A DNA stretch of 64,000 nt from Dyella silvae. Its GTDB lineage: Bacteria; Pseudomonadota; Gammaproteobacteria; Xanthomonadales; Rhodanobacteraceae. Location: positions 62,001 to 126,000 of the forward strand of contig NZ_JAPJBQ010000007.1 in NCBI RefSeq assembly GCF_026421305.1, given 5' to 3'. This document shows, piece by piece, positions 1 to 64,000 of this stretch (the stretch's first letter is position 1; each line of letters starts with the position of its first letter). The position numbers and the translations under genes are program-made. Under the pieces are notes generated by a model. It was not told the DNA's origin, did no database searches, and saw only the letters and a list, made by a program, of their open reading frames with translations.

Positions 1-574
1 TCTGGAACCTCTCCGCAAAACGCGTTGAGTGACGTTACTTTCAGCAACGGGTGTTTGACTGAGCCGTCCCGGACCAGCCGCCCTTCACGATACTCCGCTG
101 CGGGAGATGGCAAGTCCATACGCCATCAAGTCGATCTTTTGTTCTGGCTACGTGCCTGGCAGTGGACTCTGATGGTTGCTCATTGCTGTTCGCGCCTCTC
201 TCAAACAGGCGACTGGCGCCAGGCCGCGGCCCAAAACTGTCTGCTTCGTCTTGCGGATTCAACCGTGCGCGGACACTTTCGACTGAGAGCAGCATTTTCC
301 CTCTTGTCCTGGTAGCTCCAGTGGCTCCTTTCGCAGCGGTAGCGATAGGCAAGCTGCGGTACTTAAGGGTGCGCAGTGGATGCGCGCGCTGATCACGGCA
401 AATCTCTGCGACAATGCACAGGCAATAAGCACCGCACAGCTGCAATGTTCCAAAGGCCACGGATTGGCACGTCTTCTCCATGCAGTCAGGGAGACATGCG
501 CGCTAGTCATCATGTACGCCCGAAATGGGCGTTTTTTATCGATGTCCGTACTAACGACTAGATGGAGAGCAGTT
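1..574. other. No supported gene; left edge of window
   Basis: Open frames on both strands here lack ribosome sites, family motifs and signal peptides, and they overlap one another, so I call none of them. The only structure seen is at 231-267, which matches 2199-2236 in inverted orientation (see the findings). The stretch may hold remnants of an older element. Confidence 0.4.
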
Positions 575-955
575 ATGTTACTTCGCAATACGTCGCCGGC
601 TTTATCCGGCGCGGTGCTGGGCTTGGCGCTTGGCTTCCTCATCAACGCGGTGACACCGTCGGCCGCTCATGCTGACGCTCCGCTGTCGTCAGCGACCAAC
701 CAGTACGCCGACATGTGCATGAATCAGGCCACCACCATCCCGGTGCCCTATGGCGAAGCCGATCTGAAAGGAAACCCCAAGCTGGGAGACTACTGCAAGT
801 GTTTCGGCGCGAAGTTTGCGGAGCGTGCGATGGCGTCGATGCAGAGCGGCGGCAAGTCCTCCTCATCGCTGGACGACACCGTGAAGGAAGAGCAGGCCAT
901 GCGTAACGGTTGCCGCCAACAAGCGGGCTTGCCGTTACTCAAGTTCAAATCCTGA
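575..955 (+). CDS. Small secreted four-cysteine protein, unknown function
   Basis: 126 residues. ATG 575 was chosen because GGAGAG lies five bases upstream and an N-terminal signal peptide (about residues 1-33, ending AHA) follows directly; the longer open frame upstream has no such features. The mature part is about 93 residues with four cysteines (48, 74, 76, 113), including a C-x-C pair in YCKCFGAKF, which suggests disulfides or metal binding in the periplasm. I do not recognise the family. It is followed by a hairpin terminator at 1071-1096 and so is probably transcribed alone. Confidence 0.7.
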   Translation: MLLRNTSPALSGAVLGLALGFLINAVTPSAAHADAPLSSATNQYADMCMNQATTIPVPYGEADLKGNPKLGDYCKCFGAKFAERAMASMQSGGKSSSSLDDTVKEEQAMRNGCRQQAGLPLLKFKS

Positions 956-1070
956 TGCTTGAGAAGAGACGCCTGTTGGTGGGCCCGCAAGGCGGGACTC
1001 GCTGAGTAGTCCTGTTATGGGCGTGCATCAACCGAAAGCATTCGCCTCTCGCGCGATAACTATCTGATCG

Positions 1071-1096
1071 AACTTGCCGGAACTCCGGCAAGTTTT
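1071..1096 (+). terminator. Rho-independent-type terminator
   Basis: Perfect 10-bp stem AACTTGCCGG / CCGGCAAGTT with a 4-base loop and a short T run, 115 bases after the four-cysteine gene and before the next gene. Confidence 0.6.
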
Positions 1097-1199
1097 GGCC
1101 ACGAATGCACAGCGTTGATGGGTCGCACTGGCGTCTACGACGGGATCGTTGGTCCGAAACAATCCTTGCTGGCCTGTTACTTCAAAAGGAAGATGATTT

Positions 1200-2048
1200 A
1201 TGCCATTGAATGGCTTTTATGTATCGCGACTTGTGCAGGCTATGCCCATCCTGGCCGCCTGCTGTCTGACCCTGGCGGCATGCGGTAGTTCGGGTTCATC
1301 GACCGATAGCCACACCTCTTCCACCTCTGCAGCCACAAGTGCCAGCGCCATCGGCAATGGCTATGAAGTGGTGCTGATCGATCGACCGACTCCCGCCGAT
1401 GGCATGCTCCATGTCATGGGCGATATGGCCTATAAGCTCTGTGAAGCCGCTGCCGAGTCTGTGCATGTACCGGTCAAGCCTCTCCCACACATGCCTGACG
1501 ATTACATCACTCAGCGCACAACCTATATTTCCGACGGCCACTCATGGATGAGAAAAACAGAGTCGGTCTATAAGGTCGATCTTGACAATCTGGTGGCGGA
1601 AAAAGGTTGCGAGGTCAAGGTCGTACCGGATAAGTCCTTTGAGGTCACCATTGAGCATGCCGGTAAGCAGATCAGCGTGAGCGGGCATGAAGACGGCACG
1701 ACATCCGTGGAATCGACGGACGACGTTCTGGGCGCCATGAATGCCAAGAATGCCATCGAGACCAATGATGACTACACGGACAAGCGCACGGTCGCTGGTG
1801 TCAATCTGCGTTGCCTCCCCAAGACCAGTCCGCTGATCAGCCCGAAGGGCATCATCGACATGTGCGTCTATGAGAAAGACGGTGTCGTGACGACGTCGGA
1901 CAAGAAGTCCATCGTGCTGTATCAAAACGTCGATCCCGCCAACGCTAGTCCGCTAGCGCCTTATACGATGATTTCTGAGGTGCGGTCATTGAAACTTGGG
2001 GCGGCTATCGATCCCAACGTTTTCAAGGCGGAGACCTACACTAAGTAA
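1200..2048 (+). CDS. Predicted lipoprotein, unknown function
   Basis: 282 residues. An AAGGAAGA ribosome site precedes ATG 1200. A lipoprotein signal with lipobox LAAC ends at Cys28, followed by a Ser/Thr-rich linker (about 29-50). The residue after the cysteine is Gly, not Asp, so outer-membrane sorting is expected. The rest is a soluble domain with scattered cysteines and no motif I can name. It stands alone between a terminator and an opposite-strand gene. Confidence 0.75.
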   Translation: MPLNGFYVSRLVQAMPILAACCLTLAACGSSGSSTDSHTSSTSAATSASAIGNGYEVVLIDRPTPADGMLHVMGDMAYKLCEAAAESVHVPVKPLPHMPDDYITQRTTYISDGHSWMRKTESVYKVDLDNLVAEKGCEVKVVPDKSFEVTIEHAGKQISVSGHEDGTTSVESTDDVLGAMNAKNAIETNDDYTDKRTVAGVNLRCLPKTSPLISPKGIIDMCVYEKDGVVTTSDKKSIVLYQNVDPANASPLAPYTMISEVRSLKLGAAIDPNVFKAETYTK

Positions 2049-2198
2049 CCGTCCTGAAGAGTTTTCGGGCGCACCAGCAAGGCGCGGCGGTACCTGAGGC
2101 GCGGATTGACTTCAGGCCTCTAGCTATTGCTCGATGCGCCCGGATCTCAGGCACCATCACGAGACGCACCCGTCGTCTCGATCATTGGGTGTTGCAAC

Positions 2199-2236
2199 GA
2201 CCGGTTGAATCCGCAGTCGGAAGCGGACAGTTCTGA
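2199..2236 (+). repeat. Short repeat, inverted copy of 231-267
   Basis: About 28 of 34 positions match the reverse complement of 231-267, with a 14-base identical core (CGGTTGAATCCGCA). The two copies flank the four-cysteine and lipoprotein genes in opposite orientation. This may be a remnant of insertion-sequence ends; no transposase is visible. Confidence 0.4.
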
Positions 2237-2344
2237 ATCTACAATGCCACCGAAATTGGATGGTTATTCGCGCTTCCGCCGGAAGGTTCGACGGGGCGCG
2301 GCATCACCATGAAGATGCGCGTCGTCGTACCCCGCCAACTTGAT

Positions 2345-2842
2345 TCACCGCGTGCGGCCGCCCTTGGTCATGTCGTCGGTGCGGAACATGGTTTGCCAGT
2401 GCAGCGGCATGGGATCCGTCGGGAAGATGACGTCTGGACGCGCTGCGCGAAGCTCGATCTCCCTCAAGCGGCTGGTTAAATCCCGCTTGTCCACCGTCTG
2501 GATGACGACGGAACGGCAGTCGTGCGAAACACCGGCATCGAGCGACACGATGCGATTCCCCGACAGCGCTGGCTGCGGGCAGCCTTCGTCGGTGGTCACC
2601 AGCCAGACGTCCTTATGCGATCCGTCCACGGTATAGAACGCAACGCGGTGATCGCCGAGCGGATCCACGCTGGTCACTACGGCCGTATCGGCGATGCCTT
2701 CCACCGCATGGCCGGCCGATTTGATGTAAGCATCGCGTTCGGCGGCCTGCAGGTCTTTTTGAGAATCCGCCATGGCAACGCCGCTCGCTATCAGCCAGGC
2801 GACGCAAGCCAGACTCCAGACTTTACCCGTGCGTATCTTCAT
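2345..2842 (-). CDS. Secreted hypothetical protein
   Basis: 165 residues. AAGGAG lies seven to eight bases before the ATG. A signal peptide covers about residues 1-25 (ending AMA before DSQKD). The mature protein has two cysteines (in DEGCPQP and SHDCRS) that may form a disulfide. I do not recognise the family with confidence; length and layout resemble small periplasmic proteins of Xanthomonadales. It is transcribed alone and oriented away from the porin gene. Confidence 0.7.
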   Translation of the reverse strand: MKIRTGKVWSLACVAWLIASGVAMADSQKDLQAAERDAYIKSAGHAVEGIADTAVVTSVDPLGDHRVAFYTVDGSHKDVWLVTTDEGCPQPALSGNRIVSLDAGVSHDCRSVVIQTVDKRDLTSRLREIELRAARPDVIFPTDPMPLHWQTMFRTDDMTKGGRTR

Positions 2843-3223
2843 GACGACGCTCCTTGGAATGATGATCCGAAAAGCGGGACGGAGGAGGTTAAAGCCGCTA
2901 CCTATCGCGATGGTATGCGGTGTCCGCCATGGGTCGGAAGCGAGCCTGACGCCCCATCTCGCGACTGCCGTGCACGCACTAATCTCTCCAGAATCGGCTC
3001 ACGATGTGTGACAGGTGGGCCGCAAGGATGCGACGGATGGCGCGACGGAATCGACAACGTCAGATGGATGAGCATGGCGCTGATGATTCAACTGAGCGGT
3101 CGACGGGTACCCAGGAATCTTCATCAAGTGCTTTCAGCGCAATAACTTGCGGTCACTTTGCCACATTGCAACTGAGAATGGTTTCTATTTAAAGTCGCGC
3201 CTCTTTCAGCCAGGGGGCGCTCC
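2843..3223. other. Divergent intergenic region
   Basis: 381 bases between the divergently transcribed secreted protein and porin genes. No coding signal was found. The right end holds an AT-richer promoter-like stretch (about 3166-3192) with the Fur-box-like sequence annotated separately. Confidence 0.4.
3173..3187 (+). promoter_or_regulatory. Possible Fur-box-like sequence before porin
   Basis: TGAGAATGGTTTCTA matches about 10 of 14 informative positions of the 7-1-7 Fur consensus. It lies in the AT-rich leader 37 bases before the porin start, overlapping TTGCAA/TATTTA promoter-like hexamers. It is a weak match and a suggestion only. Confidence 0.25.
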
Positions 3224-4693
3224 ATGTCTTGCTTTTCTTCCCATCGCCGGGGACGCGGCGTGCTGGGTCTCGCGGTGGTCGGCGCACTGGTTCTGACGCC
3301 ATTCTCGGCGCAGGCGACTGATGCCGAGCTCAAGGCGCTGATCACTCAAATGCAGCAACGGCTCGACGCGCAGGACGCGCAGCTGAAATCTCAGGCGGCA
3401 GAGATCAAGCAACTGCACGAGCAGACGGACCAGATCGCGGCCGTCCAGGGCAAGGCTGCACCTGCTGCTACGACGCCGGCGCAGATGGCATCGGCAAACG
3501 CGGTTCCCGCGGCAGCACCGATGCCTTCGACCATCGTTGTCACGGCGCCTTCCACCAGCCCTACGGCGAGCGTGGCGGCAGCACCCGCTTCACCGGCCAG
3601 CGCAGGCGGTACGAAGTCGGATACCTCGTTTGGTGGTTATGGCGAGATCAACTACAACAACTATGTGCACGATGGCAGCCGCACACAGGCCGATCTGCGG
3701 CGTTTCGTGGTGCTGCTCAGTCACCAGTTTTCCGATCGCCTGAGCTTCAACAGCGAAATGGAATGGGAGCATGCCGTCACCAGCGCCAGCGATCAGGGCG
3801 AGAGCGAGATCGAGCAGGCGTTTCTCAACTATCAGATCGCGTCGGGAGTGAACCTCAAGACCGGTCTGTTCCTCATGCCGTTCGGGTTCATCAACCAGGC
3901 GCACGAGCCGCCCATGTTCTACGGCGTTGAGCGCAACGAGGTGGAAACCCGGATCATTCCCTCGACGTGGCGCGAGGGTGGCATCGGGCTGTGGGGCAAT
4001 ACCAACGCAGGTCTGGCGTGGGATGTGGGCGTCACCACCGGGTTCGATATCGCCAAGTTCGACAACCCCAGCGCACCGCTGCAATCGGTGCATCAGGAAC
4101 TGCAGCTGGCCAAGGCGCATGACCTGTCTGTCTATGGTGCGCTCAACTACCAGGGCGTTCCGGGATGGACCATTGGCGGTGGCGTGTTTACCGGCAATTC
4201 CACGCATGCCAACGCTGATTACAAAGCCAATCCGGACAACCCCGATCTGTCTGGTGTCCAGGGGCGCGTCACGCTGTGGGACGTCCATACGCGCTGGCAA
4301 CGCAACGGTTGGGATCTCGAGGCGCTCTACACCCGAGGCACGATCGGTGATGCGGCGAAGATCGACGCGTCGATCCAGGCTTTCAACAACGCCAATCAGG
4401 CCACGCGTGCCTACGTGCCGGGAGCTTTCTACGGCTGGTTGCTGCAGGCCGCCTACACGGTGTGGGAACACGGCGACATGTCACTGACGCCTTTCGTGCG
4501 CTACGAACGATTCAACACGCAATCGCATATGCCTGCGGGTTTTGCCGCGGATCCGGCGAATGCCGATCACGTCGCCACCGCTGGCCTGACGTTCAGCCCT
4601 TATCCGCAAGTGGTGTGCAAGGCCGACTATCAGAAGTATCAAGCCAACCACAAGAACGACCGCTTCAATCTCGGCCTTGGCTACATGTTCTGA
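3224..4693 (+). CDS. OprO/OprP-type outer-membrane porin
   Basis: 489 residues. Signal peptide about 1-31 (ending SAQA). A coiled-coil segment follows (about 33-72, heptads such as LDAQDAQLKSQAAEIKQLHEQ), then an Ala/Pro/Thr-rich linker (about 75-135), then a beta-barrel domain starting near FGGYGEINYN and ending in the aromatic C-terminus GLGYMF typical of outer-membrane barrels. This layout is that of the phosphate-selective porin O/P family with an N-terminal trimerising coiled coil. The substrate cannot be told from sequence; phosphate selectivity is not implied. A nested terminator hairpin follows. Confidence 0.85.
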   Translation: MSCFSSHRRGRGVLGLAVVGALVLTPFSAQATDAELKALITQMQQRLDAQDAQLKSQAAEIKQLHEQTDQIAAVQGKAAPAATTPAQMASANAVPAAAPMPSTIVVTAPSTSPTASVAAAPASPASAGGTKSDTSFGGYGEINYNNYVHDGSRTQADLRRFVVLLSHQFSDRLSFNSEMEWEHAVTSASDQGESEIEQAFLNYQIASGVNLKTGLFLMPFGFINQAHEPPMFYGVERNEVETRIIPSTWREGGIGLWGNTNAGLAWDVGVTTGFDIAKFDNPSAPLQSVHQELQLAKAHDLSVYGALNYQGVPGWTIGGGVFTGNSTHANADYKANPDNPDLSGVQGRVTLWDVHTRWQRNGWDLEALYTRGTIGDAAKIDASIQAFNNANQATRAYVPGAFYGWLLQAAYTVWEHGDMSLTPFVRYERFNTQSHMPAGFAADPANADHVATAGLTFSPYPQVVCKADYQKYQANHKNDRFNLGLGYMF

Positions 4694-4702
4694 CGCGATG
4701 CC

Positions 4703-4733
4703 AAGCCGGTTTGCCCGGACAGGGCGCCGGCTT
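4703..4733 (+). terminator. Nested hairpin terminator after porin
   Basis: Outer stem AAGCCGG/CCGGCTT encloses an inner stem GCCC/GGGC, followed by a weak pyrimidine tail, ten bases after the porin stop. Confidence 0.5.
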
Positions 4734-4790
4734 TCCTTGCGCAAGGCTAACGCCGGGCTTCCGGCGCCTTTTCACGTGACTTCAGGCACG

Positions 4791-4815
4791 TCCTGCCGCT
4801 GAACACACGGCAGGA
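4791..4815. other. Hairpin in leader of propeller gene
   Basis: Perfect 8-bp stem TCCTGCCG/CGGCAGGA with a 9-base loop, 55 bases before the next start codon. The function is unknown; it could be a leader structure. Confidence 0.3.
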
Positions 4816-4869
4816 GAATGCGCCACCAAGCGACATCCGCCGTTTTCCAACCTGAAGAAGGATCGGCCT

Positions 4870-5859
4870 ATGAAGTGCATGACGTACACGCGCCTCGCTG
4901 CCGTATGCGTGGCTTTGCTGGGTGGTTCGTTCGCTGTACATGCCGCTGATGCACCCGCACCCGAGGTGTTTGCGCCGGGAGTGGTGTCTGGCCCTGCCAA
5001 TGAGGATTCCGCGGCGTTCACGCCGGATGGCGCGACGGTGTTTTTCGATCGCATCAATTGGCCCAATGCGGTGATTCTGGAATCGCACAAGGTCAACGGT
5101 GCGTGGACGGCACCGGTGATCGCGCCGTTCTCGGGGCAGTGGCTGGATCACGATCCGGCGATGGCGCCGGACGGCTCGTTTCTGATCTTCACCTCCAATC
5201 GCCCTGATGTGGAGGGTGGCAAACCGCTTGATGCGGTGATGGCCAACGGCAAGGTGTCGGCCGGTTCGGGCGGCCATTTGTGGCGTGTGGATCGCAAAGG
5301 CCATGGCTGGGGCCAACCGGTGCGGTTGCCGGACGCGGTGAACAGCAACACGCGCACCTATGCGCCAAGTGTCGCGGCCGATGGCAGCGTGTATTTTCAG
5401 CGGCCGGGTGACGACGGTGATTTCAGGCTGTTTCGCACGCAATATCAAAACGGGCGTTATCTGCCACCGGAGCCGGTGGTGCTGGGCGATCCCGCTGCGC
5501 ACAAGCTGGATCCCGCGATTGCGCCGGATGAATCGTTCATCGTGTTCGACGCCAATGTCGCCGGCAAGGATGATCCCGATCGTCTCTACATTGCGTTCCG
5601 CGAGGGCGATCATTGGGGCAAGCCGATCGATCTCGGCAGCAGCATCAATGTGAAAAGCCCCTGGGGTTCGCATCTGGGACCGGATCACCGCACGCTGTAT
5701 TTCAGCAGCACGCGTTCGGTGCATGTCAGCTACCCGCGCACACGTGAGCAGGCGGCGCAGGATATCCAGCGCATGCAGAGTTGGGACAACGGCAGCGACA
5801 ACATCTGGTCGGTGTCGCTGGCACCGTGGCTCGATGCACACCAGGCATCGGCGCGCTGA
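4870..5859 (+). CDS. Periplasmic PD40/TolB-like beta-propeller protein
   Basis: 329 residues, with a GAAGAAGGA ribosome site before ATG 4870 and a signal peptide of about 25 residues. The mature protein carries repeated WD40-like beta-propeller (PD40) blades: recurring DSAAFTPDGATVFF-, DPAMAPDGSFLIF- and SHLGPDHRTLYFSS-type segments. Such proteins bind ligands or partners at the propeller face; none is a known enzyme on blade motifs alone. It sits between the porin and the btuB leader. A perfect hairpin after its stop overlaps the btuB promoter. Confidence 0.8.
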   Translation: MKCMTYTRLAAVCVALLGGSFAVHAADAPAPEVFAPGVVSGPANEDSAAFTPDGATVFFDRINWPNAVILESHKVNGAWTAPVIAPFSGQWLDHDPAMAPDGSFLIFTSNRPDVEGGKPLDAVMANGKVSAGSGGHLWRVDRKGHGWGQPVRLPDAVNSNTRTYAPSVAADGSVYFQRPGDDGDFRLFRTQYQNGRYLPPEPVVLGDPAAHKLDPAIAPDESFIVFDANVAGKDDPDRLYIAFREGDHWGKPIDLGSSINVKSPWGSHLGPDHRTLYFSSTRSVHVSYPRTREQAAQDIQRMQSWDNGSDNIWSVSLAPWLDAHQASAR

Positions 5860-5874
5860 TCACGACAGGCAGCC

Positions 5875-5903
5875 GCAAGGCGCGTGCATTGCCCGCGCCT
5901 TGC
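5875..5903 (+). terminator. Hairpin after propeller gene, overlapping btuB promoter
   Basis: Perfect 10-bp inverted repeat GCAAGGCGCG/CGCGCCTTGC with a 9-base loop and no strong T run. Its right arm overlaps the -35 region and spacer of the riboswitch promoter. Confidence 0.5.
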
Positions 5904-5917
5904 ATCACCGTTAGAAT
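5889..5917 (+). promoter_or_regulatory. Sigma-70-type promoter of btuB leader
   Basis: TTGCCC (5889-5894), a 17-base spacer, then TAGAAT (5912-5917). This predicts transcription starting near 5924, right at the 5' edge of the cobalamin aptamer. Confidence 0.55.
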
Positions 5918-5920
5918 TTC

Positions 5921-6130
5921 GTTTGTTCGGGTGTCCCGGGGAGTGTCTTTCCCGGGATGAAACGGGAAGCCGGTGCGCTGTACACACAGCCAGTCCGGCG
6001 CTGCCCCCGCAACGGTAAGCGAGTGAATCCACCAGCGGACGTGATGCCACTGCGCAGAGGCGCGGGAAGGTGTCCGTTGGTGCATGCAGAAGAAGCATGC
6101 CGCTCGCAAGCCCGGAGACCGGCCCGACAC
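5921..6130 (+). ncRNA. Cobalamin (B12) riboswitch
   Basis: Conserved landmarks of the cobalamin aptamer appear in order: GGGATGAAACGGGAAGCCGGTG (5954-5975; the GAA..GGGAA.C.GGTG core), CCCCCGCAACGGTAAGCGAG (B12-box side), ATGCCACTG (6044-6052), GCGGGAAGG (6062-6070) and AAGCCCGGAGACCGGCC (6108-6124). The aptamer lies upstream of btuB, the standard arrangement for B12-repressed uptake. No simple terminator stem or Shine-Dalgarno sequestering helix directly follows; instead a large inverted-repeat element occupies the next 211 bases. Confidence 0.93.
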
Positions 6131-6132
6131 GT

Positions 6133-6343
6133 GGAGCCTGATTCATGTCTCCACGTGGCTTGCGCAGGGAGCTGTTTGCACGCCAGCCAAGGAAGAACGA
6201 AGGAGTGTATGTCGATACACGACTGAGTGATGACGCGGGATGGCGGGCAAACAGACCCTGCCCGAAGGGTTGGAAACCAATGGTCGCTGGAAAGCGGCCA
6301 TTGGTTTCCAACGCGAGCTACGTGGAGACATGAAGCAGGCTCC
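6133..6343. repeat. Nested inverted-repeat (three-way-junction) element
   Basis: The outer 32-base arms at 6133-6164 and 6312-6343 match at 29 of 32 positions as inverted repeats. Inside, a second imperfect pair (6164-6188 with 6236-6260, core CTGTTTGC/GCAAACAG) encloses the small hairpin GTGTAT-GTCG-ATACAC (6205-6220). A separate strong hairpin, GTTGGAAACCAATGG pairing with CCATTGGTTTCCAAC (about 6269-6312), follows. As RNA it would fold into a long stem opening to two arms. It separates the riboswitch from btuB. It resembles a miniature mobile element or a structured RNA; no transposase or clear target duplication is seen. Confidence 0.75.
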
Positions 6344-6479
6344 TTAACGCGTGGCTCGCGGTGGGCGAGGCCGGACGTCGTGCTTTGGCCAAACGCCTGC
6401 CGCCGTTTCCTTCTCCACCGTTTCGCCACGCCCTAAGTCATCTGGGGTAGCGCGAGGGTGCGCGCCCGAAGGAATGTGC

Positions 6480-8378
6480 ATGAAGAAGACTCTGCTGGCA
6501 GCCGCGCTGCTTTCTGCCACCGTGACCGCCTATGCGGCTGAAGCGGATCAGACGCCGTCGCTGTCCACCGTGATTGTCACGGCCACGCGCACGTCGATCA
6601 CCACCGACGAGGCGCTGTCCTCGGTGAGCGTGATCACCCGCGCCGATATCGAGCGCCTGCAGCCTGCCTCGGTACGCGATCTGCTGGTGGGTTTGCCTGG
6701 CGTGTCGTTTGCGCAGTCGGGCGGGCTGGGGCAGCAGAGTTCGCTGTTTCTGCGTGGCACCAACTCCACGCATGTGCTGGTGCTGATCGATGGTGTGCGT
6801 ATCGGCGCGGTGGGCGCGGGCCTGCCGGCGTTCGAGCAGATTCCGGTGGATCAGATCGAGCGCATCGAAATCGTGCGCGGCCCGCGTTCGAGCCTGTACG
6901 GCGCGGATGCGATCGGTGGCGTGATTCAGATCTTCACCCGCCACGGCGCACAAGACGGCAAGCTTGATCCGTCGCTCAGCCTGTCGACCGGCAGCCACAG
7001 CTATGCGGATGGCCACGCGGGCCTCTCCGGTGGCGATTCGCATGCCTGGTTCAACGTGGGCCTGGGTGGCCAGTACACCAGCGGCATCAATGCCTGCCGC
7101 TTGGGCGCAGCCGAGCTGGGCGTGGCCTGCTTTGTGGATCAGCCGGACAACGACGCGTATCGCAACTGGAACGGCATGGCCAATGGCGGCTATCGCTGGG
7201 ACAACGGCACGGAGCTTTCGGCCACCTGGCTGCGCAGCAAGAACTTCGTGGAGTTCGATGGCAGCCCGTATGGCGGCAACCAGGCAGTGAACGAGCAGCA
7301 AGTGGCGGGCGCCAAACTGGCGTTTACGCCGCTCGATCTCTGGAAGGTGACGCTGAACGCGGGACAGAGCCGCGATGATTCCACCACCTATTTCCAGGGT
7401 GTCTACAACGACCCGTTTGCCGGCACCACGACGTACTTCCCGCGCACGCAGGTGGGTCACGCCAATTCGCGCCGCAACCAGGCGTCGTGGCAGAACGATG
7501 TGACGGTGGCCACCGATCAATTGCTGACCGTGGGCGTGGATTACCAGCAGGAACACATCGACAGCGACACCGGCTACCTCAAGAGCACGCGTGAGGACAC
7601 CGGCGTCTACGCGCAGTACATGGGCACGTTCGGCCGCAACGAAGTGCAGCTGTCGGCACGTCACGATCACAACGACCAGTTCGGCAACCACAACACCGGC
7701 GCTGTCGCGTGGGGCTATGCGTTCGACCATGGCCTGCGCGTGTCGGCAAGCTACGGCACGGCGTTCCACGCGCCGACGTTCAACGACGTCTACTATCCGT
7801 TCGGGCTGGGCAACCCCAACCTGAAGCCGGAGACGTCGCGTTCGGGCGAGCTGGGCGTGAGCCAGAAGCAGGACTGGTGGAACTGGGCGGTGAACGTGTA
7901 CCAGACCACCATCAATGACCTGATCGTGCTGGACAGCAATTTCATTCCGCAGAACATCAGCCAGGCGCGTATTCGCGGCCTGGAAGGCCAGTTTGGCGTG
8001 AACGTGGCGGGGTGGCAGGTGCAAAGCTACTTCACGCTGATGCAGCCGAAGAACCGCGAAGGCACGTATGACGGCAACCTGCTGCCGCGCCGCCCCGAGC
8101 AGACGGCGCGCGTGGATGTGGATCGCCGCTTCGATGCTTTCGGTGTCGGCGCGACGTTCTTCGCCTCCGGCAAGGCTTACGACGACCTGGCCAACACGCA
8201 TCGCCTGGGTGGCTACACCACGACCGATCTGCGCGCGAGCTACGACTTCCTGCCCCAGTGGCGTCTGGAAGCCAAGCTGGCCAACGTGTTCGATCGCAAC
8301 TACGAGACGGCGTACTACTACAACCAGCCGGGCCGCACGTGGTATCTGACGGTGCGCTATAGCCCGGCGGTGCGTTGA
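6480..8378 (+). CDS. btuB: TonB-dependent vitamin B12 receptor BtuB
   Basis: 632 residues (E. coli BtuB is 614). The start at ATG 6480 is preferred over ATG 6474 because GAAGGA sits six bases before it and a signal peptide (MKKTLLAAALLSATVTAYA) follows at once. A TonB box-like STVIVTATR comes near residue 30, then a plug domain with SVITRADIERLQP and LFLRGTNSTHVLVLIDGVR, then a 22-strand-type barrel ending in YYNQPGRTWYLTVRYSP. It takes up cobalamin across the outer membrane using TonB energy. Control by the upstream riboswitch is expected. Confidence 0.92.
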   Translation: MKKTLLAAALLSATVTAYAAEADQTPSLSTVIVTATRTSITTDEALSSVSVITRADIERLQPASVRDLLVGLPGVSFAQSGGLGQQSSLFLRGTNSTHVLVLIDGVRIGAVGAGLPAFEQIPVDQIERIEIVRGPRSSLYGADAIGGVIQIFTRHGAQDGKLDPSLSLSTGSHSYADGHAGLSGGDSHAWFNVGLGGQYTSGINACRLGAAELGVACFVDQPDNDAYRNWNGMANGGYRWDNGTELSATWLRSKNFVEFDGSPYGGNQAVNEQQVAGAKLAFTPLDLWKVTLNAGQSRDDSTTYFQGVYNDPFAGTTTYFPRTQVGHANSRRNQASWQNDVTVATDQLLTVGVDYQQEHIDSDTGYLKSTREDTGVYAQYMGTFGRNEVQLSARHDHNDQFGNHNTGAVAWGYAFDHGLRVSASYGTAFHAPTFNDVYYPFGLGNPNLKPETSRSGELGVSQKQDWWNWAVNVYQTTINDLIVLDSNFIPQNISQARIRGLEGQFGVNVAGWQVQSYFTLMQPKNREGTYDGNLLPRRPEQTARVDVDRRFDAFGVGATFFASGKAYDDLANTHRLGGYTTTDLRASYDFLPQWRLEAKLANVFDRNYETAYYYNQPGRTWYLTVRYSPAVR

Positions 8379-8410
8379 GGATTGAAGTGATTTAAAGCAC
8401 AACGGTACCC

Positions 8411-8519
8411 CTCACTGTCATCCCGGCGAAGGCCGGGATCCAGTGCCTTTTGCTTTTGGTGCTCAACGCAAGAGCATCAAAGTCGCTGGATCCCGGCCTT
8501 CGCCGGGATGACGGTGAGG
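8411..8519. repeat. Family A repeat pair (long inverted repeat)
   Basis: Two oppositely oriented copies (8411-8445, 8482-8519) of a 35-base palindromic unit, each with core GGATCCCGG..CCGGGAT, form one long stem-loop after btuB. It probably acts as the btuB transcription barrier. Confidence 0.75.
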
Positions 8520-8522
8520 GGG

Positions 8523-8565
8523 TATGAGCGGTGTGGGGATATGAGCGGTGTGGGTATGAGCGGTG
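8523..8565 (+). repeat. Short tandem repeat
   Basis: About 2.6 copies of a 15-17-base unit beginning ATGAGCGGTGTGGG, directly after the family A repeat. Confidence 0.6.
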
Positions 8566-8660
8566 AGCAAGCACTGCGGGTGCGCGGCACCACACTCATT
8601 CACGCGTTCCATACAAATGGCTCGGCACGGCGTGACTCACGCCTCTGCCAGACAACCCAC

Positions 8661-8680
8661 TAACGGCACATTCGCCGTTA
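8661..8680. promoter_or_regulatory. Operator-like palindrome before RND genes
   Basis: Perfect arms TAACGGC/GCCGTTA separated by 6 bases, about 97 bases before the first RND start codon. The size and symmetry suit a dimeric repressor such as TetR or LysR type. No regulator gene is adjacent. Confidence 0.35.
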
Positions 8681-8776
8681 ACCGTTTAGGCGCATAAAGA
8701 CCGGCGAGGCGGCCTAGCTGACGCGCCACTCGCGCAGGCGCGGCGGGGACGCGCCCTTTTGACGGTCTGGAAACCG

Positions 8777-11700
8777 GTGAATCTGTTCGCGCCATTGATA
8801 CGTCGTCCGATCGGCACGTCGGTGCTGGCGATAGGGCTCGCGCTCGCGGGCCTGTGGGCCTATCTGTTGCTCGGCGTCGCGGCGCTGCCTTCGCTCGAGT
8901 TCCCGGGCATGGTGGTATATGTGGAAGTGCCGGGCGCCAATGCGCAGACCATGGCCGCTACCGTGGCCGCGCCGCTGGAGCGCCATATTGGCCGCATCCC
9001 CGGCATCAAGGAGATGCACTCGGAGAGCAACGACGGCGCCACGTCGATCCGCGTGATATTCAACTTTGGCAACAACACCGATAAACGCGCACGCGATGTG
9101 CAGGCAGCCATCAACGCGAGCATGGCGGATCTCCCGTCCAACATGCCGGTGCCGCCGCGTTACTACAAATTCAACACCGCCAATATTCCGGTATTGCTGC
9201 TGTCGCTGACATCAAAGACGCAACCGCCAGACAAGCTGTTTGATCTGGCCGATACCTTGATCAACCCCGCGCTGGCGCAAGTGCCCGGCGTGGCGCAGGT
9301 GCGTGTGATCGGCGGCCGCCCCCGTGCGGTGCGCGTGGAACTGAATACCGCGGCGCTCGCCGCCAAGGGTCTCACCGCGAACGATGTGGCCAATGCCTTG
9401 CGTGCGGCGAATGTCACCTCGCCGCAGGGCATCCTGAGCGACGGCCGCACGCAGATGACGGTCACGGCGAACGACTCGATGCACAACCCGGAGGAGTTCG
9501 CCAATCTGTTGATCGCCACCCACAACGGTGCGCCCGTGCGGCTTTCCGACGTAGCGCATGTGGTCAACGGCCAGCAGGATGAGTATCAAGCCGCGTGGTT
9601 CAACAACCAGCGCGCGGTGGCCATTCGCATCGGCAAACGCCCCGAGGCGAACGCTGTCGCTACCGCCGACGCGATACGCGCGAAGCTGCCGCAGATCCAG
9701 GCCTGGCTGCCCGCCGATCTCCAGATCACGCCCATCTTCGACCTCACGCAGTCCACCAAGTCAGCACTGCATGAAGTGGAAGTAGCCTTGATGCTCAGCG
9801 TGCTGATGGTGGCAGCCGTGATGCTGGTGTTTCTGCGCCGCATCGGCCCGACCCTGATTGCCATGCTGAGCGTGCCGTTGTCGCTGGCCGGTGCGTTTGT
9901 CGTGATGTGGTCGCTGGGTTACACGCTCAACACGTTGTCGCTGGTGGCGCTGGTGCTGTGCATCGGCTTCGTGGTGGACGATGCGATCGTGGTCATCGAG
10001 AACATCGTGCGCCACATGGAGAACGGGGCACCTCCATTGGAAGCGTCGCTGGTGGGCGTGAAGGAAATTGGCTTCACCGTGGTATCCATCACGTTGTCGC
10101 TGATCGCAGTATTTGCGCCGCTGCTGTTCGGCAATAACCAGTTCACCACCTTGTTGCGCGAGTTCTCGGTGACGCTGACCGCTGCCGTGGTGATTTCGGC
10201 GGTTATTTCGCTCACGCTGACGCCTGCGCTATGCGGACGCTACCTGTCCCTGGAGAGCGCGGGGGGTCGCGAACCCAGCCGATTCGAACGCGCACTGGCA
10301 CGCTTTGATCGCAGCCTGCACCGCATCTACGAACGCGCGCTGGACTGGGCCATGCGCCATCGCCGCCTGATGCGGTGGCAACCGGTGATTCTGCTGGCGT
10401 TGACGTTTGCCATGGCCACGCTGGTGGTGAAAATATTTGGTTTCAACTTCATGCCGCCGGAAGATATCGGCATGATTCAGGGCGACGTGCGCGCCGATGC
10501 GAATATCTCACCCACGCTGATGGCTCAGCGTGCCCAACGTGCCGCCGCGATCATGAAAGCGGACCCTGCGGTGCTGGATGTCACCACGTTTCTTGGCAGC
10601 GACAATCTGGGCGGCGCGGTGGGCAATCAGGCCACCATGTTTGTGGACCTCAAGCCGCGCGGGCATGGCCCCGGCGAGCGCCCCGAGTCGATCAAGACGG
10701 TGATCGAGCGGCTCAACAAGACTTACCAGGCGCTACCGGAGTTGCGTGTGGCGATCAGTTCCATCGGTTTCTTCAATGACAACGAGGACAGCAGCCGCGG
10801 TAGCCAGAACTTTCAGCTGATCAGCAGCGAAAATATCGACCTGCAACCCTGGGCGCTCAAGATCACCACGTTGATGCGGCAGCACAAGGAGTTCCACGAC
10901 GTCAGCAGCGACTATGACGACATCGGCAAGCAGCAGATGCTGGTGGTGGATCGCGCCGCGGCGAGCCGGTTGCATCTGAACATGGGGCTGATCGACACGG
11001 CGCTGTACAACGCCTTCGGTCAGCGGCAGGTGTCGATCATCTACTCGAATATCAACCAGTATTGGGTGGTGATCAGCTCATCGGCGGAACGGTCGCTCAG
11101 CCCCGACACCTTGCTCAATACCTACGTGCGCAGCGATCTGGGCAGCATGGTGCCGCTGTCGGCGGTGGCGCGTATTGCGCCCAATGTGACACCGACGTTT
11201 GTGCTGCATACGAATCAGCTGGAGGCAGCGCAGATCTACTACAACATTGACCACGACTTTCCGCAGGACAAGGCGATGGCGCTGATTGAGCAGATTGTGG
11301 CCGACGCCCGTCTGCCGGCCGGTGTGCAGCTGGGTTATTCGGGCAACGCGAAGGATCTGCAGGAAACCCGCTCCAACGCGAATGTGCTGATGATCGGTTC
11401 GATTCTGGCGATGTATATCGTGCTGGGCATTCTCTACGAGAGCCTGGGCCATCCGCTGACGATTCTCTCCACGCTGCCTGCGGCGGGCGCGGGGGCGTTC
11501 CTGGCGATGCTGACCACAGGCATGTCGCTGTCACTGATGGCGATCATCGCGATCCTGATGCTGATCGGCATCGTGAAGAAGAACGCGATTCTGATGGTGG
11601 ACTTTGCACTGGTGGCACAACGAGAGCGCGGGTTGTCGCCGCCCGATGCGATCAGGGAGGCGGCGCTGGTGCGCTTCCGCCCGATCACCATGACGACCCT

Positions 11701-11932
11701 GGTGGCGATGGGTGCCGCGCTGCCGCTGGCCATCGGCTTCGGCGTGGGTTCGGAAATGCGTGCGCCACTGGGCGTGGCCATCGTGGGTGGTTTGCTCGTG
11801 TCGCAGCTACTGACCTTGCTGAGTACGCCGGCGATCTATCTGTGGAATTACGACCGCAAGCTGCACAAGGAGGCGCGTCGCGCGAAGAAGGCGGCGAAGC
11901 GCGCGCTGAAGGCGCAGACGGCGGCTGGGTGA
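8777..11932 (+). CDS. RND efflux pump permease (HAE1 family), copy 1
   Basis: 1051 residues with start GTG 8777. This start gives exactly the same length and the same N-terminus (VNLFAPLIRRP versus VNIFAPLIRRP) as the tandem paralog; a TTG six codons upstream is the alternative. Twelve membrane helices are expected. Motif VDDAIVVIENIVRHME holds the proton-relay Asp pair in TM4, and GIVKKNAILMVDFA the relay Lys in TM10. It resembles MdtB/MdtC/MuxC-type permeases, which need an adaptor and an outer-membrane channel; neither gene is adjacent. The 20-base palindrome upstream may control it. Confidence 0.9.
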   Translation: MNLFAPLIRRPIGTSVLAIGLALAGLWAYLLLGVAALPSLEFPGMVVYVEVPGANAQTMAATVAAPLERHIGRIPGIKEMHSESNDGATSIRVIFNFGNNTDKRARDVQAAINASMADLPSNMPVPPRYYKFNTANIPVLLLSLTSKTQPPDKLFDLADTLINPALAQVPGVAQVRVIGGRPRAVRVELNTAALAAKGLTANDVANALRAANVTSPQGILSDGRTQMTVTANDSMHNPEEFANLLIATHNGAPVRLSDVAHVVNGQQDEYQAAWFNNQRAVAIRIGKRPEANAVATADAIRAKLPQIQAWLPADLQITPIFDLTQSTKSALHEVEVALMLSVLMVAAVMLVFLRRIGPTLIAMLSVPLSLAGAFVVMWSLGYTLNTLSLVALVLCIGFVVDDAIVVIENIVRHMENGAPPLEASLVGVKEIGFTVVSITLSLIAVFAPLLFGNNQFTTLLREFSVTLTAAVVISAVISLTLTPALCGRYLSLESAGGREPSRFERALARFDRSLHRIYERALDWAMRHRRLMRWQPVILLALTFAMATLVVKIFGFNFMPPEDIGMIQGDVRADANISPTLMAQRAQRAAAIMKADPAVLDVTTFLGSDNLGGAVGNQATMFVDLKPRGHGPGERPESIKTVIERLNKTYQALPELRVAISSIGFFNDNEDSSRGSQNFQLISSENIDLQPWALKITTLMRQHKEFHDVSSDYDDIGKQQMLVVDRAAASRLHLNMGLIDTALYNAFGQRQVSIIYSNINQYWVVISSSAERSLSPDTLLNTYVRSDLGSMVPLSAVARIAPNVTPTFVLHTNQLEAAQIYYNIDHDFPQDKAMALIEQIVADARLPAGVQLGYSGNAKDLQETRSNANVLMIGSILAMYIVLGILYESLGHPLTILSTLPAAGAGAFLAMLTTGMSLSLMAIIAILMLIGIVKKNAILMVDFALVAQRERGLSPPDAIREAALVRFRPITMTTLVAMGAALPLAIGFGVGSEMRAPLGVAIVGGLLVSQLLTLLSTPAIYLWNYDRKLHKEARRAKKAAKRALKAQTAAG

Positions 11933-12315
11933 TACGTGCGTAGCCCCTCCCCCTCCGGGGAGCGGGGTTGGGGTGAGGGGCGGGTGCTCGCGGTAGCGCT
12001 TCAAGTGACGCTCTCAAGCCCCCTGGGTTCTCGTTGCGCTTCATCCGACTACGAGCTGATGCATGGGTGAGGCCAGATTGCCCCCTCACTCCAGCCCTCT
12101 CCCCGGAGGGGAGAGGGAGAAGTGTGGTGTGTCGCCTGGCTCCCCCTGCCTTTCGGCACGGACGGACTTAAGGCACATTCGCGGGACCCGCCTCCCCGGG
12201 CGAAAATGGTGGTATGTCCGCGCCTTGCGCCTGCCTTGCGTGTGAACGCGCGCTTTTGCCGGCGGTCTCTCCGGGTGGCGGGCGCTCGCGGCCCCTGATC
12301 GGTATGGAAACCTGA
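11933..12315. repeat. Gap between RND genes with two family B repeats
   Basis: Family B palindromes (core CTCTCCCC..GGGGAGAGGG) lie at 11944-11995 (reverse, degenerate) and 12081-12119. The stretch 12034-12089 also resembles 15780-15840 after the second RND gene, so both genes are followed by related repeat DNA. No gene seen. Confidence 0.6.
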
Positions 12316-15300
12316 GTGAATATCTTCGCCCCTCTGATCCGTCGACCCGTGGGCACCTCGTTGCTCGCGCTGGGCCTGCTGCTGGCGGGTACGTTTGCTT
12401 ATCGCCTGCTGGGCGTAGCGGCGCTGCCATCGCTGGAATTCCCCGGCGTGTACATCGTGGCGCAGATGCCAGGGGCCAGCGCTCAGACCATGGCGTCCAC
12501 GGTGCTGGCGCCACTGGAGCGCCATATCGGCCGCATTCCGGGCATCGACGATATGTACGGCAATGCCAGCGAGGGTAGCGCGGCGATCCAGGTGCGTTTC
12601 ACCATGGACCGCACCGCCGACAAGGCGGCACGCGACGTGCAGGCGGCCATCAATGCCGCCCAGGCCGATCTGCCGGTGATGCCCTCGCCGCCGCAGTACT
12701 TCAAGTTTGATACGTCGCAGTTTCCCATCCTGCTGGTCTCGCTGACCTCCACCGGTTTGCCGCAGGACAAGCTCTACGACCTTACCGACACGCTGCTCAA
12801 GCCCGCCGTGGCGCAGATTCCCGGCGTCGCCCAGGTGCAGGTGTTCGGCGGCACGCCGCATGCCGTGCGCGTGGAGCTGGACGTCAATGCGCTGGCGGCC
12901 AAGGGGCTGACCGCCAATGACGTGAGCAACGCACTGATTGCCGCCAACGTCACCTCGCCGCAGGGCATCCTCACCGACGGCCGGACGCAGATGACGGTGA
13001 CGGCCAACGACGGCCTGCGCGAGGCATCCGATTTTGCCAATCTGCTGGTCGCCACCCGGAATGGCGCGCCGGTGCGCCTGTCGGACGTGGCCAAGGTGAC
13101 CAGCGGTCAGCAGGACATCTACCAGGGTGCCTGGTTCAATGGCCAGAACACGGTGGCGATGCAGATCAGCAAACGCGCCGAAGCGAATGCCGTGGAAACG
13201 GTGGATGAGATTCGCAAGCGACTGCCGGAGCTGCGCTCGTGGATGCCGGCGGACGTGCAGATCACGCCGATCTTCGACCTGACCCAGACCACCAAGTCCG
13301 CGCTGCACGAAGTACAGGTGGCGTTGCTGATCAGTATCGTGATGGTGGTGCTGGTAATGCTGGTGTTCCTGCGCCGCATGCGTCCCACGTTCATCGCATC
13401 GTTGAGTGTGCCGCTGTCGCTGGCTGGTGCGTTTGTGGTGATGCTGGCACTGGGTTACACGCTGAACACGTTGTCGCTGGTGGCGTTGGTGTTGTGCATC
13501 GGCTTCGTGGTGGACGACGCGATTGTGGTGATCGAGAACATCGTGCGCCACATGGAGAAGGGCGAACCGCCGTTGCAGGCGGCGCTGATCGGCGTGCGCG
13601 AGATCGGCTTTACGGTGGTGTCGATCACCCTGTCGCTGGTGGCCGTGTTTGCGCCGCTGTTGTTCGGCAACAACATGCTGATCATGCTGTTGCGCGAGTT
13701 CTCGGTGACGCTGGCGGTGGCGGTGGTGATCTCGGCCATTGTCTCGCTCACGCTGACGCCCGCGTTGTGCGGCAGGCTTCTCAAGCACGAGGAACCGGGC
13801 GAACGTACGCCGGGCCGCATCGAGCTGGCGCTCGAACGCTTCGACAAGGGTGTCCAGCGCAGGTATGAGCGCGCGCTGGACTGGGCCATGCGTCACCGGC
13901 GCCTGATGCGCTGGCAGCCGATTTTGCTCCTGCTTGGAACCTTTGCACTGGGCGCTGCTGTCGTGGCGACGGCGGGCGGCAACTTCATGCCGGAGGAAGA
14001 CATCGGCATGATCCAGGCGGACATTCGCGCCGACGCCAATATCTCGCCCACCATGATGGCCACTCAGGTGCAGCACGTCGGCAAGATCATGCAGGATGAT
14101 CCGGCGGTGCTGGATGTGCTCACCATTCTTGGCGGCAACGACAGCAACGGTGCCGTCGGCAATATGGGCACGATGTTCGTGGACCTGAAGCCGCTCGGCA
14201 GTGGTCCGCAGGATCGCCACGACAAGATCAAGGTGGTGGTCGATCGCCTGTCCAAGCAATACGACGCCATGCCGGGCGTGCGCGTCACCCTGAGCCCGAT
14301 GCAATTCCTCGGCGGCGGTGGCAGCGGCGACAAGGGCGGCCAGTACGAATTTCAGCTGATCGGCACCAGTGGCGAGAACCTGCAGCCGTGGACGCTGAAG
14401 CTGGTGCAGCAGTTGCGCAAGACGAAAGAGCTGCGCGACGTCGGCAGCAACTTCGACCTGGTGGGCAAGCAGCAGATGCTGAAGGTGGACCGCGATGCCG
14501 CCAGCCGCTTGCTGGTGTCCATGGGCGATGTGGACACGGCGTTGTTCAACTCGTTCGGCCAGCGCCAGGTGTCGGTGATCTATTCGGATATCAACCAGTA
14601 CTGGGTAGTGCTGACATCCAGCTCGGCGACCTCGCTGAGCCCCGAATCGCTGCTCAACGTGCGAGTGCGCAATGTGAAGGGCGAGATGATTCCGCTATCG
14701 GCACTCGCGCGCATCGAGCCCAACATGAGCCCGATGCGCGTGCGCCATCACAATCAGCTGCAGGCCTCTACCATCACGTACAACCTTGCCAAGGGTGTGA
14801 CGCAGGATATCGGCGTGAAGCTGGTGGAAAACGCGGCGCTTGCCGTTGGTCTGCCCGCTGGCGTGCATGTGGAATGGACGGGTCAGAACCAGCGCATGCA
14901 GCAGGCCAAGAGCAACGGCATGGTGCTGTTGCTCGCCGCGATCGTCGCCATGTACATCGTGCTGGGCATTCTCTACGAGAGCCTGGGCCATCCGCTGACG
15001 ATTCTCTCCACGCTGCCTGCGGCGGGCGCGGGCGCGTTCCTGGCGATGCTGGTGACGCAGACGCAATTGACGCTGATGGCGATCATCGCGATTTTGATGC
15101 TGATCGGCATCGTGAAGAAAAACGCGATTCTGATGGTGGACTTTGCGCTGGTGGCGCAACGCGAGCATGGGTTGTCACCGCCGGATGCGATCAGAGAAGC
15201 AGCACTGGTGCGTTTCCGCCCGATCACCATGACGACCTTGGTGGCGATGGGTGCAGCGTTGCCGCTGGCGATTGGCTTCGGCGTGGGTTCGGAGATGCGC

Positions 15301-15471
15301 CAGCCGCTGGGTGTGGCGATTGTCGGCGGTTTGCTGGTATCGCAGATGTTGACGCTGCTGAGTACGCCGGCGATCTATCTGTGGAGCTACGACCGCAAGC
15401 TGCGTAAGGAAGCGCGTCGCGCGAAGAAGGCAGCGAAGCGGGCGTTGAAGGCGCAGGTAGCGGTAGGTTGA
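12316..15471 (+). CDS. RND efflux pump permease (HAE1 family), copy 2
   Basis: 1051 residues from GTG 12316, immediately after an in-frame ATG-GAA-ACC-TGA, so the start is well bounded. It has the same domain plan as copy 1, with VDDAIVVIENIVRHMEK (TM4 Asp pair) and GIVKKNAILMVDFA (TM10). The two proteins differ most in the central periplasmic part and are nearly identical near the C-terminus, where the DNA also matches for runs of about 77 bases. Two co-encoded permeases recall the MdtB/MdtC heterotrimer of E. coli, so a mixed pump is plausible. Adaptor and channel must come from elsewhere. Confidence 0.9.
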   Translation: MNIFAPLIRRPVGTSLLALGLLLAGTFAYRLLGVAALPSLEFPGVYIVAQMPGASAQTMASTVLAPLERHIGRIPGIDDMYGNASEGSAAIQVRFTMDRTADKAARDVQAAINAAQADLPVMPSPPQYFKFDTSQFPILLVSLTSTGLPQDKLYDLTDTLLKPAVAQIPGVAQVQVFGGTPHAVRVELDVNALAAKGLTANDVSNALIAANVTSPQGILTDGRTQMTVTANDGLREASDFANLLVATRNGAPVRLSDVAKVTSGQQDIYQGAWFNGQNTVAMQISKRAEANAVETVDEIRKRLPELRSWMPADVQITPIFDLTQTTKSALHEVQVALLISIVMVVLVMLVFLRRMRPTFIASLSVPLSLAGAFVVMLALGYTLNTLSLVALVLCIGFVVDDAIVVIENIVRHMEKGEPPLQAALIGVREIGFTVVSITLSLVAVFAPLLFGNNMLIMLLREFSVTLAVAVVISAIVSLTLTPALCGRLLKHEEPGERTPGRIELALERFDKGVQRRYERALDWAMRHRRLMRWQPILLLLGTFALGAAVVATAGGNFMPEEDIGMIQADIRADANISPTMMATQVQHVGKIMQDDPAVLDVLTILGGNDSNGAVGNMGTMFVDLKPLGSGPQDRHDKIKVVVDRLSKQYDAMPGVRVTLSPMQFLGGGGSGDKGGQYEFQLIGTSGENLQPWTLKLVQQLRKTKELRDVGSNFDLVGKQQMLKVDRDAASRLLVSMGDVDTALFNSFGQRQVSVIYSDINQYWVVLTSSSATSLSPESLLNVRVRNVKGEMIPLSALARIEPNMSPMRVRHHNQLQASTITYNLAKGVTQDIGVKLVENAALAVGLPAGVHVEWTGQNQRMQQAKSNGMVLLLAAIVAMYIVLGILYESLGHPLTILSTLPAAGAGAFLAMLVTQTQLTLMAIIAILMLIGIVKKNAILMVDFALVAQREHGLSPPDAIREAALVRFRPITMTTLVAMGAALPLAIGFGVGSEMRQPLGVAIVGGLLVSQMLTLLSTPAIYLWSYDRKLRKEARRAKKAAKRALKAQVAVG

Positions 15472-15521
15472 GGTGTCGCTTCTTGGCGTCGGTCGCGAAA
15501 CTTGAATGACCGGTAGCTAGT

Positions 15522-15634
15522 CCTCACCGTCATTCCGGCGAAGGCCGGAATCCAGCGTCTTTAGGCCCCAAACGTCACGCCTTGTAGAACTAAAAGGCAC
15601 TGGATTCCGGCCTTCGCCGGAATGACGGTGAGGG
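15522..15634. repeat. Family A repeat pair after RND genes
   Basis: Oppositely oriented copies at 15522-15555 and 15598-15634 with core TTCCGGCGAAGGCCGGAA form a long stem-loop, the same plan as at 8411-8519. It may serve as the transcript end for the RND pair. Confidence 0.7.
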
Positions 15635-15832
15635 GAGTACAGGCTACCGCAAGATGGGTGGCCCGGATGGAGCCTCCGGCGGAATCCAGGGATACCACGC
15701 TCGCCATCCCAGCACGATCCCGCGTTAGACGGCGTCTGGGGGACTTCACCCAATCATGTGAGTTCGCATGCCCCCAGATTTTCGCTGCGCTTCATCCGGC
15801 CTACGTGCTGATGAAAAGGTGACGCTAGATTG

Positions 15833-15871
15833 ACCCCTCACCCCAGCCCTCTCCCCGCAGGGGAGAGGGAG
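15833..15871 (+). repeat. Family B repeat
   Basis: CCTCACCCCAGCCCTCTCCC followed by GCAGGGGAGAGGGAG: a GC-rich palindrome of the dispersed B family, just past the stop of the DUF3617 gene. Confidence 0.7.
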
Positions 15872-15882
15872 CAAAACCATCC

Positions 15883-16356
15883 TCAGTCCTTCGGACTCGT
15901 GCACGCCGCATAGCGGCTTCCTTCCACCTGCACCACATCCTGCCCCTTGAGGCTGATGCTCGCCGTGTAGTGTTCCGCCGAGTCAAAGTTCACGCGCCCG
16001 CGCCCGCCGGGTGACGACAAGCCGGGACAACTGACCGACCAGGCGAGAGCGGTGCTGCTGCGATGTTCGTCAGTGCGGTGGCACTGCGTGTATCCGGGCA
16101 CGCCAAGGTCTGCAAACTCGGTCCACGGGTCAGGGCCCTCGTCTACGCAATGCCATTGCACCTCTGGCTTGCCGGCATGGCCGTGGTCGATGTTGCGCAT
16201 GACGATCTTCCACAGGCCGGGCATGGCCTGGAAGTCGCCGGGGTCGGCGTGGCTGGGTTCGCCGATCAATGCCGCGCCAAGCAAGACCAACACGGCGAGG
16301 GCACGCGCCACGAGAGGGCCTCGGCGGGCCTGCGCGGGTTGGCTGAACTGGTCCAT
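15883..16356 (-). CDS. DUF3617-type secreted protein
   Basis: 157 residues. ATG 16356 was chosen because a signal peptide (about residues 1-37, ending PSHA) follows; the longer frame would run back into the terminator of the upstream gene. The mature part begins DPGDFQAMPGLWKIVMRN, the typical opening of DUF3617 proteins, and has four cysteines (in WHCVDEG, YTQCHRT, VSCPGL, AACTSPKD) likely paired in the periplasm. Function unknown. It lies downstream of the phosphoesterase on the same strand but past a terminator. Confidence 0.75.
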   Translation of the reverse strand: MDQFSQPAQARRGPLVARALAVLVLLGAALIGEPSHADPGDFQAMPGLWKIVMRNIDHGHAGKPEVQWHCVDEGPDPWTEFADLGVPGYTQCHRTDEHRSSTALAWSVSCPGLSSPGGRGRVNFDSAEHYTASISLKGQDVVQVEGSRYAACTSPKD

Positions 16357-16387
16357 CGATGCAACGACTCCGGCTGAAGCAAATGGA

Positions 16388-16417
16388 AAGCCCCGCCCGC
16401 ATGGCGGGCGGGGCTGG
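16388..16417 (-). terminator. Terminator after phosphoesterase gene
   Basis: On the minus strand a perfect GC-rich stem (AGCCCCGCCCGCC with its complement, ATG loop) is followed by TTTCC, 13 bases after the stop. Confidence 0.65.
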
Positions 16418-16429
16418 GTGCCTATTCCA

Positions 16430-18472
16430 TCAGTCCTGTGTTTCAGCTGATGCCATGTTGTCGTGACCGTGATGGTCAAAATTGAACATGTTCATCAGAT
16501 TGCCGATGGCCGGGGCGTTGACCGGCACGTACGGGTTGCCGGGCATGGATACCGGGTTGGGCAGGTTGTCACGGCTGCGATGCGAGATGGTCTCGTGCAG
16601 ACCCCAGTTGGCTTCGACGAATTTGTCGAAGGAGACATGGTCGTAGTAGGTGTGCACCACGCGGCCGCCTTCGGAGAAGCGCGAGACCACCAGCAGCGGG
16701 ATGCGCGAGCCGTCGCCGAAGAAGTCGACCGGCTGGATGTAGCCCGAGTCGTAGTAACCGCCGCCTTCGTCGAAGGTGACCATGATGACCGTGTCAGCCC
16801 ACACCTTGGGGTTGGCCTTGGCCATGTCCACGATCTTCTTCACGTAGCCTTCGAACAGATCCAGCTTGGACGATGCCGGGTGACCGTCCAGGATGCCGTC
16901 CGGCTTGGCAATCGACACCGCAGGCAGCGTGTCGTTCTGGATGTCGTTGTAGAGATCGTTGAGGTCCTGGTTGTTCGCACGCAGCTTGGGGTTGGTCATG
17001 ACCTGCGTGGAATACAGGAACGGGTTGCAGATGTTGCAGAACGTGCCGGCTTCGCCGTTCTCCTTGCCGCCCGCCCAGCCTTCGCCGTAGTACTTCCAGC
17101 TGACGTGGTGGCGCGTCAGCAGCAGTGCGAGGTTGTCCTGGCGGGACGGCGGAATGGTGAATTGCTTGGCGCCCAGCGGTGCCGGCGTGCCGTCGCCGAG
17201 ATAACCCGGGTTGTAGTTGTTCACCAGGTAGTAGGCGTTCTTCCGGCAGTCGGTGCCATGGAACGTGTGGTACGGCAGCGACTTGAGATAGTCCTTGACC
17301 GCGGCCACACCCGGTTGCGTGTCGTCAGCGCAGTTGACGTAGGAGCCACCGCCGTAGCCGTCCTGCACGTACCAGTTGTTGGTACCCGGCTGCGCATCGG
17401 GATTTTCGATCTGGTTGGACGGTGGCACGGCAGGTTCGCCGTTGGCGTCGGCGTAATAGATCAGGTCGCCGAAGCCCAGCATGATGTGGTTGGCACCGGT
17501 GCCACCCATCACCGACTGGTGGAAGTTGTCGCTGAGCGCGTAGGTGCGTGCGAGCTCGGCAAAGTAGGGCGCGTCACCCTGGGCGATGTTGAGGAACTGC
17601 ATCGCCGTCGCACCTTCGTGCGTGCTCTGCTCGTTGAAGCCGGCTGCCTGCGCCTTGCCGTTGGTGCCCGCACCGATGGAGGTTTCGACCCACGGGAACA
17701 GGTCGTTGCGGCAACCGCTCGGATTGGCGGACGTTGCCGCACTCACGTCGCAGTCGAGCTGCTGCCACATCTGGAAGAAACGATGCACCGGGCTGTTGGC
17801 GTAGTCGTCGTAGTTGAGCGACGCATGCATATCCACCGGTGCGTTCACCAGCGTGGCCGGGAAACGCGTGTCGATGACGTCGTTGGGCAGACCGGTGCCG
17901 CCCGCAGCAAGCGAGCCGTAGACGCTGGTGGGCAGGCCCGGCTCAACGGCCTGTGCCTGTGCTGCGGAGGAGAACGGCGCCTGCGTGGGCGCGCCGCCGG
18001 TGTTCATCTTCGGCAGTTGCGCGTAAGGGCTGGTGTGCTTGGGTGCCAGCGAGAACTTGCCGGTGTTGCTGGCCTGCCACTGTTGGGCCGCAGCGACGTT
18101 CGGGCCCGGCGTACCGTCGGCGTTGACGATGCCTTCGGACAACAGGTTGTTGACCGTCTGTCCCTTGGGCGGCGTGTAGGTGGCGTACACATGATCGAAC
18201 GTGCGGTTTTCGCCGATCAGCAAAATCACGTGCTTGATGGGCGTGCTGGTGCGATCGCTGTGGTCGTCGCCTTCGCCCGGTGAGTGCAGCACAGCGACGC
18301 CACCCGGAAGACCGGCACGATGGCCGACGGCGGCCGCAGGTACCTGATCGCGGAAGTTGGCATCCTGATCGGACGTGTTGGTGGTTTGTGCGCTGACAAC
18401 GCCGGCAAGACCGGCGGCGAGTGTTCCGATGACAAACGGCAGTAACCGCTTGCGGACATGCGTCATAGACAT
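16430..18472 (-). CDS. Secreted phosphoesterase, phospholipase C/acid phosphatase AcpA type
   Basis: 680 residues. ATG 18472 was chosen because AGGAG lies eight to nine bases upstream and a signal peptide (about 1-28, ending VVSA) follows. It belongs to the phosphoesterase family of the alkaline phosphatase superfamily (phospholipase C, AcpA). Visible motifs are GENRTFDHVY (metal ligands Glu-Asn), DNFHQSVMGGTGANH (region of the nucleophilic Ser in AcpA) and TFDEGGGYYD (metal-binding Asp-Glu). It hydrolyses phosphate esters, possibly phospholipids, outside the cytoplasm. No twin-arginine motif is present, unlike the Tat-exported PlcH/PlcN enzymes. A terminator follows. Confidence 0.85.
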   Translation of the reverse strand: MSMTHVRKRLLPFVIGTLAAGLAGVVSAQTTNTSDQDANFRDQVPAAAVGHRAGLPGGVAVLHSPGEGDDHSDRTSTPIKHVILLIGENRTFDHVYATYTPPKGQTVNNLLSEGIVNADGTPGPNVAAAQQWQASNTGKFSLAPKHTSPYAQLPKMNTGGAPTQAPFSSAAQAQAVEPGLPTSVYGSLAAGGTGLPNDVIDTRFPATLVNAPVDMHASLNYDDYANSPVHRFFQMWQQLDCDVSAATSANPSGCRNDLFPWVETSIGAGTNGKAQAAGFNEQSTHEGATAMQFLNIAQGDAPYFAELARTYALSDNFHQSVMGGTGANHIMLGFGDLIYYADANGEPAVPPSNQIENPDAQPGTNNWYVQDGYGGGSYVNCADDTQPGVAAVKDYLKSLPYHTFHGTDCRKNAYYLVNNYNPGYLGDGTPAPLGAKQFTIPPSRQDNLALLLTRHHVSWKYYGEGWAGGKENGEAGTFCNICNPFLYSTQVMTNPKLRANNQDLNDLYNDIQNDTLPAVSIAKPDGILDGHPASSKLDLFEGYVKKIVDMAKANPKVWADTVIMVTFDEGGGYYDSGYIQPVDFFGDGSRIPLLVVSRFSEGGRVVHTYYDHVSFDKFVEANWGLHETISHRSRDNLPNPVSMPGNPYVPVNAPAIGNLMNMFNFDHHGHDNMASAETQD

Positions 18473-18839
18473 GACTTCAATCTCCTGCAATCACCCTGTG
18501 CGGGCTGCAATCGAGTGGCCCCCCTGATTAGCCAGTGCACATGCGCAACGTTGGTGCACTGACCGGCGGCGAGTCTGGTCCGCGTGGATGACCGTCCCTT
18601 GGCGGTTTTGCGACAGTGAGGACGGGCTACGTGACAGTGGGGCTACGGCGCAAAACCTTTCGTATCGACGAAAGCTGAAAGGGCGCTGTGCATGGGGTAG
18701 GCGCCGCTGATGGAGATGGCGCATGAGCTATCGGCAAGAAATTGCTTACTGAACGCGTTGTGATGGGATGCAGGAAGTGTGTGGTGTTGCGCGTTTGTAG
18801 TTACTCCTGCCTGCATGTCGATGGCGGTAGAAACGCTGA

Positions 18840-19237
18840 GGCAAGCACCCGCCCCTCACCCCAGCCCTCTCCCCGGAGGGGAGAGGGAGAAGTGGGGTGC
18901 CCCCGCGAAAGACGCAGCGCGAACTGAGAGGAAGCGAAGCGACGTTCCGCTTTAAGTCCTCTCCGCTGTGGCGCGTTGCGGTGTAGCCGTACCGCGTGTC
19001 GGATGGATCGTGAGGTGCCGATTGCCGAGGCCGCCAAGGCTGGTATTAAACACGACGCTACGAGCCTTTCTAGGCCATTTTCTTTGGGTTACTTTTCTTT
19101 TGGGCCAGCAAAAGAAAAGTGACTCGGCCTCCGGCAGGAGGTCGAAACGCCCGCTGCGTAGGCGGCACGCTGGCGGAAGAGCCAGTTCAAGAGCGAAAGT
19201 CACTGGATCCCTGCCTTCGCAGGGATGACGGTGAGGG
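18840..19237 (+). repeat. Composite repeat, order B-middle-C-A
   Basis: Family B palindrome (18851-18890), then a middle block (about 18950-19070), family C (19075-19145; CTTTTCTTTT..AAAAGAAAAG stem) and family A (19201-19237). Nearly the whole 390 bases recurs at 24220-24608. It fills the gap between the phosphoesterase promoter and the multicopper oxidase stop; 18473-18840 shows no gene. Confidence 0.8.
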
Positions 19238-19314
19238 AGAACCCACCCAATCGCGAGTACCCAACCGTCTCCCTCAGGCAAAGATGGAGCACATATTTGC
19301 TTCGCGGAAGCGCA

Positions 19315-20961
19315 TCAAGCGGGCAGCAATTGATATGGCCGCATCATGTCGTTGTCTTCGTGCTCAAGCAGATGGCAATGCCACACGTAGCGGCCGGGCT
19401 CGCCTTCGAAGCGCGCAATGATCCGCGTGACCATGCCTGGGTCAGCACGCACAGTGTCCTTCCAACCCATTTCTTCCGGTGGCGGTGGTAGCGCCGGGCC
19501 GGTGTACTTGAGCGTTTTCGTCGCATTCCAGGCGAACAGGTCGAACGGCCGCCGTTCAAGCACCTGGAAACGCACGAGATGCAAATGCACCGGATGCACG
19601 TCGCCGGTGAGATTCATCAGGCTCCATATCTCCACGCTGTTCTGGCGCGGGTTCTCCGTGATGGGTGCCGACCAGTGCTTGCCGTTGAGCAGCATCATCA
19701 TGGCGCGGCCACCGGCGTCATCCTGTTCGCCCAGCGTGAGCACACGATCATGGACCGCACTCGCCGGATCGATACGCTTCACCGCGCGCAATGCGGCGGG
19801 CAGTGCGCTGGTATCGCGGCGGCCGCGATCACGTACGCGGAATGCCATGATCGCTTCGGATTGCTGGCGTAATTGCACCTGCGCACCGTCCATGCCGGAA
19901 AAGTCGACAACGACGTCGGCACGCTCAGCGGGATAAAGCGTCACGCGCGAACGCTCGACCGGCGCTGCGAGCAGACCCTGATCGCTGGCGATCTGCTGGA
20001 ACGGCCGCCCGTTGGAAAGGGAGAGTTCGTAGAAGCGCGTGTTGGCGGCGTTGATCAGGCGCAAGCGATAGCGCCGCGGTTCCACCTCCATGAAGGGATA
20101 CAGCTTGCCGTTACACAGGATGGCGTTGCCATTGCACTCGGAAACCCACGGCGCATCCGGGTCGTCGGACACGGGGTAGTAGAGCTGTCCGTCCTTCGCG
20201 ATCAGGCGATCGCACAGGATCAGCGGGACATCATGCTCGCCAGCGGGCAAACCCAGTGCCTGTTCGTCGGCATCGTGCACGATGAAAGCGCCAAGCAACC
20301 CGGCGTAGATGTTGAGCCGCGTGATGCCCATGGCGTGGTCGTGGTACCACAGCGTGGCCGCATCCTGCGTGTTGGGATAGTGATAGACGGCCGAACGACC
20401 CGACGTAAACCAGGCTTCCGGGTAGCCGTCACTCGCGGCGGGCGCGCGGGCACCGTGCACGTGCGCAACGGTGCGTACCTCCGGCTTGTCGCGCTCCGCG
20501 CCGTGGAGCGTGTGATCGATGGGCAGGAAATGGCGGCCGGGCAGGGCGTTGGCCCATTCCACCAATACGGGCTGTTGGCGCGTCACATGGAAAGTCGGCC
20601 CGGGAAACGCGCCGCAGTATCCCCACATCGGCGTGGGTGGCAGATCGCGATGCAATTGCGCGTGGAAGGCGCGCATCTCCATGCGATAGAACGGCAGCGA
20701 CTTGCCCGGATAAGCCGGATGCTCCCGTTCGCCAACGGCTTTCGCTATCGGCGGTATCGGCAACGGATCAACGAAGCGCTCCAACGTCACCGGGTTGACC
20801 AGCGGCACCTTGGGCGCGGCCAGTTGCGGCATGGCCATGCGTGCCATGTCATCCGTCTTCGACGCAGGTTTGGACAGGCCGAACAGCCCCATATCGGCAG
20901 CCGCGGCCACGCCCACAAGGTCGGCCAGTCCACGCAGGAATTCGCGCCGCGAAAGACTCAC
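19315..20961 (-). CDS. Tat-exported multicopper oxidase, CotA/bilirubin oxidase-like
   Basis: 548 residues. A twin-arginine-type signal (SRREFLRGL) opens the protein, so folded export to the periplasm is expected. Three cupredoxin domains are indicated by the copper motifs: TVAHVHGAR and LWYHDHAMG (type 2/3 sites), then HPVHLHLVRF and HCHLLEHEDNDMM near the C-terminus (type 1/3 sites with an axial Met). The GYCGAFPGPTF segment and overall layout match the CotA/bilirubin oxidase group. It oxidises phenolic substrates or metal ions with reduction of oxygen to water; the natural substrate is unknown. It is transcribed alone. Confidence 0.87.
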   Translation of the reverse strand: MSLSRREFLRGLADLVGVAAAADMGLFGLSKPASKTDDMARMAMPQLAAPKVPLVNPVTLERFVDPLPIPPIAKAVGEREHPAYPGKSLPFYRMEMRAFHAQLHRDLPPTPMWGYCGAFPGPTFHVTRQQPVLVEWANALPGRHFLPIDHTLHGAERDKPEVRTVAHVHGARAPAASDGYPEAWFTSGRSAVYHYPNTQDAATLWYHDHAMGITRLNIYAGLLGAFIVHDADEQALGLPAGEHDVPLILCDRLIAKDGQLYYPVSDDPDAPWVSECNGNAILCNGKLYPFMEVEPRRYRLRLINAANTRFYELSLSNGRPFQQIASDQGLLAAPVERSRVTLYPAERADVVVDFSGMDGAQVQLRQQSEAIMAFRVRDRGRRDTSALPAALRAVKRIDPASAVHDRVLTLGEQDDAGGRAMMMLLNGKHWSAPITENPRQNSVEIWSLMNLTGDVHPVHLHLVRFQVLERRPFDLFAWNATKTLKYTGPALPPPPEEMGWKDTVRADPGMVTRIIARFEGEPGRYVWHCHLLEHEDNDMMRPYQLLPA

Positions 20962-21008
20962 GCGATCACGTGTCCGTTGAATGAAAGGGGGCGGTATAAG
21001 CGAGCCAT

Positions 21009-21036
21009 GTCACCCACGTTAGGAAGCGTGGGTGAC
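21009..21036. other. Perfect hairpin upstream of multicopper oxidase
   Basis: GTCACCCACG/CGTGGGTGAC, 10-bp perfect arms with an 8-base centre, about 50 bases before the oxidase start codon. It could be an operator or the end of the MATE transcript. Confidence 0.4.
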
Positions 21037-21059
21037 AGTGGCATGGCAGCGGCGCGTAG

Positions 21060-21198
21060 AGCCGCAAACAAAACGTAGCGAGCGGCCGCGAGGTGGGCGT
21101 GGGCGGCGCGCAGGAACCGGAGTGTACGAGTTGTACATGAGGATTCCGAGCACCGACTGCGCCCGCCTCGTGGTCGCGCAGTAGTTTTGTTAGCGGCT
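21060..21198. repeat. Large imperfect palindrome
   Basis: Arms of roughly 45 bases (AGCCGCAAACAAAAC.. against ..GTTTTGTTAGCGGCT, and GGCCGCGAGGTGGGCG against CGCCCGCCTCGTGGTC) continue inward through GGAACC..TGTAC/GTACA..GGATTCC. It fills the gap between the MATE stop and the oxidase. It looks like a dispersed palindromic element; only one copy lies in this window. Confidence 0.6.
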
Positions 21199-21199
21199 C

Positions 21200-22639
21200 T
21201 TACTCGGCGGGTGCCGGCGCCGCTTCTGCTGCGGGGTGAGCCGCACCGCCCTTGGGCATGGACTTGGACAGCATGTGCGCATGCCGCCAGCCGCCCCAGC
21301 GGTAATAGCCCATGGCCATCAGCATCGAGGCCAGCGAACCGAGCGGGAAGCTCCACCAAATGGCGTCTGCGCCGATGCTGGACATCAGCGAGAGCGCGAA
21401 CGGCGGGCGGATCAGCCACATCGAGATGAACAGGATGATCAGTGGCGGCCACACTGCGCCGGTGGAACGCACCACGCCGAACAGCACGAACGTGACGCCG
21501 AAGAACATGAAGGACCATACGGCGATGCTGTTGAGATGCTCGGCCAGCGCGAGGGCCACTCCGTCGTTGGGCAGGAACAGACCGAGTACGACCTTGCTGA
21601 ACAGATAGATCAACAGAATCAGCGAACCGCTCAGCAAGAAGTTGTAGCTGACACCCACGCGTGCGATGCGCTTTACGCGATCCCACAACTGCGCACCCAC
21701 ATTCTGCGCAGCCATCGAGGACACGGCTGCGCCAATGGCCATCGCAGGCATCTGCACGTAGTTCCAAAGCTGTGCGGCAGCGCCATAGGCAGCGACGGTA
21801 TGCGAGCCATAACCGTTTACCAGGCTCAGCATCAGCATCATCGACGAAGAGATCACGATCATCTGCAGGCCCATCGGCAGGCCCTTGAAGATCAGCGCTC
21901 GCAGGATGTCCCAGTCCGGCATGAGGAAGCGGCGCTCGCCGCGCGTAAGACGCAGAAAGTGCTTGCGCGAATACAGCGTGGTCAGCAGGGCGATCAGCGC
22001 CACGGTCTGCGCAATCAGCGTCGCGGTGGCCGAACCGGCGATGCCCATGCGCGGAAACGGCCCCACGCCAAAGATCAGTAGCGGGTTGAGCGCGATGTCC
22101 AGCAGCACCGACAGGATCATGAACATGAAGGGCGTGCGCGAATCACCTGCGCCGCGCAACGTCATCATCAGGAAGTTGTAGAAGTACATCGACGGCAACG
22201 CGATGAAGATGATGTGCAGGTACGGCACGGCGTACTTCAACGCATCTTCCGGCGTACCCAGACGCGCCAGCATCCACGGCGTGCCGACGTAGCCAAGGAT
22301 GGCGATGATCACGGACAGGCCACAGAAGAAAGTGACGCCGGTGCCTACCACGCGCTTGGCTTCCACGATGTTGCGCGCACCCAGGCTCTGCCCCACCAGA
22401 ATGGTGCTGGCCATGCTCACGCCGAACACCGCGCTGAGCAGCAGGAACAGAATCTGGTTGGCGTTGCTGATGGCGGTCAGCGCGGCTTCGCCCAGAAAGT
22501 GGCCGATCCAGATCGCATTGACCGACGCATTGAGTGACTGCAATACCGTGCTGCCGAGTATCGGCAACGCAAACATCAGCAGCGTCCGTGCGATCGGGCC
22601 TTCAGTAAGCAAGGGCTGCCTGGCAGCGAGTGAAGACAT
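21200..22639 (-). CDS. MATE family efflux transporter
   Basis: 479 residues, starting at ATG 22639 (MSSLAARQPLLTEGPIARTL), the usual N-terminus for the family; the upstream extension looks non-coding. Twelve hydrophobic segments follow, with MATE-type features such as LTEGPIARTLLMFALPILGS in TM1, GQSLGARN after TM2 and QNVGAQ in the second half. These carriers export cationic drugs or metabolites using Na+ or H+. It lies 44 bases after the DUF2239 gene on the same strand, so the two probably form one transcript controlled from the palindromic promoter at 23306-23340. Confidence 0.88.
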   Translation of the reverse strand: MSSLAARQPLLTEGPIARTLLMFALPILGSTVLQSLNASVNAIWIGHFLGEAALTAISNANQILFLLLSAVFGVSMASTILVGQSLGARNIVEAKRVVGTGVTFFCGLSVIIAILGYVGTPWMLARLGTPEDALKYAVPYLHIIFIALPSMYFYNFLMMTLRGAGDSRTPFMFMILSVLLDIALNPLLIFGVGPFPRMGIAGSATATLIAQTVALIALLTTLYSRKHFLRLTRGERRFLMPDWDILRALIFKGLPMGLQMIVISSSMMLMLSLVNGYGSHTVAAYGAAAQLWNYVQMPAMAIGAAVSSMAAQNVGAQLWDRVKRIARVGVSYNFLLSGSLILLIYLFSKVVLGLFLPNDGVALALAEHLNSIAVWSFMFFGVTFVLFGVVRSTGAVWPPLIILFISMWLIRPPFALSLMSSIGADAIWWSFPLGSLASMLMAMGYYRWGGWRHAHMLSKSMPKGGAAHPAAEAAPAPAE

Positions 22640-22683
22640 CGAGAAGGTTCCGAAGAAAAGAAAACGTGGGGATAGGGGAAGGG

Positions 22684-23283
22684 TCAGGTAACGACATCCG
22701 CGTCGTCCCATGCTCGGGACGCCAAGCGTCGCACATGCTCACGCACATCGGTGGGCCAATGGCCGGTCAGTTGTTCGAACTGGTCGCGCTCTCGCCGCCA
22801 GAATGCGCGCGTCGCCTCTTCGTAGCCCGGCAGATTGCCAGCCATGGCCAGCATGAAGCGGTCTACGGCTTCGCCGGCCTGACGGACACGATCGCGATCA
22901 CGGTTCTGCCGCCGTGCTTCTTCCACCAGACGGCGCAGCGTGGCCGATGCACCGCCAGGTTGTGCGGCGAGCCATTCCCAATGACGGGGCAGCAAGGTGA
23001 CTTCGCGCGCAACTACACCTAGCCTGGGTCGCCCGGGACCACGCGCCACCGATTCGTCGTCCGGCTCGGCGGGCGACGGCAGCCGGGCCAGTACATCGTC
23101 CGGCGAACCACGCAGATCGACTTCCACCGGCAAACTGCTGTGGTCATCAAAGATCAGCACGGGTCCGGCCGCGCCCGCGTCGACGGCCTGTTTGGTGGCA
23201 AGCACCACGCTGGCCAGGGCGCCCGAGGCGATAAGGCGATGACCATCGAAAGCGGTGCAAGTCATGGCATCCGGCAGCGACAT
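22684..23283 (-). CDS. DUF2239 family protein
   Basis: 199 residues from ATG 23283, with GGAT six to seven bases before it; the longer frame would cross the promoter. The N-terminal half begins TCTAFDGHRLIASG, and the centre has GRPRLGVVAREVTLLPRHW followed by AAQPGGASATLRRLVEEARR, the hallmark of DUF2239 (COG3644). The LLPRHWEWLAAQPGGAS..LRRLVEEAR part resembles ribbon-helix-helix or helix-turn-helix-like packing, so DNA binding is conceivable but unproven. As the first gene of an operon with a MATE exporter and a palindrome over its own promoter, it could be an autoregulator. Confidence 0.8.
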   Translation of the reverse strand: MSLPDAMTCTAFDGHRLIASGALASVVLATKQAVDAGAAGPVLIFDDHSSLPVEVDLRGSPDDVLARLPSPAEPDDESVARGPGRPRLGVVAREVTLLPRHWEWLAAQPGGASATLRRLVEEARRQNRDRDRVRQAGEAVDRFMLAMAGNLPGYEEATRAFWRRERDQFEQLTGHWPTDVREHVRRLASRAWDDADVVT

Positions 23284-23305
23284 GATTTTATCCGGGGTTA
23301 AAAGA

Positions 23306-23340
23306 GGACATATATTGTCCGGGTAATATTTAATCGTCAA
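23306..23340 (-). promoter_or_regulatory. Promoter with overlapping palindrome, DUF2239-MATE operon
   Basis: On the minus strand TTGACG (23335-23340) and CAATAT (17-base spacer) form a promoter. The perfect palindrome GGACATATATTGTCC with 5-base arms (23306-23320) covers the -10 region, a classic repressor position. Confidence 0.5.
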
Positions 23341-23600
23341 GCGATCCGGGCGACCGTCACACCGCGACGCCAGTCCAGCAAAGCGTGCCATTTCTGTCGT
23401 TTTACGGTGTTTTCGGCGTGAATTTCACGCCGATGAGAACAAACTGACTACCCGCAAGGAGCTGGGGAACAAAGCGCTAGCACCGCCCGCGCAACACGCC
23501 ATTACTGGGACTCGACCCGTTTCCAAAACCGGCCGGTCCAGTAATTTACTAGACGGTGCGGTGCATGAATACCCCCTCCCCCCATCAAGAAGAAAAGCGC
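23321..23600. other. Divergent gap between DUF2239 and PagL-like genes
   Basis: Holds the promoter above and an imperfect hairpin at 23502-23547 (ATTACTGG..CCAGTAAT arms) upstream of the deacylase gene. No gene or tRNA was found. Confidence 0.35.
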
Positions 23601-24116
23601 ATGCGTTTCCCCTTATGGAGGGGTGCGGTGGCGCTCGCACTGCTGGGTCTTTCCGCGTCAGCCCTCGCCGGCACGCGCATCGAAGTGGCGGGTGGCCGCA
23701 GCGATTCCGACGGCTACTGGACCAACACGGCCTGGCTCGAAGCGACCTTCAGCGAACGCGTCATCGGCCACAGCCGCTTCACCTGGGCACCCGACGCCTC
23801 GCTGGGTTTCATCAATGGCCGCCACGTGGCCCGCTATGGCGCAACGGTAGCCGACGACGTCTGGCTACTTGCCGGTGGCGTCCGCTTCCACTACGGCGAA
23901 AGCAGCGACTGGTATCACCATCTGTTCTGGACCGCGCAGATCGCCATCCAGGCCGGGCGCACGATGGCGTTGAGCAGCGGCGGCGAGTTCGTCAATTCAG
24001 TCGGCTGGCAGGGTCATCATTGGTCATTCCAGATACGCCATATATCCAACGCGGGCATCAAAGACCCCAACCGCGGCGAGACGATGGCGCTGGTGGGTGT
24101 GGCTTTTGATCCTTGA
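23601..24116 (+). CDS. PagL-like lipid A deacylase (acyloxyacyl hydrolase)
   Basis: 171 residues. ATG 23601 was chosen because a signal peptide (about 1-23, ending SALA) follows; the 15-residue extension upstream is not signal-like. The mature protein is an 8-strand-type outer-membrane barrel. Its C-terminal part has IRHISNAGIKDPNRGET, matching the His-x-Ser catalytic pair and downstream Glu of PagL lipid A 3-O-deacylases. The expected role is removal of the 3-position acyl chain of lipid A, a remodelling of the outer membrane. It is transcribed alone. Confidence 0.75.
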   Translation: MRFPLWRGAVALALLGLSASALAGTRIEVAGGRSDSDGYWTNTAWLEATFSERVIGHSRFTWAPDASLGFINGRHVARYGATVADDVWLLAGGVRFHYGESSDWYHHLFWTAQIAIQAGRTMALSSGGEFVNSVGWQGHHWSFQIRHISNAGIKDPNRGETMALVGVAFDP

Positions 24117-24219
24117 GGCGGCTTTGACCGAAAGGAACAACAGCGGCCCCGCAAGAGCGGCGTTGCTATTTGGACGTCTAAATGATCAAGGCGCTTCTAG
24201 CGCGGCTATCGATCCACTG

Positions 24220-24608
24220 AGGCAAGATTGGCCCCTCACCCCAGCCCTCTCCCCGGAGGGGAGAGGGAGAAGTGCAACGCCCCGCGAAGCACCCATGCCA
24301 TCAGCATGCGCCGCTTTAAGTCCTCTCCGCTGTGGCGCGTTGCGGTGTAGCCGTACCGCGTGTCGGATGGATCGTGAGGTGCCGATTACCTCGAGCCCCA
24401 AGGCTGGTATTAAACACGACGCTACGAGCCTTTCAGGCCATTTTCTTTGGGTTACTTTTCTTTTGGGCCAGCAAAAGAAAAGTGACTCGGCCTTCGGCAG
24501 AAGGTCGAAACGCCCGCTGCGTAAGCGGCCAGGTCGCGGAATCGTGGCAACCGGAGCCCAGAAACAAAGAGCAAAGGCACTGGATCCCAGCTTTCGCTGG
24601 GATGACGA
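24220..24608 (+). repeat. Composite repeat, order B-middle-C-A
   Basis: Second copy of the unit at 18840-19237: B (24231-24270), the middle block, C (24437-24506) and A (24578-24607). It fills the gap after the PagL-like gene; open frames in it are repeat-derived. Confidence 0.8.
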
Positions 24609-24707
24609 TTCCTATGAAACGTTCAGGAGAGTCTGAGGCTTCCCATAAGACGTTCTGCGCGCTTAGCGCTTATCGCGCTTTCGCAGGGTTGACGGGAAAT
24701 GAAGCCA

Positions 24708-24742
24708 AAAAAGAAAGAGGCCGCATCGCTGCGGCCCCTTTT
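24708..24742 (-). terminator. Terminator of emr operon
   Basis: On the minus strand GGCCGCA-GCGA-TGCGGCC is followed by TCTTTCTTTTTT, 24 bases after the emrB stop. A textbook rho-independent terminator. Confidence 0.9.
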
Positions 24743-24759
24743 CAACAAACATCCAGCGA

Positions 24760-26280
24760 TCAGTGATCCGCTCCCGGCCCCGCCTTCGCACTAAACGGCG
24801 GCCGCGCCAGCCATACCACCAGAATCAGGCTCAGGAACACCCAACCCAGCATATGGAACACCTCGTTGAACGAGATCTGATAACCCTGCTGCGTGATGAG
24901 CTGATCGAGCATCGCATTGCTTGCCGGCCCGCTGATGCCCGCCGCCTGCAGTGTCGTCTGCGGCGAAGAGTCGTAAGCCGTGATGTGCTCGCTCAGGTGA
25001 GCGTGATGCACGATGGCGCGGTGATCCCACAGGAACGTGGTAAGCGATGCCGAGAAGCTCGCGCCCAACGTACGCAGGAACGTCGCCAGACCGCCGCCCG
25101 AGGCGATCTCGTGCGGTTGAAGATCCGACAGCAGGATGGTGGTCACCGGCATGAAGAACAGCGCTACACCCAGGCCCTGGAACAACTGCACGCCAGCCAC
25201 ATGCATGAAGTCCACCTGCAGGAAAAAGTTCGAACGCAGGAAGCAGGTGGCACCCATGATCAGGAACGCGCACGAGGCCAGCAGCCGCATGTCGGTGCGT
25301 GAAGCGTACTTGCCGACGATAAAGGTCAGCATCACCGGCAAGATGCCCAGCGGCGCCGCTGCAAAACCGGCCCAGGTAGACGTGTAGCCCACGTTTCGCT
25401 GCAACCATTGCGGCACCAGCAGACCGATCGCGAAGAAGGCCGCGTAGGCCAGCACCAGCGCGATCGTACCGATGCGGAAATTGTGGTGGCGCAGCAGACG
25501 CAGGTTGACGATGGGCTCATCGTCGGTCAGTTCCCAGATCAGGAAAATGGCCAGCGCCACGGCCGACACGATGCTGGTGATCACGATGAAGGGCGAGCTG
25601 AACCAGTCCTCGTCGTTACCCTTGTCGAGCACGATCTGCAGCGCACCCACACCGACGATCAGCGTGATCAGCCCAACGTAATCCACCTTCGGGCGCGAGG
25701 TGGTGTCCGGGCGCAGCTTCATCTGATTGCCGACAACCATGCTGGCGAAAATGCCGATGGGTACGTTGATGAAGAAGATCCACGGCCACGAGTAATTGTC
25801 GGTGATCCAGCCACCGAGAATCGGACCCGCGATCGGCGCCACCACAGTCACCATGGCCAATAGCGCCAGCGCCATGCCGCGTTTGGCGGGTGGATAGATC
25901 GAGATCAGCAGACTCTGCGTGATCGGATACATCGGACCGGCCACCGCACCCTGGAGGGCACGGAACAGAATCAGCATCGGCATGCTCTGCGCGAGGCCGC
26001 ACAGGAACGACGCGATGGAGAACAACAGCGTCGACCAGATAAACAGCCTCACCTCGCCGACACGACGGGTGAGGAAGCCGGTGAGCGGCAGCGCAATGGC
26101 GGTGCTCACGGCGAAAGAGGTGATGACCCAGGTGCTTTGATTGACGCTGACGCCAAGGTTGCCGGCGATGGTCGGCAGCGACACGTTGGCGATGGTCGTA
26201 TCGAGCACCTGCATGAAGGTCGCCAACGAGAGGCCGACCGTGGTCAGCGCCAGGTTGGGCGGACGAAATTCATTGCTCAT
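24760..26280 (-). CDS. emrB: DHA2-type MFS multidrug exporter EmrB
   Basis: 506 residues with about 14 membrane helices, the DHA2 pattern. Motifs seen are FMQVLDTTIANVSLPTI in TM1 (motif D1), LTRRVGEVRLF (motif A) and GPILGGWITDNYSWPWIFFINVP (motif C region). It is the inner-membrane proton antiporter of an EmrAB-TolC-type tripartite pump. It follows emrA by 71 bases as the last gene of the operon and ends at a strong terminator. Confidence 0.92.
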   Translation of the reverse strand: MSNEFRPPNLALTTVGLSLATFMQVLDTTIANVSLPTIAGNLGVSVNQSTWVITSFAVSTAIALPLTGFLTRRVGEVRLFIWSTLLFSIASFLCGLAQSMPMLILFRALQGAVAGPMYPITQSLLISIYPPAKRGMALALLAMVTVVAPIAGPILGGWITDNYSWPWIFFINVPIGIFASMVVGNQMKLRPDTTSRPKVDYVGLITLIVGVGALQIVLDKGNDEDWFSSPFIVITSIVSAVALAIFLIWELTDDEPIVNLRLLRHHNFRIGTIALVLAYAAFFAIGLLVPQWLQRNVGYTSTWAGFAAAPLGILPVMLTFIVGKYASRTDMRLLASCAFLIMGATCFLRSNFFLQVDFMHVAGVQLFQGLGVALFFMPVTTILLSDLQPHEIASGGGLATFLRTLGASFSASLTTFLWDHRAIVHHAHLSEHITAYDSSPQTTLQAAGISGPASNAMLDQLITQQGYQISFNEVFHMLGWVFLSLILVVWLARPPFSAKAGPGADH

Positions 26281-26351
26281 CGCACGAATAACCTTGAAGG
26301 GTGAGGCGCCGGCTTAGAGCCGGCGCCATGTGGCTGTGTTGGCCTGAGCGC

Positions 26352-27581
26352 TCAACGACGAGCCTGGTTGTCGCCATCGGTGTGGCGGACATCGCGATCG
26401 CCCGTGGTATTGGCGTGAATGATGTCCTGGATGATGGCGTCGGCCTTGACCAGCTGCTGTTGATACACGTCGGTACTGAAGGTCGGCTGCGTGGGCGCAT
26501 GCGTGGCCAGCAGCGGACCGGACTGGTCATGCAGGTTCACGTCCACCTTGGTCGACAGGCCGATGCGCAGCGGATGCTCCTGGAGCTGCTTGGGGTCGGT
26601 GAAGAACACACGCACCGGCACGCGCTGCACGATCTTGATCCAGTTGCCCGTGGCGTTCTGCGCCGGCAGCAGGGAGAACGCGCTGCCCGTGCCCACGCCG
26701 AGGCTTTCCACCTTGGCCTTGTACGTTACCGAACCACCGTAAACGTCGGCACGCACTTCCACCGGCTGACCGATGCGCATGCCGGCAAGCTGCGTTTCCT
26801 TGAAGTTGGCGTCGATCCACACTTGATTCAGCGGCACCACGGCCATCAGCGGCGTACCCGGCGATACGCGCTGGCCCAGCTGCACCGAGCGCTTCGCGAC
26901 ATAGCCGTCCACCGGCGCGATGATGGCGCTGCGCACCTCGTCGAGATAGGAAGCGCGCAAGCGGGCGGCAGCGGTCTGCACGTCCGGATGCGAGGCGACG
27001 ACGGTGTCGTCCACCAACACCTTGTTGCTCTGGAACTGCTGCTGCGCGGTGGTCAGCGCACTCTGCGCCGTGGTCAGCGCATCGAGCGCGTGTGACAACT
27101 CTTCGGCCGAAATGGCACCGGACTTGGCAAGATCACGGCGGCGATTGAAGTCGGCCTGAGCCTTGTCCACGGCCGTCCTGCGCACAGCTACTTCGGCCTG
27201 GGCGCCGTTGACGTTGCTGTAGAGGCCGCGGACTTTGCGCACCGTGCTGGCGAGGTTGGCCTTGGCCTGCTGCAGCGCGACGGTGGCATCGGCCGGGTCG
27301 AGCTTCACCAGCACATCACCCGCGTGCACGAGGTCGCCATCGTCGACACCGATGGTGACCACCGAGCCGGCCACGAGCGGTGTGATCTGCACGAGGTTGC
27401 CGTTGACATAGGCGTCATCGGTGCCTTCGTACCAGCGGCCTTCGAGGAAGTACCAGGCGCCCCAGCCGACAGCGGCAAGCACGACCACGGTGCCGAGGGC
27501 TTTGAGCATGAAGCCACGGCGATTCTTGGGAGGTTGAACGGCGGCCGCGTTGTCAGCCGCGAGCGGAGTCTGGTTAGACAT
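26352..27581 (-). CDS. emrA: HlyD-family periplasmic adaptor EmrA
   Basis: 409 residues. A short cytoplasmic tail and one membrane helix (about 24-46) are followed by WYEGTDDAYVNGNLVQITP (the conserved EmrA start of the lipoyl half), a long coiled-coil hairpin (about 95-210), the second lipoyl half (SAIIAPVDGYVAKRSVQLGQ) and a beta-barrel domain. It links EmrB to the outer-membrane channel. The gene starts 11 bases after the OMF gene stop, consistent with one transcript. Confidence 0.92.
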   Translation of the reverse strand: MSNQTPLAADNAAAVQPPKNRRGFMLKALGTVVVLAAVGWGAWYFLEGRWYEGTDDAYVNGNLVQITPLVAGSVVTIGVDDGDLVHAGDVLVKLDPADATVALQQAKANLASTVRKVRGLYSNVNGAQAEVAVRRTAVDKAQADFNRRRDLAKSGAISAEELSHALDALTTAQSALTTAQQQFQSNKVLVDDTVVASHPDVQTAAARLRASYLDEVRSAIIAPVDGYVAKRSVQLGQRVSPGTPLMAVVPLNQVWIDANFKETQLAGMRIGQPVEVRADVYGGSVTYKAKVESLGVGTGSAFSLLPAQNATGNWIKIVQRVPVRVFFTDPKQLQEHPLRIGLSTKVDVNLHDQSGPLLATHAPTQPTFSTDVYQQQLVKADAIIQDIIHANTTGDRDVRHTDGDNQARR

Positions 27582-27592
27582 GGGGAGTGCCT

Positions 27593-29062
27593 TCAGAGCG
27601 AATGTTCGGGGGAGGTTTCAGCGACGGTCTGGGCCGCCTCACCCTGCGGACGGAAACCACCGCCGAGGGCCTGAATGAGTTGTACGGAGGATTCCACTTG
27701 TTGGGACTTGAGCGCGGCCAAGCGTTGCTGCGCTCCCAGTAGCTGTTGACGCACGATGAGCGCTTCGAGGTAGCTGCCCACGCCGGACTTGTAGCGCTGG
27801 TCGGACAACTGCCACGCCTGGGTGGCAGCATCCACCGCGCGCTGCTGGGCAGCGACCTGCTGCTGCGAGGACTGTACGGCGTCGTAGTCATCCGCCACTT
27901 CATTCACCGCGCTGACCAGCGTCTGGTTGTACCGGGCGACGGCCTCATCGTACTGCGCGTCCTTGCCGGCAAGGTTGGAACGCAGGCGGCCGCCATCGAA
28001 GATCGGCAGGCTGACCGATGGACCGAAGGTATAGAAGCGTGCCGGCAACTGCAGCGGATTGATGCTGCCAAACGCGGCGAAACCGGCCATGGCGCTGATG
28101 CTGACGTTGGGCAGGAACTCGGTCTTGGCGGCTTTGATGTCCTTGCCCGCGGCTTCGACCTGCCAACGCGCAGCGACGAGGTCGGGACGATGGCCCAGCA
28201 AGTCGATCGGCAGATCTGCCGGCACGGCGAGCACCACCGGTTCCAGCTCCTGCGGACGGGCGATGTCGAGGCCACGATCGGGGCCCTTGCCCAGCAGCAC
28301 AGCCAGCGACGAACGCGCGGCGTTGATGGCGCGCTGCGCCGCAGCCAGCTGCTGATCGGCATTGGCCACTTCGGTTTCGCTCTGCTTGAGCTGTAGCTGG
28401 CTGTCGAGACCGGCCGCCACGCGCTGCTGCGTCAGCTGACGCGCCGTGCTGGCGCGCTCCTGCTCGGCCTTGGCTACGTCGAGCTGCGCGTAGGCGTAGC
28501 CCAGTTGCGTATATGCCCGCGCAACATTGCTGGAGAGTTCGATGCGTGCCGCCTGCGATTCGATGTCCGCGGCACGCTCTTTGCCCAGCGCGGCTTCCCA
28601 CGCAGCACGCTTGCCACCCCACAGATCGAGGCCCCAGCTGAAGCTGGCGCGGACATCCTTGAACCAGGTGAAGTGACCGCCGCCAAGCTCCGGCGGCGCT
28701 GCCGTCAGCGGCAGGCGCTGGCCAATGACGTTGGCACCGGCGCTGACGCTCGGGCCACGATCGGCATCGGCGAAACCGGCCTCGGCCTGCGCCTGGCGGG
28801 CGCGTGCATCGGCAATGGCGAGCGAGGGGTTGTCCTTCAACGCTTCGGTGATGAGCGCGCTGAGCTGGGGATCGCCCAGGCCGGTCCACCAGTCTTCAGC
28901 CGGCCACGCGGCCGGTGAAACCTTCACGTCGGACAGGCTGCGATCACTCTTGAGGGTGAGGGCATCGATCAACGAACCAGACGGATGCAGGCCGCCGCTG
29001 CTGACGCAACCCGCCAGAGCGAGGGTGATGCCGGTGGCTGCTGCAAGGAGTTGCAGACGCAT
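27593..29062 (-). CDS. NodT-type outer-membrane efflux channel lipoprotein
   Basis: 489 residues. A lipoprotein signal with lipobox LAGC (Cys18) precedes two repeats of the outer-membrane efflux (OEP/TolC) domain, with WWTGLGDPQLSALITEAL near residue 60 and YNQTLVSAVNEVADDYDAV in the second half, typical of the RND-type NodT subfamily. It forms the outer-membrane duct for the EmrAB pump encoded next. It starts 27 bases after marR. Confidence 0.9.
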   Translation of the reverse strand: MRLQLLAAATGITLALAGCVSSGGLHPSGSLIDALTLKSDRSLSDVKVSPAAWPAEDWWTGLGDPQLSALITEALKDNPSLAIADARARQAQAEAGFADADRGPSVSAGANVIGQRLPLTAAPPELGGGHFTWFKDVRASFSWGLDLWGGKRAAWEAALGKERAADIESQAARIELSSNVARAYTQLGYAYAQLDVAKAEQERASTARQLTQQRVAAGLDSQLQLKQSETEVANADQQLAAAQRAINAARSSLAVLLGKGPDRGLDIARPQELEPVVLAVPADLPIDLLGHRPDLVAARWQVEAAGKDIKAAKTEFLPNVSISAMAGFAAFGSINPLQLPARFYTFGPSVSLPIFDGGRLRSNLAGKDAQYDEAVARYNQTLVSAVNEVADDYDAVQSSQQQVAAQQRAVDAATQAWQLSDQRYKSGVGSYLEALIVRQQLLGAQQRLAALKSQQVESSVQLIQALGGGFRPQGEAAQTVAETSPEHSL

Positions 29063-29089
29063 GGGCTTGGTTTCCAGAGATGAAGTGGT

Positions 29090-29548
29090 TCAGGTCTTGT
29101 CGCGGAGCGCGTCGAGCAAGCGCCCCAGGTAGTCGTGCAGTTGCTGCCGCTCGGCTTCGCTCAGCGCGCGCTGGGCGGCTACGAGTACCCGCTCGTTGCA
29201 ATCGGCCATCCGGCTCCAGAGGGCCGCGCCCTCCGGGGTCAGCGCGATGCGCAGCGCCCTGCGGTCCTGCTCATGCGGTTGCCGGCGTAGCAGACCGCGG
29301 CCTTCCAGCTGATCGAGCTGACGGGTCATCGCGCCGCCATCCAGCTCGACAGAGCGGGCCAGTTCGCTGGCCGACATCGGGCCGAGCAGCGCCAGCCGCT
29401 TGAGGATCAGGAACTGGGTGAATCGCAGGTCCACACCCGAGGCCTGCAACTCCGCCTCGATGCTGCGCACCAGCTCGGTACGAACCAGCCCGATCAGGAC
29501 GCCAAGGCTCTCCTGATGCTTCGGAGCGGAAGGGGAATTGGGGATCAT
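29090..29548 (-). CDS. MarR-family repressor of emr operon
   Basis: 152 residues from ATG 29548. The winged-helix core is visible: QFLILKRLALLGPMSASELARSVELDGGAMTRQLDQLEGRGLLRR (helix-turn-helix about residues 55-90) and a wing with HEQDRRALRIALTPEG. It is first in the marR-OMF-emrA-emrB operon, so it probably represses its own operon and is released by pump substrates. No Shine-Dalgarno precedes ATG 29548, and the promoter places the transcript start about two bases before it, so translation may be leaderless. The 12-codon extension upstream would overlap the -35 box and is rejected. Confidence 0.88.
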   Translation of the reverse strand: MIPNSPSAPKHQESLGVLIGLVRTELVRSIEAELQASGVDLRFTQFLILKRLALLGPMSASELARSVELDGGAMTRQLDQLEGRGLLRRQPHEQDRRALRIALTPEGAALWSRMADCNERVLVAAQRALSEAERQQLHDYLGRLLDALRDKT

Positions 29549-29556
29549 GGCCGCGC

Positions 29557-29584
29557 ATTCTATTGCCGAAATTATATTTGTCAA
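29557..29584 (-). promoter_or_regulatory. Strong promoter of marR-emr operon
   Basis: On the minus strand TTGACA (29579-29584), 16-base spacer, TAGAAT (29557-29562). The predicted start lies near 29550, two bases from the marR ATG. Confidence 0.75.
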
Positions 29585-29594
29585 GGCAAATATA
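29573..29594. promoter_or_regulatory. MarR operator candidate 1
   Basis: Perfect palindrome TATATTTG-N6-CAAATATA with 8-base arms, overlapping the -35 box of the marR promoter. The 22-bp size suits a MarR dimer. Confidence 0.65.
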
Positions 29595-29604
29595 TGCTGA
29601 TCCT

Positions 29605-29622
29605 ATTTTGTTCTGGCAAATT
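29605..29622. promoter_or_regulatory. MarR operator candidate 2
   Basis: Imperfect repeat of the same pattern, ATTTTG-N6-CAAATT. Its centre lies 30 bp from that of candidate 1, three helical turns, so both dimers would sit on the same DNA face. Confidence 0.5.
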
Positions 29623-29634
29623 TTGTGGGCGCGC

Positions 29635-29880
29635 TTAACCAGCACTTCTGGCCATCTCGTCCGCCAGCCAGGTGCGCAGCGCCGGATCGCGCAACTCAAA
29701 CAGCTCGAACACGCCCAGCGCCCGCACCGACGGCAGCAGCGCCAGCAGGCGAGGCTCAATAGCCCGCCGTACCAGCTCGGGCGTGGCGGGGTCCAGCATC
29801 TGATGGGCGCACGCCACAAAAGCCTCCAGCGGTGCGGTCACGGTTGCGGCGTCAGGCGCCCTTACAGCGGTCATCGACAT
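29635..29880 (-). CDS. Small protein of unknown function
   Basis: 81 residues. GGGAGA lies eight bases before the ATG. The protein is Ala/Leu-rich, mostly helical by composition, with no membrane segment, signal or known motif. It is upstream of marR on the same strand, but a strong promoter with operators lies between them, so read-through would be the only link. It could be a conserved lineage-specific protein; the evidence is the ribosome site and coding-like composition. Confidence 0.5.
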   Translation of the reverse strand: MSMTAVRAPDAATVTAPLEAFVACAHQMLDPATPELVRRAIEPRLLALLPSVRALGVFELFELRDPALRTWLADEMARSAG

Positions 29881-30120
29881 GGCTCAGCTCTCCCTGGGCG
29901 CCCCGGGGATGGCGCCCCTTGATGAAGCAAGGACGTAGTGTCGGGTGCGGGCGTGACCGGCCGAGATCAAGCAGGAGAAATGGCACGGGTACCGCGAACT
30001 GCCACCGACACCACGTTCACACCGCGAGCGGCGGCAGCGGTGGGAATCGGGCAAGCATGATTGAGCAGGCGACCGGGTTACTGTTAGCGTTATTTGGTCA
30101 AGTTATATCGAGAATCAGCC

Positions 30121-30945
30121 ATGGGGCATCTTCGCGAAAAAGATGAGAACCGGTTCCACGAGATGATCGAGCGCCTCGATGGACCCTCGGTGATCGCTTA
30201 CTGGACGGAGGGCGAAGCCACCAGTGAGTACAACGAAGGCACGCGCGAATACGGCTGGCACTCGCACGCGCGCGGGCAGCTGTACTGCGTGGAAAGCGGC
30301 CTGGTACATGTACGCACCGCCAAAGGCTCCTGGCTGATGCCACCGCACAGGGCCGGCTGGATGCCGCCGGGCGTGGAGCACACCGTCACCATCAGCGGCC
30401 CCATGACTGGCTGGGGCGTTTTTGTCGTCCCCCTCGAATGCGGCTGCCTGCCCGCCGAACCCTGCGTATTGGGCGTCACTGAGCTGATGCGGGCGCTGGT
30501 GCGCCGTGCCAGCTCGTGGGTATGGAACACGGAGCTGGACGAAAGCCAGGAACGCATTTCGACAGTTCTGTTGGAAGAAATTTGCCGTGCGCAACGAGAG
30601 CGTTTGCACCTGCCGATGCCGTTGGACCGGCGTGCATTGCGCATCGCGCTGGCTCTGCTGGAGAACCCGAACGACAACCGCAGCCTCGACGAGTGGGCGG
30701 TGTGGGCGGGTCTGTCGGCGCGTAGCCTGAGTCGTTTGTTTCGCAGCGAAACGGCGTTGAGTTTTGCGCAGTGGCGTCAGCTGGCGAGGCTATCGCGTGG
30801 ATTGGAACGGCTGGCCGATGGCGAAGCGGTGTCTGCGGTGGCGGATGCGCTTGGCTATGCAAGTGTGAGTGCGTTTGTGGCGATGTTTCGGCGGAGTTTC
30901 GGGCAGCCGCCGGCTAGGTATTTTGCGGCGCAGGGGGCGCAGTAG
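30121..30945 (+). CDS. AraC-family regulator with N-terminal cupin
   Basis: 274 residues from ATG 30121; the frame continues nine codons upstream only from a TTG. An N-terminal cupin/AraC-binding domain (YGWHSHARGQLYCVESGLVHVRTAKGSW, split over residues 45-75, with PPGVEHTVTISG) is followed by a C-terminal double helix-turn-helix with SLDEWAVWAGLSARSLSRLF and VADALGYASVSAFVAMFRRSFG-type sequence ending QPPARYF. It is divergent from the small gene and the emr operon; such regulators often control a neighbouring exporter, so it may act here, but that is inference. Confidence 0.88.
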   Translation: MGHLREKDENRFHEMIERLDGPSVIAYWTEGEATSEYNEGTREYGWHSHARGQLYCVESGLVHVRTAKGSWLMPPHRAGWMPPGVEHTVTISGPMTGWGVFVVPLECGCLPAEPCVLGVTELMRALVRRASSWVWNTELDESQERISTVLLEEICRAQRERLHLPMPLDRRALRIALALLENPNDNRSLDEWAVWAGLSARSLSRLFRSETALSFAQWRQLARLSRGLERLADGEAVSAVADALGYASVSAFVAMFRRSFGQPPARYFAAQGAQ

Positions 30946-30964
30946 CGCCGCATTCTCGCGACGC

Positions 30965-31345
30965 CGTGTTCCCTCTCCCCTGCGGGGAGAGGGTTGGGGT
31001 GAGGGGCGGGTGCTCGCGGTAGCGTTCAATCCCCTCACCGTCATCCCTGCGTAGGCAGGGATCCAGTGACTTTGCTCTTGGACCTGATCTGGCGTTCCCG
31101 CCAGCGTGCCGCCTACGCAGCGGGCGTTTCGACCTCCTGCCGGAGGCCGAGTCACTTTTCTTTTGCTGGCCCAAAAGAAAAGTAACCCAATGAAAATGGC
31201 CTGAAGAGCTGGCAGCATTGCGCAGGGATAAGCCCGAACGGTAGAGGATCGTTGTCACTTGGCAACCTTCGCCGCTACACAGCGGGTACTTCAGAGCGCT
31301 TCGCAACGCGCCATCGCGGAGAGGGCTTAAAGCAGCTATCGCTAC
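30965..31345 (-). repeat. Composite repeat, reverse orientation
   Basis: In reverse orientation the order is middle block-C-A-B: B (30971-31020), A (31033-31069), C (31136-31205), and a block to about 31345 related to the middle part of the copies at 18.9 and 24.3 kb. No gene seen between 30946 and 31465. Confidence 0.65.
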
Positions 31346-31464
31346 GCTTTCCGACAGCAGGGGCGAAGTAAAGAGGCCGCTACGCCTCCTGATTCTCGTG
31401 GAGAACTCGCTGGATAACGGCGTGCCCGCCTGCAGTGAGCCAGGAGCAACGCGCTCTACCAGCG

Positions 31465-31895
31465 CGATGTGCAGCGCAGCTGCACGAGCCGTCGGCTTTG
31501 TGCTTTTGATCTTCCGGGTCCCCGTATGAGGCGGCGGGCGGGTGGAGGAACAGCCCGAAGGGTGGCCGGCATGGATGCCGGCCAGTTTGGCGTCAGGGCA
31601 GGATGCCCTGTCGACAAACCCCGCAACCCGATCGCGCACCTGGAGGGCGAAGCCCGGAAGGCGCCTCATCCGGGGGGCCCTTCTCTTTGGTTACTTTCTC
31701 TTGGGCAAGCAAGAGAAAGTGACCCGGCCTCCGGCAGGAGGTCGGAAGCCCGCCGCAGGCGAGCCAGGTTGCGGTAGCGCCGAAAAGAGCGAAAGTCGCT
31801 GGATCCCAGCCTTCGCTGGGATGACTGTGAGGGAGATCAGCGTTACCGCGAGCACCCGCCCCTCACCCCAACCCTCTCCCCGAAGGGGAGAGGGA
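31465..31895 (+). repeat. Composite repeat, order E-C-A-B
   Basis: Block E (about 31465-31675, with GATGTGCAGC..GCTGCACGAGCCGT and GGCAGGATGCCCTGTCGA), C (31676-31745), A (31796-31833), B (31850-31895). The same order recurs at 43508-43932. Ends 13 bases from the S9 peptidase stop. Confidence 0.75.
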
Positions 31896-31907
31896 GCCAA
31901 AAGCGAT

Positions 31908-34343
31908 TTACTGCTTCGCCGGCTTCACATACGTGTTGAACAACTCATCAATCCGACGGTACTCGTCGTACCACGAGTCCGGATGCGTGAAGCCATGACG
32001 CTCCATCGGGTACAGCGAGATCCAGAAATTATTCTTGTGCAGCTCGATGAAGCGCTGATAGATGCGCACCGTGTCGCTCGCCAACACGTTGTCGTCGATC
32101 AGCCCGTGCTGCAACACCAGCGGGTCCTGCAGCTTGTCGGCATAGTTGATCGGCGAGCTGATCGCGTACGACTCCGGATCGAGCAGAGGATCGTTGAGAA
32201 TGTTCGAGGTGTATTCGTGGTTGTAGCTGCTCCAGTCCGTCACCGGACGCAGCGCCGAACCCGCCGCGAATTCGCCAGGCGCGCGCAGCAGGGACATCAG
32301 CGTCATGAAGCCACCGTAGCTGCCGCCATACATGCCCACCCGCTTGGGATCCACGCCGTGGTTCTTCACCAGCCACGCCTTGCCGTCGAGCAGGTCTTCC
32401 AGTTCCGGATGACCCATCTGGCGGTAGATCGCGGTACGCCAGTCGCGGCCGTAGCCTTCCGAGGCGCGGTAGTCCATGTCGAGTACGACAAAGCCCTGCT
32501 GCACCAGCAGGTTGTGGAACATCTGCTCGCGGAAGTAGTTGGAGTACGACAGCGTGACGTTCTGCAGGTAGCCGGCGCCGTGCACAAAGATCACCGCCGG
32601 ACGCGATGCCGCCGCTGCCGGATCAGCCGGGCCGTAGTACTTGGCCCAGATGGTGCCCGCGCCATGCGAGGACGGCACGCCGACGATCTGCGGCTGCAGC
32701 CAGGCATGCGCGGAGAATGCAGGCTTCATCGTGTTGGTGAGTTCGCGCGGCGCACCGCCAGCCGCGTCCTGCACGGCAAGCTGCGGCAGCACGTACGGAG
32801 ATGAGTGCAGCACCGCCAGCTGGCGTCCATCCGGTGACAGCGCGAAGTCGTTCATGCCCTGGTACTGGGTGACGCGGCTCAGTTCACCGCCGCCCGCTGG
32901 CACGCGGTAAGCGTCATAGCTGTACGGCGCGACCTGGTTGGCACGCACGTAGAACCACTGGCCGTCGTCGCTGAGCACCGGGTGGCTCACTTCGAACTTG
33001 CCGCTGGTCAGCGCTTTGGCCTTGCCGCTCAGGTTCTTGCTATAGAGCTGCGAGTAGCCGGTTTCCTCGCTCAGATACCACAGCGTGCTGTTGTCCTTGA
33101 GCCAGCCGAAATCGTTGAAGTTCCAGTTGATCCACCCCTTGTCGGTGAGGCGGTGCTGGTTGACGAGCGCATGCTTGCCTAAGTCCACGCTGGCGATCCA
33201 GCGATCCTTGTTGTCGATCGCGCGCAGCTGCACGGCCACATTCTGGCCGTCATCGCTCCACACGATACCGCCACCACCGCCGTCGTCCGCGCTGGAAATG
33301 ATGCGCACGGCGCGCACGTCAGGCGCCTTCAGCGCTTTTGCCTGATCGCCTTTGCCGTCTTTCTGGAGTGCGGCGATGGCCTTGGCGCGGAGATCTTTGA
33401 GCGGATCGTCCTTGATGCCCGGCAGTGCGTCGGTCTTCAGCGGATAGAACTTGGCGGCCGTCAGATCCACCAGCATCAGCGACTGGGGCATGGGATCGTT
33501 GCGCCCGACATAGACGCGCGTTTCCTGCTGCTCGGCGTAACCGGACTCGGTGACGTAATGGGTGACCTCGGGCTTCTTGCCGCCCTTGGCGTCCTTGGGC
33601 TGGGTAACCACCAGCATCCAGCGGCCATCGGGCGACAGCTCGGTGTCCATCAGCTCGCTGCCTTCGCCGAGGTAGATCGGCTTGGGTGCGCGGCTGGGAT
33701 CAGCAGCCATCAACGCATCATCGTTGGCGCGTTGTGCGTCCTTGTCGGATTTGTTTTCGCGCAATGCGCGGAACATCTCCATCTGCTGCGCGCCGAGCGC
33801 GTCCGGCTGTTTGGCCTGCGGGTCGTCGGCAAAACGCAGCACGGCGGCAGGCGCGCTGACGCCAGCGGCGATGTCGTAGACGAACCAGTTGTTGCCCTGG
33901 CGGTACTGCAGGCTGCGGCCATCGCTGGAAAAACGTGGCGACGATTCCGGCTCGCTGCTGCGCGTCACCTGCACGCGGCGGCCACTGCCGAGATCCACCA
34001 TGAAGACGTCGCCATGAAGCACGAACGCGGCGTGGCGATGCGTGCGGTCGTATACCGCCGGGCCTTCAGCCTGTGCCATGGCGGCCGGCTCCAGCTTGCT
34101 GCTCTGGCCGCTGGCCAGGTCGACGCGATAGAGATCACGCACCTTGCTGCCGTCGCGCTTGAGCGCGTAGTACACGCTGCGGCCGTCCACGCTCCAGTAC
34201 GGCGATTCCACCGCGGCGCCGATCCAGTCCGGATTGGCCATGATGGTTTCCAGATCCAGCTGCCCGCTGTTGGCGGATGGCGACAGGGCCGCCGCAGGTA
34301 AGGCGGCGAGGGCGGCAAGGCCGGCGAACAGCATTCGGCGCAT
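31908..34343 (-). CDS. S9-family prolyl-oligopeptidase-type peptidase
   Basis: 811 residues. ATG 34343 was chosen because a signal peptide (MRRMLFAGLAALAALPAAALS) follows. The N-terminal two-thirds is a beta-propeller (DPP IV-type, with repeated blades), and the C-terminal third an alpha/beta hydrolase. Catalytic residues are Ser near 675 in GGSYGGF, Asp near 748 in HGLIDDNV and His near 782 in MERHGFTHP, the Ser-Asp-His order of family S9. It probably removes dipeptides or acylated residues from peptides in the periplasm. It is transcribed alone; repeat DNA follows the stop. Confidence 0.88.
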   Translation of the reverse strand: MRRMLFAGLAALAALPAAALSPSANSGQLDLETIMANPDWIGAAVESPYWSVDGRSVYYALKRDGSKVRDLYRVDLASGQSSKLEPAAMAQAEGPAVYDRTHRHAAFVLHGDVFMVDLGSGRRVQVTRSSEPESSPRFSSDGRSLQYRQGNNWFVYDIAAGVSAPAAVLRFADDPQAKQPDALGAQQMEMFRALRENKSDKDAQRANDDALMAADPSRAPKPIYLGEGSELMDTELSPDGRWMLVVTQPKDAKGGKKPEVTHYVTESGYAEQQETRVYVGRNDPMPQSLMLVDLTAAKFYPLKTDALPGIKDDPLKDLRAKAIAALQKDGKGDQAKALKAPDVRAVRIISSADDGGGGGIVWSDDGQNVAVQLRAIDNKDRWIASVDLGKHALVNQHRLTDKGWINWNFNDFGWLKDNSTLWYLSEETGYSQLYSKNLSGKAKALTSGKFEVSHPVLSDDGQWFYVRANQVAPYSYDAYRVPAGGGELSRVTQYQGMNDFALSPDGRQLAVLHSSPYVLPQLAVQDAAGGAPRELTNTMKPAFSAHAWLQPQIVGVPSSHGAGTIWAKYYGPADPAAAASRPAVIFVHGAGYLQNVTLSYSNYFREQMFHNLLVQQGFVVLDMDYRASEGYGRDWRTAIYRQMGHPELEDLLDGKAWLVKNHGVDPKRVGMYGGSYGGFMTLMSLLRAPGEFAAGSALRPVTDWSSYNHEYTSNILNDPLLDPESYAISSPINYADKLQDPLVLQHGLIDDNVLASDTVRIYQRFIELHKNNFWISLYPMERHGFTHPDSWYDEYRRIDELFNTYVKPAKQ

Positions 34344-34558
34344 GAAGGGCTCCACAGTCAAAACGTTTGAGCATAGCCAAGGTATGCGAGCATTCAAGCG
34401 CCGATGGTCCCGGTTCAATCTGGATGCCTAGACAGCTAATCTTTGCGGCTACCCAGTCGTCCCGTGTCGGCTGACCGGCCGTTTGTACGTTCGGTGAGGT
34501 TCCGCCGCGTGCCCTTGGGGCATGCTCCCCCCCGACTCGTTGATACCTGCAAACGCCC

Positions 34559-35224
34559 ATGCTCCTGCCCACCGTTGAGACCGAAACCGCCACCCAACCC
34601 ACCCACAGCGTGCTCTGGCTGCACGGCCTGGGAGCGGATGGCAATGACTTCGCCCCCATCGTGCCGGAGCTGGTGTCGCCCGCGTGGCCGTCGCTGCGCT
34701 TCGTGTTTCCCCATGCGCCGGTACGCCCGGTGACGGTCAACGGCGGCATGCCGATGCGCGCGTGGTACGACATCGTGGGCGTGGATCTGGTGTCGCGGCA
34801 GGACGAGAGCGGCATGCGCGCCTCCATCGCCAGCGTGGACGCCTTGATCGCCCGCGAGAACGAGCGCGGCGTGCCCACCGCCAACATCCTGCTGGCCGGT
34901 TTTTCCCAGGGTGGCGCCATTGCGCTGTCGGCCGGCCTGCGCCATGCGGACAAGCTGGCCGGCATCATCGCGCTGTCCACGTATTTGCCGCTGCAGGATT
35001 CCTTTGTCGCCGAGCGCAGCCCCGCCAACGCCAGCACCCCGGTGTTCTGGGGTCATGGCACAGGCGATCCGATCGTGCCGCTGACGCGCGGCGTGGCATC
35101 GCGCGATCTGCTGCAGTCGCTGGGCTATCCCGTGTCCTGGCACACCTATCCGATGCCGCATTCGGTGTGTGCGGAGGAAGTGGCCGATCTGCGCGCGTGG
35201 ATGACCACTCGTCTGTCGGGCTGA
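34559..35224 (+). CDS. Carboxylesterase/lysophospholipase-type alpha/beta hydrolase
   Basis: 221 residues, the usual length for the phospholipase/carboxylesterase family. LWLHGLGADGNDF opens the fold. The triad is Ser116 in GFSQG, Asp170 in GHGTGDPIVP and His201 in PMPHSV. It is probably a cytoplasmic esterase acting on short acyl esters or lysophospholipids; no signal peptide is present. It precedes algZ by 71 bases on the same strand, so cotranscription is possible. Confidence 0.88.
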   Translation: MLLPTVETETATQPTHSVLWLHGLGADGNDFAPIVPELVSPAWPSLRFVFPHAPVRPVTVNGGMPMRAWYDIVGVDLVSRQDESGMRASIASVDALIARENERGVPTANILLAGFSQGGAIALSAGLRHADKLAGIIALSTYLPLQDSFVAERSPANASTPVFWGHGTGDPIVPLTRGVASRDLLQSLGYPVSWHTYPMPHSVCAEEVADLRAWMTTRLSG

Positions 35225-35295
35225 GCCGGCCAGTCACTGCGCCGCTGGGATGACGTGCAAGGAAGCGGTCGCATGCTTGCGGCATACTTCCCGGC

Positions 35296-36372
35296 ATGAG
35301 GGGATCCATCACTGAACCGCCCGCGCCTCAACGCGCCGAACACCATCAGCTGCCTGATTTCTGCAGCGGCACGGTGATTTTCGCGCTGTTGGTCACGGCC
35401 GGGATCACTGTCACCGTGATGTGGCTGGCGCCCAACAATAGTCACGGTTGGCGCGGTTACAGCGTCGGCATGCTGTTCGCCGTGTGGCTGGCGCTGGTGA
35501 TCGGCCTGGCCTTGTGCAAATTGCGGCCGCTGTTGCAGCGCTTGCCCGGCAACGCCTCGTATGGCGGGGTGTGGTTGGTGATGGTGCTGATCGTTGGGGG
35601 CGGCAGCGCCATGGTGTACTGGATGGACCAGGCCATGCAGATGGCCTTGCTCACCGATACCGCCGGGGACTTCGTGCTCAACAACATCGCGATTGCCGCT
35701 CTGCTCGGCGCCGCCATGCTGCGCTACTTCTACCTGCTGGCGCAGTGGCAAACGCGCCTGGCCGCCGTCAGCAAGGCGCAGGTGGCGGCGTTGCAGGCAC
35801 GCATTCGCCCGCATTTTCTGTTCAACAGCATGAACACGGTGGCGGCGCTGGTCCGTGTCGATCCAGACGCAGCGGAACGGACCGTGGAGGATCTCTCCGA
35901 ACTGTTCCGCGCCGCGCTGGGCGAGCACAGCACGCAGGACGGCACGCTGGGCGAAGAGGTGACGCTGGTGGATCGCTATCTGGCCATCGAGCAGCTGCGC
36001 CTTGGACCACGCCTGCGCGTACATCGCGAGTGGGACGAGCTGCCGCTCGCCTTTCCCCTGCCGCGGCTGTTGCTGCAACCACTGGTGGAAAACGCTGTCC
36101 GCCACGGCATTCAGCCGCTGCGCGAAGGCGGCGATGTCATCCTGCGCGGCTGGCGCGAGCGCGATGGCGTGATCATCGAAATCGACAACCCTCGCGGCGG
36201 CGAGCCATCGCAAGGGGGCCACGGCCATGGCCTGGGCAGCGTGCGCCAGCGTGTGGCCTATCGTTACGGCCCGCGTGCTGAGGTATTGGCGGGCCCCATG
36301 GGCGATCGCTTTGTGGTGCGTCTGCAACTTCCGGAACAGGCAGGTTCTATCGATGCGCGTATTGATCGTTGA
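35296..36372 (+). CDS. algZ: AlgZ/LytS-type sensor histidine kinase
   Basis: 358 residues. Four hydrophobic segments (about 24-45, 57-75, 92-108, 128-150) are followed by a His_kinase domain with phosphoacceptor-region His173 in RIRPHFLFNSMNT, then an HATPase with N box QPLVENAVRHGI and G boxes GHGHGLGSVRQR. This is the LytS/AlgZ family, which signals to LytTR regulators. Its 3' end overlaps algR by 20 bases, and the gene order algZ-algR-hemC matches Pseudomonas, which supports the name. Confidence 0.87.
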   Translation: MRGSITEPPAPQRAEHHQLPDFCSGTVIFALLVTAGITVTVMWLAPNNSHGWRGYSVGMLFAVWLALVIGLALCKLRPLLQRLPGNASYGGVWLVMVLIVGGGSAMVYWMDQAMQMALLTDTAGDFVLNNIAIAALLGAAMLRYFYLLAQWQTRLAAVSKAQVAALQARIRPHFLFNSMNTVAALVRVDPDAAERTVEDLSELFRAALGEHSTQDGTLGEEVTLVDRYLAIEQLRLGPRLRVHREWDELPLAFPLPRLLLQPLVENAVRHGIQPLREGGDVILRGWRERDGVIIEIDNPRGGEPSQGGHGHGLGSVRQRVAYRYGPRAEVLAGPMGDRFVVRLQLPEQAGSIDARIDR

Positions 36373-37057
36373 CGACGAGCCTTTGGCCCGCACCCGGCTC
36401 GCCGCCCTGCTTGGCGAAAGCAGCGACGTCGAAGTGGTCGGCAGCGTGGCCGATGGCGAAGCGGCGCTCGAGGCGCTTGGCGAACTGCAGCCGGATTTGC
36501 TGTTGCTGGACATCAACATGCCAGGGATCAGCGGCACGGCCGTGGCTCAGCGCCTGGCCGGGCGCAGGCGTCCGCAGGTGGTGTTTTGCACGGCGTACGA
36601 AAGCCATGCCTTGCACGCCTTTGAGCTCGGTGCGGTGGACTATCTGCTGAAGCCGGTCCGCCTGGAGCGGCTCAACGAGGCCTTGCAGCGCGCACGCCAG
36701 CGTCTGCAGCAGACGCCGCGCGAAACGGTCAGTTATCTGCATGGCCGTTTGCGCGGTGAACAAGTGCGTGTGGCGCTGGACGATGTGATCTGTCTGCAGG
36801 CCGAGGAAAAGTACGTGGTTGTGCAGCATCGCGGTGGCCAGCTGCTGCTGGAGGAATCGCTGCGGCAGCTGGAAGAGATCCATCCCGAGGCGCTGATCCG
36901 CCTGCACCGTAATTGCCTGGTGCCATCGCAACGGCTGGTTGGCCTGAAAACCCTCACCGACGGCCGCGTGCTGGCCCGGCTGAGCGGCACTGAACTGACG
37001 CCCGAGGTCAGCCGGCGCAACCTGCCGACGCTGCGCAAGCTGCTGCGCATGGGTTAG
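36353..37057 (+). CDS. algR: LytTR response regulator AlgR
   Basis: 234 residues from ATG 36353, inside the end of algZ. The receiver domain (1-120) starts MRVLIVDDEPLARTRL, with phosphoacceptor Asp53 in LLLDINMPG and Lys in LLKPVRLERL. The C-terminal LytTR DNA-binding domain (about 135-234) has VICLQAEEKYVVV and LIRLHRNCLV. It is the partner of the overlapping kinase. In Pseudomonas AlgR controls alginate, twitching and virulence genes; its targets here are unknown. Confidence 0.9.
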   Translation: MRVLIVDDEPLARTRLAALLGESSDVEVVGSVADGEAALEALGELQPDLLLLDINMPGISGTAVAQRLAGRRRPQVVFCTAYESHALHAFELGAVDYLLKPVRLERLNEALQRARQRLQQTPRETVSYLHGRLRGEQVRVALDDVICLQAEEKYVVVQHRGGQLLLEESLRQLEEIHPEALIRLHRNCLVPSQRLVGLKTLTDGRVLARLSGTELTPEVSRRNLPTLRKLLRMG

Positions 37058-37163
37058 ACATGCGACCACGTGCAGCGTCTGAAACCGCTGCGCGGAAGGT
37101 CTGGATTACGCGACAATGGAGGCCCCCGACGACGCGATGCGCGACGCCTCCACCGAGATCACC

Positions 37164-38081
37164 ATGACGCCATCCATTCTGCGTATTGCCACCCGCAAGA
37201 GCGCGCTCGCCCTTTGGCAGGCCGAACACGTCGCCGCCGAGCTGCGAGCCGCGCATCCCGGGCTGGCGGTGGATCTGGTGCCGATGTCGACGCGGGGCGA
37301 CGAAATTATCGACAGGCCGCTGGCCGACATTGGCGGCAAGGGCCTGTTCCTCAAAGAGCTGGAAGTGGCCATGCTGGAAGGCCGCGCCGATCTCGCCGTG
37401 CATTCCCTGAAGGACGTGCCCGCGGAGCTCGAACCGGGCTTCGCACTGCCGGCCATCCTGCCGCGCGCGGACGCCGCCGACGCCTTTATCAGCAACGACT
37501 ACGCGACCCTCGCCGCGCTGCCGCTCGGTGCCCGCGTGGGCACCTCGTCGCTGCGGCGCCAGGCCCAACTGCGCGCAGTGCGCCCGGACCTCACGCTGCT
37601 GGATCTGCGCGGCAACGTCGGCACACGACTGTCCAAGCTCGATGCCGGTCACTACGACGCCATCCTGCTGGCCTGCGCAGGTCTGGAGCGGCTGGGATTG
37701 GCCTCGCGTATCCGCAGCCGTCTTGCTGCACCGGACTGGTTGCCGGCGCCGGGGCAGGCCGCCATTGCCATCGAGGCACGCGCCGATCAGCTCGCCGTGC
37801 TGGACCTGCTGGCCGCGCTGGACGATCCGCAAACCCGCCTCGCCGTCACCGCCGAGCGTGCGATGAACCACGCCCTGGGCGGCAGCTGCACCGTGCCGGT
37901 GGGTGCGTGGTGCACGGTGACCGAACGCGGCTTGCACCTGCGCGGCCTGGTGGGCGACGTGCGCAGCGGCCGCCTGATTCTGGCCGAGGCACAGGCCGAG
38001 GGCGATCAAGCGGAGGCGCTCGGCAAGCGCGTGGCTGACGCCTTGTTCGAACAAGGCGCCGGCCAGCTGCTGGGACACTGA
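37164..38081 (+). CDS. hemC: Hydroxymethylbilane synthase (porphobilinogen deaminase)
   Basis: 305 residues from ATG 37164. This start places the dipyrromethane-anchoring cysteine of [11 protein letters not shown] at residue 242, the same number as in E. coli HemC. Other family motifs are [34 protein letters not shown] and [13 protein letters not shown]. It polymerises four porphobilinogens to hydroxymethylbilane in haem synthesis. It follows algR by about 106 bases. hemD, which follows hemC in many gammaproteobacteria, is not next to it. Confidence 0.95.
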
Positions 38082-38090
38082 TCGCACTCT

Positions 38091-38110
38091 CTGTGGGGTC
38101 GCTCCCACAG
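38091..38110. terminator. Hairpin between convergent hemC and DUF481 gene
   Basis: CTGTGGG/CCCACAG with a 6-base loop in the 46-base convergent gap; probably a bidirectional transcript end. It belongs to the common TGTGGGAGC-type palindromes also seen near 61752. Confidence 0.45.
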
Positions 38111-38127
38111 GTGTGCCTCGCGGCAAC

Positions 38128-38958
38128 TTAGAAGTTGTAGACCAGGTTGGTGGTCAGCAAGGTGTCGGTGCTGTCCGTACCGGGCTGCGCATCGCTGTTG
38201 TAGCGCACCTGGTAGCCCAGCTTGAGCGCCATCTTGCGGGTCATGCCGACCGACACGCCGATGTCGTTCTGGTAGTACTTGTTCTTTGAACCCACTTCCA
38301 TCAGCAGCGTGTCTTCCAGCGCCGTGTTGTCGGTGAGGCGCTGCTTGTAGTTCACCAGGCCACGGCCGACGGCTTCGCTCTGCGTGTCCTGCCGAACGTT
38401 GGTGGTGACGCCGTTCACCTGCTCGCTGACATCGGCCGGGCGATAGCGCTTGTAACCGGGGCCAACTTCGAACGACAGCTCGGAGCTATTGGTCTTCAAC
38501 GCGATGTAGCCGTAGCCGACCGAAACGATGCCCTGCCACAGGTTGGCGCCGAAATCGTCATGCGAGTAACGCGTCGCGGTGACGATGTAGCTGCGCGGGT
38601 CGAGCTTGTAGCCCACGGAAGCGCCGGCGTCGTAGCGGTTGGCCGTGGTTTCGAGACGATCCACCTGGTTGCCGGACTGATCGATCACCTTGACCTCGCC
38701 CTTGGAGCGCAGGCCATTGAGGAAGAAATTGTTCCTCCACAGATCGTTTTCCTGGTTCAGGCCCAACTTGGCATTGACGTTCTCCGAGCGGGAGTTGCCG
38801 TAGGAGGACGCGAAACCGAACTCGCCCGACCCCGACCAGCCGCCGTTGTCGGACGGATTGGACCCGGCCGTGCCAGCCGGCGCATCGTCAGCCTGTGCGC
38901 CAAAACTCACCAGCGCCGCGAGCAGGGCGCCCGCCATCAGGGTCTTCTTCATCAACAT
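38128..38958 (-). CDS. DUF481 outer-membrane-type protein
   Basis: 276 residues from ATG 38958 (an alternative ATG lies two codons later; AAGGAA serves either). Signal peptide about 1-23 (ending FGAQA). The mature part has repeating alternate-hydrophobic beta segments such as WSGSGEFGFASSYGNSRSEN and YKQRLTDNTALEDTLLMEVG, ending in LTTNLVYNF with a C-terminal Phe, as expected for a barrel. This is the DUF481 (YdiY) family, function unknown. It is convergent with hemC. Confidence 0.85.
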   Translation of the reverse strand: MLMKKTLMAGALLAALVSFGAQADDAPAGTAGSNPSDNGGWSGSGEFGFASSYGNSRSENVNAKLGLNQENDLWRNNFFLNGLRSKGEVKVIDQSGNQVDRLETTANRYDAGASVGYKLDPRSYIVTATRYSHDDFGANLWQGIVSVGYGYIALKTNSSELSFEVGPGYKRYRPADVSEQVNGVTTNVRQDTQSEAVGRGLVNYKQRLTDNTALEDTLLMEVGSKNKYYQNDIGVSVGMTRKMALKLGYQVRYNSDAQPGTDSTDTLLTTNLVYNF

Positions 38959-39013
38959 TTGTTCCTTTTTCGTTAAACAATAGCAGGCCGCCACCTTAGC
39001 TCGGTGGATTGAA

Positions 39014-39038
39014 CTCCCTCTGAACAGGGAGGGCTTTT
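39014..39038 (+). terminator. Plus-strand hairpin with T run
   Basis: CTCCCT-N6-AGGGAG followed by GGCTTTTT. It points rightward although both flanking genes run leftward, so it could stop antisense transcription. It sits between the membrane protein stop and the DUF481 start. Confidence 0.4.
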
Positions 39039-39066
39039 TGCGGGTTAAATGGCGTCAGATAGCCGT

Positions 39067-39969
39067 TTAGTGGCTATCGGGGAGTGCCGCCAGGGCGCCA
39101 TCATACAAACTCAGCTCGGTCGCCATGCCGAGACTGCAACTAATGGCCGCGATGGCTGCGATAGCGATGTGCCCCTCGGTGAAGCTCATCAGCATCAGCG
39201 CCAGGCTGGGCAGGGCATAGGCCAGGAAGGCGGCGAGATAGCGGCGCGGTTGCAGTTCCAGCCGGGCGCGTGGCCCCGCGACCCGTTGCAGCGCCGCCTG
39301 CCAACGCAGGCTTTCAATCAGACCCCGCAGCAAGGCCAGCGACAGCAGGGTGACGATCCATGCCAGCGGATGCCCGTGGCCCTCGCTGTTGTCCTGCCCC
39401 GTGGCGCACACCCACAGCCACAGGCCGCCGCCGTAAGCGGCCGACACGACGCGGCTGAGCGGTAATTGCGTGGCCAGATGGATGTCGATGCCAGGCGCCT
39501 GACGCCTGGCGTCGCTGTGGGCGGTGATGATCAGGCTGCCCAGGCTACACAAGGTCAGTGCCGAGCCGGCCAGACGCGTGGCCCAGAAGGCGTTGTCGCC
39601 TCGGGCCAGCCCTGCCACGGCCATGGCGGGCAACACGGTGGCAAGGGTGATCAAGGCATCGCGCGTGGGTCGCGCACCTTTGCCGATGCGCCAGCCATGC
39701 CAGACCGGCATCCAACGCAGATGCATGCACGCCGCGAGCAGACCCACAGCTGCCAGCATGCCGCCCAGCGCCAGCGGCACCAGCACATCGCCACGGCCAT
39801 CCGGATACACGCCCACCGCCAATGACAGCCCAAGCAGCATCCACGCGCCCAGGCCATCGTAGGCAAGCACGTGCAGGAGCGTCGCCCCCACCGTTCGGGG
39901 ACGGCGAGGCGCGGCGGCCTGGTCACTGTCGGCGGCCGTGCTCCAGGGGATTTCGTGGCGCGATTTCAT
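39067..39969 (-). CDS. Multi-pass membrane protein, unknown function
   Basis: 300 residues from ATG 39969. About eight hydrophobic segments alternate with short charged loops (for example WMLLGLSLAVGVY, LITLATVLPAMAVAGLA, WIVTLLSLALLRGLIESL). The size and the tail with RWQAALQRVAGPRARL loosely recall DmsC-type anchor subunits, but no partner oxidoreductase genes are adjacent, so I leave it unnamed. It is divergent from the WYL regulator. Confidence 0.7.
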   Translation of the reverse strand: MKSRHEIPWSTAADSDQAAAPRRPRTVGATLLHVLAYDGLGAWMLLGLSLAVGVYPDGRGDVLVPLALGGMLAAVGLLAACMHLRWMPVWHGWRIGKGARPTRDALITLATVLPAMAVAGLARGDNAFWATRLAGSALTLCSLGSLIITAHSDARRQAPGIDIHLATQLPLSRVVSAAYGGGLWLWVCATGQDNSEGHGHPLAWIVTLLSLALLRGLIESLRWQAALQRVAGPRARLELQPRRYLAAFLAYALPSLALMLMSFTEGHIAIAAIAAISCSLGMATELSLYDGALAALPDSH

Positions 39970-40112
39970 GAGCGCGGCGTCTTCTCTGCGTGAAGGGCGA
40001 ATCACATGCGTATGACCGTTGCGTGATCCAATGCCATTCCACCCTTTGTTGGACTTGCGGCTTCAGCCAACCGTGCGCATGCTACGCGGAGGCTGCCGTC
40101 GAAAATCATTTC

Positions 40113-41084
40113 ATGGATCGTTACGAGCGCATTCTGACCCTGCACCGGCTGCTCAAGTCGGCGCATTACCCCGTGCCTCTGCCTCGCCTGATGGACGAGC
40201 TGGAGTGCTCGCGCGCCACGCTTTATCGCGATGTGGCGTTTTTGCGCGACGCACTTGGCGCGCCCATCGAAAGTGCGGGTGGCGAACACGCCGCGTTCCG
40301 CTATGCCGTCGGCGAGGGCGAACGGTTCGAGTTGCCGGGATTGTGGCTGACTTCCGATGAACTCGCGGCGCTGCTTGCGCTGAACGAACTCATCGGGCGC
40401 AGCGGACCTGGTGTGCTCGCCGGTGCGCTCGCACCGTTCAAGGCGCGCATCGAGCATTTGCTGTCCGATCAAGGCAGCGGCAAAGCGTTGCCGATCGAAC
40501 GCATTCGCGTCATTGCCTGGGGCGAGCGCAAGCTCGACCAGCAGGTGTTTCGCGTGGTCGCCGGCGCGGTGCTTGAACGCAAACAGCTGCGCTTCCGCTA
40601 TCGCGCGCGCACCACCAATGCCGACAGTCACCGCAAGGTGTCGCCGCAGCGACTGACGCATTACCGCGACAACTGGTATCTGGACGTATGGGATCACGAC
40701 CGCGAAGCGCTGCGCAGCTTCGCCGTGGACCGCATTGCCGAGCCGCAGGCGCTGGACGAACCCGCGCGCGATGTGGCCGAGCAGGAGCTCAACGATGCGC
40801 TGGCCTCCAGCTACGGCATCTTCGCTGGCAAGCCCAAGGCCTGGGCCACGCTGCGATTCTCGCAGCACGCCGCGCGCTGGGTGGCAGACGAGCACTGGCA
40901 TTCGCAGCAGAAGGGCGAATGGCTGCCCGACGGCCGCTACGAACTGCAGGTGCCCTATTCCAACTCCAAGGAACTGCTGATGGACGTGCTCAAGTACGGC
41001 CCGGATGCAGAAGTGGTCGCGCCACTGTCGCTGCGCGAAGAGTTGAAGATCCAGCTGCAGCTGGCGCTGGGTAGCTATAAGTGA
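40113..41084 (+). CDS. WYL-domain transcriptional regulator (YafY type)
   Basis: 323 residues from ATG 40113 (MDRYERILTLHRLL), the standard opening of the family. An N-terminal helix-turn-helix (ECSRATLYRDVAFLRDALGA, about 28-50) is followed by a WYL domain around residues 150-215 with DNWYLDVWDH and RSFAVDRI, and a C-terminal WCX extension. WYL domains bind ligands, possibly nucleic acid or nucleotides, to control the DNA-binding part. Family D repeat DNA begins right after the stop. Confidence 0.88.
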   Translation: MDRYERILTLHRLLKSAHYPVPLPRLMDELECSRATLYRDVAFLRDALGAPIESAGGEHAAFRYAVGEGERFELPGLWLTSDELAALLALNELIGRSGPGVLAGALAPFKARIEHLLSDQGSGKALPIERIRVIAWGERKLDQQVFRVVAGAVLERKQLRFRYRARTTNADSHRKVSPQRLTHYRDNWYLDVWDHDREALRSFAVDRIAEPQALDEPARDVAEQELNDALASSYGIFAGKPKAWATLRFSQHAARWVADEHWHSQQKGEWLPDGRYELQVPYSNSKELLMDVLKYGPDAEVVAPLSLREELKIQLQLALGSYK

Positions 41085-41085
41085 C

Positions 41086-41165
41086 AGAAGTGAGTAAACA
41101 GGAGTGAGAAGTGCGAGAGAGCCGACACACCCTCTCTCACTTCTCACTCCTCTCCACTCATTTCT
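41086..41165. repeat. Family D repeat copy 1
   Basis: Inverted pairs of GAGTGAGAAGTG/CACTTCTCACTC-type words. It begins one base after the WYL gene stop and ends 13 bases before the patatin start, occupying the whole gap. Confidence 0.75.
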
Positions 41166-41178
41166 TAGCTTTTCACGC

Positions 41179-42138
41179 ATGAGCTCTGTCGACATCGCCG
41201 AATCCTCTGCTGCACCTTCCACTTCCGCCGCTACCCGCAAACCGACCATTGCGCTCGCACTTGGTTCCGGCGGCGCGAAGGGTCTCGCGCATATCGGCGC
41301 CATTGAAGAAATCGAAGCGCAGGGCTACGACATCGTGGCAATTGCCGGCACCTCGATGGGCGCGGTGATCGGCGGCATCTACGCCGCCGGCAAGCTTGGT
41401 GTGTATCGCGACTGGGTGTGTTCGCTGGCCAAGATGGACGTGCTCAAGCTGATTGACTGGACTTTGTCCGGCGGCGGCTTGATCAAGGGTGAACGCATCA
41501 TCGGCACACTGCGCGACCTGATCGGCGATATCGCCATCGAAGAGCTGCCGATTACGTTCACTGCCGTGGCCACCGATCTGGACCGCGAACGCGAGGTATG
41601 GCTGACGCGCGGTCCGCTGTTCGATGCGATTCGCGCGTCTATCGCCATACCGAGCGTGTTCCGCCCTCAGTTGCTGGACAACCGGCGGCTGATCGACGGC
41701 GGCCTGCTTAATCCCGTGCCAGTGACGCCGCTGATCCGCGAAACGGCCGACTACCTGTTCGCCGTGAGCATGGACGGCCCCATCGACAACACAGAGCCGG
41801 TCGATGCACAGCTCGTTCCAGCAGAGACACCCGATAGCTATCGCGCACGCATCGGCGATTTCATTGGCAAGCTGATGCCGCTCGGCAACGACAAGCCGCG
41901 CGAGCCCGGCGTGCTCGAGTTGCTTACCCAATCTATGGACCTGATGCAGGCCAATCTCTCGCGGCTGCGGCTAGCGGCGTATGAGCCTGATCTGCTGATC
42001 CGCATGCCGCGCAACGTCGCCACGGTGTACGAGTTCTATCGGGCTCGCGAGCTGATCGAATTGGGCCGGCAACAGGCGCGGCGCATGCTGACCGGCTGGC
42101 AGCCGACGCATCGCGGTCACTACACGCAGAATCCGTAG
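41179..42138 (+). CDS. RssA-like patatin phospholipase
   Basis: 319 residues from ATG 41179; the frame upstream runs through family D repeat DNA. Patatin motifs are complete: oxyanion loop GSGGAKG (about 30-36), nucleophile Ser59 in GTSMG and Asp173 in IDGGLLNPVP. It is a cytoplasmic serine lipid acyl hydrolase of the RssA group; the substrate is unknown. The repeat just upstream would form its mRNA leader if transcribed from the WYL gene. Confidence 0.87.
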   Translation: MSSVDIAESSAAPSTSAATRKPTIALALGSGGAKGLAHIGAIEEIEAQGYDIVAIAGTSMGAVIGGIYAAGKLGVYRDWVCSLAKMDVLKLIDWTLSGGGLIKGERIIGTLRDLIGDIAIEELPITFTAVATDLDREREVWLTRGPLFDAIRASIAIPSVFRPQLLDNRRLIDGGLLNPVPVTPLIRETADYLFAVSMDGPIDNTEPVDAQLVPAETPDSYRARIGDFIGKLMPLGNDKPREPGVLELLTQSMDLMQANLSRLRLAAYEPDLLIRMPRNVATVYEFYRARELIELGRQQARRMLTGWQPTHRGHYTQNP

Positions 42139-42142
42139 CCGG

Positions 42143-42511
42143 TCAGTGCGGCCCGTGGCCCTTGAGCCAGGCGTCGAGATAACACTTCAGTGCGACGGCG
42201 TTGTTGTGCTCGTCGTCGCGGGCGCCGTAGAGCAGGGTGATGCGCAGGCGCGAAGCCTTGGTCGCCAGGGGTTGCCAGTATTCGGAAACCCCATCCAGCT
42301 CCGTCGCATAGCGGTGGCGAAAAGCCTCCCAGCGCGCCGGATCATGGCCAAACCATTTGCGCAGCGCTGACGAGGGCGCCAGCTCCTTGGTCCACGCATC
42401 AAGCGCGGCGTCTTCCTTCTTCAAGCCTCGCGGCCAGAGCCGGTCGACCAAGACACGATAGCCGTCGCTTTTGGCGGCAGGCTCATACACGCGCTTGATA
42501 GTGATGGACAT
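42143..42511 (-). CDS. DUF488 family protein
   Basis: 122 residues from ATG 42511, with GGGAGG about ten bases upstream. Family hallmarks are IKRVYEP (start), VLVDRLWPRGL, LRKWFGHDPARW and ITLLYGARDDEHNNAVAL. Function unknown. It is convergent with the patatin gene, four bases from its stop. Confidence 0.87.
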   Translation of the reverse strand: MSITIKRVYEPAAKSDGYRVLVDRLWPRGLKKEDAALDAWTKELAPSSALRKWFGHDPARWEAFRHRYATELDGVSEYWQPLATKASRLRITLLYGARDDEHNNAVALKCYLDAWLKGHGPH

Positions 42512-42595
42512 GGGCGGGCGGCCTCCCAAAAGGAGAATCTTCAGCATACGCCGATGAAAGACGCGTCACGACCCGCCCACGATCTGAGGCAGAGC

Positions 42596-43312
42596 TCAGA
42601 TCTCTTCGACCTGAGTCACCTTGCCACGGCGCATCAGCCAGGCCACGCCACGCAGGTCGGCGATACCTACCCACAAGCGATCGAGCATGCCGTACTTAGA
42701 CGTACCGGCGGTGCGCGGACGATGACCGACCGGCACGCTGGTGCTCTGGAAGCCTGCGCGCTTCACCAGTGCCGGCAGATAGCGGTGCATGTGGTCGAAG
42801 TAGGGCAGGCGCAGGAACACGTCGCGATCGAACAGCTTGAGACCGCAGCCGGTATCCGGCGTGCTGTCCTTGAGCATGCGCGAACGCACGGCATTAGCAA
42901 CTTTCGACGAGATGCGCTTGTTGAAGCTGTCACGGCGCGTGGTGCGCCAGCCGGCGAACAGGCGCACGTTGGCCTGCGCCTTGTCGCGCTCGGCGAGCAG
43001 CTTGGGAATATCAGCCGGATTGTTCTGGCCGTCGCCATCGAGCGTGGCGATCCACGGCGAACGCGCGGCGCGCACACCGTTCCACACCGCGGTGCTCTGA
43101 CCGCTGCGGGTCAGGTGGCGCACAACGCGCAGTTCCGGGTACTTGGATTTTTCCGCAGCAAGCACGGCCACGCTGTCGTCGCTGGAATCGTCGTCCACGT
43201 ACACGATCTCGAAATCGGTCTTGCCGCGCAGGGCGGTAGCGATTTCGGCGAGCAGCGGCGGGATGTTGTCGCGCTCGTTGAACACCGGCACGACGACGGA
43301 CAATTGGGGCAT
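42596..43312 (-). CDS. Family 2 glycosyltransferase (DPM1/ArnC-like)
   Basis: 238 residues. A GT-A fold of the dolichol/polyprenyl-phosphate mannosyltransferase group: LSVVVPVFNERDNIPPLL opens it, the nucleotide loop is YVDDDSSDDS, the metal site is TLDGDGQNNP, and an acceptor-side motif is DTGCGLKLFDRDVF. It has no C-terminal membrane helices, so it is peripheral. It would transfer a sugar to a polyprenyl phosphate, perhaps for lipid A or glycan decoration; partner genes are not adjacent. Confidence 0.88.
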   Translation of the reverse strand: MPQLSVVVPVFNERDNIPPLLAEIATALRGKTDFEIVYVDDDSSDDSVAVLAAEKSKYPELRVVRHLTRSGQSTAVWNGVRAARSPWIATLDGDGQNNPADIPKLLAERDKAQANVRLFAGWRTTRRDSFNKRISSKVANAVRSRMLKDSTPDTGCGLKLFDRDVFLRLPYFDHMHRYLPALVKRAGFQSTSVPVGHRPRTAGTSKYGMLDRLWVGIADLRGVAWLMRRGKVTQVEEI

Positions 43313-43507
43313 GGGGTGGGCCTTGTCTTGAACAGGGGGGCGCCTGGCGCCAGGGGCGATATTCTAGTGGGTGGAGGGCGTCCCGTCAGGAGCGGGGTGG
43401 CCGCTGGTTCGGCAGGGCTCATGCTCGCTGAATAATTCCCTCTCCCCGCCGGGGAGCGCACCCTGTGCGCGATGACGGCACGACACGCCCCCTCGAGACC
43501 CGTGATG

Positions 43508-43932
43508 CGATGTGCAGCTCTGCTGCACGAGCCGTGCGCTCTGAGCTTTTGACCTTCGGGCCCCCTGTGCGGCGGTGAGGGGTGGACGATCAGGCCCGCA
43601 GGGGGATCGGCAGGGATGCCGATCCCTTTTCGTCAGGGCAGGATGCCCTGTCGAAAAGCCCGGCCGCCCCTCACGGACTGGCCGGCTTCACCGGCCAGCG
43701 CCAAGCGGGGGTGCCTTTTCTTTTGGTTACTTTTCTTTGGGCAAGCAAAGAAAAGTGACCCGGCCTCCGGCAGGAGGTCGGAAGCCCGCGGCAGGCGAGC
43801 CAGGTCGCCTCACCGTCGACAAGAGCCAAAGTCACTGGATCCCAGCCTTCGCTGGGATGACGGTGAGGGATATGAACCGTGCCGCGAGCACCCACCCCTC
43901 ACCCCAACCCTCTCCCCGGAGGGGAGAGGGAG
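43508..43932 (+). repeat. Composite repeat, order E-C-A-B
   Basis: Block E (about 43508-43700), C (43717-43790), A (43832-43868), B (43885-43931), the same order as at 31465-31895. A short TGTGGGAGC-type fragment (GGGAGCGCACCCTGTGCGCGA) lies just before, at 43455-43475. The gap 43313-43998 holds no gene. Confidence 0.75.
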
Positions 43933-43998
43933 CCGGTCTGTCGCACGGCTACGCGCTTCAGCGAGCAAACCCGCAAAAACAAGCCAGGAAAACCCGCC

Positions 43999-44874
43999 TC
44001 AGCGAATCTTGCCCAGAATCCCGTCCAGCTCGTCGTTGCTGTGATAGTGGATCACCAGCTTGCCGCGACCACCGCGTCCCTGGGCCAGCTCAACACGTGT
44101 GGCGAAGCGATCGGCCAGCTCACGTTCCAGCGCATCGATGTTGGGATCGCGCGCGGGGGCGTGCTTAGCCTTGCCCTTGGGTGCCGTCTGCGCACGGCGA
44201 GCGGCTTCTTCCAGTTCGCGCACGCTCCAGCCCTTGCGCGCTGCTTCCAGCGCCAGGCCTTCAGCCATGCTTTCCGGCAGCGTGATCAGGCAGCGGGCAT
44301 GGCCCATTTCGAGCTGCCCCTCGTCCAGCAGACGCTTGATCGACTCGGGCAGCTCGGTGAGACGCAGCATGTTGGATACGGAGGCGCGCGAGCGGCCCAC
44401 GGCATCCGCCGCCTGCTGGTGGGTGAGGTCGAAGTCGTCGATGAGGCGCTTGAGCGCGTCAGCTTCTTCCAGCGGAGTGAGGTCCTGGCGCTGGATGTTT
44501 TCGATCAGCGCCATGGCCGGCACGGCCACTTCCGGCACGTCCTTCACCAGCGCCGGCAGCTCATGGAGCTGCGCACGCTGGGCGGCGCGCCAGCGGCGTT
44601 CACCGGCAATCAGCTCGTAGCTGTTCTTGCCGATGGCGCGAACCACCACCGGCTGGATCAGGCCCTGCGCGCGGATCGAGGCGGCCAGTTCGTCCAGCGC
44701 CTCGTCGTTCCAGTGACGGCGCGGCTGGTATTTACCGGGCTGAATCTGCTGGATCGGCAGCGTGCGCAGCTCGCCTTCCTGCTCCAGTACCGAGGGCTTG
44801 CCGGGTTCGTCGGCACCACCACCCAGCAGGGCATCGAGCCCGCGACCCAGGCCCCGTTTTTTCGCAGCAGACAT
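43999..44874 (-). CDS. parB: Chromosome partitioning protein ParB
   Basis: 291 residues. An N-terminal ParA-interacting tail (KRGLGRGLDALLGGG) is followed by the CTP-binding ParB/Srx domain with GERRWRAAQ and ENIQRQDL, the helix-turn-helix (THQQAADAVGRSRASVSNMLRL) and a C-terminal dimerisation domain. It loads on parS sites as a CTP-dependent clamp. AGGAG in the end of parA serves as ribosome site; the genes are two bases apart. No convincing parS site was found in the window. Confidence 0.95.
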   Translation of the reverse strand: MSAAKKRGLGRGLDALLGGGADEPGKPSVLEQEGELRTLPIQQIQPGKYQPRRHWNDEALDELAASIRAQGLIQPVVVRAIGKNSYELIAGERRWRAAQRAQLHELPALVKDVPEVAVPAMALIENIQRQDLTPLEEADALKRLIDDFDLTHQQAADAVGRSRASVSNMLRLTELPESIKRLLDEGQLEMGHARCLITLPESMAEGLALEAARKGWSVRELEEAARRAQTAPKGKAKHAPARDPNIDALERELADRFATRVELAQGRGGRGKLVIHYHSNDELDGILGKIR

Positions 44875-44876
44875 GC

Positions 44877-45743
44877 TTACTCCTGGTGGATATCGACGAC
44901 GTCGTCGAGCGTCTCGTCTGAGTCATCGTGCAGCATCGGCGCCGCCACGTCGCCCGCCTGATCCTGCTGCTGGACGTTATGCCCACGCTCGCGGCGGATC
45001 ATTTCGCCGGCCAGCCCGATATAGGCAATGGCGCCGCGCGAGCTGCGATCGTACAGATGGATCGGCTGGCCGTGGCTGGGCGCTTCGGCCAGGCGGACAT
45101 TGCGCGGAATGATCGAGCGCAGCACCTTGTCGCCAAAGTGCGTGGTGAGCTGCGCTGACACTTCGTTGCCGAGGTTGTTGCGCACGTCGTACATGGTGCG
45201 CAGCAGGCCTTCGATTTCCAGCCCCGGATTGAGGCGCTGACGCACGGCCTTCACCGTATCGAGCAGGCTGGAGAGACCTTCCAACGCAAAGTATTCGCAC
45301 TGCACCGGAACCAACAGACCATGGGCCGCCGTCAACGCGTTGAGCGTGAGCAGATGCAGCGTGGGCGGGCAGTCGATGAGGATGGTGTCGTAGCGATCAG
45401 CCACCTTGGCCAGCTGCTCTTTGAGCCGGCCTTCGCGGGCAATCGCGTCCATCAACTTCAGTTCGGCCGCGGTGAGGTCGCCGTTGCCGGGCAACAGATC
45501 GTAGTTTGCCTCGGTCCGGACAATGGCCTTTTCGATCGGCGCTTCGTCCAGCAGCACTTCGCAGCCGTTCGGCTTGGCCTCGTGCTTGTCCACACCCGAC
45601 GCCATGGTCGCGTTGCCCTGCGGGTCGAGATCGACCAGCAGCACTCTGCGCTTGGCGGCAGCCAGCGCAGCGGCGAGATTGACGGCGGTGGTGGTCTTGC
45701 CGACTCCGCCCTTCTGGTTGGCGACAGCGATGATGCGAGCCAT
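44877..45743 (-). CDS. parA: Chromosome partitioning ATPase ParA
   Basis: 288 residues from ATG 45743 ([19 protein letters not shown]). Deviant Walker A KGGVGKTT (about 10-17), Walker B-region DLDPQGNAT and ILIDCPP show a ParA/Soj ATPase. The C-terminus extends into an acidic tail ([16 protein letters not shown]). It works with ParB to separate origins. It lies between rsmG and parB on one strand, the classic arrangement near a replication origin. Confidence 0.95.
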
Positions 45744-45783
45744 GGTGTCGTCGGTACCGTGAACGAGTGAAAAGGGGGCTAGA

Positions 45784-46431
45784 TTAGCAGCCTGCTTGAT
45801 CGCCTGTGCGGGCCAGCACGATGAGATGGCGCTCGCCGCCCACATCCGGCACTTCCAGCGTATGGATCGCACGCACCTCGAAACCCGGTGGCATATCGGC
45901 GAGCTCGTCGTCGGGGTGCTTACCCTTCATGGCGAGCCAGGTGCCGTCTTTGGTCAAAAGATGACCACCCCAGTCCAACATGTCCCGCAGGCTGGCAAAG
46001 GCCCGGGCCGTGATGCAGTCGTACTGGCCTTCCACCTCTTCAACCCGCGACTGCACCGCGCGCACGTTCTCAAGCTTAAGTGAGCGGATGGCCTCGCGCA
46101 GGAAGCGGACCTTTTTGCCGTTGGAATCCACCAGCAATATCTGGCGTTCCGGCGCAGCGATGGCGAGGGGAATGCCCGGCAGCCCCGGGCCGGTGCCGAG
46201 ATCCGCCAGCGAGCTGCCCTGCACATACGGCAGGATGGCCAGCGAGTCGACCAGATGACGGCTGATCATGTCAGCCGGGTCGCGGATGGCGGTGAGGTTG
46301 TAGGTGGCGTTCCAGCGCGCCAGCAGCGCCTGGTAGTCGAGCAGGCGCTCCACGGCACCGTCCGGCAGCTGCACGCCCAGCGAGGCGATGCCGCGTTCCA
46401 GCCGGATTTGCAGGTCGTGACGGGAGGTCAT
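45784..46431 (-). CDS. rsmG: 16S rRNA m7G methyltransferase RsmG
   Basis: 215 residues from ATG 46431. [14 protein letters not shown] and the SAM-binding motif [17 protein letters not shown] identify RsmG (GidB), which methylates G527 of 16S rRNA; loss gives low-level streptomycin resistance in E. coli. parA follows after 40 bases. mnmG (gidA), its usual upstream partner, is not adjacent here. Confidence 0.95.
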
Positions 46432-46501
46432 GGGAGTGACGCCTTGGTAAAACGGGGCCGCAAGTATCCGGGTGTGGCGCTCCGGACGCCAGTTTGGGGG
46501 C

Positions 46502-46566
46502 AGGAGTGAGTGAAGAGGAGTGAGGAGTGAGAAGCGAGAGAGAGCCAGACCTTCTCTCACTTCTCA
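46502..46566. repeat. Family D repeat copy 2
   Basis: GAGTGAGTGAAGAGGAGTG.. words followed by ..TTCTCTCACTTCTC, immediately before the terminator of the SPFH gene. Confidence 0.7.
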
Positions 46567-46567
46567 A

Positions 46568-46592
46568 AGAAAAACCCGCCGAAGCGGGTTTG
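46568..46592 (-). terminator. Terminator of SPFH gene
   Basis: On the minus strand AAACCCGC-TTCG-GCGGGTTT followed by TTCTTT, about 70 bases after the stop. A perfect 8-bp stem with a UUCG tetraloop. Confidence 0.85.
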
Positions 46593-46659
46593 AAGTGTCT
46601 CCCCTGTGGCGGGCGCTCTGGGGCCACCTTCGCCATGGGCCTGCCGGCGTTAAGGCCGG

Positions 46660-47118
46660 TCAGGCAAATTCCAGCTCCACACGCGTGACCATCATGCCGC
46701 GCTCACGCAAAGAGCCGTTCATGCTCTGCTTGAGACGGGAGCCCGAGTCGCGGCGATCCGCGCTGTAGGCTTCCGGCTCTTGCCGCAACGCGGCCAGCGC
46801 ACCGCCACGGATCAGCTGGTCGGCCTGCTCGATGACGCAGTCGGCACGTTCAGGCTCAAGCACCTGCCAGTACACCGTGCCGCGCACGTCGTGGGCGTTG
46901 GGCAGCAGCTCTTCGAAACGGAGAACCTGGCCGCTCAGATCGATGCGGTGTTCCACGCGATCAATCAGCGGGAGGGCCATGTGGGTACCCGGCTGCAACA
47001 GGCGGTAAGGGCGGCCCCTGCGATAGAGGCTATGCACCTGGTCGGCCGGCACGCGCTTGATCGCGGTAGCGAACATCGCGATCAGGGCCAGGACAATGAG
47101 CGTAATCAGGGCGTTCAT
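46660..47118 (-). CDS. Minimal SPFH/Band 7-type membrane protein
   Basis: 152 residues. One N-terminal membrane helix (about 2-19) is followed by KRVPADQVHSLYRRGRPYRLLQPGTHMALPLIDRVEHRIDL, a recognisable start of the SPFH (stomatin/prohibitin/flotillin) domain written here in overview: V-P-x-D-Q-V near 23 and Q-P-G-T-H near 42. The protein ends shortly after, without the usual C-terminal coiled coil; family members are normally 250-350 residues. It may be a shortened scaffold protein. No clear Shine-Dalgarno was seen. Terminated by a strong hairpin. Confidence 0.65.
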   Translation of the reverse strand: MNALITLIVLALIAMFATAIKRVPADQVHSLYRRGRPYRLLQPGTHMALPLIDRVEHRIDLSGQVLRFEELLPNAHDVRGTVYWQVLEPERADCVIEQADQLIRGGALAALRQEPEAYSADRRDSGSRLKQSMNGSLRERGMMVTRVELEFA

Positions 47119-47196
47119 AGCAATAAAAACAGCTAGTTATGCGTGGATTCTTCGCAAGGGACTGTAAGTTGATAGTACAGCCGGTTGCGCCCCCTT

Positions 47197-47206
47197 GGAT
47201 TAATCC
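47197..47206. other. Short palindrome in SPFH-pirin gap
   Basis: Perfect GGATTAATCC in an AT-richer patch of the 360-base gap 47119-47478, upstream of the SPFH gene. It could be a binding site. Apart from this and family D copy 3, the gap shows nothing. Confidence 0.25.
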
Positions 47207-47379
47207 TAATTTAACGGCGAACTAAGGACTTTTTACAATCCGCCTTTCGGGCTAAATGCTTGATTCTGTGAACCCGGTGGCAGGCACGGGTGGACATGCA
47301 TCGACCACGCCAGGCGCGTCGACGGGGCTGGATTCGCCTTGCGGCCAGGGGGATGGCCGGCGAGGACAGCGGAGGGAGA

Positions 47380-47478
47380 GAGGAGTGAGTTAAGAGGAGT
47401 GAGAAGTGAGAGAGAGCGAAAGCTCGCAAACTTGCGGCTTTCTCTCACTACTCACTTCTCTTCCCTCGTTTCTCGCTC
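47380..47478. repeat. Family D repeat copy 3
   Basis: GAGGAGTGAGTTAAGAGG.. and ..CTCACTACTCACTTCTC arms; it ends at the stop codon of the pirin gene (47479). Confidence 0.75.
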
Positions 47479-48312
47479 TTAGAACTTGCCGGCGCGGAAA
47501 TCCGCAATGGCTTCGTGGATCTGTTCGGGCGTGTTCATCACGAACGGCCCATAGCGCGTCACGCTTTCGTTGAGCGGATGCCCGGCCACCAGCAGCACGC
47601 GTGCAGCGGTATCGCCGCCCGCGATGCGCAAATCGCCGCTTCGCGTGAGCACTGCCAATTCGCTGCGGGCCAGCGGCTCGCCAGCCACCATGGCACCGGT
47701 ACCGTCGAACACGTAGGCGAAGCCGGCATGGCCTTCCGGCAATGGGATAGTCACCGACGCACCGGGCTGCACGGCAATATCCAGGTAGATCGGCTGCGTG
47801 ACGATCTCCGACACGGGGCCGGTCACGCCGTCGAACTCACCGGCGATCACCTTCACTTCCACACCATTCGAAGGACGGGCCACCGGAATGCGCTCGGGAC
47901 CGATGTCCTGATAGCGCGGCGCGATCATCTTGTCCTTCGCCGGCAGGTTCACCCACAGCTGGAAGCCCCACATCAGGCCGTCTTCCTGCACGGGCATTTC
48001 CGAATGCAGGATGCCGCGGCCTGCAGTCATCCACTGCACGCTGCCCGCTACCAGATCACCACTGTTGCCGTGGTTGTCGTGGTGCTTCATGTGGCCCGCG
48101 AGCATGTAGGTCACGGTCTCGAAGCCGCGATGCGGATGCTCCGGAAAGCCGGCGATGTAATCGCCTGCCTGGTCGGAACGGAATTCGTCCAGCAACAGGA
48201 ACGGATCGAGCATATCCAGGCCCGGCTGGCCGATGACGCGCTTGAGCTTGACGCCCGCGCCATCGGAGGTATCGATGCCGCGAATGCGGCGAACAATGCT
48301 GCGCTCAGTCAT
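47479..48312 (-). CDS. Pirin family protein (quercetinase-like bicupin)
   Basis: 277 residues from ATG 48312, with GGAGG eight bases upstream. The metal site motifs of pirins are present: FPEHPHRGFETVTYML (two His and a Glu region), KHHDNHGNSGD and MTAGRGILHSEMP. Bacterial pirins such as YhhW open flavonols (quercetin 2,3-dioxygenase activity); others act in regulation. A family D repeat lies at each end of the gene. Confidence 0.9.
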   Translation of the reverse strand: MTERSIVRRIRGIDTSDGAGVKLKRVIGQPGLDMLDPFLLLDEFRSDQAGDYIAGFPEHPHRGFETVTYMLAGHMKHHDNHGNSGDLVAGSVQWMTAGRGILHSEMPVQEDGLMWGFQLWVNLPAKDKMIAPRYQDIGPERIPVARPSNGVEVKVIAGEFDGVTGPVSEIVTQPIYLDIAVQPGASVTIPLPEGHAGFAYVFDGTGAMVAGEPLARSELAVLTRSGDLRIAGGDTAARVLLVAGHPLNESVTRYGPFVMNTPEQIHEAIADFRAGKF

Positions 48313-48396
48313 GGCTGGCCTCCAAATTGGACTGGCCACATGATGATCCCGCACGCGGCGTTGCCCAAGATGGCAAACAGGAACGGATTGTTCGCG

Positions 48397-48478
48397 TAGA
48401 GCGAGAAGTGAGTGAAGTGGATTGAGAAGTGAGAGAAGCGCTGACCCTCTGACTTCTCACGCCTCTCCACTCACACCT
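48397..48478. repeat. Family D repeat copy 4
   Basis: GAGAAGTGAGTGAAGTGG.. and ..CTTCTCACGCCTCTCCACTC arms; it ends four bases before the UPF0149 stop (48483). Confidence 0.7.
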
Positions 48479-48482
48479 GCCC

Positions 48483-49160
48483 TCAATGCACCCAGTGTCC
48501 GCTGCGATGACGCGGCGGCGGCACTTCCTTCTCCTTGTCGTCCGTCGACTTCACGGCCGCTTCAATCTCGGCTTCGCTGACGGGGTGATCGTGCCAGTAC
48601 TGGTTGACCGCGCCGAGCACCATCGGCACCTGGCCGAGGCACTCGTCGTATTCCTCTTCGCTGAGCTTCTCGAACTCGGCGTCCGCATTGAGGATGCCCT
48701 CGTCGACCGCCAGCGCCATCACCGGGCCCAGCAGCTCCATGAGCGACGGATCATCGGCCAGGCGCTTTTCCCACAACCCGGCGCGCAGGTCGATGCCGCG
48801 GCTGAAACCTTCGCACCAGCCGGCCGCGGAAAGCACCGGCCCGGCTTCGGTGTCCACTTCGCCGAGAATCGGTTCGTACGCATCGACGTCGAGTTCGGCG
48901 CTGATGGAATCGTTGAGCTTGGCCAGCAGGGCCAATACGCGATTGCCTTCGGACTCGTCCTTGAAGGGCTCGTGCAGCACTTCCGGCAGCCATTCTTCCG
49001 GCAGCACCCGCATCGGCCCCACCGCCAGCGCGGAGAGCAGACCATGCACGCCATCAAGCAGCAGGTCGCCCTCGCCGACGTGGGCACGCAGGTATTGGTC
49101 CAGTTCCTCGAGTTCGTTGTCGCCTAGCGAGCTGGGCCAGTCGGTCTTGGGTGTATTCAT
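48483..49160 (-). CDS. UPF0149 (YgfB/YecA-type) family protein
   Basis: 225 residues. Features of the family are the opening LEELDQYLRAHVGEGDLLLDG, HGLLSALAVGP, AGWCEGFSRGIDLR and WHDHPVS. The C-terminus ends in a short basic His-rich tail (PPPRHRSGHWVH) in place of a SEC-C zinc motif. The family has no defined enzymatic role. It begins 30 bases after xthA on the same strand, so it may be cotranscribed with xthA and prlC. Confidence 0.85.
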   Translation of the reverse strand: MNTPKTDWPSSLGDNELEELDQYLRAHVGEGDLLLDGVHGLLSALAVGPMRVLPEEWLPEVLHEPFKDESEGNRVLALLAKLNDSISAELDVDAYEPILGEVDTEAGPVLSAAGWCEGFSRGIDLRAGLWEKRLADDPSLMELLGPVMALAVDEGILNADAEFEKLSEEEYDECLGQVPMVLGAVNQYWHDHPVSEAEIEAAVKSTDDKEKEVPPPRHRSGHWVH

Positions 49161-49190
49161 CAGCAGCCTGTTTGCGGTGTTGCGTGCGTC

Positions 49191-49970
49191 TTAGATATCC
49201 AGATCAACCGTTACCGGCGTGTGATCGGAAGGTCGTTCCCAGGTCCTTGGCGTCCGGTCGATAGCGGCCGCCTTGGCTGCGGATTTCAGGGCGTCTCCGA
49301 TCAGGATCAGGTCGATGCGCAGACCCATGTTGCGCCGGAACGCACCCTGTCGATAGTCCCACCAACTGTAGTGTTCACCCGCCGGTTCGAACAGGCGGAA
49401 GCTGTCGTGCAGGCCCAGGTCGGTGATGCGCTTGAGCGCCTCCCGCTCGGGCGGCGAGCACAGAATGTCCTCGCCCCAGGTCGCCGGGTCATACACGTCG
49501 CGATCGTCGGGCGCGATGTTGAAATCGCCCAACACCACCAGGTTGGGATGGCGCTCGTGCTCGCGCGCAAGGAACTCGCGCATCTTCGCCAGCCAGTCGA
49601 GCTTGTATGCGTACTTCTCATCGCCCACGGCCTTGCCGTTGACCACGTAGAGATCGACCACGCGCACGCCGCCGATGGTGGCGGCGAGAATGCGTCGTTG
49701 CGGATCGTCAAGGTTGGGAATGTCGGTGACAACATCCTCAAACTCGGGATGGGCATCGGCGCGCGCCAGCAGCGCAACGCCGTTGTAGGTTTTCTGACCT
49801 GAAAACACTGCGCGATAGCCAGCGGCTGCCAGTTCATCGACCGGGAACTTGGCGTCCTCCAGCTTGGTTTCCTGCAGCGCGACGATGTCGGGCTGCGCGT
49901 CGGCCAGCCACTGGGTGAGGTGCGGTATGCGCACCTTCAGCGAATTCACGTTCCATGATGCGATCTTCAT
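49191..49970 (-). CDS. xthA: Exodeoxyribonuclease III
   Basis: 259 residues from ATG 49970 (MKIASWNVNSLKVR). Catalytic motifs of the EEP/ExoIII fold are complete: Asn in SWNVNSL, Glu in LQETKLED, GDFNIAP, and the final Asp-His in SDHTPV. It is an AP endonuclease and 3' repair nuclease for base-excision repair. Length matches the family. It lies 63 bases after prlC. Confidence 0.95.
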   Translation of the reverse strand: MKIASWNVNSLKVRIPHLTQWLADAQPDIVALQETKLEDAKFPVDELAAAGYRAVFSGQKTYNGVALLARADAHPEFEDVVTDIPNLDDPQRRILAATIGGVRVVDLYVVNGKAVGDEKYAYKLDWLAKMREFLAREHERHPNLVVLGDFNIAPDDRDVYDPATWGEDILCSPPEREALKRITDLGLHDSFRLFEPAGEHYSWWDYRQGAFRRNMGLRIDLILIGDALKSAAKAAAIDRTPRTWERPSDHTPVTVDLDI

Positions 49971-50033
49971 GGGGACATTGTAAGCGAAGGTTGCGCCAAC
50001 ACTGCCGCCCACGCGGGGCGGCAGTGACGAAGG

Positions 50034-52076
50034 TCAGGCGAGACCGTGACTTCTCAGCAACGCCTCGGGCTCCGGCGGGCGGCCGCGGAACGCGATGAAG
50101 CTCTCGAGGGCCGGCCGGCTCGCTCCCACGGCGAGGATTTCCTTGCGGAAACGGTCGCCGGTGGGGCGGTCGATCACGCCATGCTCCTCGAACTCTCCGA
50201 ACGCATCCGCACTCAGCAATTCGGCCCACAGATAGCTGTAGTACCCCGCCGCGTATCCACCGGCGAAGATGTGCGAGAACGCATGCGGGAAACGCTGCCA
50301 CGCCGGCGGATGCAGCACCGCGACGTCGTGACGGACTTCTTCCAGCACTTCCATCGTGCGCGCGCCCTTGGTCGGGTCGTATTCCAGATGCAGCAGGAAG
50401 TCGAACATGGCGAATTCCAGCTGACGCACCAGGAACAGGCCGGCGTGGAAGTGACGCGCCGCCAGCATGCGCTGAAACAGTTCATCGGGCAGGCGCTCGC
50501 CGGTTTCGTAGTGGCGTGCGAACAGGTCGAGCGCTTCGCGGTTCCAACCGAAGTTCTCCATGAACTGGCTGGGCAACTCCACCGCGTCCCACTCCACGCC
50601 ATCGATGCCGCCGATGGAGGGCAACGCGATCTCGGTCAGCAGGTGATGCAGACCGTGTCCAAATTCGTGGAAAAGGGTGAGCACGTCGTCGTGCGTGAGC
50701 AACGCAGGGCGGCCCTCGGTGGGCGGTGCGAAGTTGCAGGTGAGAAAGGCCACCGGCAACTGCTCCTGGCCGCCATCGCTGAAGCGCGCGCGGCACACGT
50801 CCATCCACGCGCCGCCGCGCTTGCCGGTGCGTGCATAGAGGTCGACATAGGCGCCGGCAAACACACGGCCATCGGTATCGAGCACGTCGTAATAGCGCAC
50901 GTCCGGATGCCACACGTCGACGCCTTCGCGGACGCGGAGCGAAATGCCGTAGAGACGCTGGGTGAGACCAAACAGCCCCTCCATCACTGCCGGCAACGGG
51001 AAGTACGGCTTGAGCTGTTCTTCGTCGAGGTCGTATTCGCGCTGACGCAGTTTCTCGGAGGCGTAGCCGACGTCCCAGGATTCCAGGTTGTCGAGCTTCA
51101 GTTCCTGCGTGGCGAACTCGCGCAGGCGATTGAGCTCGGCGCGCGCCACCGGCTTGGCGCGGGTGGCAAGGTCGTGCAGGAACTCCATCACCTGCGTCGG
51201 CGTACCGGCCATCTTGGTCGCCAGGGATTCCTCTGCGGCATTCTTGAAGCCCAGCAGCTTCGCCGCTTCATAACGCAGCGCCATGATGCGTTCGATGCGC
51301 TCGCTGTTATCGAACTTGCTTGCCTGCGGACCCTGGTCGGAGGCGCGTGTCTGGTACGCCCAGTACACGCGCTCGCGCAGGCCACGGTTGTCGGCATAGG
51401 TCAGCACGGCCTGGACGCTGGGCTGCTTGAGCGTGACCAGATAGCCGTCGAGATTCTGTTCCTTGGCGTACTGGCGCAGCACCGCGCGGCCCGACTCGGG
51501 CACACCGGCCAGATCGCGTTCGTCCGTGATGTGTTCATGCCAGGCATCGGTCGCGTCGAGCACAGCGTTGGAGAATTCGGTGGAAAGCCGGCTCAGTTCC
51601 ACGCCGATCTCGCGATAGCGCGACCGCTCCGGTTCTTCCAGCGCGACGCCGGACAGGCGGAAGTCACGCAAGGCATGCTCGACCAGCGCGCGCTCGGGAC
51701 GCGGAAGGCCGGCAAACGTCGGTGCATCGGCCAAGGCCTGTACGGCCTGATAGAGCGCGCGGTTCTGGCCGACTTCGATGGCGTGGTCGGTGAGCTTTTC
51801 TTCCGCCGGGCCATAGACCTTACGCAGCTCCTCGCTGTCGGCGACTGAATGCAGATGGCTCACCGGTGCCCAGGCGCGTGCTAGCCGCTGCTCCAGGCGT
51901 TCCTGCGTGAGCATGACGCTGGCGAAGTCCCGCGGTGCGCCGGGCGCCGTGAGGGCGTCGATGCCGGCGCGGTAGTCGGCCAGGATGGTGTCGATGGCAG
52001 GCGTGACCTGTTCGGGCCGGATCTGCGAAAACGCCGGCAGCGCGTCGTCAGCCAGCAACGGATTGTCGTGTTCCAT
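50034..52076 (-). CDS. prlC: Oligopeptidase A (M3 metallopeptidase)
   Basis: 680 residues, as in E. coli PrlC. ATG 52076 follows GAGGAG. The zinc motif is HEFGHGLHH within LFHEFGHGLHHLL, with a downstream Glu in the EWDAVELPSQFMENF region typical of M3 enzymes. It is a cytoplasmic enzyme degrading short peptides, including cleaved signal peptides. It is followed by xthA on the same strand. Confidence 0.95.
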   Translation of the reverse strand: MEHDNPLLADDALPAFSQIRPEQVTPAIDTILADYRAGIDALTAPGAPRDFASVMLTQERLEQRLARAWAPVSHLHSVADSEELRKVYGPAEEKLTDHAIEVGQNRALYQAVQALADAPTFAGLPRPERALVEHALRDFRLSGVALEEPERSRYREIGVELSRLSTEFSNAVLDATDAWHEHITDERDLAGVPESGRAVLRQYAKEQNLDGYLVTLKQPSVQAVLTYADNRGLRERVYWAYQTRASDQGPQASKFDNSERIERIMALRYEAAKLLGFKNAAEESLATKMAGTPTQVMEFLHDLATRAKPVARAELNRLREFATQELKLDNLESWDVGYASEKLRQREYDLDEEQLKPYFPLPAVMEGLFGLTQRLYGISLRVREGVDVWHPDVRYYDVLDTDGRVFAGAYVDLYARTGKRGGAWMDVCRARFSDGGQEQLPVAFLTCNFAPPTEGRPALLTHDDVLTLFHEFGHGLHHLLTEIALPSIGGIDGVEWDAVELPSQFMENFGWNREALDLFARHYETGERLPDELFQRMLAARHFHAGLFLVRQLEFAMFDFLLHLEYDPTKGARTMEVLEEVRHDVAVLHPPAWQRFPHAFSHIFAGGYAAGYYSYLWAELLSADAFGEFEEHGVIDRPTGDRFRKEILAVGASRPALESFIAFRGRPPEPEALLRSHGLA

Positions 52077-52227
52077 GAAATCTCCTCGGATCACCCGCAG
52101 GGCCGGAACGGGCCAGCAGGGTGTCCGCCAGCGTGGCGACCCACCCCGGCGAAATCAAGACGGCGTAGGGTGTCGGTGATCACCGCGCTCACGAATTGTC
52201 ACATCCCCCGCCGTACCATCCCGCGCC

Positions 52228-53949
52228 ATGTCTAAGCCCGATTTTTCCGCCCTGCTGCGTCGAAGCGACGTGTTCGGGCATTTGGGGGACGAGGCGCTAG
52301 CCGCTCTGCTCCCCGAACTTCAATGGTTTTCCCTGCCCGGTGGACGCACGCTGTTCCGCCATGGCGACGTTGCGGATGCGCTTTACCTGGTGGTGAGCGG
52401 CAGCCTCGGCGTGTTTGACGGGCCAACGGAGCGGGTGCGTCTGGTGGCCGCTGGCGACAGCGTGGGCGAAATCGGGCTGATTACCGGTGAGAGCCGCCAG
52501 CACACAGCGCGAGCCCTGCGCGACAGCGAGCTGTTGCGTCTGGATATTGCCGCCTACGAGGCGCTTACCCAACGTCATCCGCAAGCCATGCTGGGCGTCG
52601 CCCGCGTGGCCATTGCCCGTCTGCAGACGCGCATGCGCGGCGACGAAAGCCCCGGCATCGCGCGCACGTTTGCGTTGCTTCCCGCTTCGCCGGACGTACC
52701 GGCCCGCTCGCTGGCCATGCAGCTGGCCATGGAACTTGAGCACTGGGGCAGTTGCGTGGTCATCGATGCCGAACACGGCGCCGGCCGCGGCAGCGACTGG
52801 TTTGCCGAGCGCGAAGCGCAGGCCCGCTTCGTGATCTATCTGGACAGCAGCGGCGACGACCTCTGGCGGCAACGCTGTCTGCGCCAGGCCGACGTGCTGC
52901 TGTTACCTGCACTGGCGGCACAACCGGCTCGGCCATGGCCGGAAGCCACGCCGATGCATCCGTCGCGGGCGGGGCATCGGCCACGTCATTTGGTGCTGCT
53001 GCACCCAGGCCGCCAGCCTGCACTGGGAGCAGCCCAGCGCTGGCGGGCGCAATTCAGTGGCGAGCTACAACACCACCATGTGGGCGGACGCGCGGATATC
53101 GCGCGGCTGGCCCGGGTGATCAGCGGCCATGCCCGTGGACTGGTACTGGCAGGCGGTGGCGCGCGCGGTATTGCGCATCTTGGCGCCCTCCGTGCGCTGC
53201 AGGAGGCCGGCCACACGTTCGATGCCGTGGGCGGCACCAGCATCGGCGCGATCATTGGCGCGAGCGTGGCCGCCGGTTGGGAATTGGACACGATGGTGCA
53301 GACCTTCCATCGTGCCTTCGTCGAAGGACGCCCGTTATCGGACTGGACGCTGCCCATCGTGGCGCTCACCCGCGGGCGGCGGGCGGCGTTGATGCTGCGG
53401 CGTGCGTTTGGCGCGCTGGATGTCGAAGACCTCACGCTGCCGTTCTTCTGCGTGTCCACCTGCCTTTCCGGCGAAGGGATGGTGGTGCACCGCGAAGGTC
53501 CACTATGGCTGTGGCTGCGTGCTTCCAGCGCCATTCCCGGCGTACTGCCACCGGTGCTGCATCACGGCCGCGTGTATGTCGACGGCGCCCTGGTCGACAA
53601 CCTGCCCACCGACGTCATGGCCGACGACGGCCTGGCGCACATCACCGCCATCGACATTCGCGCCGAAATTTCCCTGCTGACTACCGCGGAAGAATTCGCC
53701 ACGCCGCCATGGTGGCAAGTGCTGTTGGGCCGCCAGAACATTCAGCGCCCCGGGCTGGTGTCCACCCTGGTGCGCGCGGCCATGGTCAACAGCGAGGGGC
53801 CCAGCGAGCACCGCCGCGAACGCGCCGACCTGCTGTTGACGCCGCCGTTGGAGCACATCGGCATGCTGGATTGGAAAGACTGGGAGCGCGCTATTGAAGC
53901 GGGCTATCTCTATACGAAGGCGGTGCTGGACAAGCAGGGCTCACTGTAG
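52228..53949 (+). CDS. NTE-type patatin with cyclic nucleotide-binding domain
   Basis: 573 residues. An N-terminal cyclic nucleotide-binding domain (about 10-130; LPGGRTLFRHGDVADALYLV and GDSVGEIGLITGESRQ) is followed by a linking region and a patatin domain with GGGARG (about 308), nucleophile Ser in GTSIG (about 337) and Asp in VDGALVDNLP (about 451). This is the architecture of neuropathy target esterase-like lysophospholipases. It is a likely cyclic nucleotide-controlled lipid hydrolase, probably membrane-associated. It is divergent from prlC. A family D repeat begins just after its stop. Confidence 0.88.
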   Translation: MSKPDFSALLRRSDVFGHLGDEALAALLPELQWFSLPGGRTLFRHGDVADALYLVVSGSLGVFDGPTERVRLVAAGDSVGEIGLITGESRQHTARALRDSELLRLDIAAYEALTQRHPQAMLGVARVAIARLQTRMRGDESPGIARTFALLPASPDVPARSLAMQLAMELEHWGSCVVIDAEHGAGRGSDWFAEREAQARFVIYLDSSGDDLWRQRCLRQADVLLLPALAAQPARPWPEATPMHPSRAGHRPRHLVLLHPGRQPALGAAQRWRAQFSGELQHHHVGGRADIARLARVISGHARGLVLAGGGARGIAHLGALRALQEAGHTFDAVGGTSIGAIIGASVAAGWELDTMVQTFHRAFVEGRPLSDWTLPIVALTRGRRAALMLRRAFGALDVEDLTLPFFCVSTCLSGEGMVVHREGPLWLWLRASSAIPGVLPPVLHHGRVYVDGALVDNLPTDVMADDGLAHITAIDIRAEISLLTTAEEFATPPWWQVLLGRQNIQRPGLVSTLVRAAMVNSEGPSEHRRERADLLLTPPLEHIGMLDWKDWERAIEAGYLYTKAVLDKQGSL

Positions 53950-54054
53950 AGGTGAGGAGTGAGTGAAGAGGAGTGAGAAGTGAGAGAGAGCCAGAGCGCG
54001 AGCCGGCGCTATCTCTGTTTTGCTCACTTCTCTTCACTCACTCCTCGCTCTTAC
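53950..54054. repeat. Family D repeat copy 5
   Basis: GAGGAGTGAGTGAAGAGG.. and ..TTCTCTTCACTCACTCCTC arms, the longest and most regular pair. It starts directly after the NTE-type stop and ends 10 bases before the carbonic anhydrase start. Confidence 0.8.
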
Positions 54055-54063
54055 CATAGAGCG

Positions 54064-54600
54064 ATGGACCCATTACGCAAATACAAGGGCATCTGGCCCA
54101 CGCTTCATCAGCGCGTCTATGTCGACCAGGCATCGACGGTCATCGGTGCGGTTGAGCTGTTCGACGACGTCTCGATCTGGCCGGGCGCGGTGTTGCGTGG
54201 CGACGTGAACTTCATCCGTATCGGTGCGCGCACCAACGTGCAGGATGGCGCCGTGATTCACGTGACGCACGACGGCCCGTACACACCCGGCGGCATGCCG
54301 ACCATCATCGGTGAGGGCGTCACGGTCGGCCATGGCGCCGTGATTCACGCCTGCACCATCGAGGACTACTGTCTGATCGGTATGCACGCCTGCGTACTCG
54401 ATGGCGCGGTGGTGAAGCAGTACGGCTTCGTGGGCGCCGGCAGCGTGATTCCACCGGGCAAGGTCGTCGGCGAACGCGAGCTGTGGCTCGGCAACCCGGC
54501 GAAGATGGTGCGCGTACTCAGCGATCAGCAAATCGAACAGCTGCGTTATTCCGCGGATCACTACGTGCGCTTGAAAGACGAGTATCTCGCCGCGCGATGA
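54064..54600 (+). CDS. Gamma carbonic anhydrase family protein
   Basis: 178 residues from ATG 54064; the frame upstream is repeat DNA. A left-handed beta-helix hexapeptide protein: VSIWPGAVLRGDV, IGARTNVQDGAVIHV, GHGAVIHACTIED. The histidines of IHVTHD and TVGHGAVIH match zinc ligands of the gamma class. Whether it hydrates CO2 is uncertain; many relatives (YrdA/CaiE type) are of unknown activity. The stop codon overlaps the next start (ATGA), so the two are translationally coupled. Confidence 0.88.
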   Translation: MDPLRKYKGIWPTLHQRVYVDQASTVIGAVELFDDVSIWPGAVLRGDVNFIRIGARTNVQDGAVIHVTHDGPYTPGGMPTIIGEGVTVGHGAVIHACTIEDYCLIGMHACVLDGAVVKQYGFVGAGSVIPPGKVVGERELWLGNPAKMVRVLSDQQIEQLRYSADHYVRLKDEYLAAR

Positions 54601-54929
54601 GCACGCCTCGACGTGTCCTTTTCCTGTGCAGCCGACATAAGCTGCGCAGCCCGACGGCCGCGGCCGTGTTCGGAACATGGCCAACGCTCGATGTGGATTC
54701 GGCCGGACTTGCTGATGATGCAGAGACGCCGTTGTCTGCCGATCAGCTCGAATGGGCGGAGCTGATCGTCGTGATGGAAGCCGCACATCGCCGACGCCTG
54801 CAGGCACGGCACGGCGCGCGGCTGCGAGGTAAACGCATCGTTTGCCTGGATATTCCAGACCGTTACGAGTTCATGCAACCCGAGCTGGTGGAGTTGCTTA
54901 TGAAGAAAGTCGGACCGTTGCTTCGTTGA
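54597..54929 (+). CDS. Small low-molecular-weight protein tyrosine phosphatase-like protein
   Basis: 110 residues, starting inside the ATGA overlap with the carbonic anhydrase gene. The N-terminal loop LFLCSRHKLRSPTA carries the C-x5-R-S signature (Cys11, Arg17), and DIPDRYEF near the C-terminus stands where the general-acid Asp-Pro loop is in classical enzymes. It is about 40 residues shorter than typical low-molecular-weight phosphatases. Phosphatase activity is plausible but not certain. Confidence 0.8.
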   Translation: MSTPRRVLFLCSRHKLRSPTAAAVFGTWPTLDVDSAGLADDAETPLSADQLEWAELIVVMEAAHRRRLQARHGARLRGKRIVCLDIPDRYEFMQPELVELLMKKVGPLLR

Positions 54930-54961
54930 CCATTCCGGCACCGGCCGGAACGGTCAAAAGC

Positions 54962-55492
54962 TCAGTACACGCCACCGCCGGCCGCAGACTGCTGCGCCTG
55001 GATAACCGCCGCGCGCGCTTCGTCTTGATGGATCTGGATCTGGCGCTGGGCATCCAGCTTGCCGCCAAGCAGCGAGAGGATGTAGTTGGTTTTGTCGTAC
55101 TCGCGCAGCAACGACAGCTCGCGCTGGGCTTCGTCCAGATTGTTGTCGTTGATGGAGCGCTCGACATCCGCCGAGGCAGATGGAAACGCCTCGTGCAGCT
55201 GGTCCAGGGCCACCTTGTTCTCTGGATCGAGCTGCAACACGCTGAGATAGAACTCGTAGGCATTGCTGCCCGCCGGCGCTACCAGGCGCTTCTCGGTCAC
55301 CGCGGTTTTGGCGAGGTCCAACATGATCGTGACGCCGCTATCGTCCTTGCCCGACGACGCGCTGGCGGCAGCCGAACTGCCTGTGCCTGAGCCATACAGC
55401 CAGTAGGCAGCACCCGCAAGGGCAGCGACCACGATGACGGAAACGGCGACGATCACACCTCGGTGAGGCGCAAGGGAAGCGAAACGAGACAT
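54962..55492 (-). CDS. Membrane-anchored paralog of the TonB N-terminal half
   Basis: 176 residues from ATG 55492. One membrane helix (about 13-35) is followed by a helical domain (about 55-150) that clearly matches residues of the nearby TonB protein: AGSNAYEFYLSVLQLDPEN against SGNNAFEFYLAVLKREPGN, and YDKTNYILSLLGGKLDAQ against ADPKNYTLTLLQAKLEDQ. It lacks the proline-rich linker and the TonB C-terminal domain. It could modulate or assemble with the TonB protein; function is unknown. It is two genes downstream of tonB on the same strand. Confidence 0.75.
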   Translation of the reverse strand: MSRFASLAPHRGVIVAVSVIVVAALAGAAYWLYGSGTGSSAAASASSGKDDSGVTIMLDLAKTAVTEKRLVAPAGSNAYEFYLSVLQLDPENKVALDQLHEAFPSASADVERSINDNNLDEAQRELSLLREYDKTNYILSLLGGKLDAQRQIQIHQDEARAAVIQAQQSAAGGGVY

Positions 55493-55653
55493 GGCACCGC
55501 TGCAATGGTGTAACCGCACGCAGGGCCGGCTGTTCTCAGCCGCCCCGGCGGAACTGTCACAATAGCGTTACATCATGTCAGCGATGTGACTTGCGGGTGG
55601 CTTGCCTGATGAATAGACGTCCATTCCCGTAAGAACTCACTGTCGCCAGACCA

Positions 55654-55947
55654 TCAACTGAAGCGGCCACCCACAATACGTCCGTCTTTGTCGAGCTCTG
55701 CGTAATAGCGGCTGTTGTTCATGCGGAGCTCGAGCGTCGTGACCGAGCCCGGCAATACCAGTAGCACGTCGGGATACGCGGCATGGAACTGATCGGGCGT
55801 GGGATGCGTGGCGATGAAGGCATCGAACGCTTTCATGTCGGTGACGTAGCCATGCACAGGGGCCGGGGCGGCAGCGCGGGTCATGTCCTGGCAACCTCCC
55901 AACGCGATGACCATGGCAAGGGCAACAGGGGCGAGCAGTCGGTGCAT
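55654..55947 (-). CDS. Small lipoprotein
   Basis: 97 residues. GGAGG lies seven to eight bases before the ATG. Lipobox LGGC with Cys19, followed by Gln, suggests outer-membrane location. The mature part has FDAFIATHPTPDQFHAAYPD and a beta-rich end (TTLELRMNNSRYYAELDKDGRI). The family is not recognised. It lies between the two TonB-related genes, on the same strand. Confidence 0.75.
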   Translation of the reverse strand: MHRLLAPVALAMVIALGGCQDMTRAAAPAPVHGYVTDMKAFDAFIATHPTPDQFHAAYPDVLLVLPGSVTTLELRMNNSRYYAELDKDGRIVGGRFS

Positions 55948-55996
55948 GGCGTTCCTCCGTGATAAACCGCTACCGATTATGCCTTCGCCGACATGA

Positions 55997-57028
55997 TTAG
56001 AGGCGGAACTCGATGCGCTGACGCATGGGCGATGCCACCGGCTTGCCGTCTTGCATGCCCGGCGTGAACTGCCAACGCGTCACGGCGGTAAGTGCCGCGC
56101 GATCGAAGACATACCGCGGATCGGCATCAGCGACATTCGCCCCGCTGACCGTGCCATCCGGCAACACGGTGAAGGTCACGTCCACCCAGCCCTGGCGCCG
56201 CGTGCGTCTGGCATCCGGCGGATAGGCCGGTTCCACACGGCGAGTGAGGGTCGGGGCCACGGCGCCATTGCTATCGGCCGTCGCGGCGGCTACGGCGCGT
56301 GGGCGCACGGCGGCCCTCGGCGCCGCTTCGACCGGCGTCGATTCGACGTGCAGTTGCGCGAGGGCGTGTTCTGCCGGAGTCAAGGCGACCGCCGGTTTTG
56401 CAACGACTGGGGCAGGGGCCGGCGCGGGTGTCGGCGGCGTTACCACTGCCGTCGTTGGCGCTACCGGCGCAGGCGCCGAAACCGCAACGGGTGCCCGGTT
56501 GGTGGATGGCGACGCCTGTTGCTCGCGCTTTGCATTCTGTTGCGCAACCGCACGCTGATCCTCCAGCTTCGCCTGCAGCAGGGTCAGCGTGTAGTTCTTC
56601 GGATCGGCGCGTGTCAGCAGCTCGATCTCGCGCTGCGACTCGGCCTCATCCCCGGCATCGATGGATTGCTCCGCTGCGTGGGCGGCAAACGGAAAGATCT
56701 CACGCAAGGCGTCTTGCGCCACCTGATTGCCCGGCTCGCGCTTGAGCACGGCGAGATAGAACTCAAACGCGTTGTTGCCTGACGGCGCCAGCAGACGCCC
56801 GTCGGACATCGCCTCGCGTGCGTGTTGCAGCAGCTCGGCGGTGTCGGCGCCCTCACGTATGACCGGGCCGGTAGCGGCAACGACACCGGTCGTGGCTGTT
56901 GCGCCCTCGTCGCGGCCGATGATCTTCCAATAGATCACCGCCGCGCCCGCCACCATCAAGGTGGCGACAATCAGCAAGCCATAGCGGGCAACACCCTGGG
57001 TACGACGACGCGACGAAACAGGAGACAT
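55997..57028 (-). CDS. TonB-type energy transducer
   Basis: 343 residues from ATG 57028. Membrane helix about 16-36, a helical periplasmic domain (about 55-160), an Ala/Pro/Val-rich linker (about 170-235) and a C-terminal TonB domain (about 265-343) with VEPAYPPDARRTRRQGWVDV and ALTAVTRWQFTPG. It passes proton-motive energy to outer-membrane receptors such as BtuB. The helical domain between membrane helix and linker is unusual for a TonB and is shared with the protein at 54962-55492. No exbB or exbD is adjacent. Confidence 0.85.
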   Translation of the reverse strand: MSPVSSRRRTQGVARYGLLIVATLMVAGAAVIYWKIIGRDEGATATTGVVAATGPVIREGADTAELLQHAREAMSDGRLLAPSGNNAFEFYLAVLKREPGNQVAQDALREIFPFAAHAAEQSIDAGDEAESQREIELLTRADPKNYTLTLLQAKLEDQRAVAQQNAKREQQASPSTNRAPVAVSAPAPVAPTTAVVTPPTPAPAPAPVVAKPAVALTPAEHALAQLHVESTPVEAAPRAAVRPRAVAAATADSNGAVAPTLTRRVEPAYPPDARRTRRQGWVDVTFTVLPDGTVSGANVADADPRYVFDRAALTAVTRWQFTPGMQDGKPVASPMRQRIEFRL

Positions 57029-57179
57029 GGGGACACACACGACAATGGGGACCGGCACACCAGCGCGCCGGCGGGGCGCGCAAGCTTAGAGGAACCATGT
57101 TGCGGAGATGTTGCCTGCGGTCACGTCGATCGCGCGCGGCCACATCACGTCGCCGCGCACGAACCGTCACGACTTACCT

Positions 57180-58949
57180 TTAGCGGCCCGGCAACAGGCT
57201 GCTGTCGGGCGAACCATCAGGGTGAGCGAACCAGGACACGCGGTTGTTGCCGTCAGGGCAGCCGCTGCCTGTCGTGTAGCTGGCAAGCGCACCGCTCTGC
57301 GTGGTCAACGCGGTGCGATAGCAACCGCCAAGTGTGTCGCGGAACGCGAACTTCTGCGCGCTTTGCTGTCCGCTGTGGCTGCTCAGGTTGCCGCTGGCGT
57401 CAAACTGCAGCGTATCGGCGCTATCGACCGTGTTGTCGATGTCGGCTGCATACAACGTCATGCCAAACAGTCGATGGTCGTCATGCTGGCGGTAGCCTTG
57501 ATGCACGGTAGTGGCCACACTGCTGCTGCCATCATTCGCCACCTGCTGGTTGTAGTCGATGGTGAGCGGATAGCTGACGTGCTGGCGCCGCTCCACCGTA
57601 AGCAGCTTGCCCACACGGCTTTCACTCACGCTTTCGGCCCAGCTGCGCTGCCCGGTTTGCTGACGATACGTGCTTGCGTTGATGGTGAAGTCCTGCACGC
57701 CCTCGAAACCTGCCGTCTGTCTCACCGAACTGGTCACACGCCCACGCGACGTCATCGCATAGCCCTCGATGACAAAATGCCGCTCAAGTTGGGTGGTGAC
57801 GTCACCGGAGACATCGCCATTGCTGGCGGCCACCAGCGTGCTGGTGACCGTGGGTGTCGCCGGCTGGCTGGCCAGTGTGTTGCGGATGATCTGGCCGGTG
57901 ACCTGTTTCGCGTGTGCATCGCGATAGATCAACAAGGTGGCGGTTGCCGAGAAGTACTGGTTCGCACCGGCTACCTGCACGGCGACCTCATGCGGGTTGC
58001 CATCACTGAGCTGGCCCGCGAACGGCGTGAGGTCGACGCGGTACGGCATGAAGTTCAGTGTTTGTACGCCGGGCGTAGGGCGCCACAGATAGGGATCGAT
58101 GCCGCCGGTGTAGATCCACGGATAAACCGGCGCCACGCCTGCTGGCTGTCCGTCGATGCTGATCTCCGCCTCGCGGAAATTGCCGCCACCGCAGTCGTTG
58201 GTTTCGGTCGCATACGCGTTGGGCACGCAGGTGTACCAAAACTCATCGTTGCCCTGACTCTGGGTGAATACATCGAGGTACGCCCGCTCCACATTGCGCG
58301 GCAGCGTAAGCGTACGGGCCAGTTTGTCGCTCGGCGTGTTCAGTGACGTGGTGCTGCCCACCGGGTCACTGCCCAGGGGATACACCGCATCCGGCGCTTC
58401 GGCCGCCCGCGCCCGCGCCGTCGCGGGGTAGAAGAGCAAGCGGGCACTGCCATGGATCACACCGGTGTAAGTGCTGTTCACCAGATTGCCGATAACCGCC
58501 TGCCCCAGGCTCGGCAGACGTAGCAATGCCGTGTAATCCGTCAGGTCGCGCTCGACGTGCCAGGCGGGCGATACGGTGCGTGACGGTTCCTGCGTGGTGC
58601 CGAAGTACAGGTTCACGCCACCGAGCCATAACGTGGCGGTGCGGTCGTACTGGCGGCCGGCCGTCACCGAGAAGTCCGCCTCCAGAACGACTTTGGCCCA
58701 TGCGCCGGTGCAAGCCGTCGGCGGTGCGTAGCTATAGGGACGCGATTGGAAGTCATCGAAGGCCAGGTTATTGAACAACGTCACCACGCAGGGTTGGCCG
58801 GGAGGTCGTGGCACACCAGGGTCGGCCGTCACGACATTCATGGAGCCGATGACCGGATCAGCATGGACTTGCGCCGCAAACCCAGCCGTCAACGCGATCA
58901 GCAACGCGCCTGTCGTGAGGCGATAGCGAACGAACCCTTCAGGCACCAT
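57180..58949 (-). CDS. Peptide-N-glycosidase A-type amidase (PNGase A family)
   Basis: 589 residues from ATG 58949, with GGGGAG nine bases upstream and a signal peptide ending VHA at about residue 30. The PNGase A family core is recognisable from plant enzymes: ERAYLDVFTQSQGNDEFWYT, NFREAEISIDGQ, then YPWIYTGGIDPYLWRPTPG and YRVDLTPFAGQLSDGNPHEV. These enzymes release N-glycans from glycoproteins by cutting at the asparagine. A secreted bacterial form suggests use of plant or fungal glycoproteins. It lies 151 bases upstream of the TonB gene on the same strand. Confidence 0.82.
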   Translation of the reverse strand: MVPEGFVRYRLTTGALLIALTAGFAAQVHADPVIGSMNVVTADPGVPRPPGQPCVVTLFNNLAFDDFQSRPYSYAPPTACTGAWAKVVLEADFSVTAGRQYDRTATLWLGGVNLYFGTTQEPSRTVSPAWHVERDLTDYTALLRLPSLGQAVIGNLVNSTYTGVIHGSARLLFYPATARARAAEAPDAVYPLGSDPVGSTTSLNTPSDKLARTLTLPRNVERAYLDVFTQSQGNDEFWYTCVPNAYATETNDCGGGNFREAEISIDGQPAGVAPVYPWIYTGGIDPYLWRPTPGVQTLNFMPYRVDLTPFAGQLSDGNPHEVAVQVAGANQYFSATATLLIYRDAHAKQVTGQIIRNTLASQPATPTVTSTLVAASNGDVSGDVTTQLERHFVIEGYAMTSRGRVTSSVRQTAGFEGVQDFTINASTYRQQTGQRSWAESVSESRVGKLLTVERRQHVSYPLTIDYNQQVANDGSSSVATTVHQGYRQHDDHRLFGMTLYAADIDNTVDSADTLQFDASGNLSSHSGQQSAQKFAFRDTLGGCYRTALTTQSGALASYTTGSGCPDGNNRVSWFAHPDGSPDSSLLPGR

Positions 58950-59286
58950 GGCAACTTTCTCCCCGCAATGAGCCCCCCGCGCCGCGCACGCTAACACGGC
59001 GGCGTTTGGTATGGACGTCCAAATGCCCCGGGCCGGCTGTATCGACCTGTTTTGTGATGGGCAGTGTGAAGAGACCGTCACGCGCGCTTAAGAACCTTAT
59101 GCACGACGGATTGACGATCACTGTGTCTTAATGGCCGTCCGGGATGGGAGCACCGCCCGCAAGAAAGGTGGATTGGCCGCGCAGTATGCACGCTGCCTTT
59201 TCTGCGGTCCGAACGCTGGTTGTCTTTCCGGCGTTGCGTAGAAGTACATAGGTGGAATCAAACTTTTTCCTGTCGAGGGCATCGCC
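58950..59286. other. Divergent gap between PNGase A-type and transporter genes
   Basis: 337 bases with promoters expected for both sides. I see no gene, hairpin or palindrome of note. Confidence 0.35.
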
Positions 59287-60246
59287 ATGTGCGCATGGTG
59301 GATGGCTGCAGCCACGGCGTCGCTGGCCGTTATGGCGTGGTCAGGGTCAACGCTTGCTGCCGAGGACGGCGGCGGGCCTTCGTCAATGGGACCGCCGGTG
59401 TCGTCTTATGCGGGCCTGGCGTCATCCAGTCAGGGGCTCTCCTGGCAAAGCCGCATGGCCTACGCCGCCGGACCCTCCGCGCAAGCAGCACAGATGGCCG
59501 ATGCCAACTTCACCGCTGGCGCGCTCAACAGCGTCTCCATGTTCCCCACCGTCAGCAGCTTTCATGCGTGGGGGCCCTCGCTGGGCCGCTGGAGTTTCGG
59601 TTCGCAGATGACCGTCCCTGAGGGTGTGCCATCGACGCCTGCGAGCGTTGAGGCGGCGTCGTGGACCGCCCATCAGCAAGTGGGCGACATCGGTAGCGGC
59701 AACGTCGCCTTTGCGCCCGTGGTTGCCAGCTATCACATCAACCAGACCGACCGTCTTGCCTTCTCCATGGGCGTCTCGGCGCCAACCATGAGTTTTCAGC
59801 ATGGCCGCTATGTCTACGCCGGCGCCAATGTCTGGAGCGTTACGCCCAAGGTCGCTTACACCAAGGTGCTTTCGTCGCCTGATGTCGAGTCCTCGACCAT
59901 CGTGGCCGTGGGCACGTTCTCCAGAAAGTCCGTTGAGGATTATCAGAACGGCGCAGTAGGGCGGATTGAAGCCGTCGTGATGGAGCGGAACCCCAACGGG
60001 TGGGGATTTGGCGGCGTAGCAGCGGCGATCCAGCAACTGTATACGAACCCCAACACCATGGCCGGACGATCACCGAACTACAGCAACATGGGCGGTCTCG
60101 CCATGGGCGTGGGCCCGCAGGTGAGCTGGAGCACCCATTGGATGGGTAGCAACGTCGAGCTGCAGTACCGATGGATCTACGAATTCACCGCGCCCAATGG
60201 GCACGCTGATCAACCCATGCTGTTGTCGGCCACGCTGCATCTGTGA
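59287..60246 (+). CDS. MetA-type outer-membrane transporter
   Basis: 319 residues. A signal peptide covers about residues 1-24 (ending TLAA). The mature protein is a beta-barrel with regular alternating strands (VASYHINQTDRLAFSMGVSAP, VWSVTPKVAYTKVL, VSWSTHWMGSNVELQYRW) and the C-terminal ending SATLHL. It matches the transporter family linked to phenol degradation (MetA/SphX-type, PF13557). The substrate is unknown. It is convergent with aroE across a perfect hairpin. Confidence 0.75.
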   Translation: MCAWWMAAATASLAVMAWSGSTLAAEDGGGPSSMGPPVSSYAGLASSSQGLSWQSRMAYAAGPSAQAAQMADANFTAGALNSVSMFPTVSSFHAWGPSLGRWSFGSQMTVPEGVPSTPASVEAASWTAHQQVGDIGSGNVAFAPVVASYHINQTDRLAFSMGVSAPTMSFQHGRYVYAGANVWSVTPKVAYTKVLSSPDVESSTIVAVGTFSRKSVEDYQNGAVGRIEAVVMERNPNGWGFGGVAAAIQQLYTNPNTMAGRSPNYSNMGGLAMGVGPQVSWSTHWMGSNVELQYRWIYEFTAPNGHADQPMLLSATLHL

Positions 60247-60280
60247 GTGGCTTGCGTCCACCGGCGCTTCTGACGAGAGA

Positions 60281-60311
60281 CGGCCTTCAACGCACTCATC
60301 GTTGAAGGCCG
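60281..60311. terminator. Bidirectional hairpin between transporter and aroE
   Basis: Perfect 11-bp stem CGGCCTTCAAC/GTTGAAGGCCG with a 9-base loop in the convergent 83-base gap; no T run on either side. Confidence 0.6.
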
Positions 60312-60329
60312 CACCGACGCGTCAGGCAC

Positions 60330-61160
60330 TCAGCTGTATTGCTTGCGCAACTCGATATAGACCGGCTCGGTGTCGGGGCGCTTGCCGTGCCAGAGTTCGA
60401 AGGCATCAGCCGCCGTTTCCACCAGCATGCCAAGACCGTCGAAGGCGTAGCGGGCGCCTGCCGTACGTGCCCATGCGAGAAAGCTCAGTGCCGCCTTGCC
60501 GTACGAGAGGTCGTAGCACAGCGCACGGTTGCCAACGATGGCGAAAGGCAGATCCAGCGACTTGCCGAGCACGCCTGCCGAAGTGGCGTTGAGAATGAGG
60601 TCGAACGCGCCGAGGTCAGCCAGATCTTCCCAGTAGCGCGTGTGTGCGCGAGCCGGGTCACCGATGGCATCGGCCAGCGCATCGGCGGTTTCCGGCGTGC
60701 GATTGACGATGGTCAGTGTTTCCACGCCAGCATCGAGCAACGCCCAGGCCGCGCCGTGTGCTGCGCCGCCCGCGCCGAGCAGCAACGCCGTGTGGCCGCG
60801 CAGATCCACGCTATGACGTTCGGTGATATCCCGCACCATGCCGTCGCCGTCGGTGTTGTGCGCGGCGATACGGCCACCGGGCAAGGCCGTGAGCACATTG
60901 GCGCTGCCGGAACGACGCGCGGTGGCGCTGACCTCATCCGCCAGCGCGAAAGCGCTGGCCTTGTGCGGCAGCGTGACGTTGGCGCCGCGGCCACCGGCCG
61001 CAAAGAATTCGCGCACGGCCGAGACGAAGTCCGACGGTGCGGCGTCGATGGTGCGGTACTCCAGCTCCAGCCCGAACTGACGGGCAAAGGCCTGATGGAT
61101 CTGCGGCGACAGCGAATGGCTGATGGGGTGGCCAAACACCGCGAAGTTTCCTGCACTCAT
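60330..61160 (-). CDS. aroE: Shikimate dehydrogenase AroE
   Basis: 276 residues. Substrate-binding motif GHPISHSLSP (Ser15, Ser17), catalytic Lys67 in NVTLPHK and Asp104 in HNTDGDG, NADP loop GAGGAAHGAAWAL, then IVNRTPETA and NATSAG. It reduces 3-dehydroshikimate in aromatic amino acid synthesis. The loop has His where most AroE have Arg (GGAARG), a minor change. Length is typical. Confidence 0.95.
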   Translation of the reverse strand: MSAGNFAVFGHPISHSLSPQIHQAFARQFGLELEYRTIDAAPSDFVSAVREFFAAGGRGANVTLPHKASAFALADEVSATARRSGSANVLTALPGGRIAAHNTDGDGMVRDITERHSVDLRGHTALLLGAGGAAHGAAWALLDAGVETLTIVNRTPETADALADAIGDPARAHTRYWEDLADLGAFDLILNATSAGVLGKSLDLPFAIVGNRALCYDLSYGKAALSFLAWARTAGARYAFDGLGMLVETAADAFELWHGKRPDTEPVYIELRKQYS

Positions 61161-61314
61161 GCGCGCTCCTGTGGTTTTCGATGTCGCAATGGGCGGGTTC
61201 CGGTACCGCCGCTTCGGCCATTTTAGCCTTCGGAGACCAGCCGCGGCGCGCCATCGCAGGTTTTGAGATCGGGCCGCGGCACGCTGTGCCCATCGACATC
61301 AACGGACCTGCCCG

Positions 61315-61572
61315 ATGCGCACCAACGCCCGTATCACCCATCACGAACGTCTGCTCGGCGCTGCGTTGTTGTGGCTGCTGGGGGGCGCTGTGTCGCTGTT
61401 GACCACGCTGGTGCCCGCCCATACGGACGCCCTCGGCTGGACACCGGCGTTCTGGCTGGTGGGCGCACCGCTGGTGGTGCTGTTGGCGCTTGAACCGGCG
61501 CTGCCGCGCCAGCTGTTCGGCCTGTGGGTACGCCCCCGCCGCCGCAGCGCTTCGCAACTGATCTGGAACTGA
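61315..61572 (+). CDS. Small membrane protein, unknown function
   Basis: 85 residues with two hydrophobic segments (about 14-32 and 44-60) and a basic end (RPRRRSASQL). It is divergent from aroE. No strong Shine-Dalgarno is seen. The family is not recognised; coding is supported mainly by the clean two-helix hydropathy and positive-inside charges. Confidence 0.5.
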   Translation: MRTNARITHHERLLGAALLWLLGGAVSLLTTLVPAHTDALGWTPAFWLVGAPLVVLLALEPALPRQLFGLWVRPRRRSASQLIWN

Positions 61573-61751
61573 CGAATTCACTTGGCAGTGGATGCCGCGA
61601 CAGGCATGTCGCGGCGTGGGGCTCCGCGATGGCCTGGGATGGCTGGGCACCTCGCTGGAGCGGCGCGATGGACCGCGCCCGCGTGACGGCAGTTCAGGGA
61701 CGGACTGCCGGAATCACCCCACTTGCCACACCAACGAATAGATAGATGGTG

Positions 61752-61777
61752 GTCGCGCACAGGGTGCGCTCCCACAT
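61752..61777. repeat. TGTGGGAGC-type palindromic repeat
   Basis: Reverse copy of TGTGGGAGCGCACCCTGTGC.. with inner stem GCGCAC/GTGCGC, directly after the RimK-like stop. A fragment recurs at 43455-43475. It may act as transcript end. Confidence 0.6.
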
Positions 61778-61778
61778 G

Positions 61779-63263
61779 TCAGTCGGCCGCACCAGAGCGC
61801 TTGCGCTCCATGCGCCGCAGGAACTCCTGCATGATCCGGAGATATAGCGCGTCACCGAGGTGCTGGTCTTCCACGCCATGATCGATGGAGGGGTTGTCGT
61901 TCACCTCGATCATCACCGGCTTATCGCCAACGCGCTTGATATCCACACCATAGAGGCCATCGCCCACGGCCTGCGTGGCCTTGAGCGCCAGCTTCACCAC
62001 GTCGGCCGGCGCCTTCTCGATGGGCAGCGTTTCCGAATCACCGGTTTTCGACGCGCCTTTCGCGCCGTGGTTGTAGATCTGCCAGTGGCCGCGCGACATG
62101 AAGTATTTGCAGGCATACAGCGGCTCGTTGTTGAGCACACCGATGCGCCAGTCGAACTCAGTGAAGACGAATTCCTGCGCCAGCAACAGCGCACTGTGCT
62201 GAAACAGTTCCGTGGTGGCCTTGGCGAGCGCCGCTTCGTCTTCCACTTTCACCACGCCACGCGAGAACGAACCGTCGGGAATCTTCAGCACCAGCGGATA
62301 GCCAAGCTTTTCCGATAGCTCCCGCAACCCCTTCGCATCGTCGCGATAGAGGATCTCGGTGCGCGGCACCGCCAGCTTGCGCGACACCATCAGGTCGTTG
62401 AGGAAGATTTTGTTCGTGCAGCGCAGGATCGAGGTAGGGTCATCCATCACCACCATGCCTTCCTTCTCTGCGCGATGCGCGAAGCGGTAGGTGTGGTTGT
62501 CGCTGGCCGTGGTTTCGCGGATGAACAGGCCGTCGTACTCGGCCAGACGCTGGTAATCGTTCTTGCCAATGGGATCGACTTCGATGCCCAGTTCCTTGCC
62601 CGCCGCAATGAACAGCTTCTGCGCCTTTTTGTTCGATGGCGGCATGGCCTCGTTCGGATCGACCAGCATGGCGATGTCGTAGCGGAACTGCTTGCGCGCC
62701 TTGGGTTTGCGCCACAGCTTTTTGCTGAAGCGATCCAGCTCTTCGGCAAAGGCGTCTTCCTGCGCATCGTCGAGCGTGTGCAACCCGACCGGCTTGATGG
62801 CGCTGATCTGCCACACGCGGTCGCGCTCGAACTCGATGCGCAGCAGCGGGCAGGGAAACATTTCAAAGACCTGGCGCGCAAGATCCTGCAACGCCGGGTG
62901 GGCCGTCTGCCCAAAGTAGACAAGAATGCCGAAGTCGGTGGTGTCGCGGCCGCCGGCAGGCAGAAAGTGCGTGAGCTTGGCGCTGAGGTCTTCGATCTCC
63001 AGACCGTACAGCGAGCGGCGACGCAGGTCGTTCACCGTGCGCACCGACGGCATCACGCGATGTCCGCGCGCTTCGCCCAGCAGCGACACGTAATAGCCGG
63101 CGCCCAGGTATTTGTAGCTGCGGCACAGGTTGATGACGTGCGTGCGCTCGTCGTCGACGCCGACAGGTTCGCGCAGGTAATCCATCGCGGTGACCACGTC
63201 TGCGGACGGGTAGTAGACACTCCAGTCGGAGGCCTTCTCGACAACAAGGACGAGCCGGGTCAT
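61779..63263 (-). CDS. RimK-like ATP-grasp ligase with RLAN N-terminal domain
   Basis: 494 residues. AGAGGTG precedes the ATG. The N-terminal half (1-200; opening LVLVVEKASDWSVYYPSADV, then YLREPVGVDDERTHVINLCR) matches the RimK-like ATP-grasp N-terminal domain (RLAN). The C-terminal half is an ATP-grasp amide ligase: YPLVLKIPDGSFSRGVVKVE (ATP-binding Lys), LLAQEFVFTEFDWRIGVL and the metal motif MIEVNDNPSIDHGVED. It should join amino acids to a peptide or small molecule. In other bacteria this protein occurs beside a GNAT/C39-type partner; a GNAT gene lies divergently here. Confidence 0.85.
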   Translation of the reverse strand: MTRLVLVVEKASDWSVYYPSADVVTAMDYLREPVGVDDERTHVINLCRSYKYLGAGYYVSLLGEARGHRVMPSVRTVNDLRRRSLYGLEIEDLSAKLTHFLPAGGRDTTDFGILVYFGQTAHPALQDLARQVFEMFPCPLLRIEFERDRVWQISAIKPVGLHTLDDAQEDAFAEELDRFSKKLWRKPKARKQFRYDIAMLVDPNEAMPPSNKKAQKLFIAAGKELGIEVDPIGKNDYQRLAEYDGLFIRETTASDNHTYRFAHRAEKEGMVVMDDPTSILRCTNKIFLNDLMVSRKLAVPRTEILYRDDAKGLRELSEKLGYPLVLKIPDGSFSRGVVKVEDEAALAKATTELFQHSALLLAQEFVFTEFDWRIGVLNNEPLYACKYFMSRGHWQIYNHGAKGASKTGDSETLPIEKAPADVVKLALKATQAVGDGLYGVDIKRVGDKPVMIEVNDNPSIDHGVEDQHLGDALYLRIMQEFLRRMERKRSGAAD

Positions 63264-63472
63264 GACACCTCTGTTTAATGGAACCGAGGAGTGTCGTCAC
63301 GCGGGGGAACGGGGCGGCACAGCGCAAGGGGCGGAGTTTGGCACATGAAGCGCGAGGCACAAGCACCGGCACTGAAGGTGGGTTAAACGCGCCAAAAGTC
63401 ATCGTTGTCCCCGAGGGGTACGGGGACTAAAGTGCGCCGCTTGTTTCACTGCGCGCCATCGGACTGCCACTG

Positions 63473-63946
63473 ATGACCCCCATGCCCGCGACCGCCGCTG
63501 TACGCGTGCGCCGAGCCGAACTTTCCGATCTCGACGACCTGGTTGCGCTTGAAGAGAGCAGCTTCGCCACCGACCGCCTGAGCCGGGCGCAGTACCGCCG
63601 CCATCTGGACAGCGAAACTGCACAGGTGCTGGTGGCCAGCGCCAATCACCGGCGCTTTCTCGGCACCGCTGTGGTGTTTTTCCGCAAAGGCGCGCAGGTG
63701 GCTCGACTGTATTCGATCGCCACCCGGGCCGAAGCACGCGGCAAGGGCGTGGGCTCAGCCCTGTTGGAAGCGGCTGAGCAGGCCAGTCGCCGGCGCCGCT
63801 GCAAGGCGCTGCGCCTGGAAGTACGCGCCGGCAACGACGAGGCCATCCGGTTGTACGAGCGGCTGGGCTATCAGCGCATCGGCGAATACAAGCGCTACTA
63901 CGGCGACGGCGCCGATGCTTGGCGCTATGAGAAGACCCTGGACTGA
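63473..63946 (+). CDS. GNAT family N-acetyltransferase
   Basis: 157 residues from ATG 63473 (a second ATG lies three codons on). Complete GNAT fold: acetyl-CoA loop ATRAEARGKGVGSALLEAA (Q/R-x-x-G-x-G/A type), then LEVRAGNDEAIRLYERLGYQRIGEY, the usual beta-5/alpha-4 segment. Related partners of RLAN-RimK proteins are often GNAT fused to a C39-type peptidase; this one stops after the GNAT domain and the window ends 54 bases later. It is divergent from the RimK-like gene with a 209-base gap. Confidence 0.85.
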   Translation: MTPMPATAAVRVRRAELSDLDDLVALEESSFATDRLSRAQYRRHLDSETAQVLVASANHRRFLGTAVVFFRKGAQVARLYSIATRAEARGKGVGSALLEAAEQASRRRRCKALRLEVRAGNDEAIRLYERLGYQRIGEYKRYYGDGADAWRYEKTLD

Positions 63947-63955
63947 GACGTTGAG

Positions 63956-63979
63956 GCACCGGCCAGGACAAGGTGCCGA
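63956..63979 (+). terminator. Hairpin after GNAT gene
   Basis: GGCACC/GGTGCC arms around an 11-12-base loop, ten bases after the stop, without a T run. Confidence 0.35.
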
Positions 63980-64000
63980 CGAAGGCTAAGCCCTCATAAG

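Follow-up and report, generated by a model that had tools for sequence, protein, structure and literature searches.

The usual view of bacterial MITEs is that they are insertion sequences in decay, their hairpins being a by-product. Small folded MITEs such as Correia/NEMIS, ERIC and CIR are known, and effects at the RNA level have been described for some of them (accessible parts of PMC2229807 and PMC10969869). As far as the accessible part of PMC2229807 goes, the Correia/NEMIS elements of Neisseria and the ERIC/IRU/RU-1 elements of enterobacteria are small and multicopy, carry terminal inverted repeats, duplicate their target and give rise to transcripts that fold as long hairpins. The present study concerns a unit of 209 bp found in the leader of a btuB-like gene of Dyella silvae, within a 64,000-nucleotide stretch of genomic DNA referred to here as the window (Table 1). 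This unit is probably a non-autonomous, MITE-like mobile element that inserted in the btuB leader and whose hairpins are kept by compensatory change. The family to which it belongs is of more interest than the btuB insertion itself.

Table 1. The element, its parts and the surrounding leader (positions in the window)
Feature	Position	Strand	Basis or remark
Cobalamin (B12) riboswitch aptamer, btuB leader, outside the element	5912..6141	+	Rfam RF00174, 107.4 bits, E 6.3e-26
Inserted element, 209 bp, GAGCC to GGCTC, short-hairpin-2 form	6134..6342		Bounds from terminal inverted repeats and empty sites
Left terminal inverted repeat / outer stem P1, 5' arm	6134..6164	+	Inverted-repeat search, fold, family alignment
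Hairpin 1, family pairing favoured on + strand	6164..6261	+	Fold, strand bias, covariation; model R1 match 6161-6272, 123 bits
Upper hairpin 1: four tandem G.A/A.G motifs with 2, 2 and 1 pairs between, 6-bp closing stem	6191..6234	+	Pair counts in 97 copies, covariation
Mini hairpin CC-GAA-GG between the two large hairpins	6262..6268	+	Loop classes in the family
Hairpin 2, 44 nt here vs about 99, apical part missing	6269..6312	-	Full-length copies: pairing favoured on - strand
Right terminal inverted repeat / outer stem P1, 3' arm	6312..6342	+	Inverted-repeat search, fold, family alignment
Remainder of btuB leader	6343..6479	+	Continuous with the aptamer in element-free relatives (empty sites L055-L062)
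btuB-like TonB-dependent receptor gene	6480..8378	+	Start codon inferred by comparison with relatives

The inverted repeats pointed out in an earlier note on this DNA are real. The outer arms (6133-6164 and 6312-6343) are 32 nt long and 91% complementary, and the nested pair 6164-6188/6236-6260 is present in the computed fold of positions 6125-6350, whose energy of -146.1 kcal/mol compares with -74.8 +/- 5.2 kcal/mol in 200 dinucleotide shuffles (z -13.7), none of them as stable. A separate hairpin exists as that note had it, but with arms of 20 nt (6269-6288 and 6293-6312, 95% complementary) instead of 15, and what had been read as a three-way junction turned out to be a four-way one, formed by the outer stem, hairpin 1, the mini hairpin and hairpin 2. 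The ORFs of 60 aa or more that lie wholly within this copy are two of 62 aa, one per strand; the idea of a transposase-coding element was rejected on these grounds. Membership in a known Rfam family was also rejected, as all matches at the element fell below the gathering scores, both with Rfam 15 in the window and, at permissive E-values, in five own-genome copy loci and six distant loci; most of these sub-gathering matches were to microRNA-type hairpins.

Other features of the same DNA deserve mention. The downstream receptor gene is one that we take to be btuB. Beyond it, an ORF on the minus strand (8392-8595) contains SSRRRPGSSDF and WIPAFAGMT, peptides of a kind that presumably comes from another common intergenic inverted repeat. 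Positions 21063-21138 of the minus strand match the Xanthomonas small RNA sX9 of Rfam (76.3 bits), and elsewhere in the genome (G000:C18:20669-20736) a second stretch, of 68 bases, resembles the B12 aptamer in part (76%).

The element is multicopy and dispersed. A covariance model found 19 copies in the genome, the window copy included, and blastn retrieved 18 besides the query; three of the copies (L012, L013 and L014) are 97.7-98.9% identical at unrelated sites. When another copy (L005) was used to search 60 relatives, it matched 25, namely 17 of the 19 from the same genus and 8 of the 17 from other genera of the family, with no match in the 24 from other families of the order. Among the matches listed, the named carriers are Dyella, Rhodanobacter, Fulvimonas, Lysobacter, Luteimonas, Xanthomonas and Pseudoxanthomonas, and plasmids of Halomonas, Azotobacter and Methylophaga are carriers as well; plasmid and phage collections searched with L005 gave no match, nor did viral contigs searched with two exact motif patterns. 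The family shows no sign of a transposase gene: besides the two short ORFs mentioned above, 138 of the 188 pooled copies, all seeded by hairpin 1 so that elements without it were missed, measure 265-266 bp. The window copy is shortened and lacks upper hairpin 2. The stems of distant copies are unrelated in their letters and similar in length. In Dyella sp. ASV24, the contigs carrying L101, L139 and L148 end inside hairpin 2 in adapter-like sequence followed by poly-G. We take this sequence to be sequencing adapter, and the ends look like an assembly artefact, a long palindrome having stopped assembly.

The sites themselves bear marks of insertion. In a search of 20 genomes, the btuB leader was recognisable in eight others of the genus (the remainder matched other riboswitches), and all eight lack the element, with for example GACACGTAACGG at the insertion place. 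A second site is the start of rsmH, which was matched in 117 of 117 genomes: among the 30 loci fetched, one carries the element in full, flanked left and right by TGA, two (L223 and L231) retain a short remnant, and one is a variant without the core. Genome G017 also has the element at rsmH (L046). In L202/L042 the element lies a few bases after the rsmH start codon and, as we read the sequence, its right arm brings a new ATG in the rsmH frame, so that the start may come from the insertion. An exact 3-bp duplication flanks 30 of 187 copies, about 12 being expected by arithmetic from the separate left and right counts, and is TNA in 28 of the 30; at shifted offsets 0-5 of 188 show one. Target duplication and clean empty sites (btuB, rsmH) are therefore found for the family, the window copy itself being without an intact duplication. 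The ends of the family read GRGCCTG...CAGGCYC and form the terminal inverted repeats of a 31-bp outer stem. Taken together, the 19 dispersed copies, the empty orthologous sites and the TNA duplications argue that the element is mobile and does not belong to the riboswitch, and they bear out one of the two readings offered in the earlier note, that of a miniature mobile element that entered the leader and was tolerated. The element is not part of the B12 switch.

One could envision that an IS5-family transposase supplied in trans moved the element. A relative, G021, has an 816-bp IS (locus L084) with ends GGGCCTGTTAACACTA and GGGCGTGTTAACACTA, and the element copy L104 begins with GGGCCTGTTAACACTA as well. 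This IS is the one candidate for an autonomous element with ends in common, none having been found in the own genome. Its ends came to light on a second inspection of the screened loci, and it is the source of the one match above cut-off to PF13340 among 37 genomes; with its DUF4096, it is presumably IS427/IS1031-like. A scripted examination of 33 loci for a matching GRGCCTG-like end pair returned none, and the weak look-alike L311 has different ends; those of L319 begin GGGGCTGTCATCAATTG or GGGCGTGTCATCAATTG, near the element copy L048 (GGGCGTGTCATCAATCC). No hairpins were detected at the ends of the G021 IS (z 0.9 and -0.8 against simple shuffles; no match there to the hairpin-1 model R1). 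PF01609 matched 38 of 78 genomes of the family, but none of the five of the genus among them. Current mobility in the own genome is uncertain, because no IS5-type transposase was found there with PF01609 or PF13340.

Comparison shows that the stems are kept paired in the family by compensatory change. From 75 hairpin-1 sequences picked, 54 entered one alignment and 51 the covariation alignment. In these 51, 94.0% of cells are paired (81.9% after shuffling), 212 cells are double-changed (57.5), changes on both sides occur in 23 pairs (12.7) and covariation scores 0.363 (0.138), with 0 of 500 shuffles in each case. The earlier note had named compensatory base changes, in relatives carrying the sequence only at btuB, as the sign of a fixed riboswitch part, a test that in this form fails to tell the two cases apart. 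Compensatory change is indeed strong, but it is seen across dispersed copies, not btuB leaders, and the fold is therefore constrained as a property of the element family, not of the riboswitch. Pair counts were made in 97 full-length copies, with hairpin 2 readable in 87. In upper hairpin 1, all eight tandem G.A/A.G positions have their commonest form in 81-97 of the 97; two pairs between the G.A steps switch between G-C and A-T (50 and 31 copies; 42 and 38), and another is standard in just 75. Of the 147 mini-hairpin loops that could be read (188 copies), 129 are GNA or TNC. An interpretation of the loop classes UNCG and GNAG as an RNA sign was dropped: GNA is the reverse complement of TNC, and the loop tells neither strand nor molecule.

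Pairing also differs between strands. One-sided changes to G.T or A.C were counted in 52 independent nearest pairs (of 68; 151 of the 188 copies used): hairpin 1 has a GT:AC ratio of 52:15 (p 6.5e-6), hairpin 2 one of 24:115 (p 1.9e-15) and the outer stem, with no bias, one of 44:42. A first count had given 29:3, 10:52 and 19:14, respectively. The MFE is lower on the plus strand for hairpin 1 in 124 of 127 copies and on the minus strand for hairpin 2 in all 127, the outer stem being neutral (60 of 127). Mutational bias is an unlikely cause, because unpaired positions show no reversal between the halves (A/G versus C/T differences, 80:28 on the left and 73:35 on the right). These ratios suggest that the two hairpins are read on opposite strands, each inward, with G.U on the plus strand in hairpin 1 and on the minus strand in hairpin 2.

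By approximate gene calls, made with a home-made codon-usage caller, the gene context is <E< in 84 and >E> in 40 of 178 cases, so that tandem contexts account for 124 of 178; right-hand genes facing the element lie at a median distance of 3 bp (n = 98, same caller). In hairpin 1 the GT:AC ratio is 39:11 in <E< and 22:8 in >E>, and in hairpin 2 the AC:GT ratio is 75:10 and 39:11. Other mismatches are more frequent in >E> than in <E< copies (4.4% versus 1.0% in hairpin 2, 4.1% versus 2.1% in hairpin 1). An effect of the copies on host mRNA ends is possible, given their position near gene ends in tandem contexts.

Copies occupying the same site in different genomes offer a view of what happens to a resident element. 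Nineteen such pairs were found, and in the 16 of comparable length, some with a member in common, 104 Watson-Crick pairs are doubly changed versus 137 changed on one side. These double changes were dropped as proof that selection acts on resident copies, since 10 of the 19 pairs include an element whose best-scoring match is a copy at some other site and not its partner. The filter is soft: a shortened copy, with a bit score that cannot be compared, is present in 3 of the 10 excluded pairs, and the margin is narrow in several; the clear cases are L147/L283 and L152/L270. Repeated insertion at one target, conversion between copies or, partly, the effect of shortened copies may account for such better matches. 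In the outer stem, the nine remaining, vertical pairs show 1 double and 13 single changes versus 68 and 69 in 37 different-site pairs (Fisher p 0.0033). Eight of the nine have 32 one-sided and 4 doubled changes. The ninth, L260/L275, shows 12 double changes, all in hairpin 2, at a conserved site: the hairpin-2 arms are wholly different yet complementary, the outer stem is nearly identical and hairpin 1 similar. The closest other arms in the pool are alike in only 17 and 15 of 24 letters; were both arms replaced in one go? Hairpin 2 has no strand bias in the nine vertical pairs (A.C 4, G.T 3, few events) and a bias of 26:6 over all same-site pairs. It seems, then, that a resident copy decays by changes on single sides of its stems and that paired change accompanies spread, L260/L275 being the exception; different-site pairs may, however, simply be older than vertical pairs.

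The hairpin-1 model R1 found matches in 52 of the 250 genomes searched in the order and in 37 of the 369 searched in the class, the latter spread over 31 of 272 genera, with the own genome included in each count; these counts are lower bounds, few candidates per genome having been scored. Elsewhere in the 64-kb window its best score was 13.4 bits. The class-wide matches were suspected of being unrelated hairpins, the sequence pattern occurring in 2 of 39 loci; alignment of six distant matches reveals a conserved motif, CAAGG..GA..GAG.G and GA.CGA..GA..ACG, together with CCCNNNGGGTTG. In 22 of the 39 distant loci there is a further R1 match on the opposite strand, about 99 bp from the first and facing it, and the facing hairpins have a central CCCNNNGGG in common. 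The G.U:A.C ratio in the distant loci is 83:7 in 41 first hairpins and 37:1 in 23 second hairpins, in sequences found and aligned by a model that itself favours standard pairs and G.U. R1 gives no match to hairpin 2 of the window copy, which is short, or, at E 0.01, to hairpin 2 of other own-genome copies. From the matches to both strands in those 22 loci, hairpin 2 appears to be a counterpart that faces hairpin 1, and the element resembles two hairpins in inverted arrangement that are both read inward and have tandem G.A pairs. It is tempting to speculate, with somewhat less than even confidence, that the Gammaproteobacteria harbor an undescribed mobile family built as an inverted pair of tandem-G.A hairpins, each functional as a folded strand that is read inward from its end, in which the fold and not the stem sequence is handed on. 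If true, the ends of such a mobile element would consist of RNA (or single-stranded DNA) structures, not duplex binding sites.

These observations bear on several alternative explanations. The second reading of the earlier note, that the fold is a fixed part of B12 control and acts as expression platform of the btuB riboswitch, is hardly credible. The element does begin at the 3' edge of the aptamer and its fold is very stable (z -13.7), but the presence of the same element at 18 other places in the genome contradicts this role, and a platform conserved with its aptamer is not what the eight element-free leaders show. Moreover, in folds of the leader predicted with B12 left out of the model, the element does not pair with the sequence outside it (0.00), 96.8 of the 121.7 expected pairs outside the element are common to the joined, element-free leader, and the mean accessibility of the start region is 0.48 with and without the element. 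The element is thus predicted to fold as a closed domain, and tolerance of the insertion by the leader is plausible on these three figures; it might be tolerated because the closed domain leaves aptamer and downstream leader side by side. Alternatively, the host might retain copies because they act as RNA at the ends of its genes, as terminators, RNA stabilisers or processing sites, with selection acting on resident copies. We consider this unlikely, despite the proximity to gene ends, the non-random orientation of the copies, the greater share of other mismatches in both hairpins of >E> copies, the 104 doubly changed Watson-Crick pairs at common sites and the 12 changed pairs of L260/L275. 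Effects on mRNA have been described for the MITEs NEMIS and ERIC (accessible part of PMC2229807), in line with such a role. However, the wobble bias has the same direction whichever way the flanking genes run (its difference in size left aside), eight vertical pairs mostly show one-sided changes, and TNA targets match the stop codons TAA and TGA, which is enough by itself to place copies there.

It could also be that the selected form is DNA, hairpins being extruded on the 5' strand at each end and recognised during transposition. This explanation commands a substantial, if minor, share of our confidence. Its symmetry, with the 5' strand used at both ends, is that of transposon ends, and it agrees with the outer stem having no strand bias and with loop classes that are mutual reverse complements. 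GNA triloops, besides, are very stable in DNA. On the other hand, the likely partner IS has no end hairpins, and the excess of G.U over A.C in distant copies (83:7 and 37:1, under a model favouring G.U) fits RNA most directly; the mini-hairpin loop fits both molecules. Finally, the palindromes could be maintained by mutation, through template switching or gene conversion between arms or copies, in the absence of any selection on the fold. Outer-stem arms that change in matched pairs between sites and hardly at all in the nine vertical pairs, and the hairpin-2 arms of L260 and L275, which differ en bloc while most of the remainder is alike, are what such a process might leave behind. Yet such a process gives no reason for wobble-strand preferences that are opposite in the two hairpins, and that unpaired positions do not mirror, nor does it account for the near-invariant unpaired tandem G.A positions, and we regard it as improbable. 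Returning to the mobile element with inward-read hairpins, each end would be a module that must fold as a single strand, either as RNA from transcription entering the element or as single-stranded DNA, and it is the element's own spread, more than any host gene, that would profit from this folding.

At the level of the locus, the insertion provides a natural case of a riboswitch leader with 209 nt inserted between aptamer and gene. At the level of the family, the hairpins show compensatory evolution and opposite strand preferences in the two halves, and in distant families both halves match one model. These features of the family make a long-standing question testable, namely whether small mobile elements need a folded strand and, if so, as RNA or as DNA.

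No description of the family was found in the open literature searched, including by end sequence. By the features tested the element is MITE-like, and it is set apart from Correia/NEMIS and CIR by their descriptions. The IS5-family IS with DUF4096 (L084) has the terminal GGGCCTGTTAACACTA in common with element copy L104; it encodes a transposase and has no end hairpins, whereas the reverse is true of the element family. In CIR of Caulobacter and Brucella, according to the accessible part of PMC2229807, a linker connects two arms that are formed by two long inverted repeats, a plan also seen here; CIR is listed there without terminal inverted repeats, whereas in the present family an outer stem and a mini hairpin join the arms, a distinction made by description. 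The R0, R1, R2 and R6 repeats of Pseudomonas fluorescens, also a gammaproteobacterium, resemble the family in being MITE-like, with long inverted ends and a non-random location at gene ends; compared by description, they measure 80-177 bp, as opposed to mostly 265-266 bp here, and the largest SBW25 families have a Tail-repeat-Tail bias where tandem contexts dominate in ours (124 of 178) (accessible part of PMC2718517). ERIC occurs in E. coli (PMC2229807, same part), and the distant copy L386, the one query by which ERIC was judged, had no blastn match in an E. coli collection of 20,395 records. As described in the accessible part of PMC2229807, Correia/NEMIS and ERIC share with the element family its small size, multiple copies, terminal inverted repeats and target duplication, at about 100-200 bp versus mostly 265-266 bp; what sets the element family apart from their description there is that its two hairpins face each other, that pairing is strand-specific and that G.A motifs occur in tandem.
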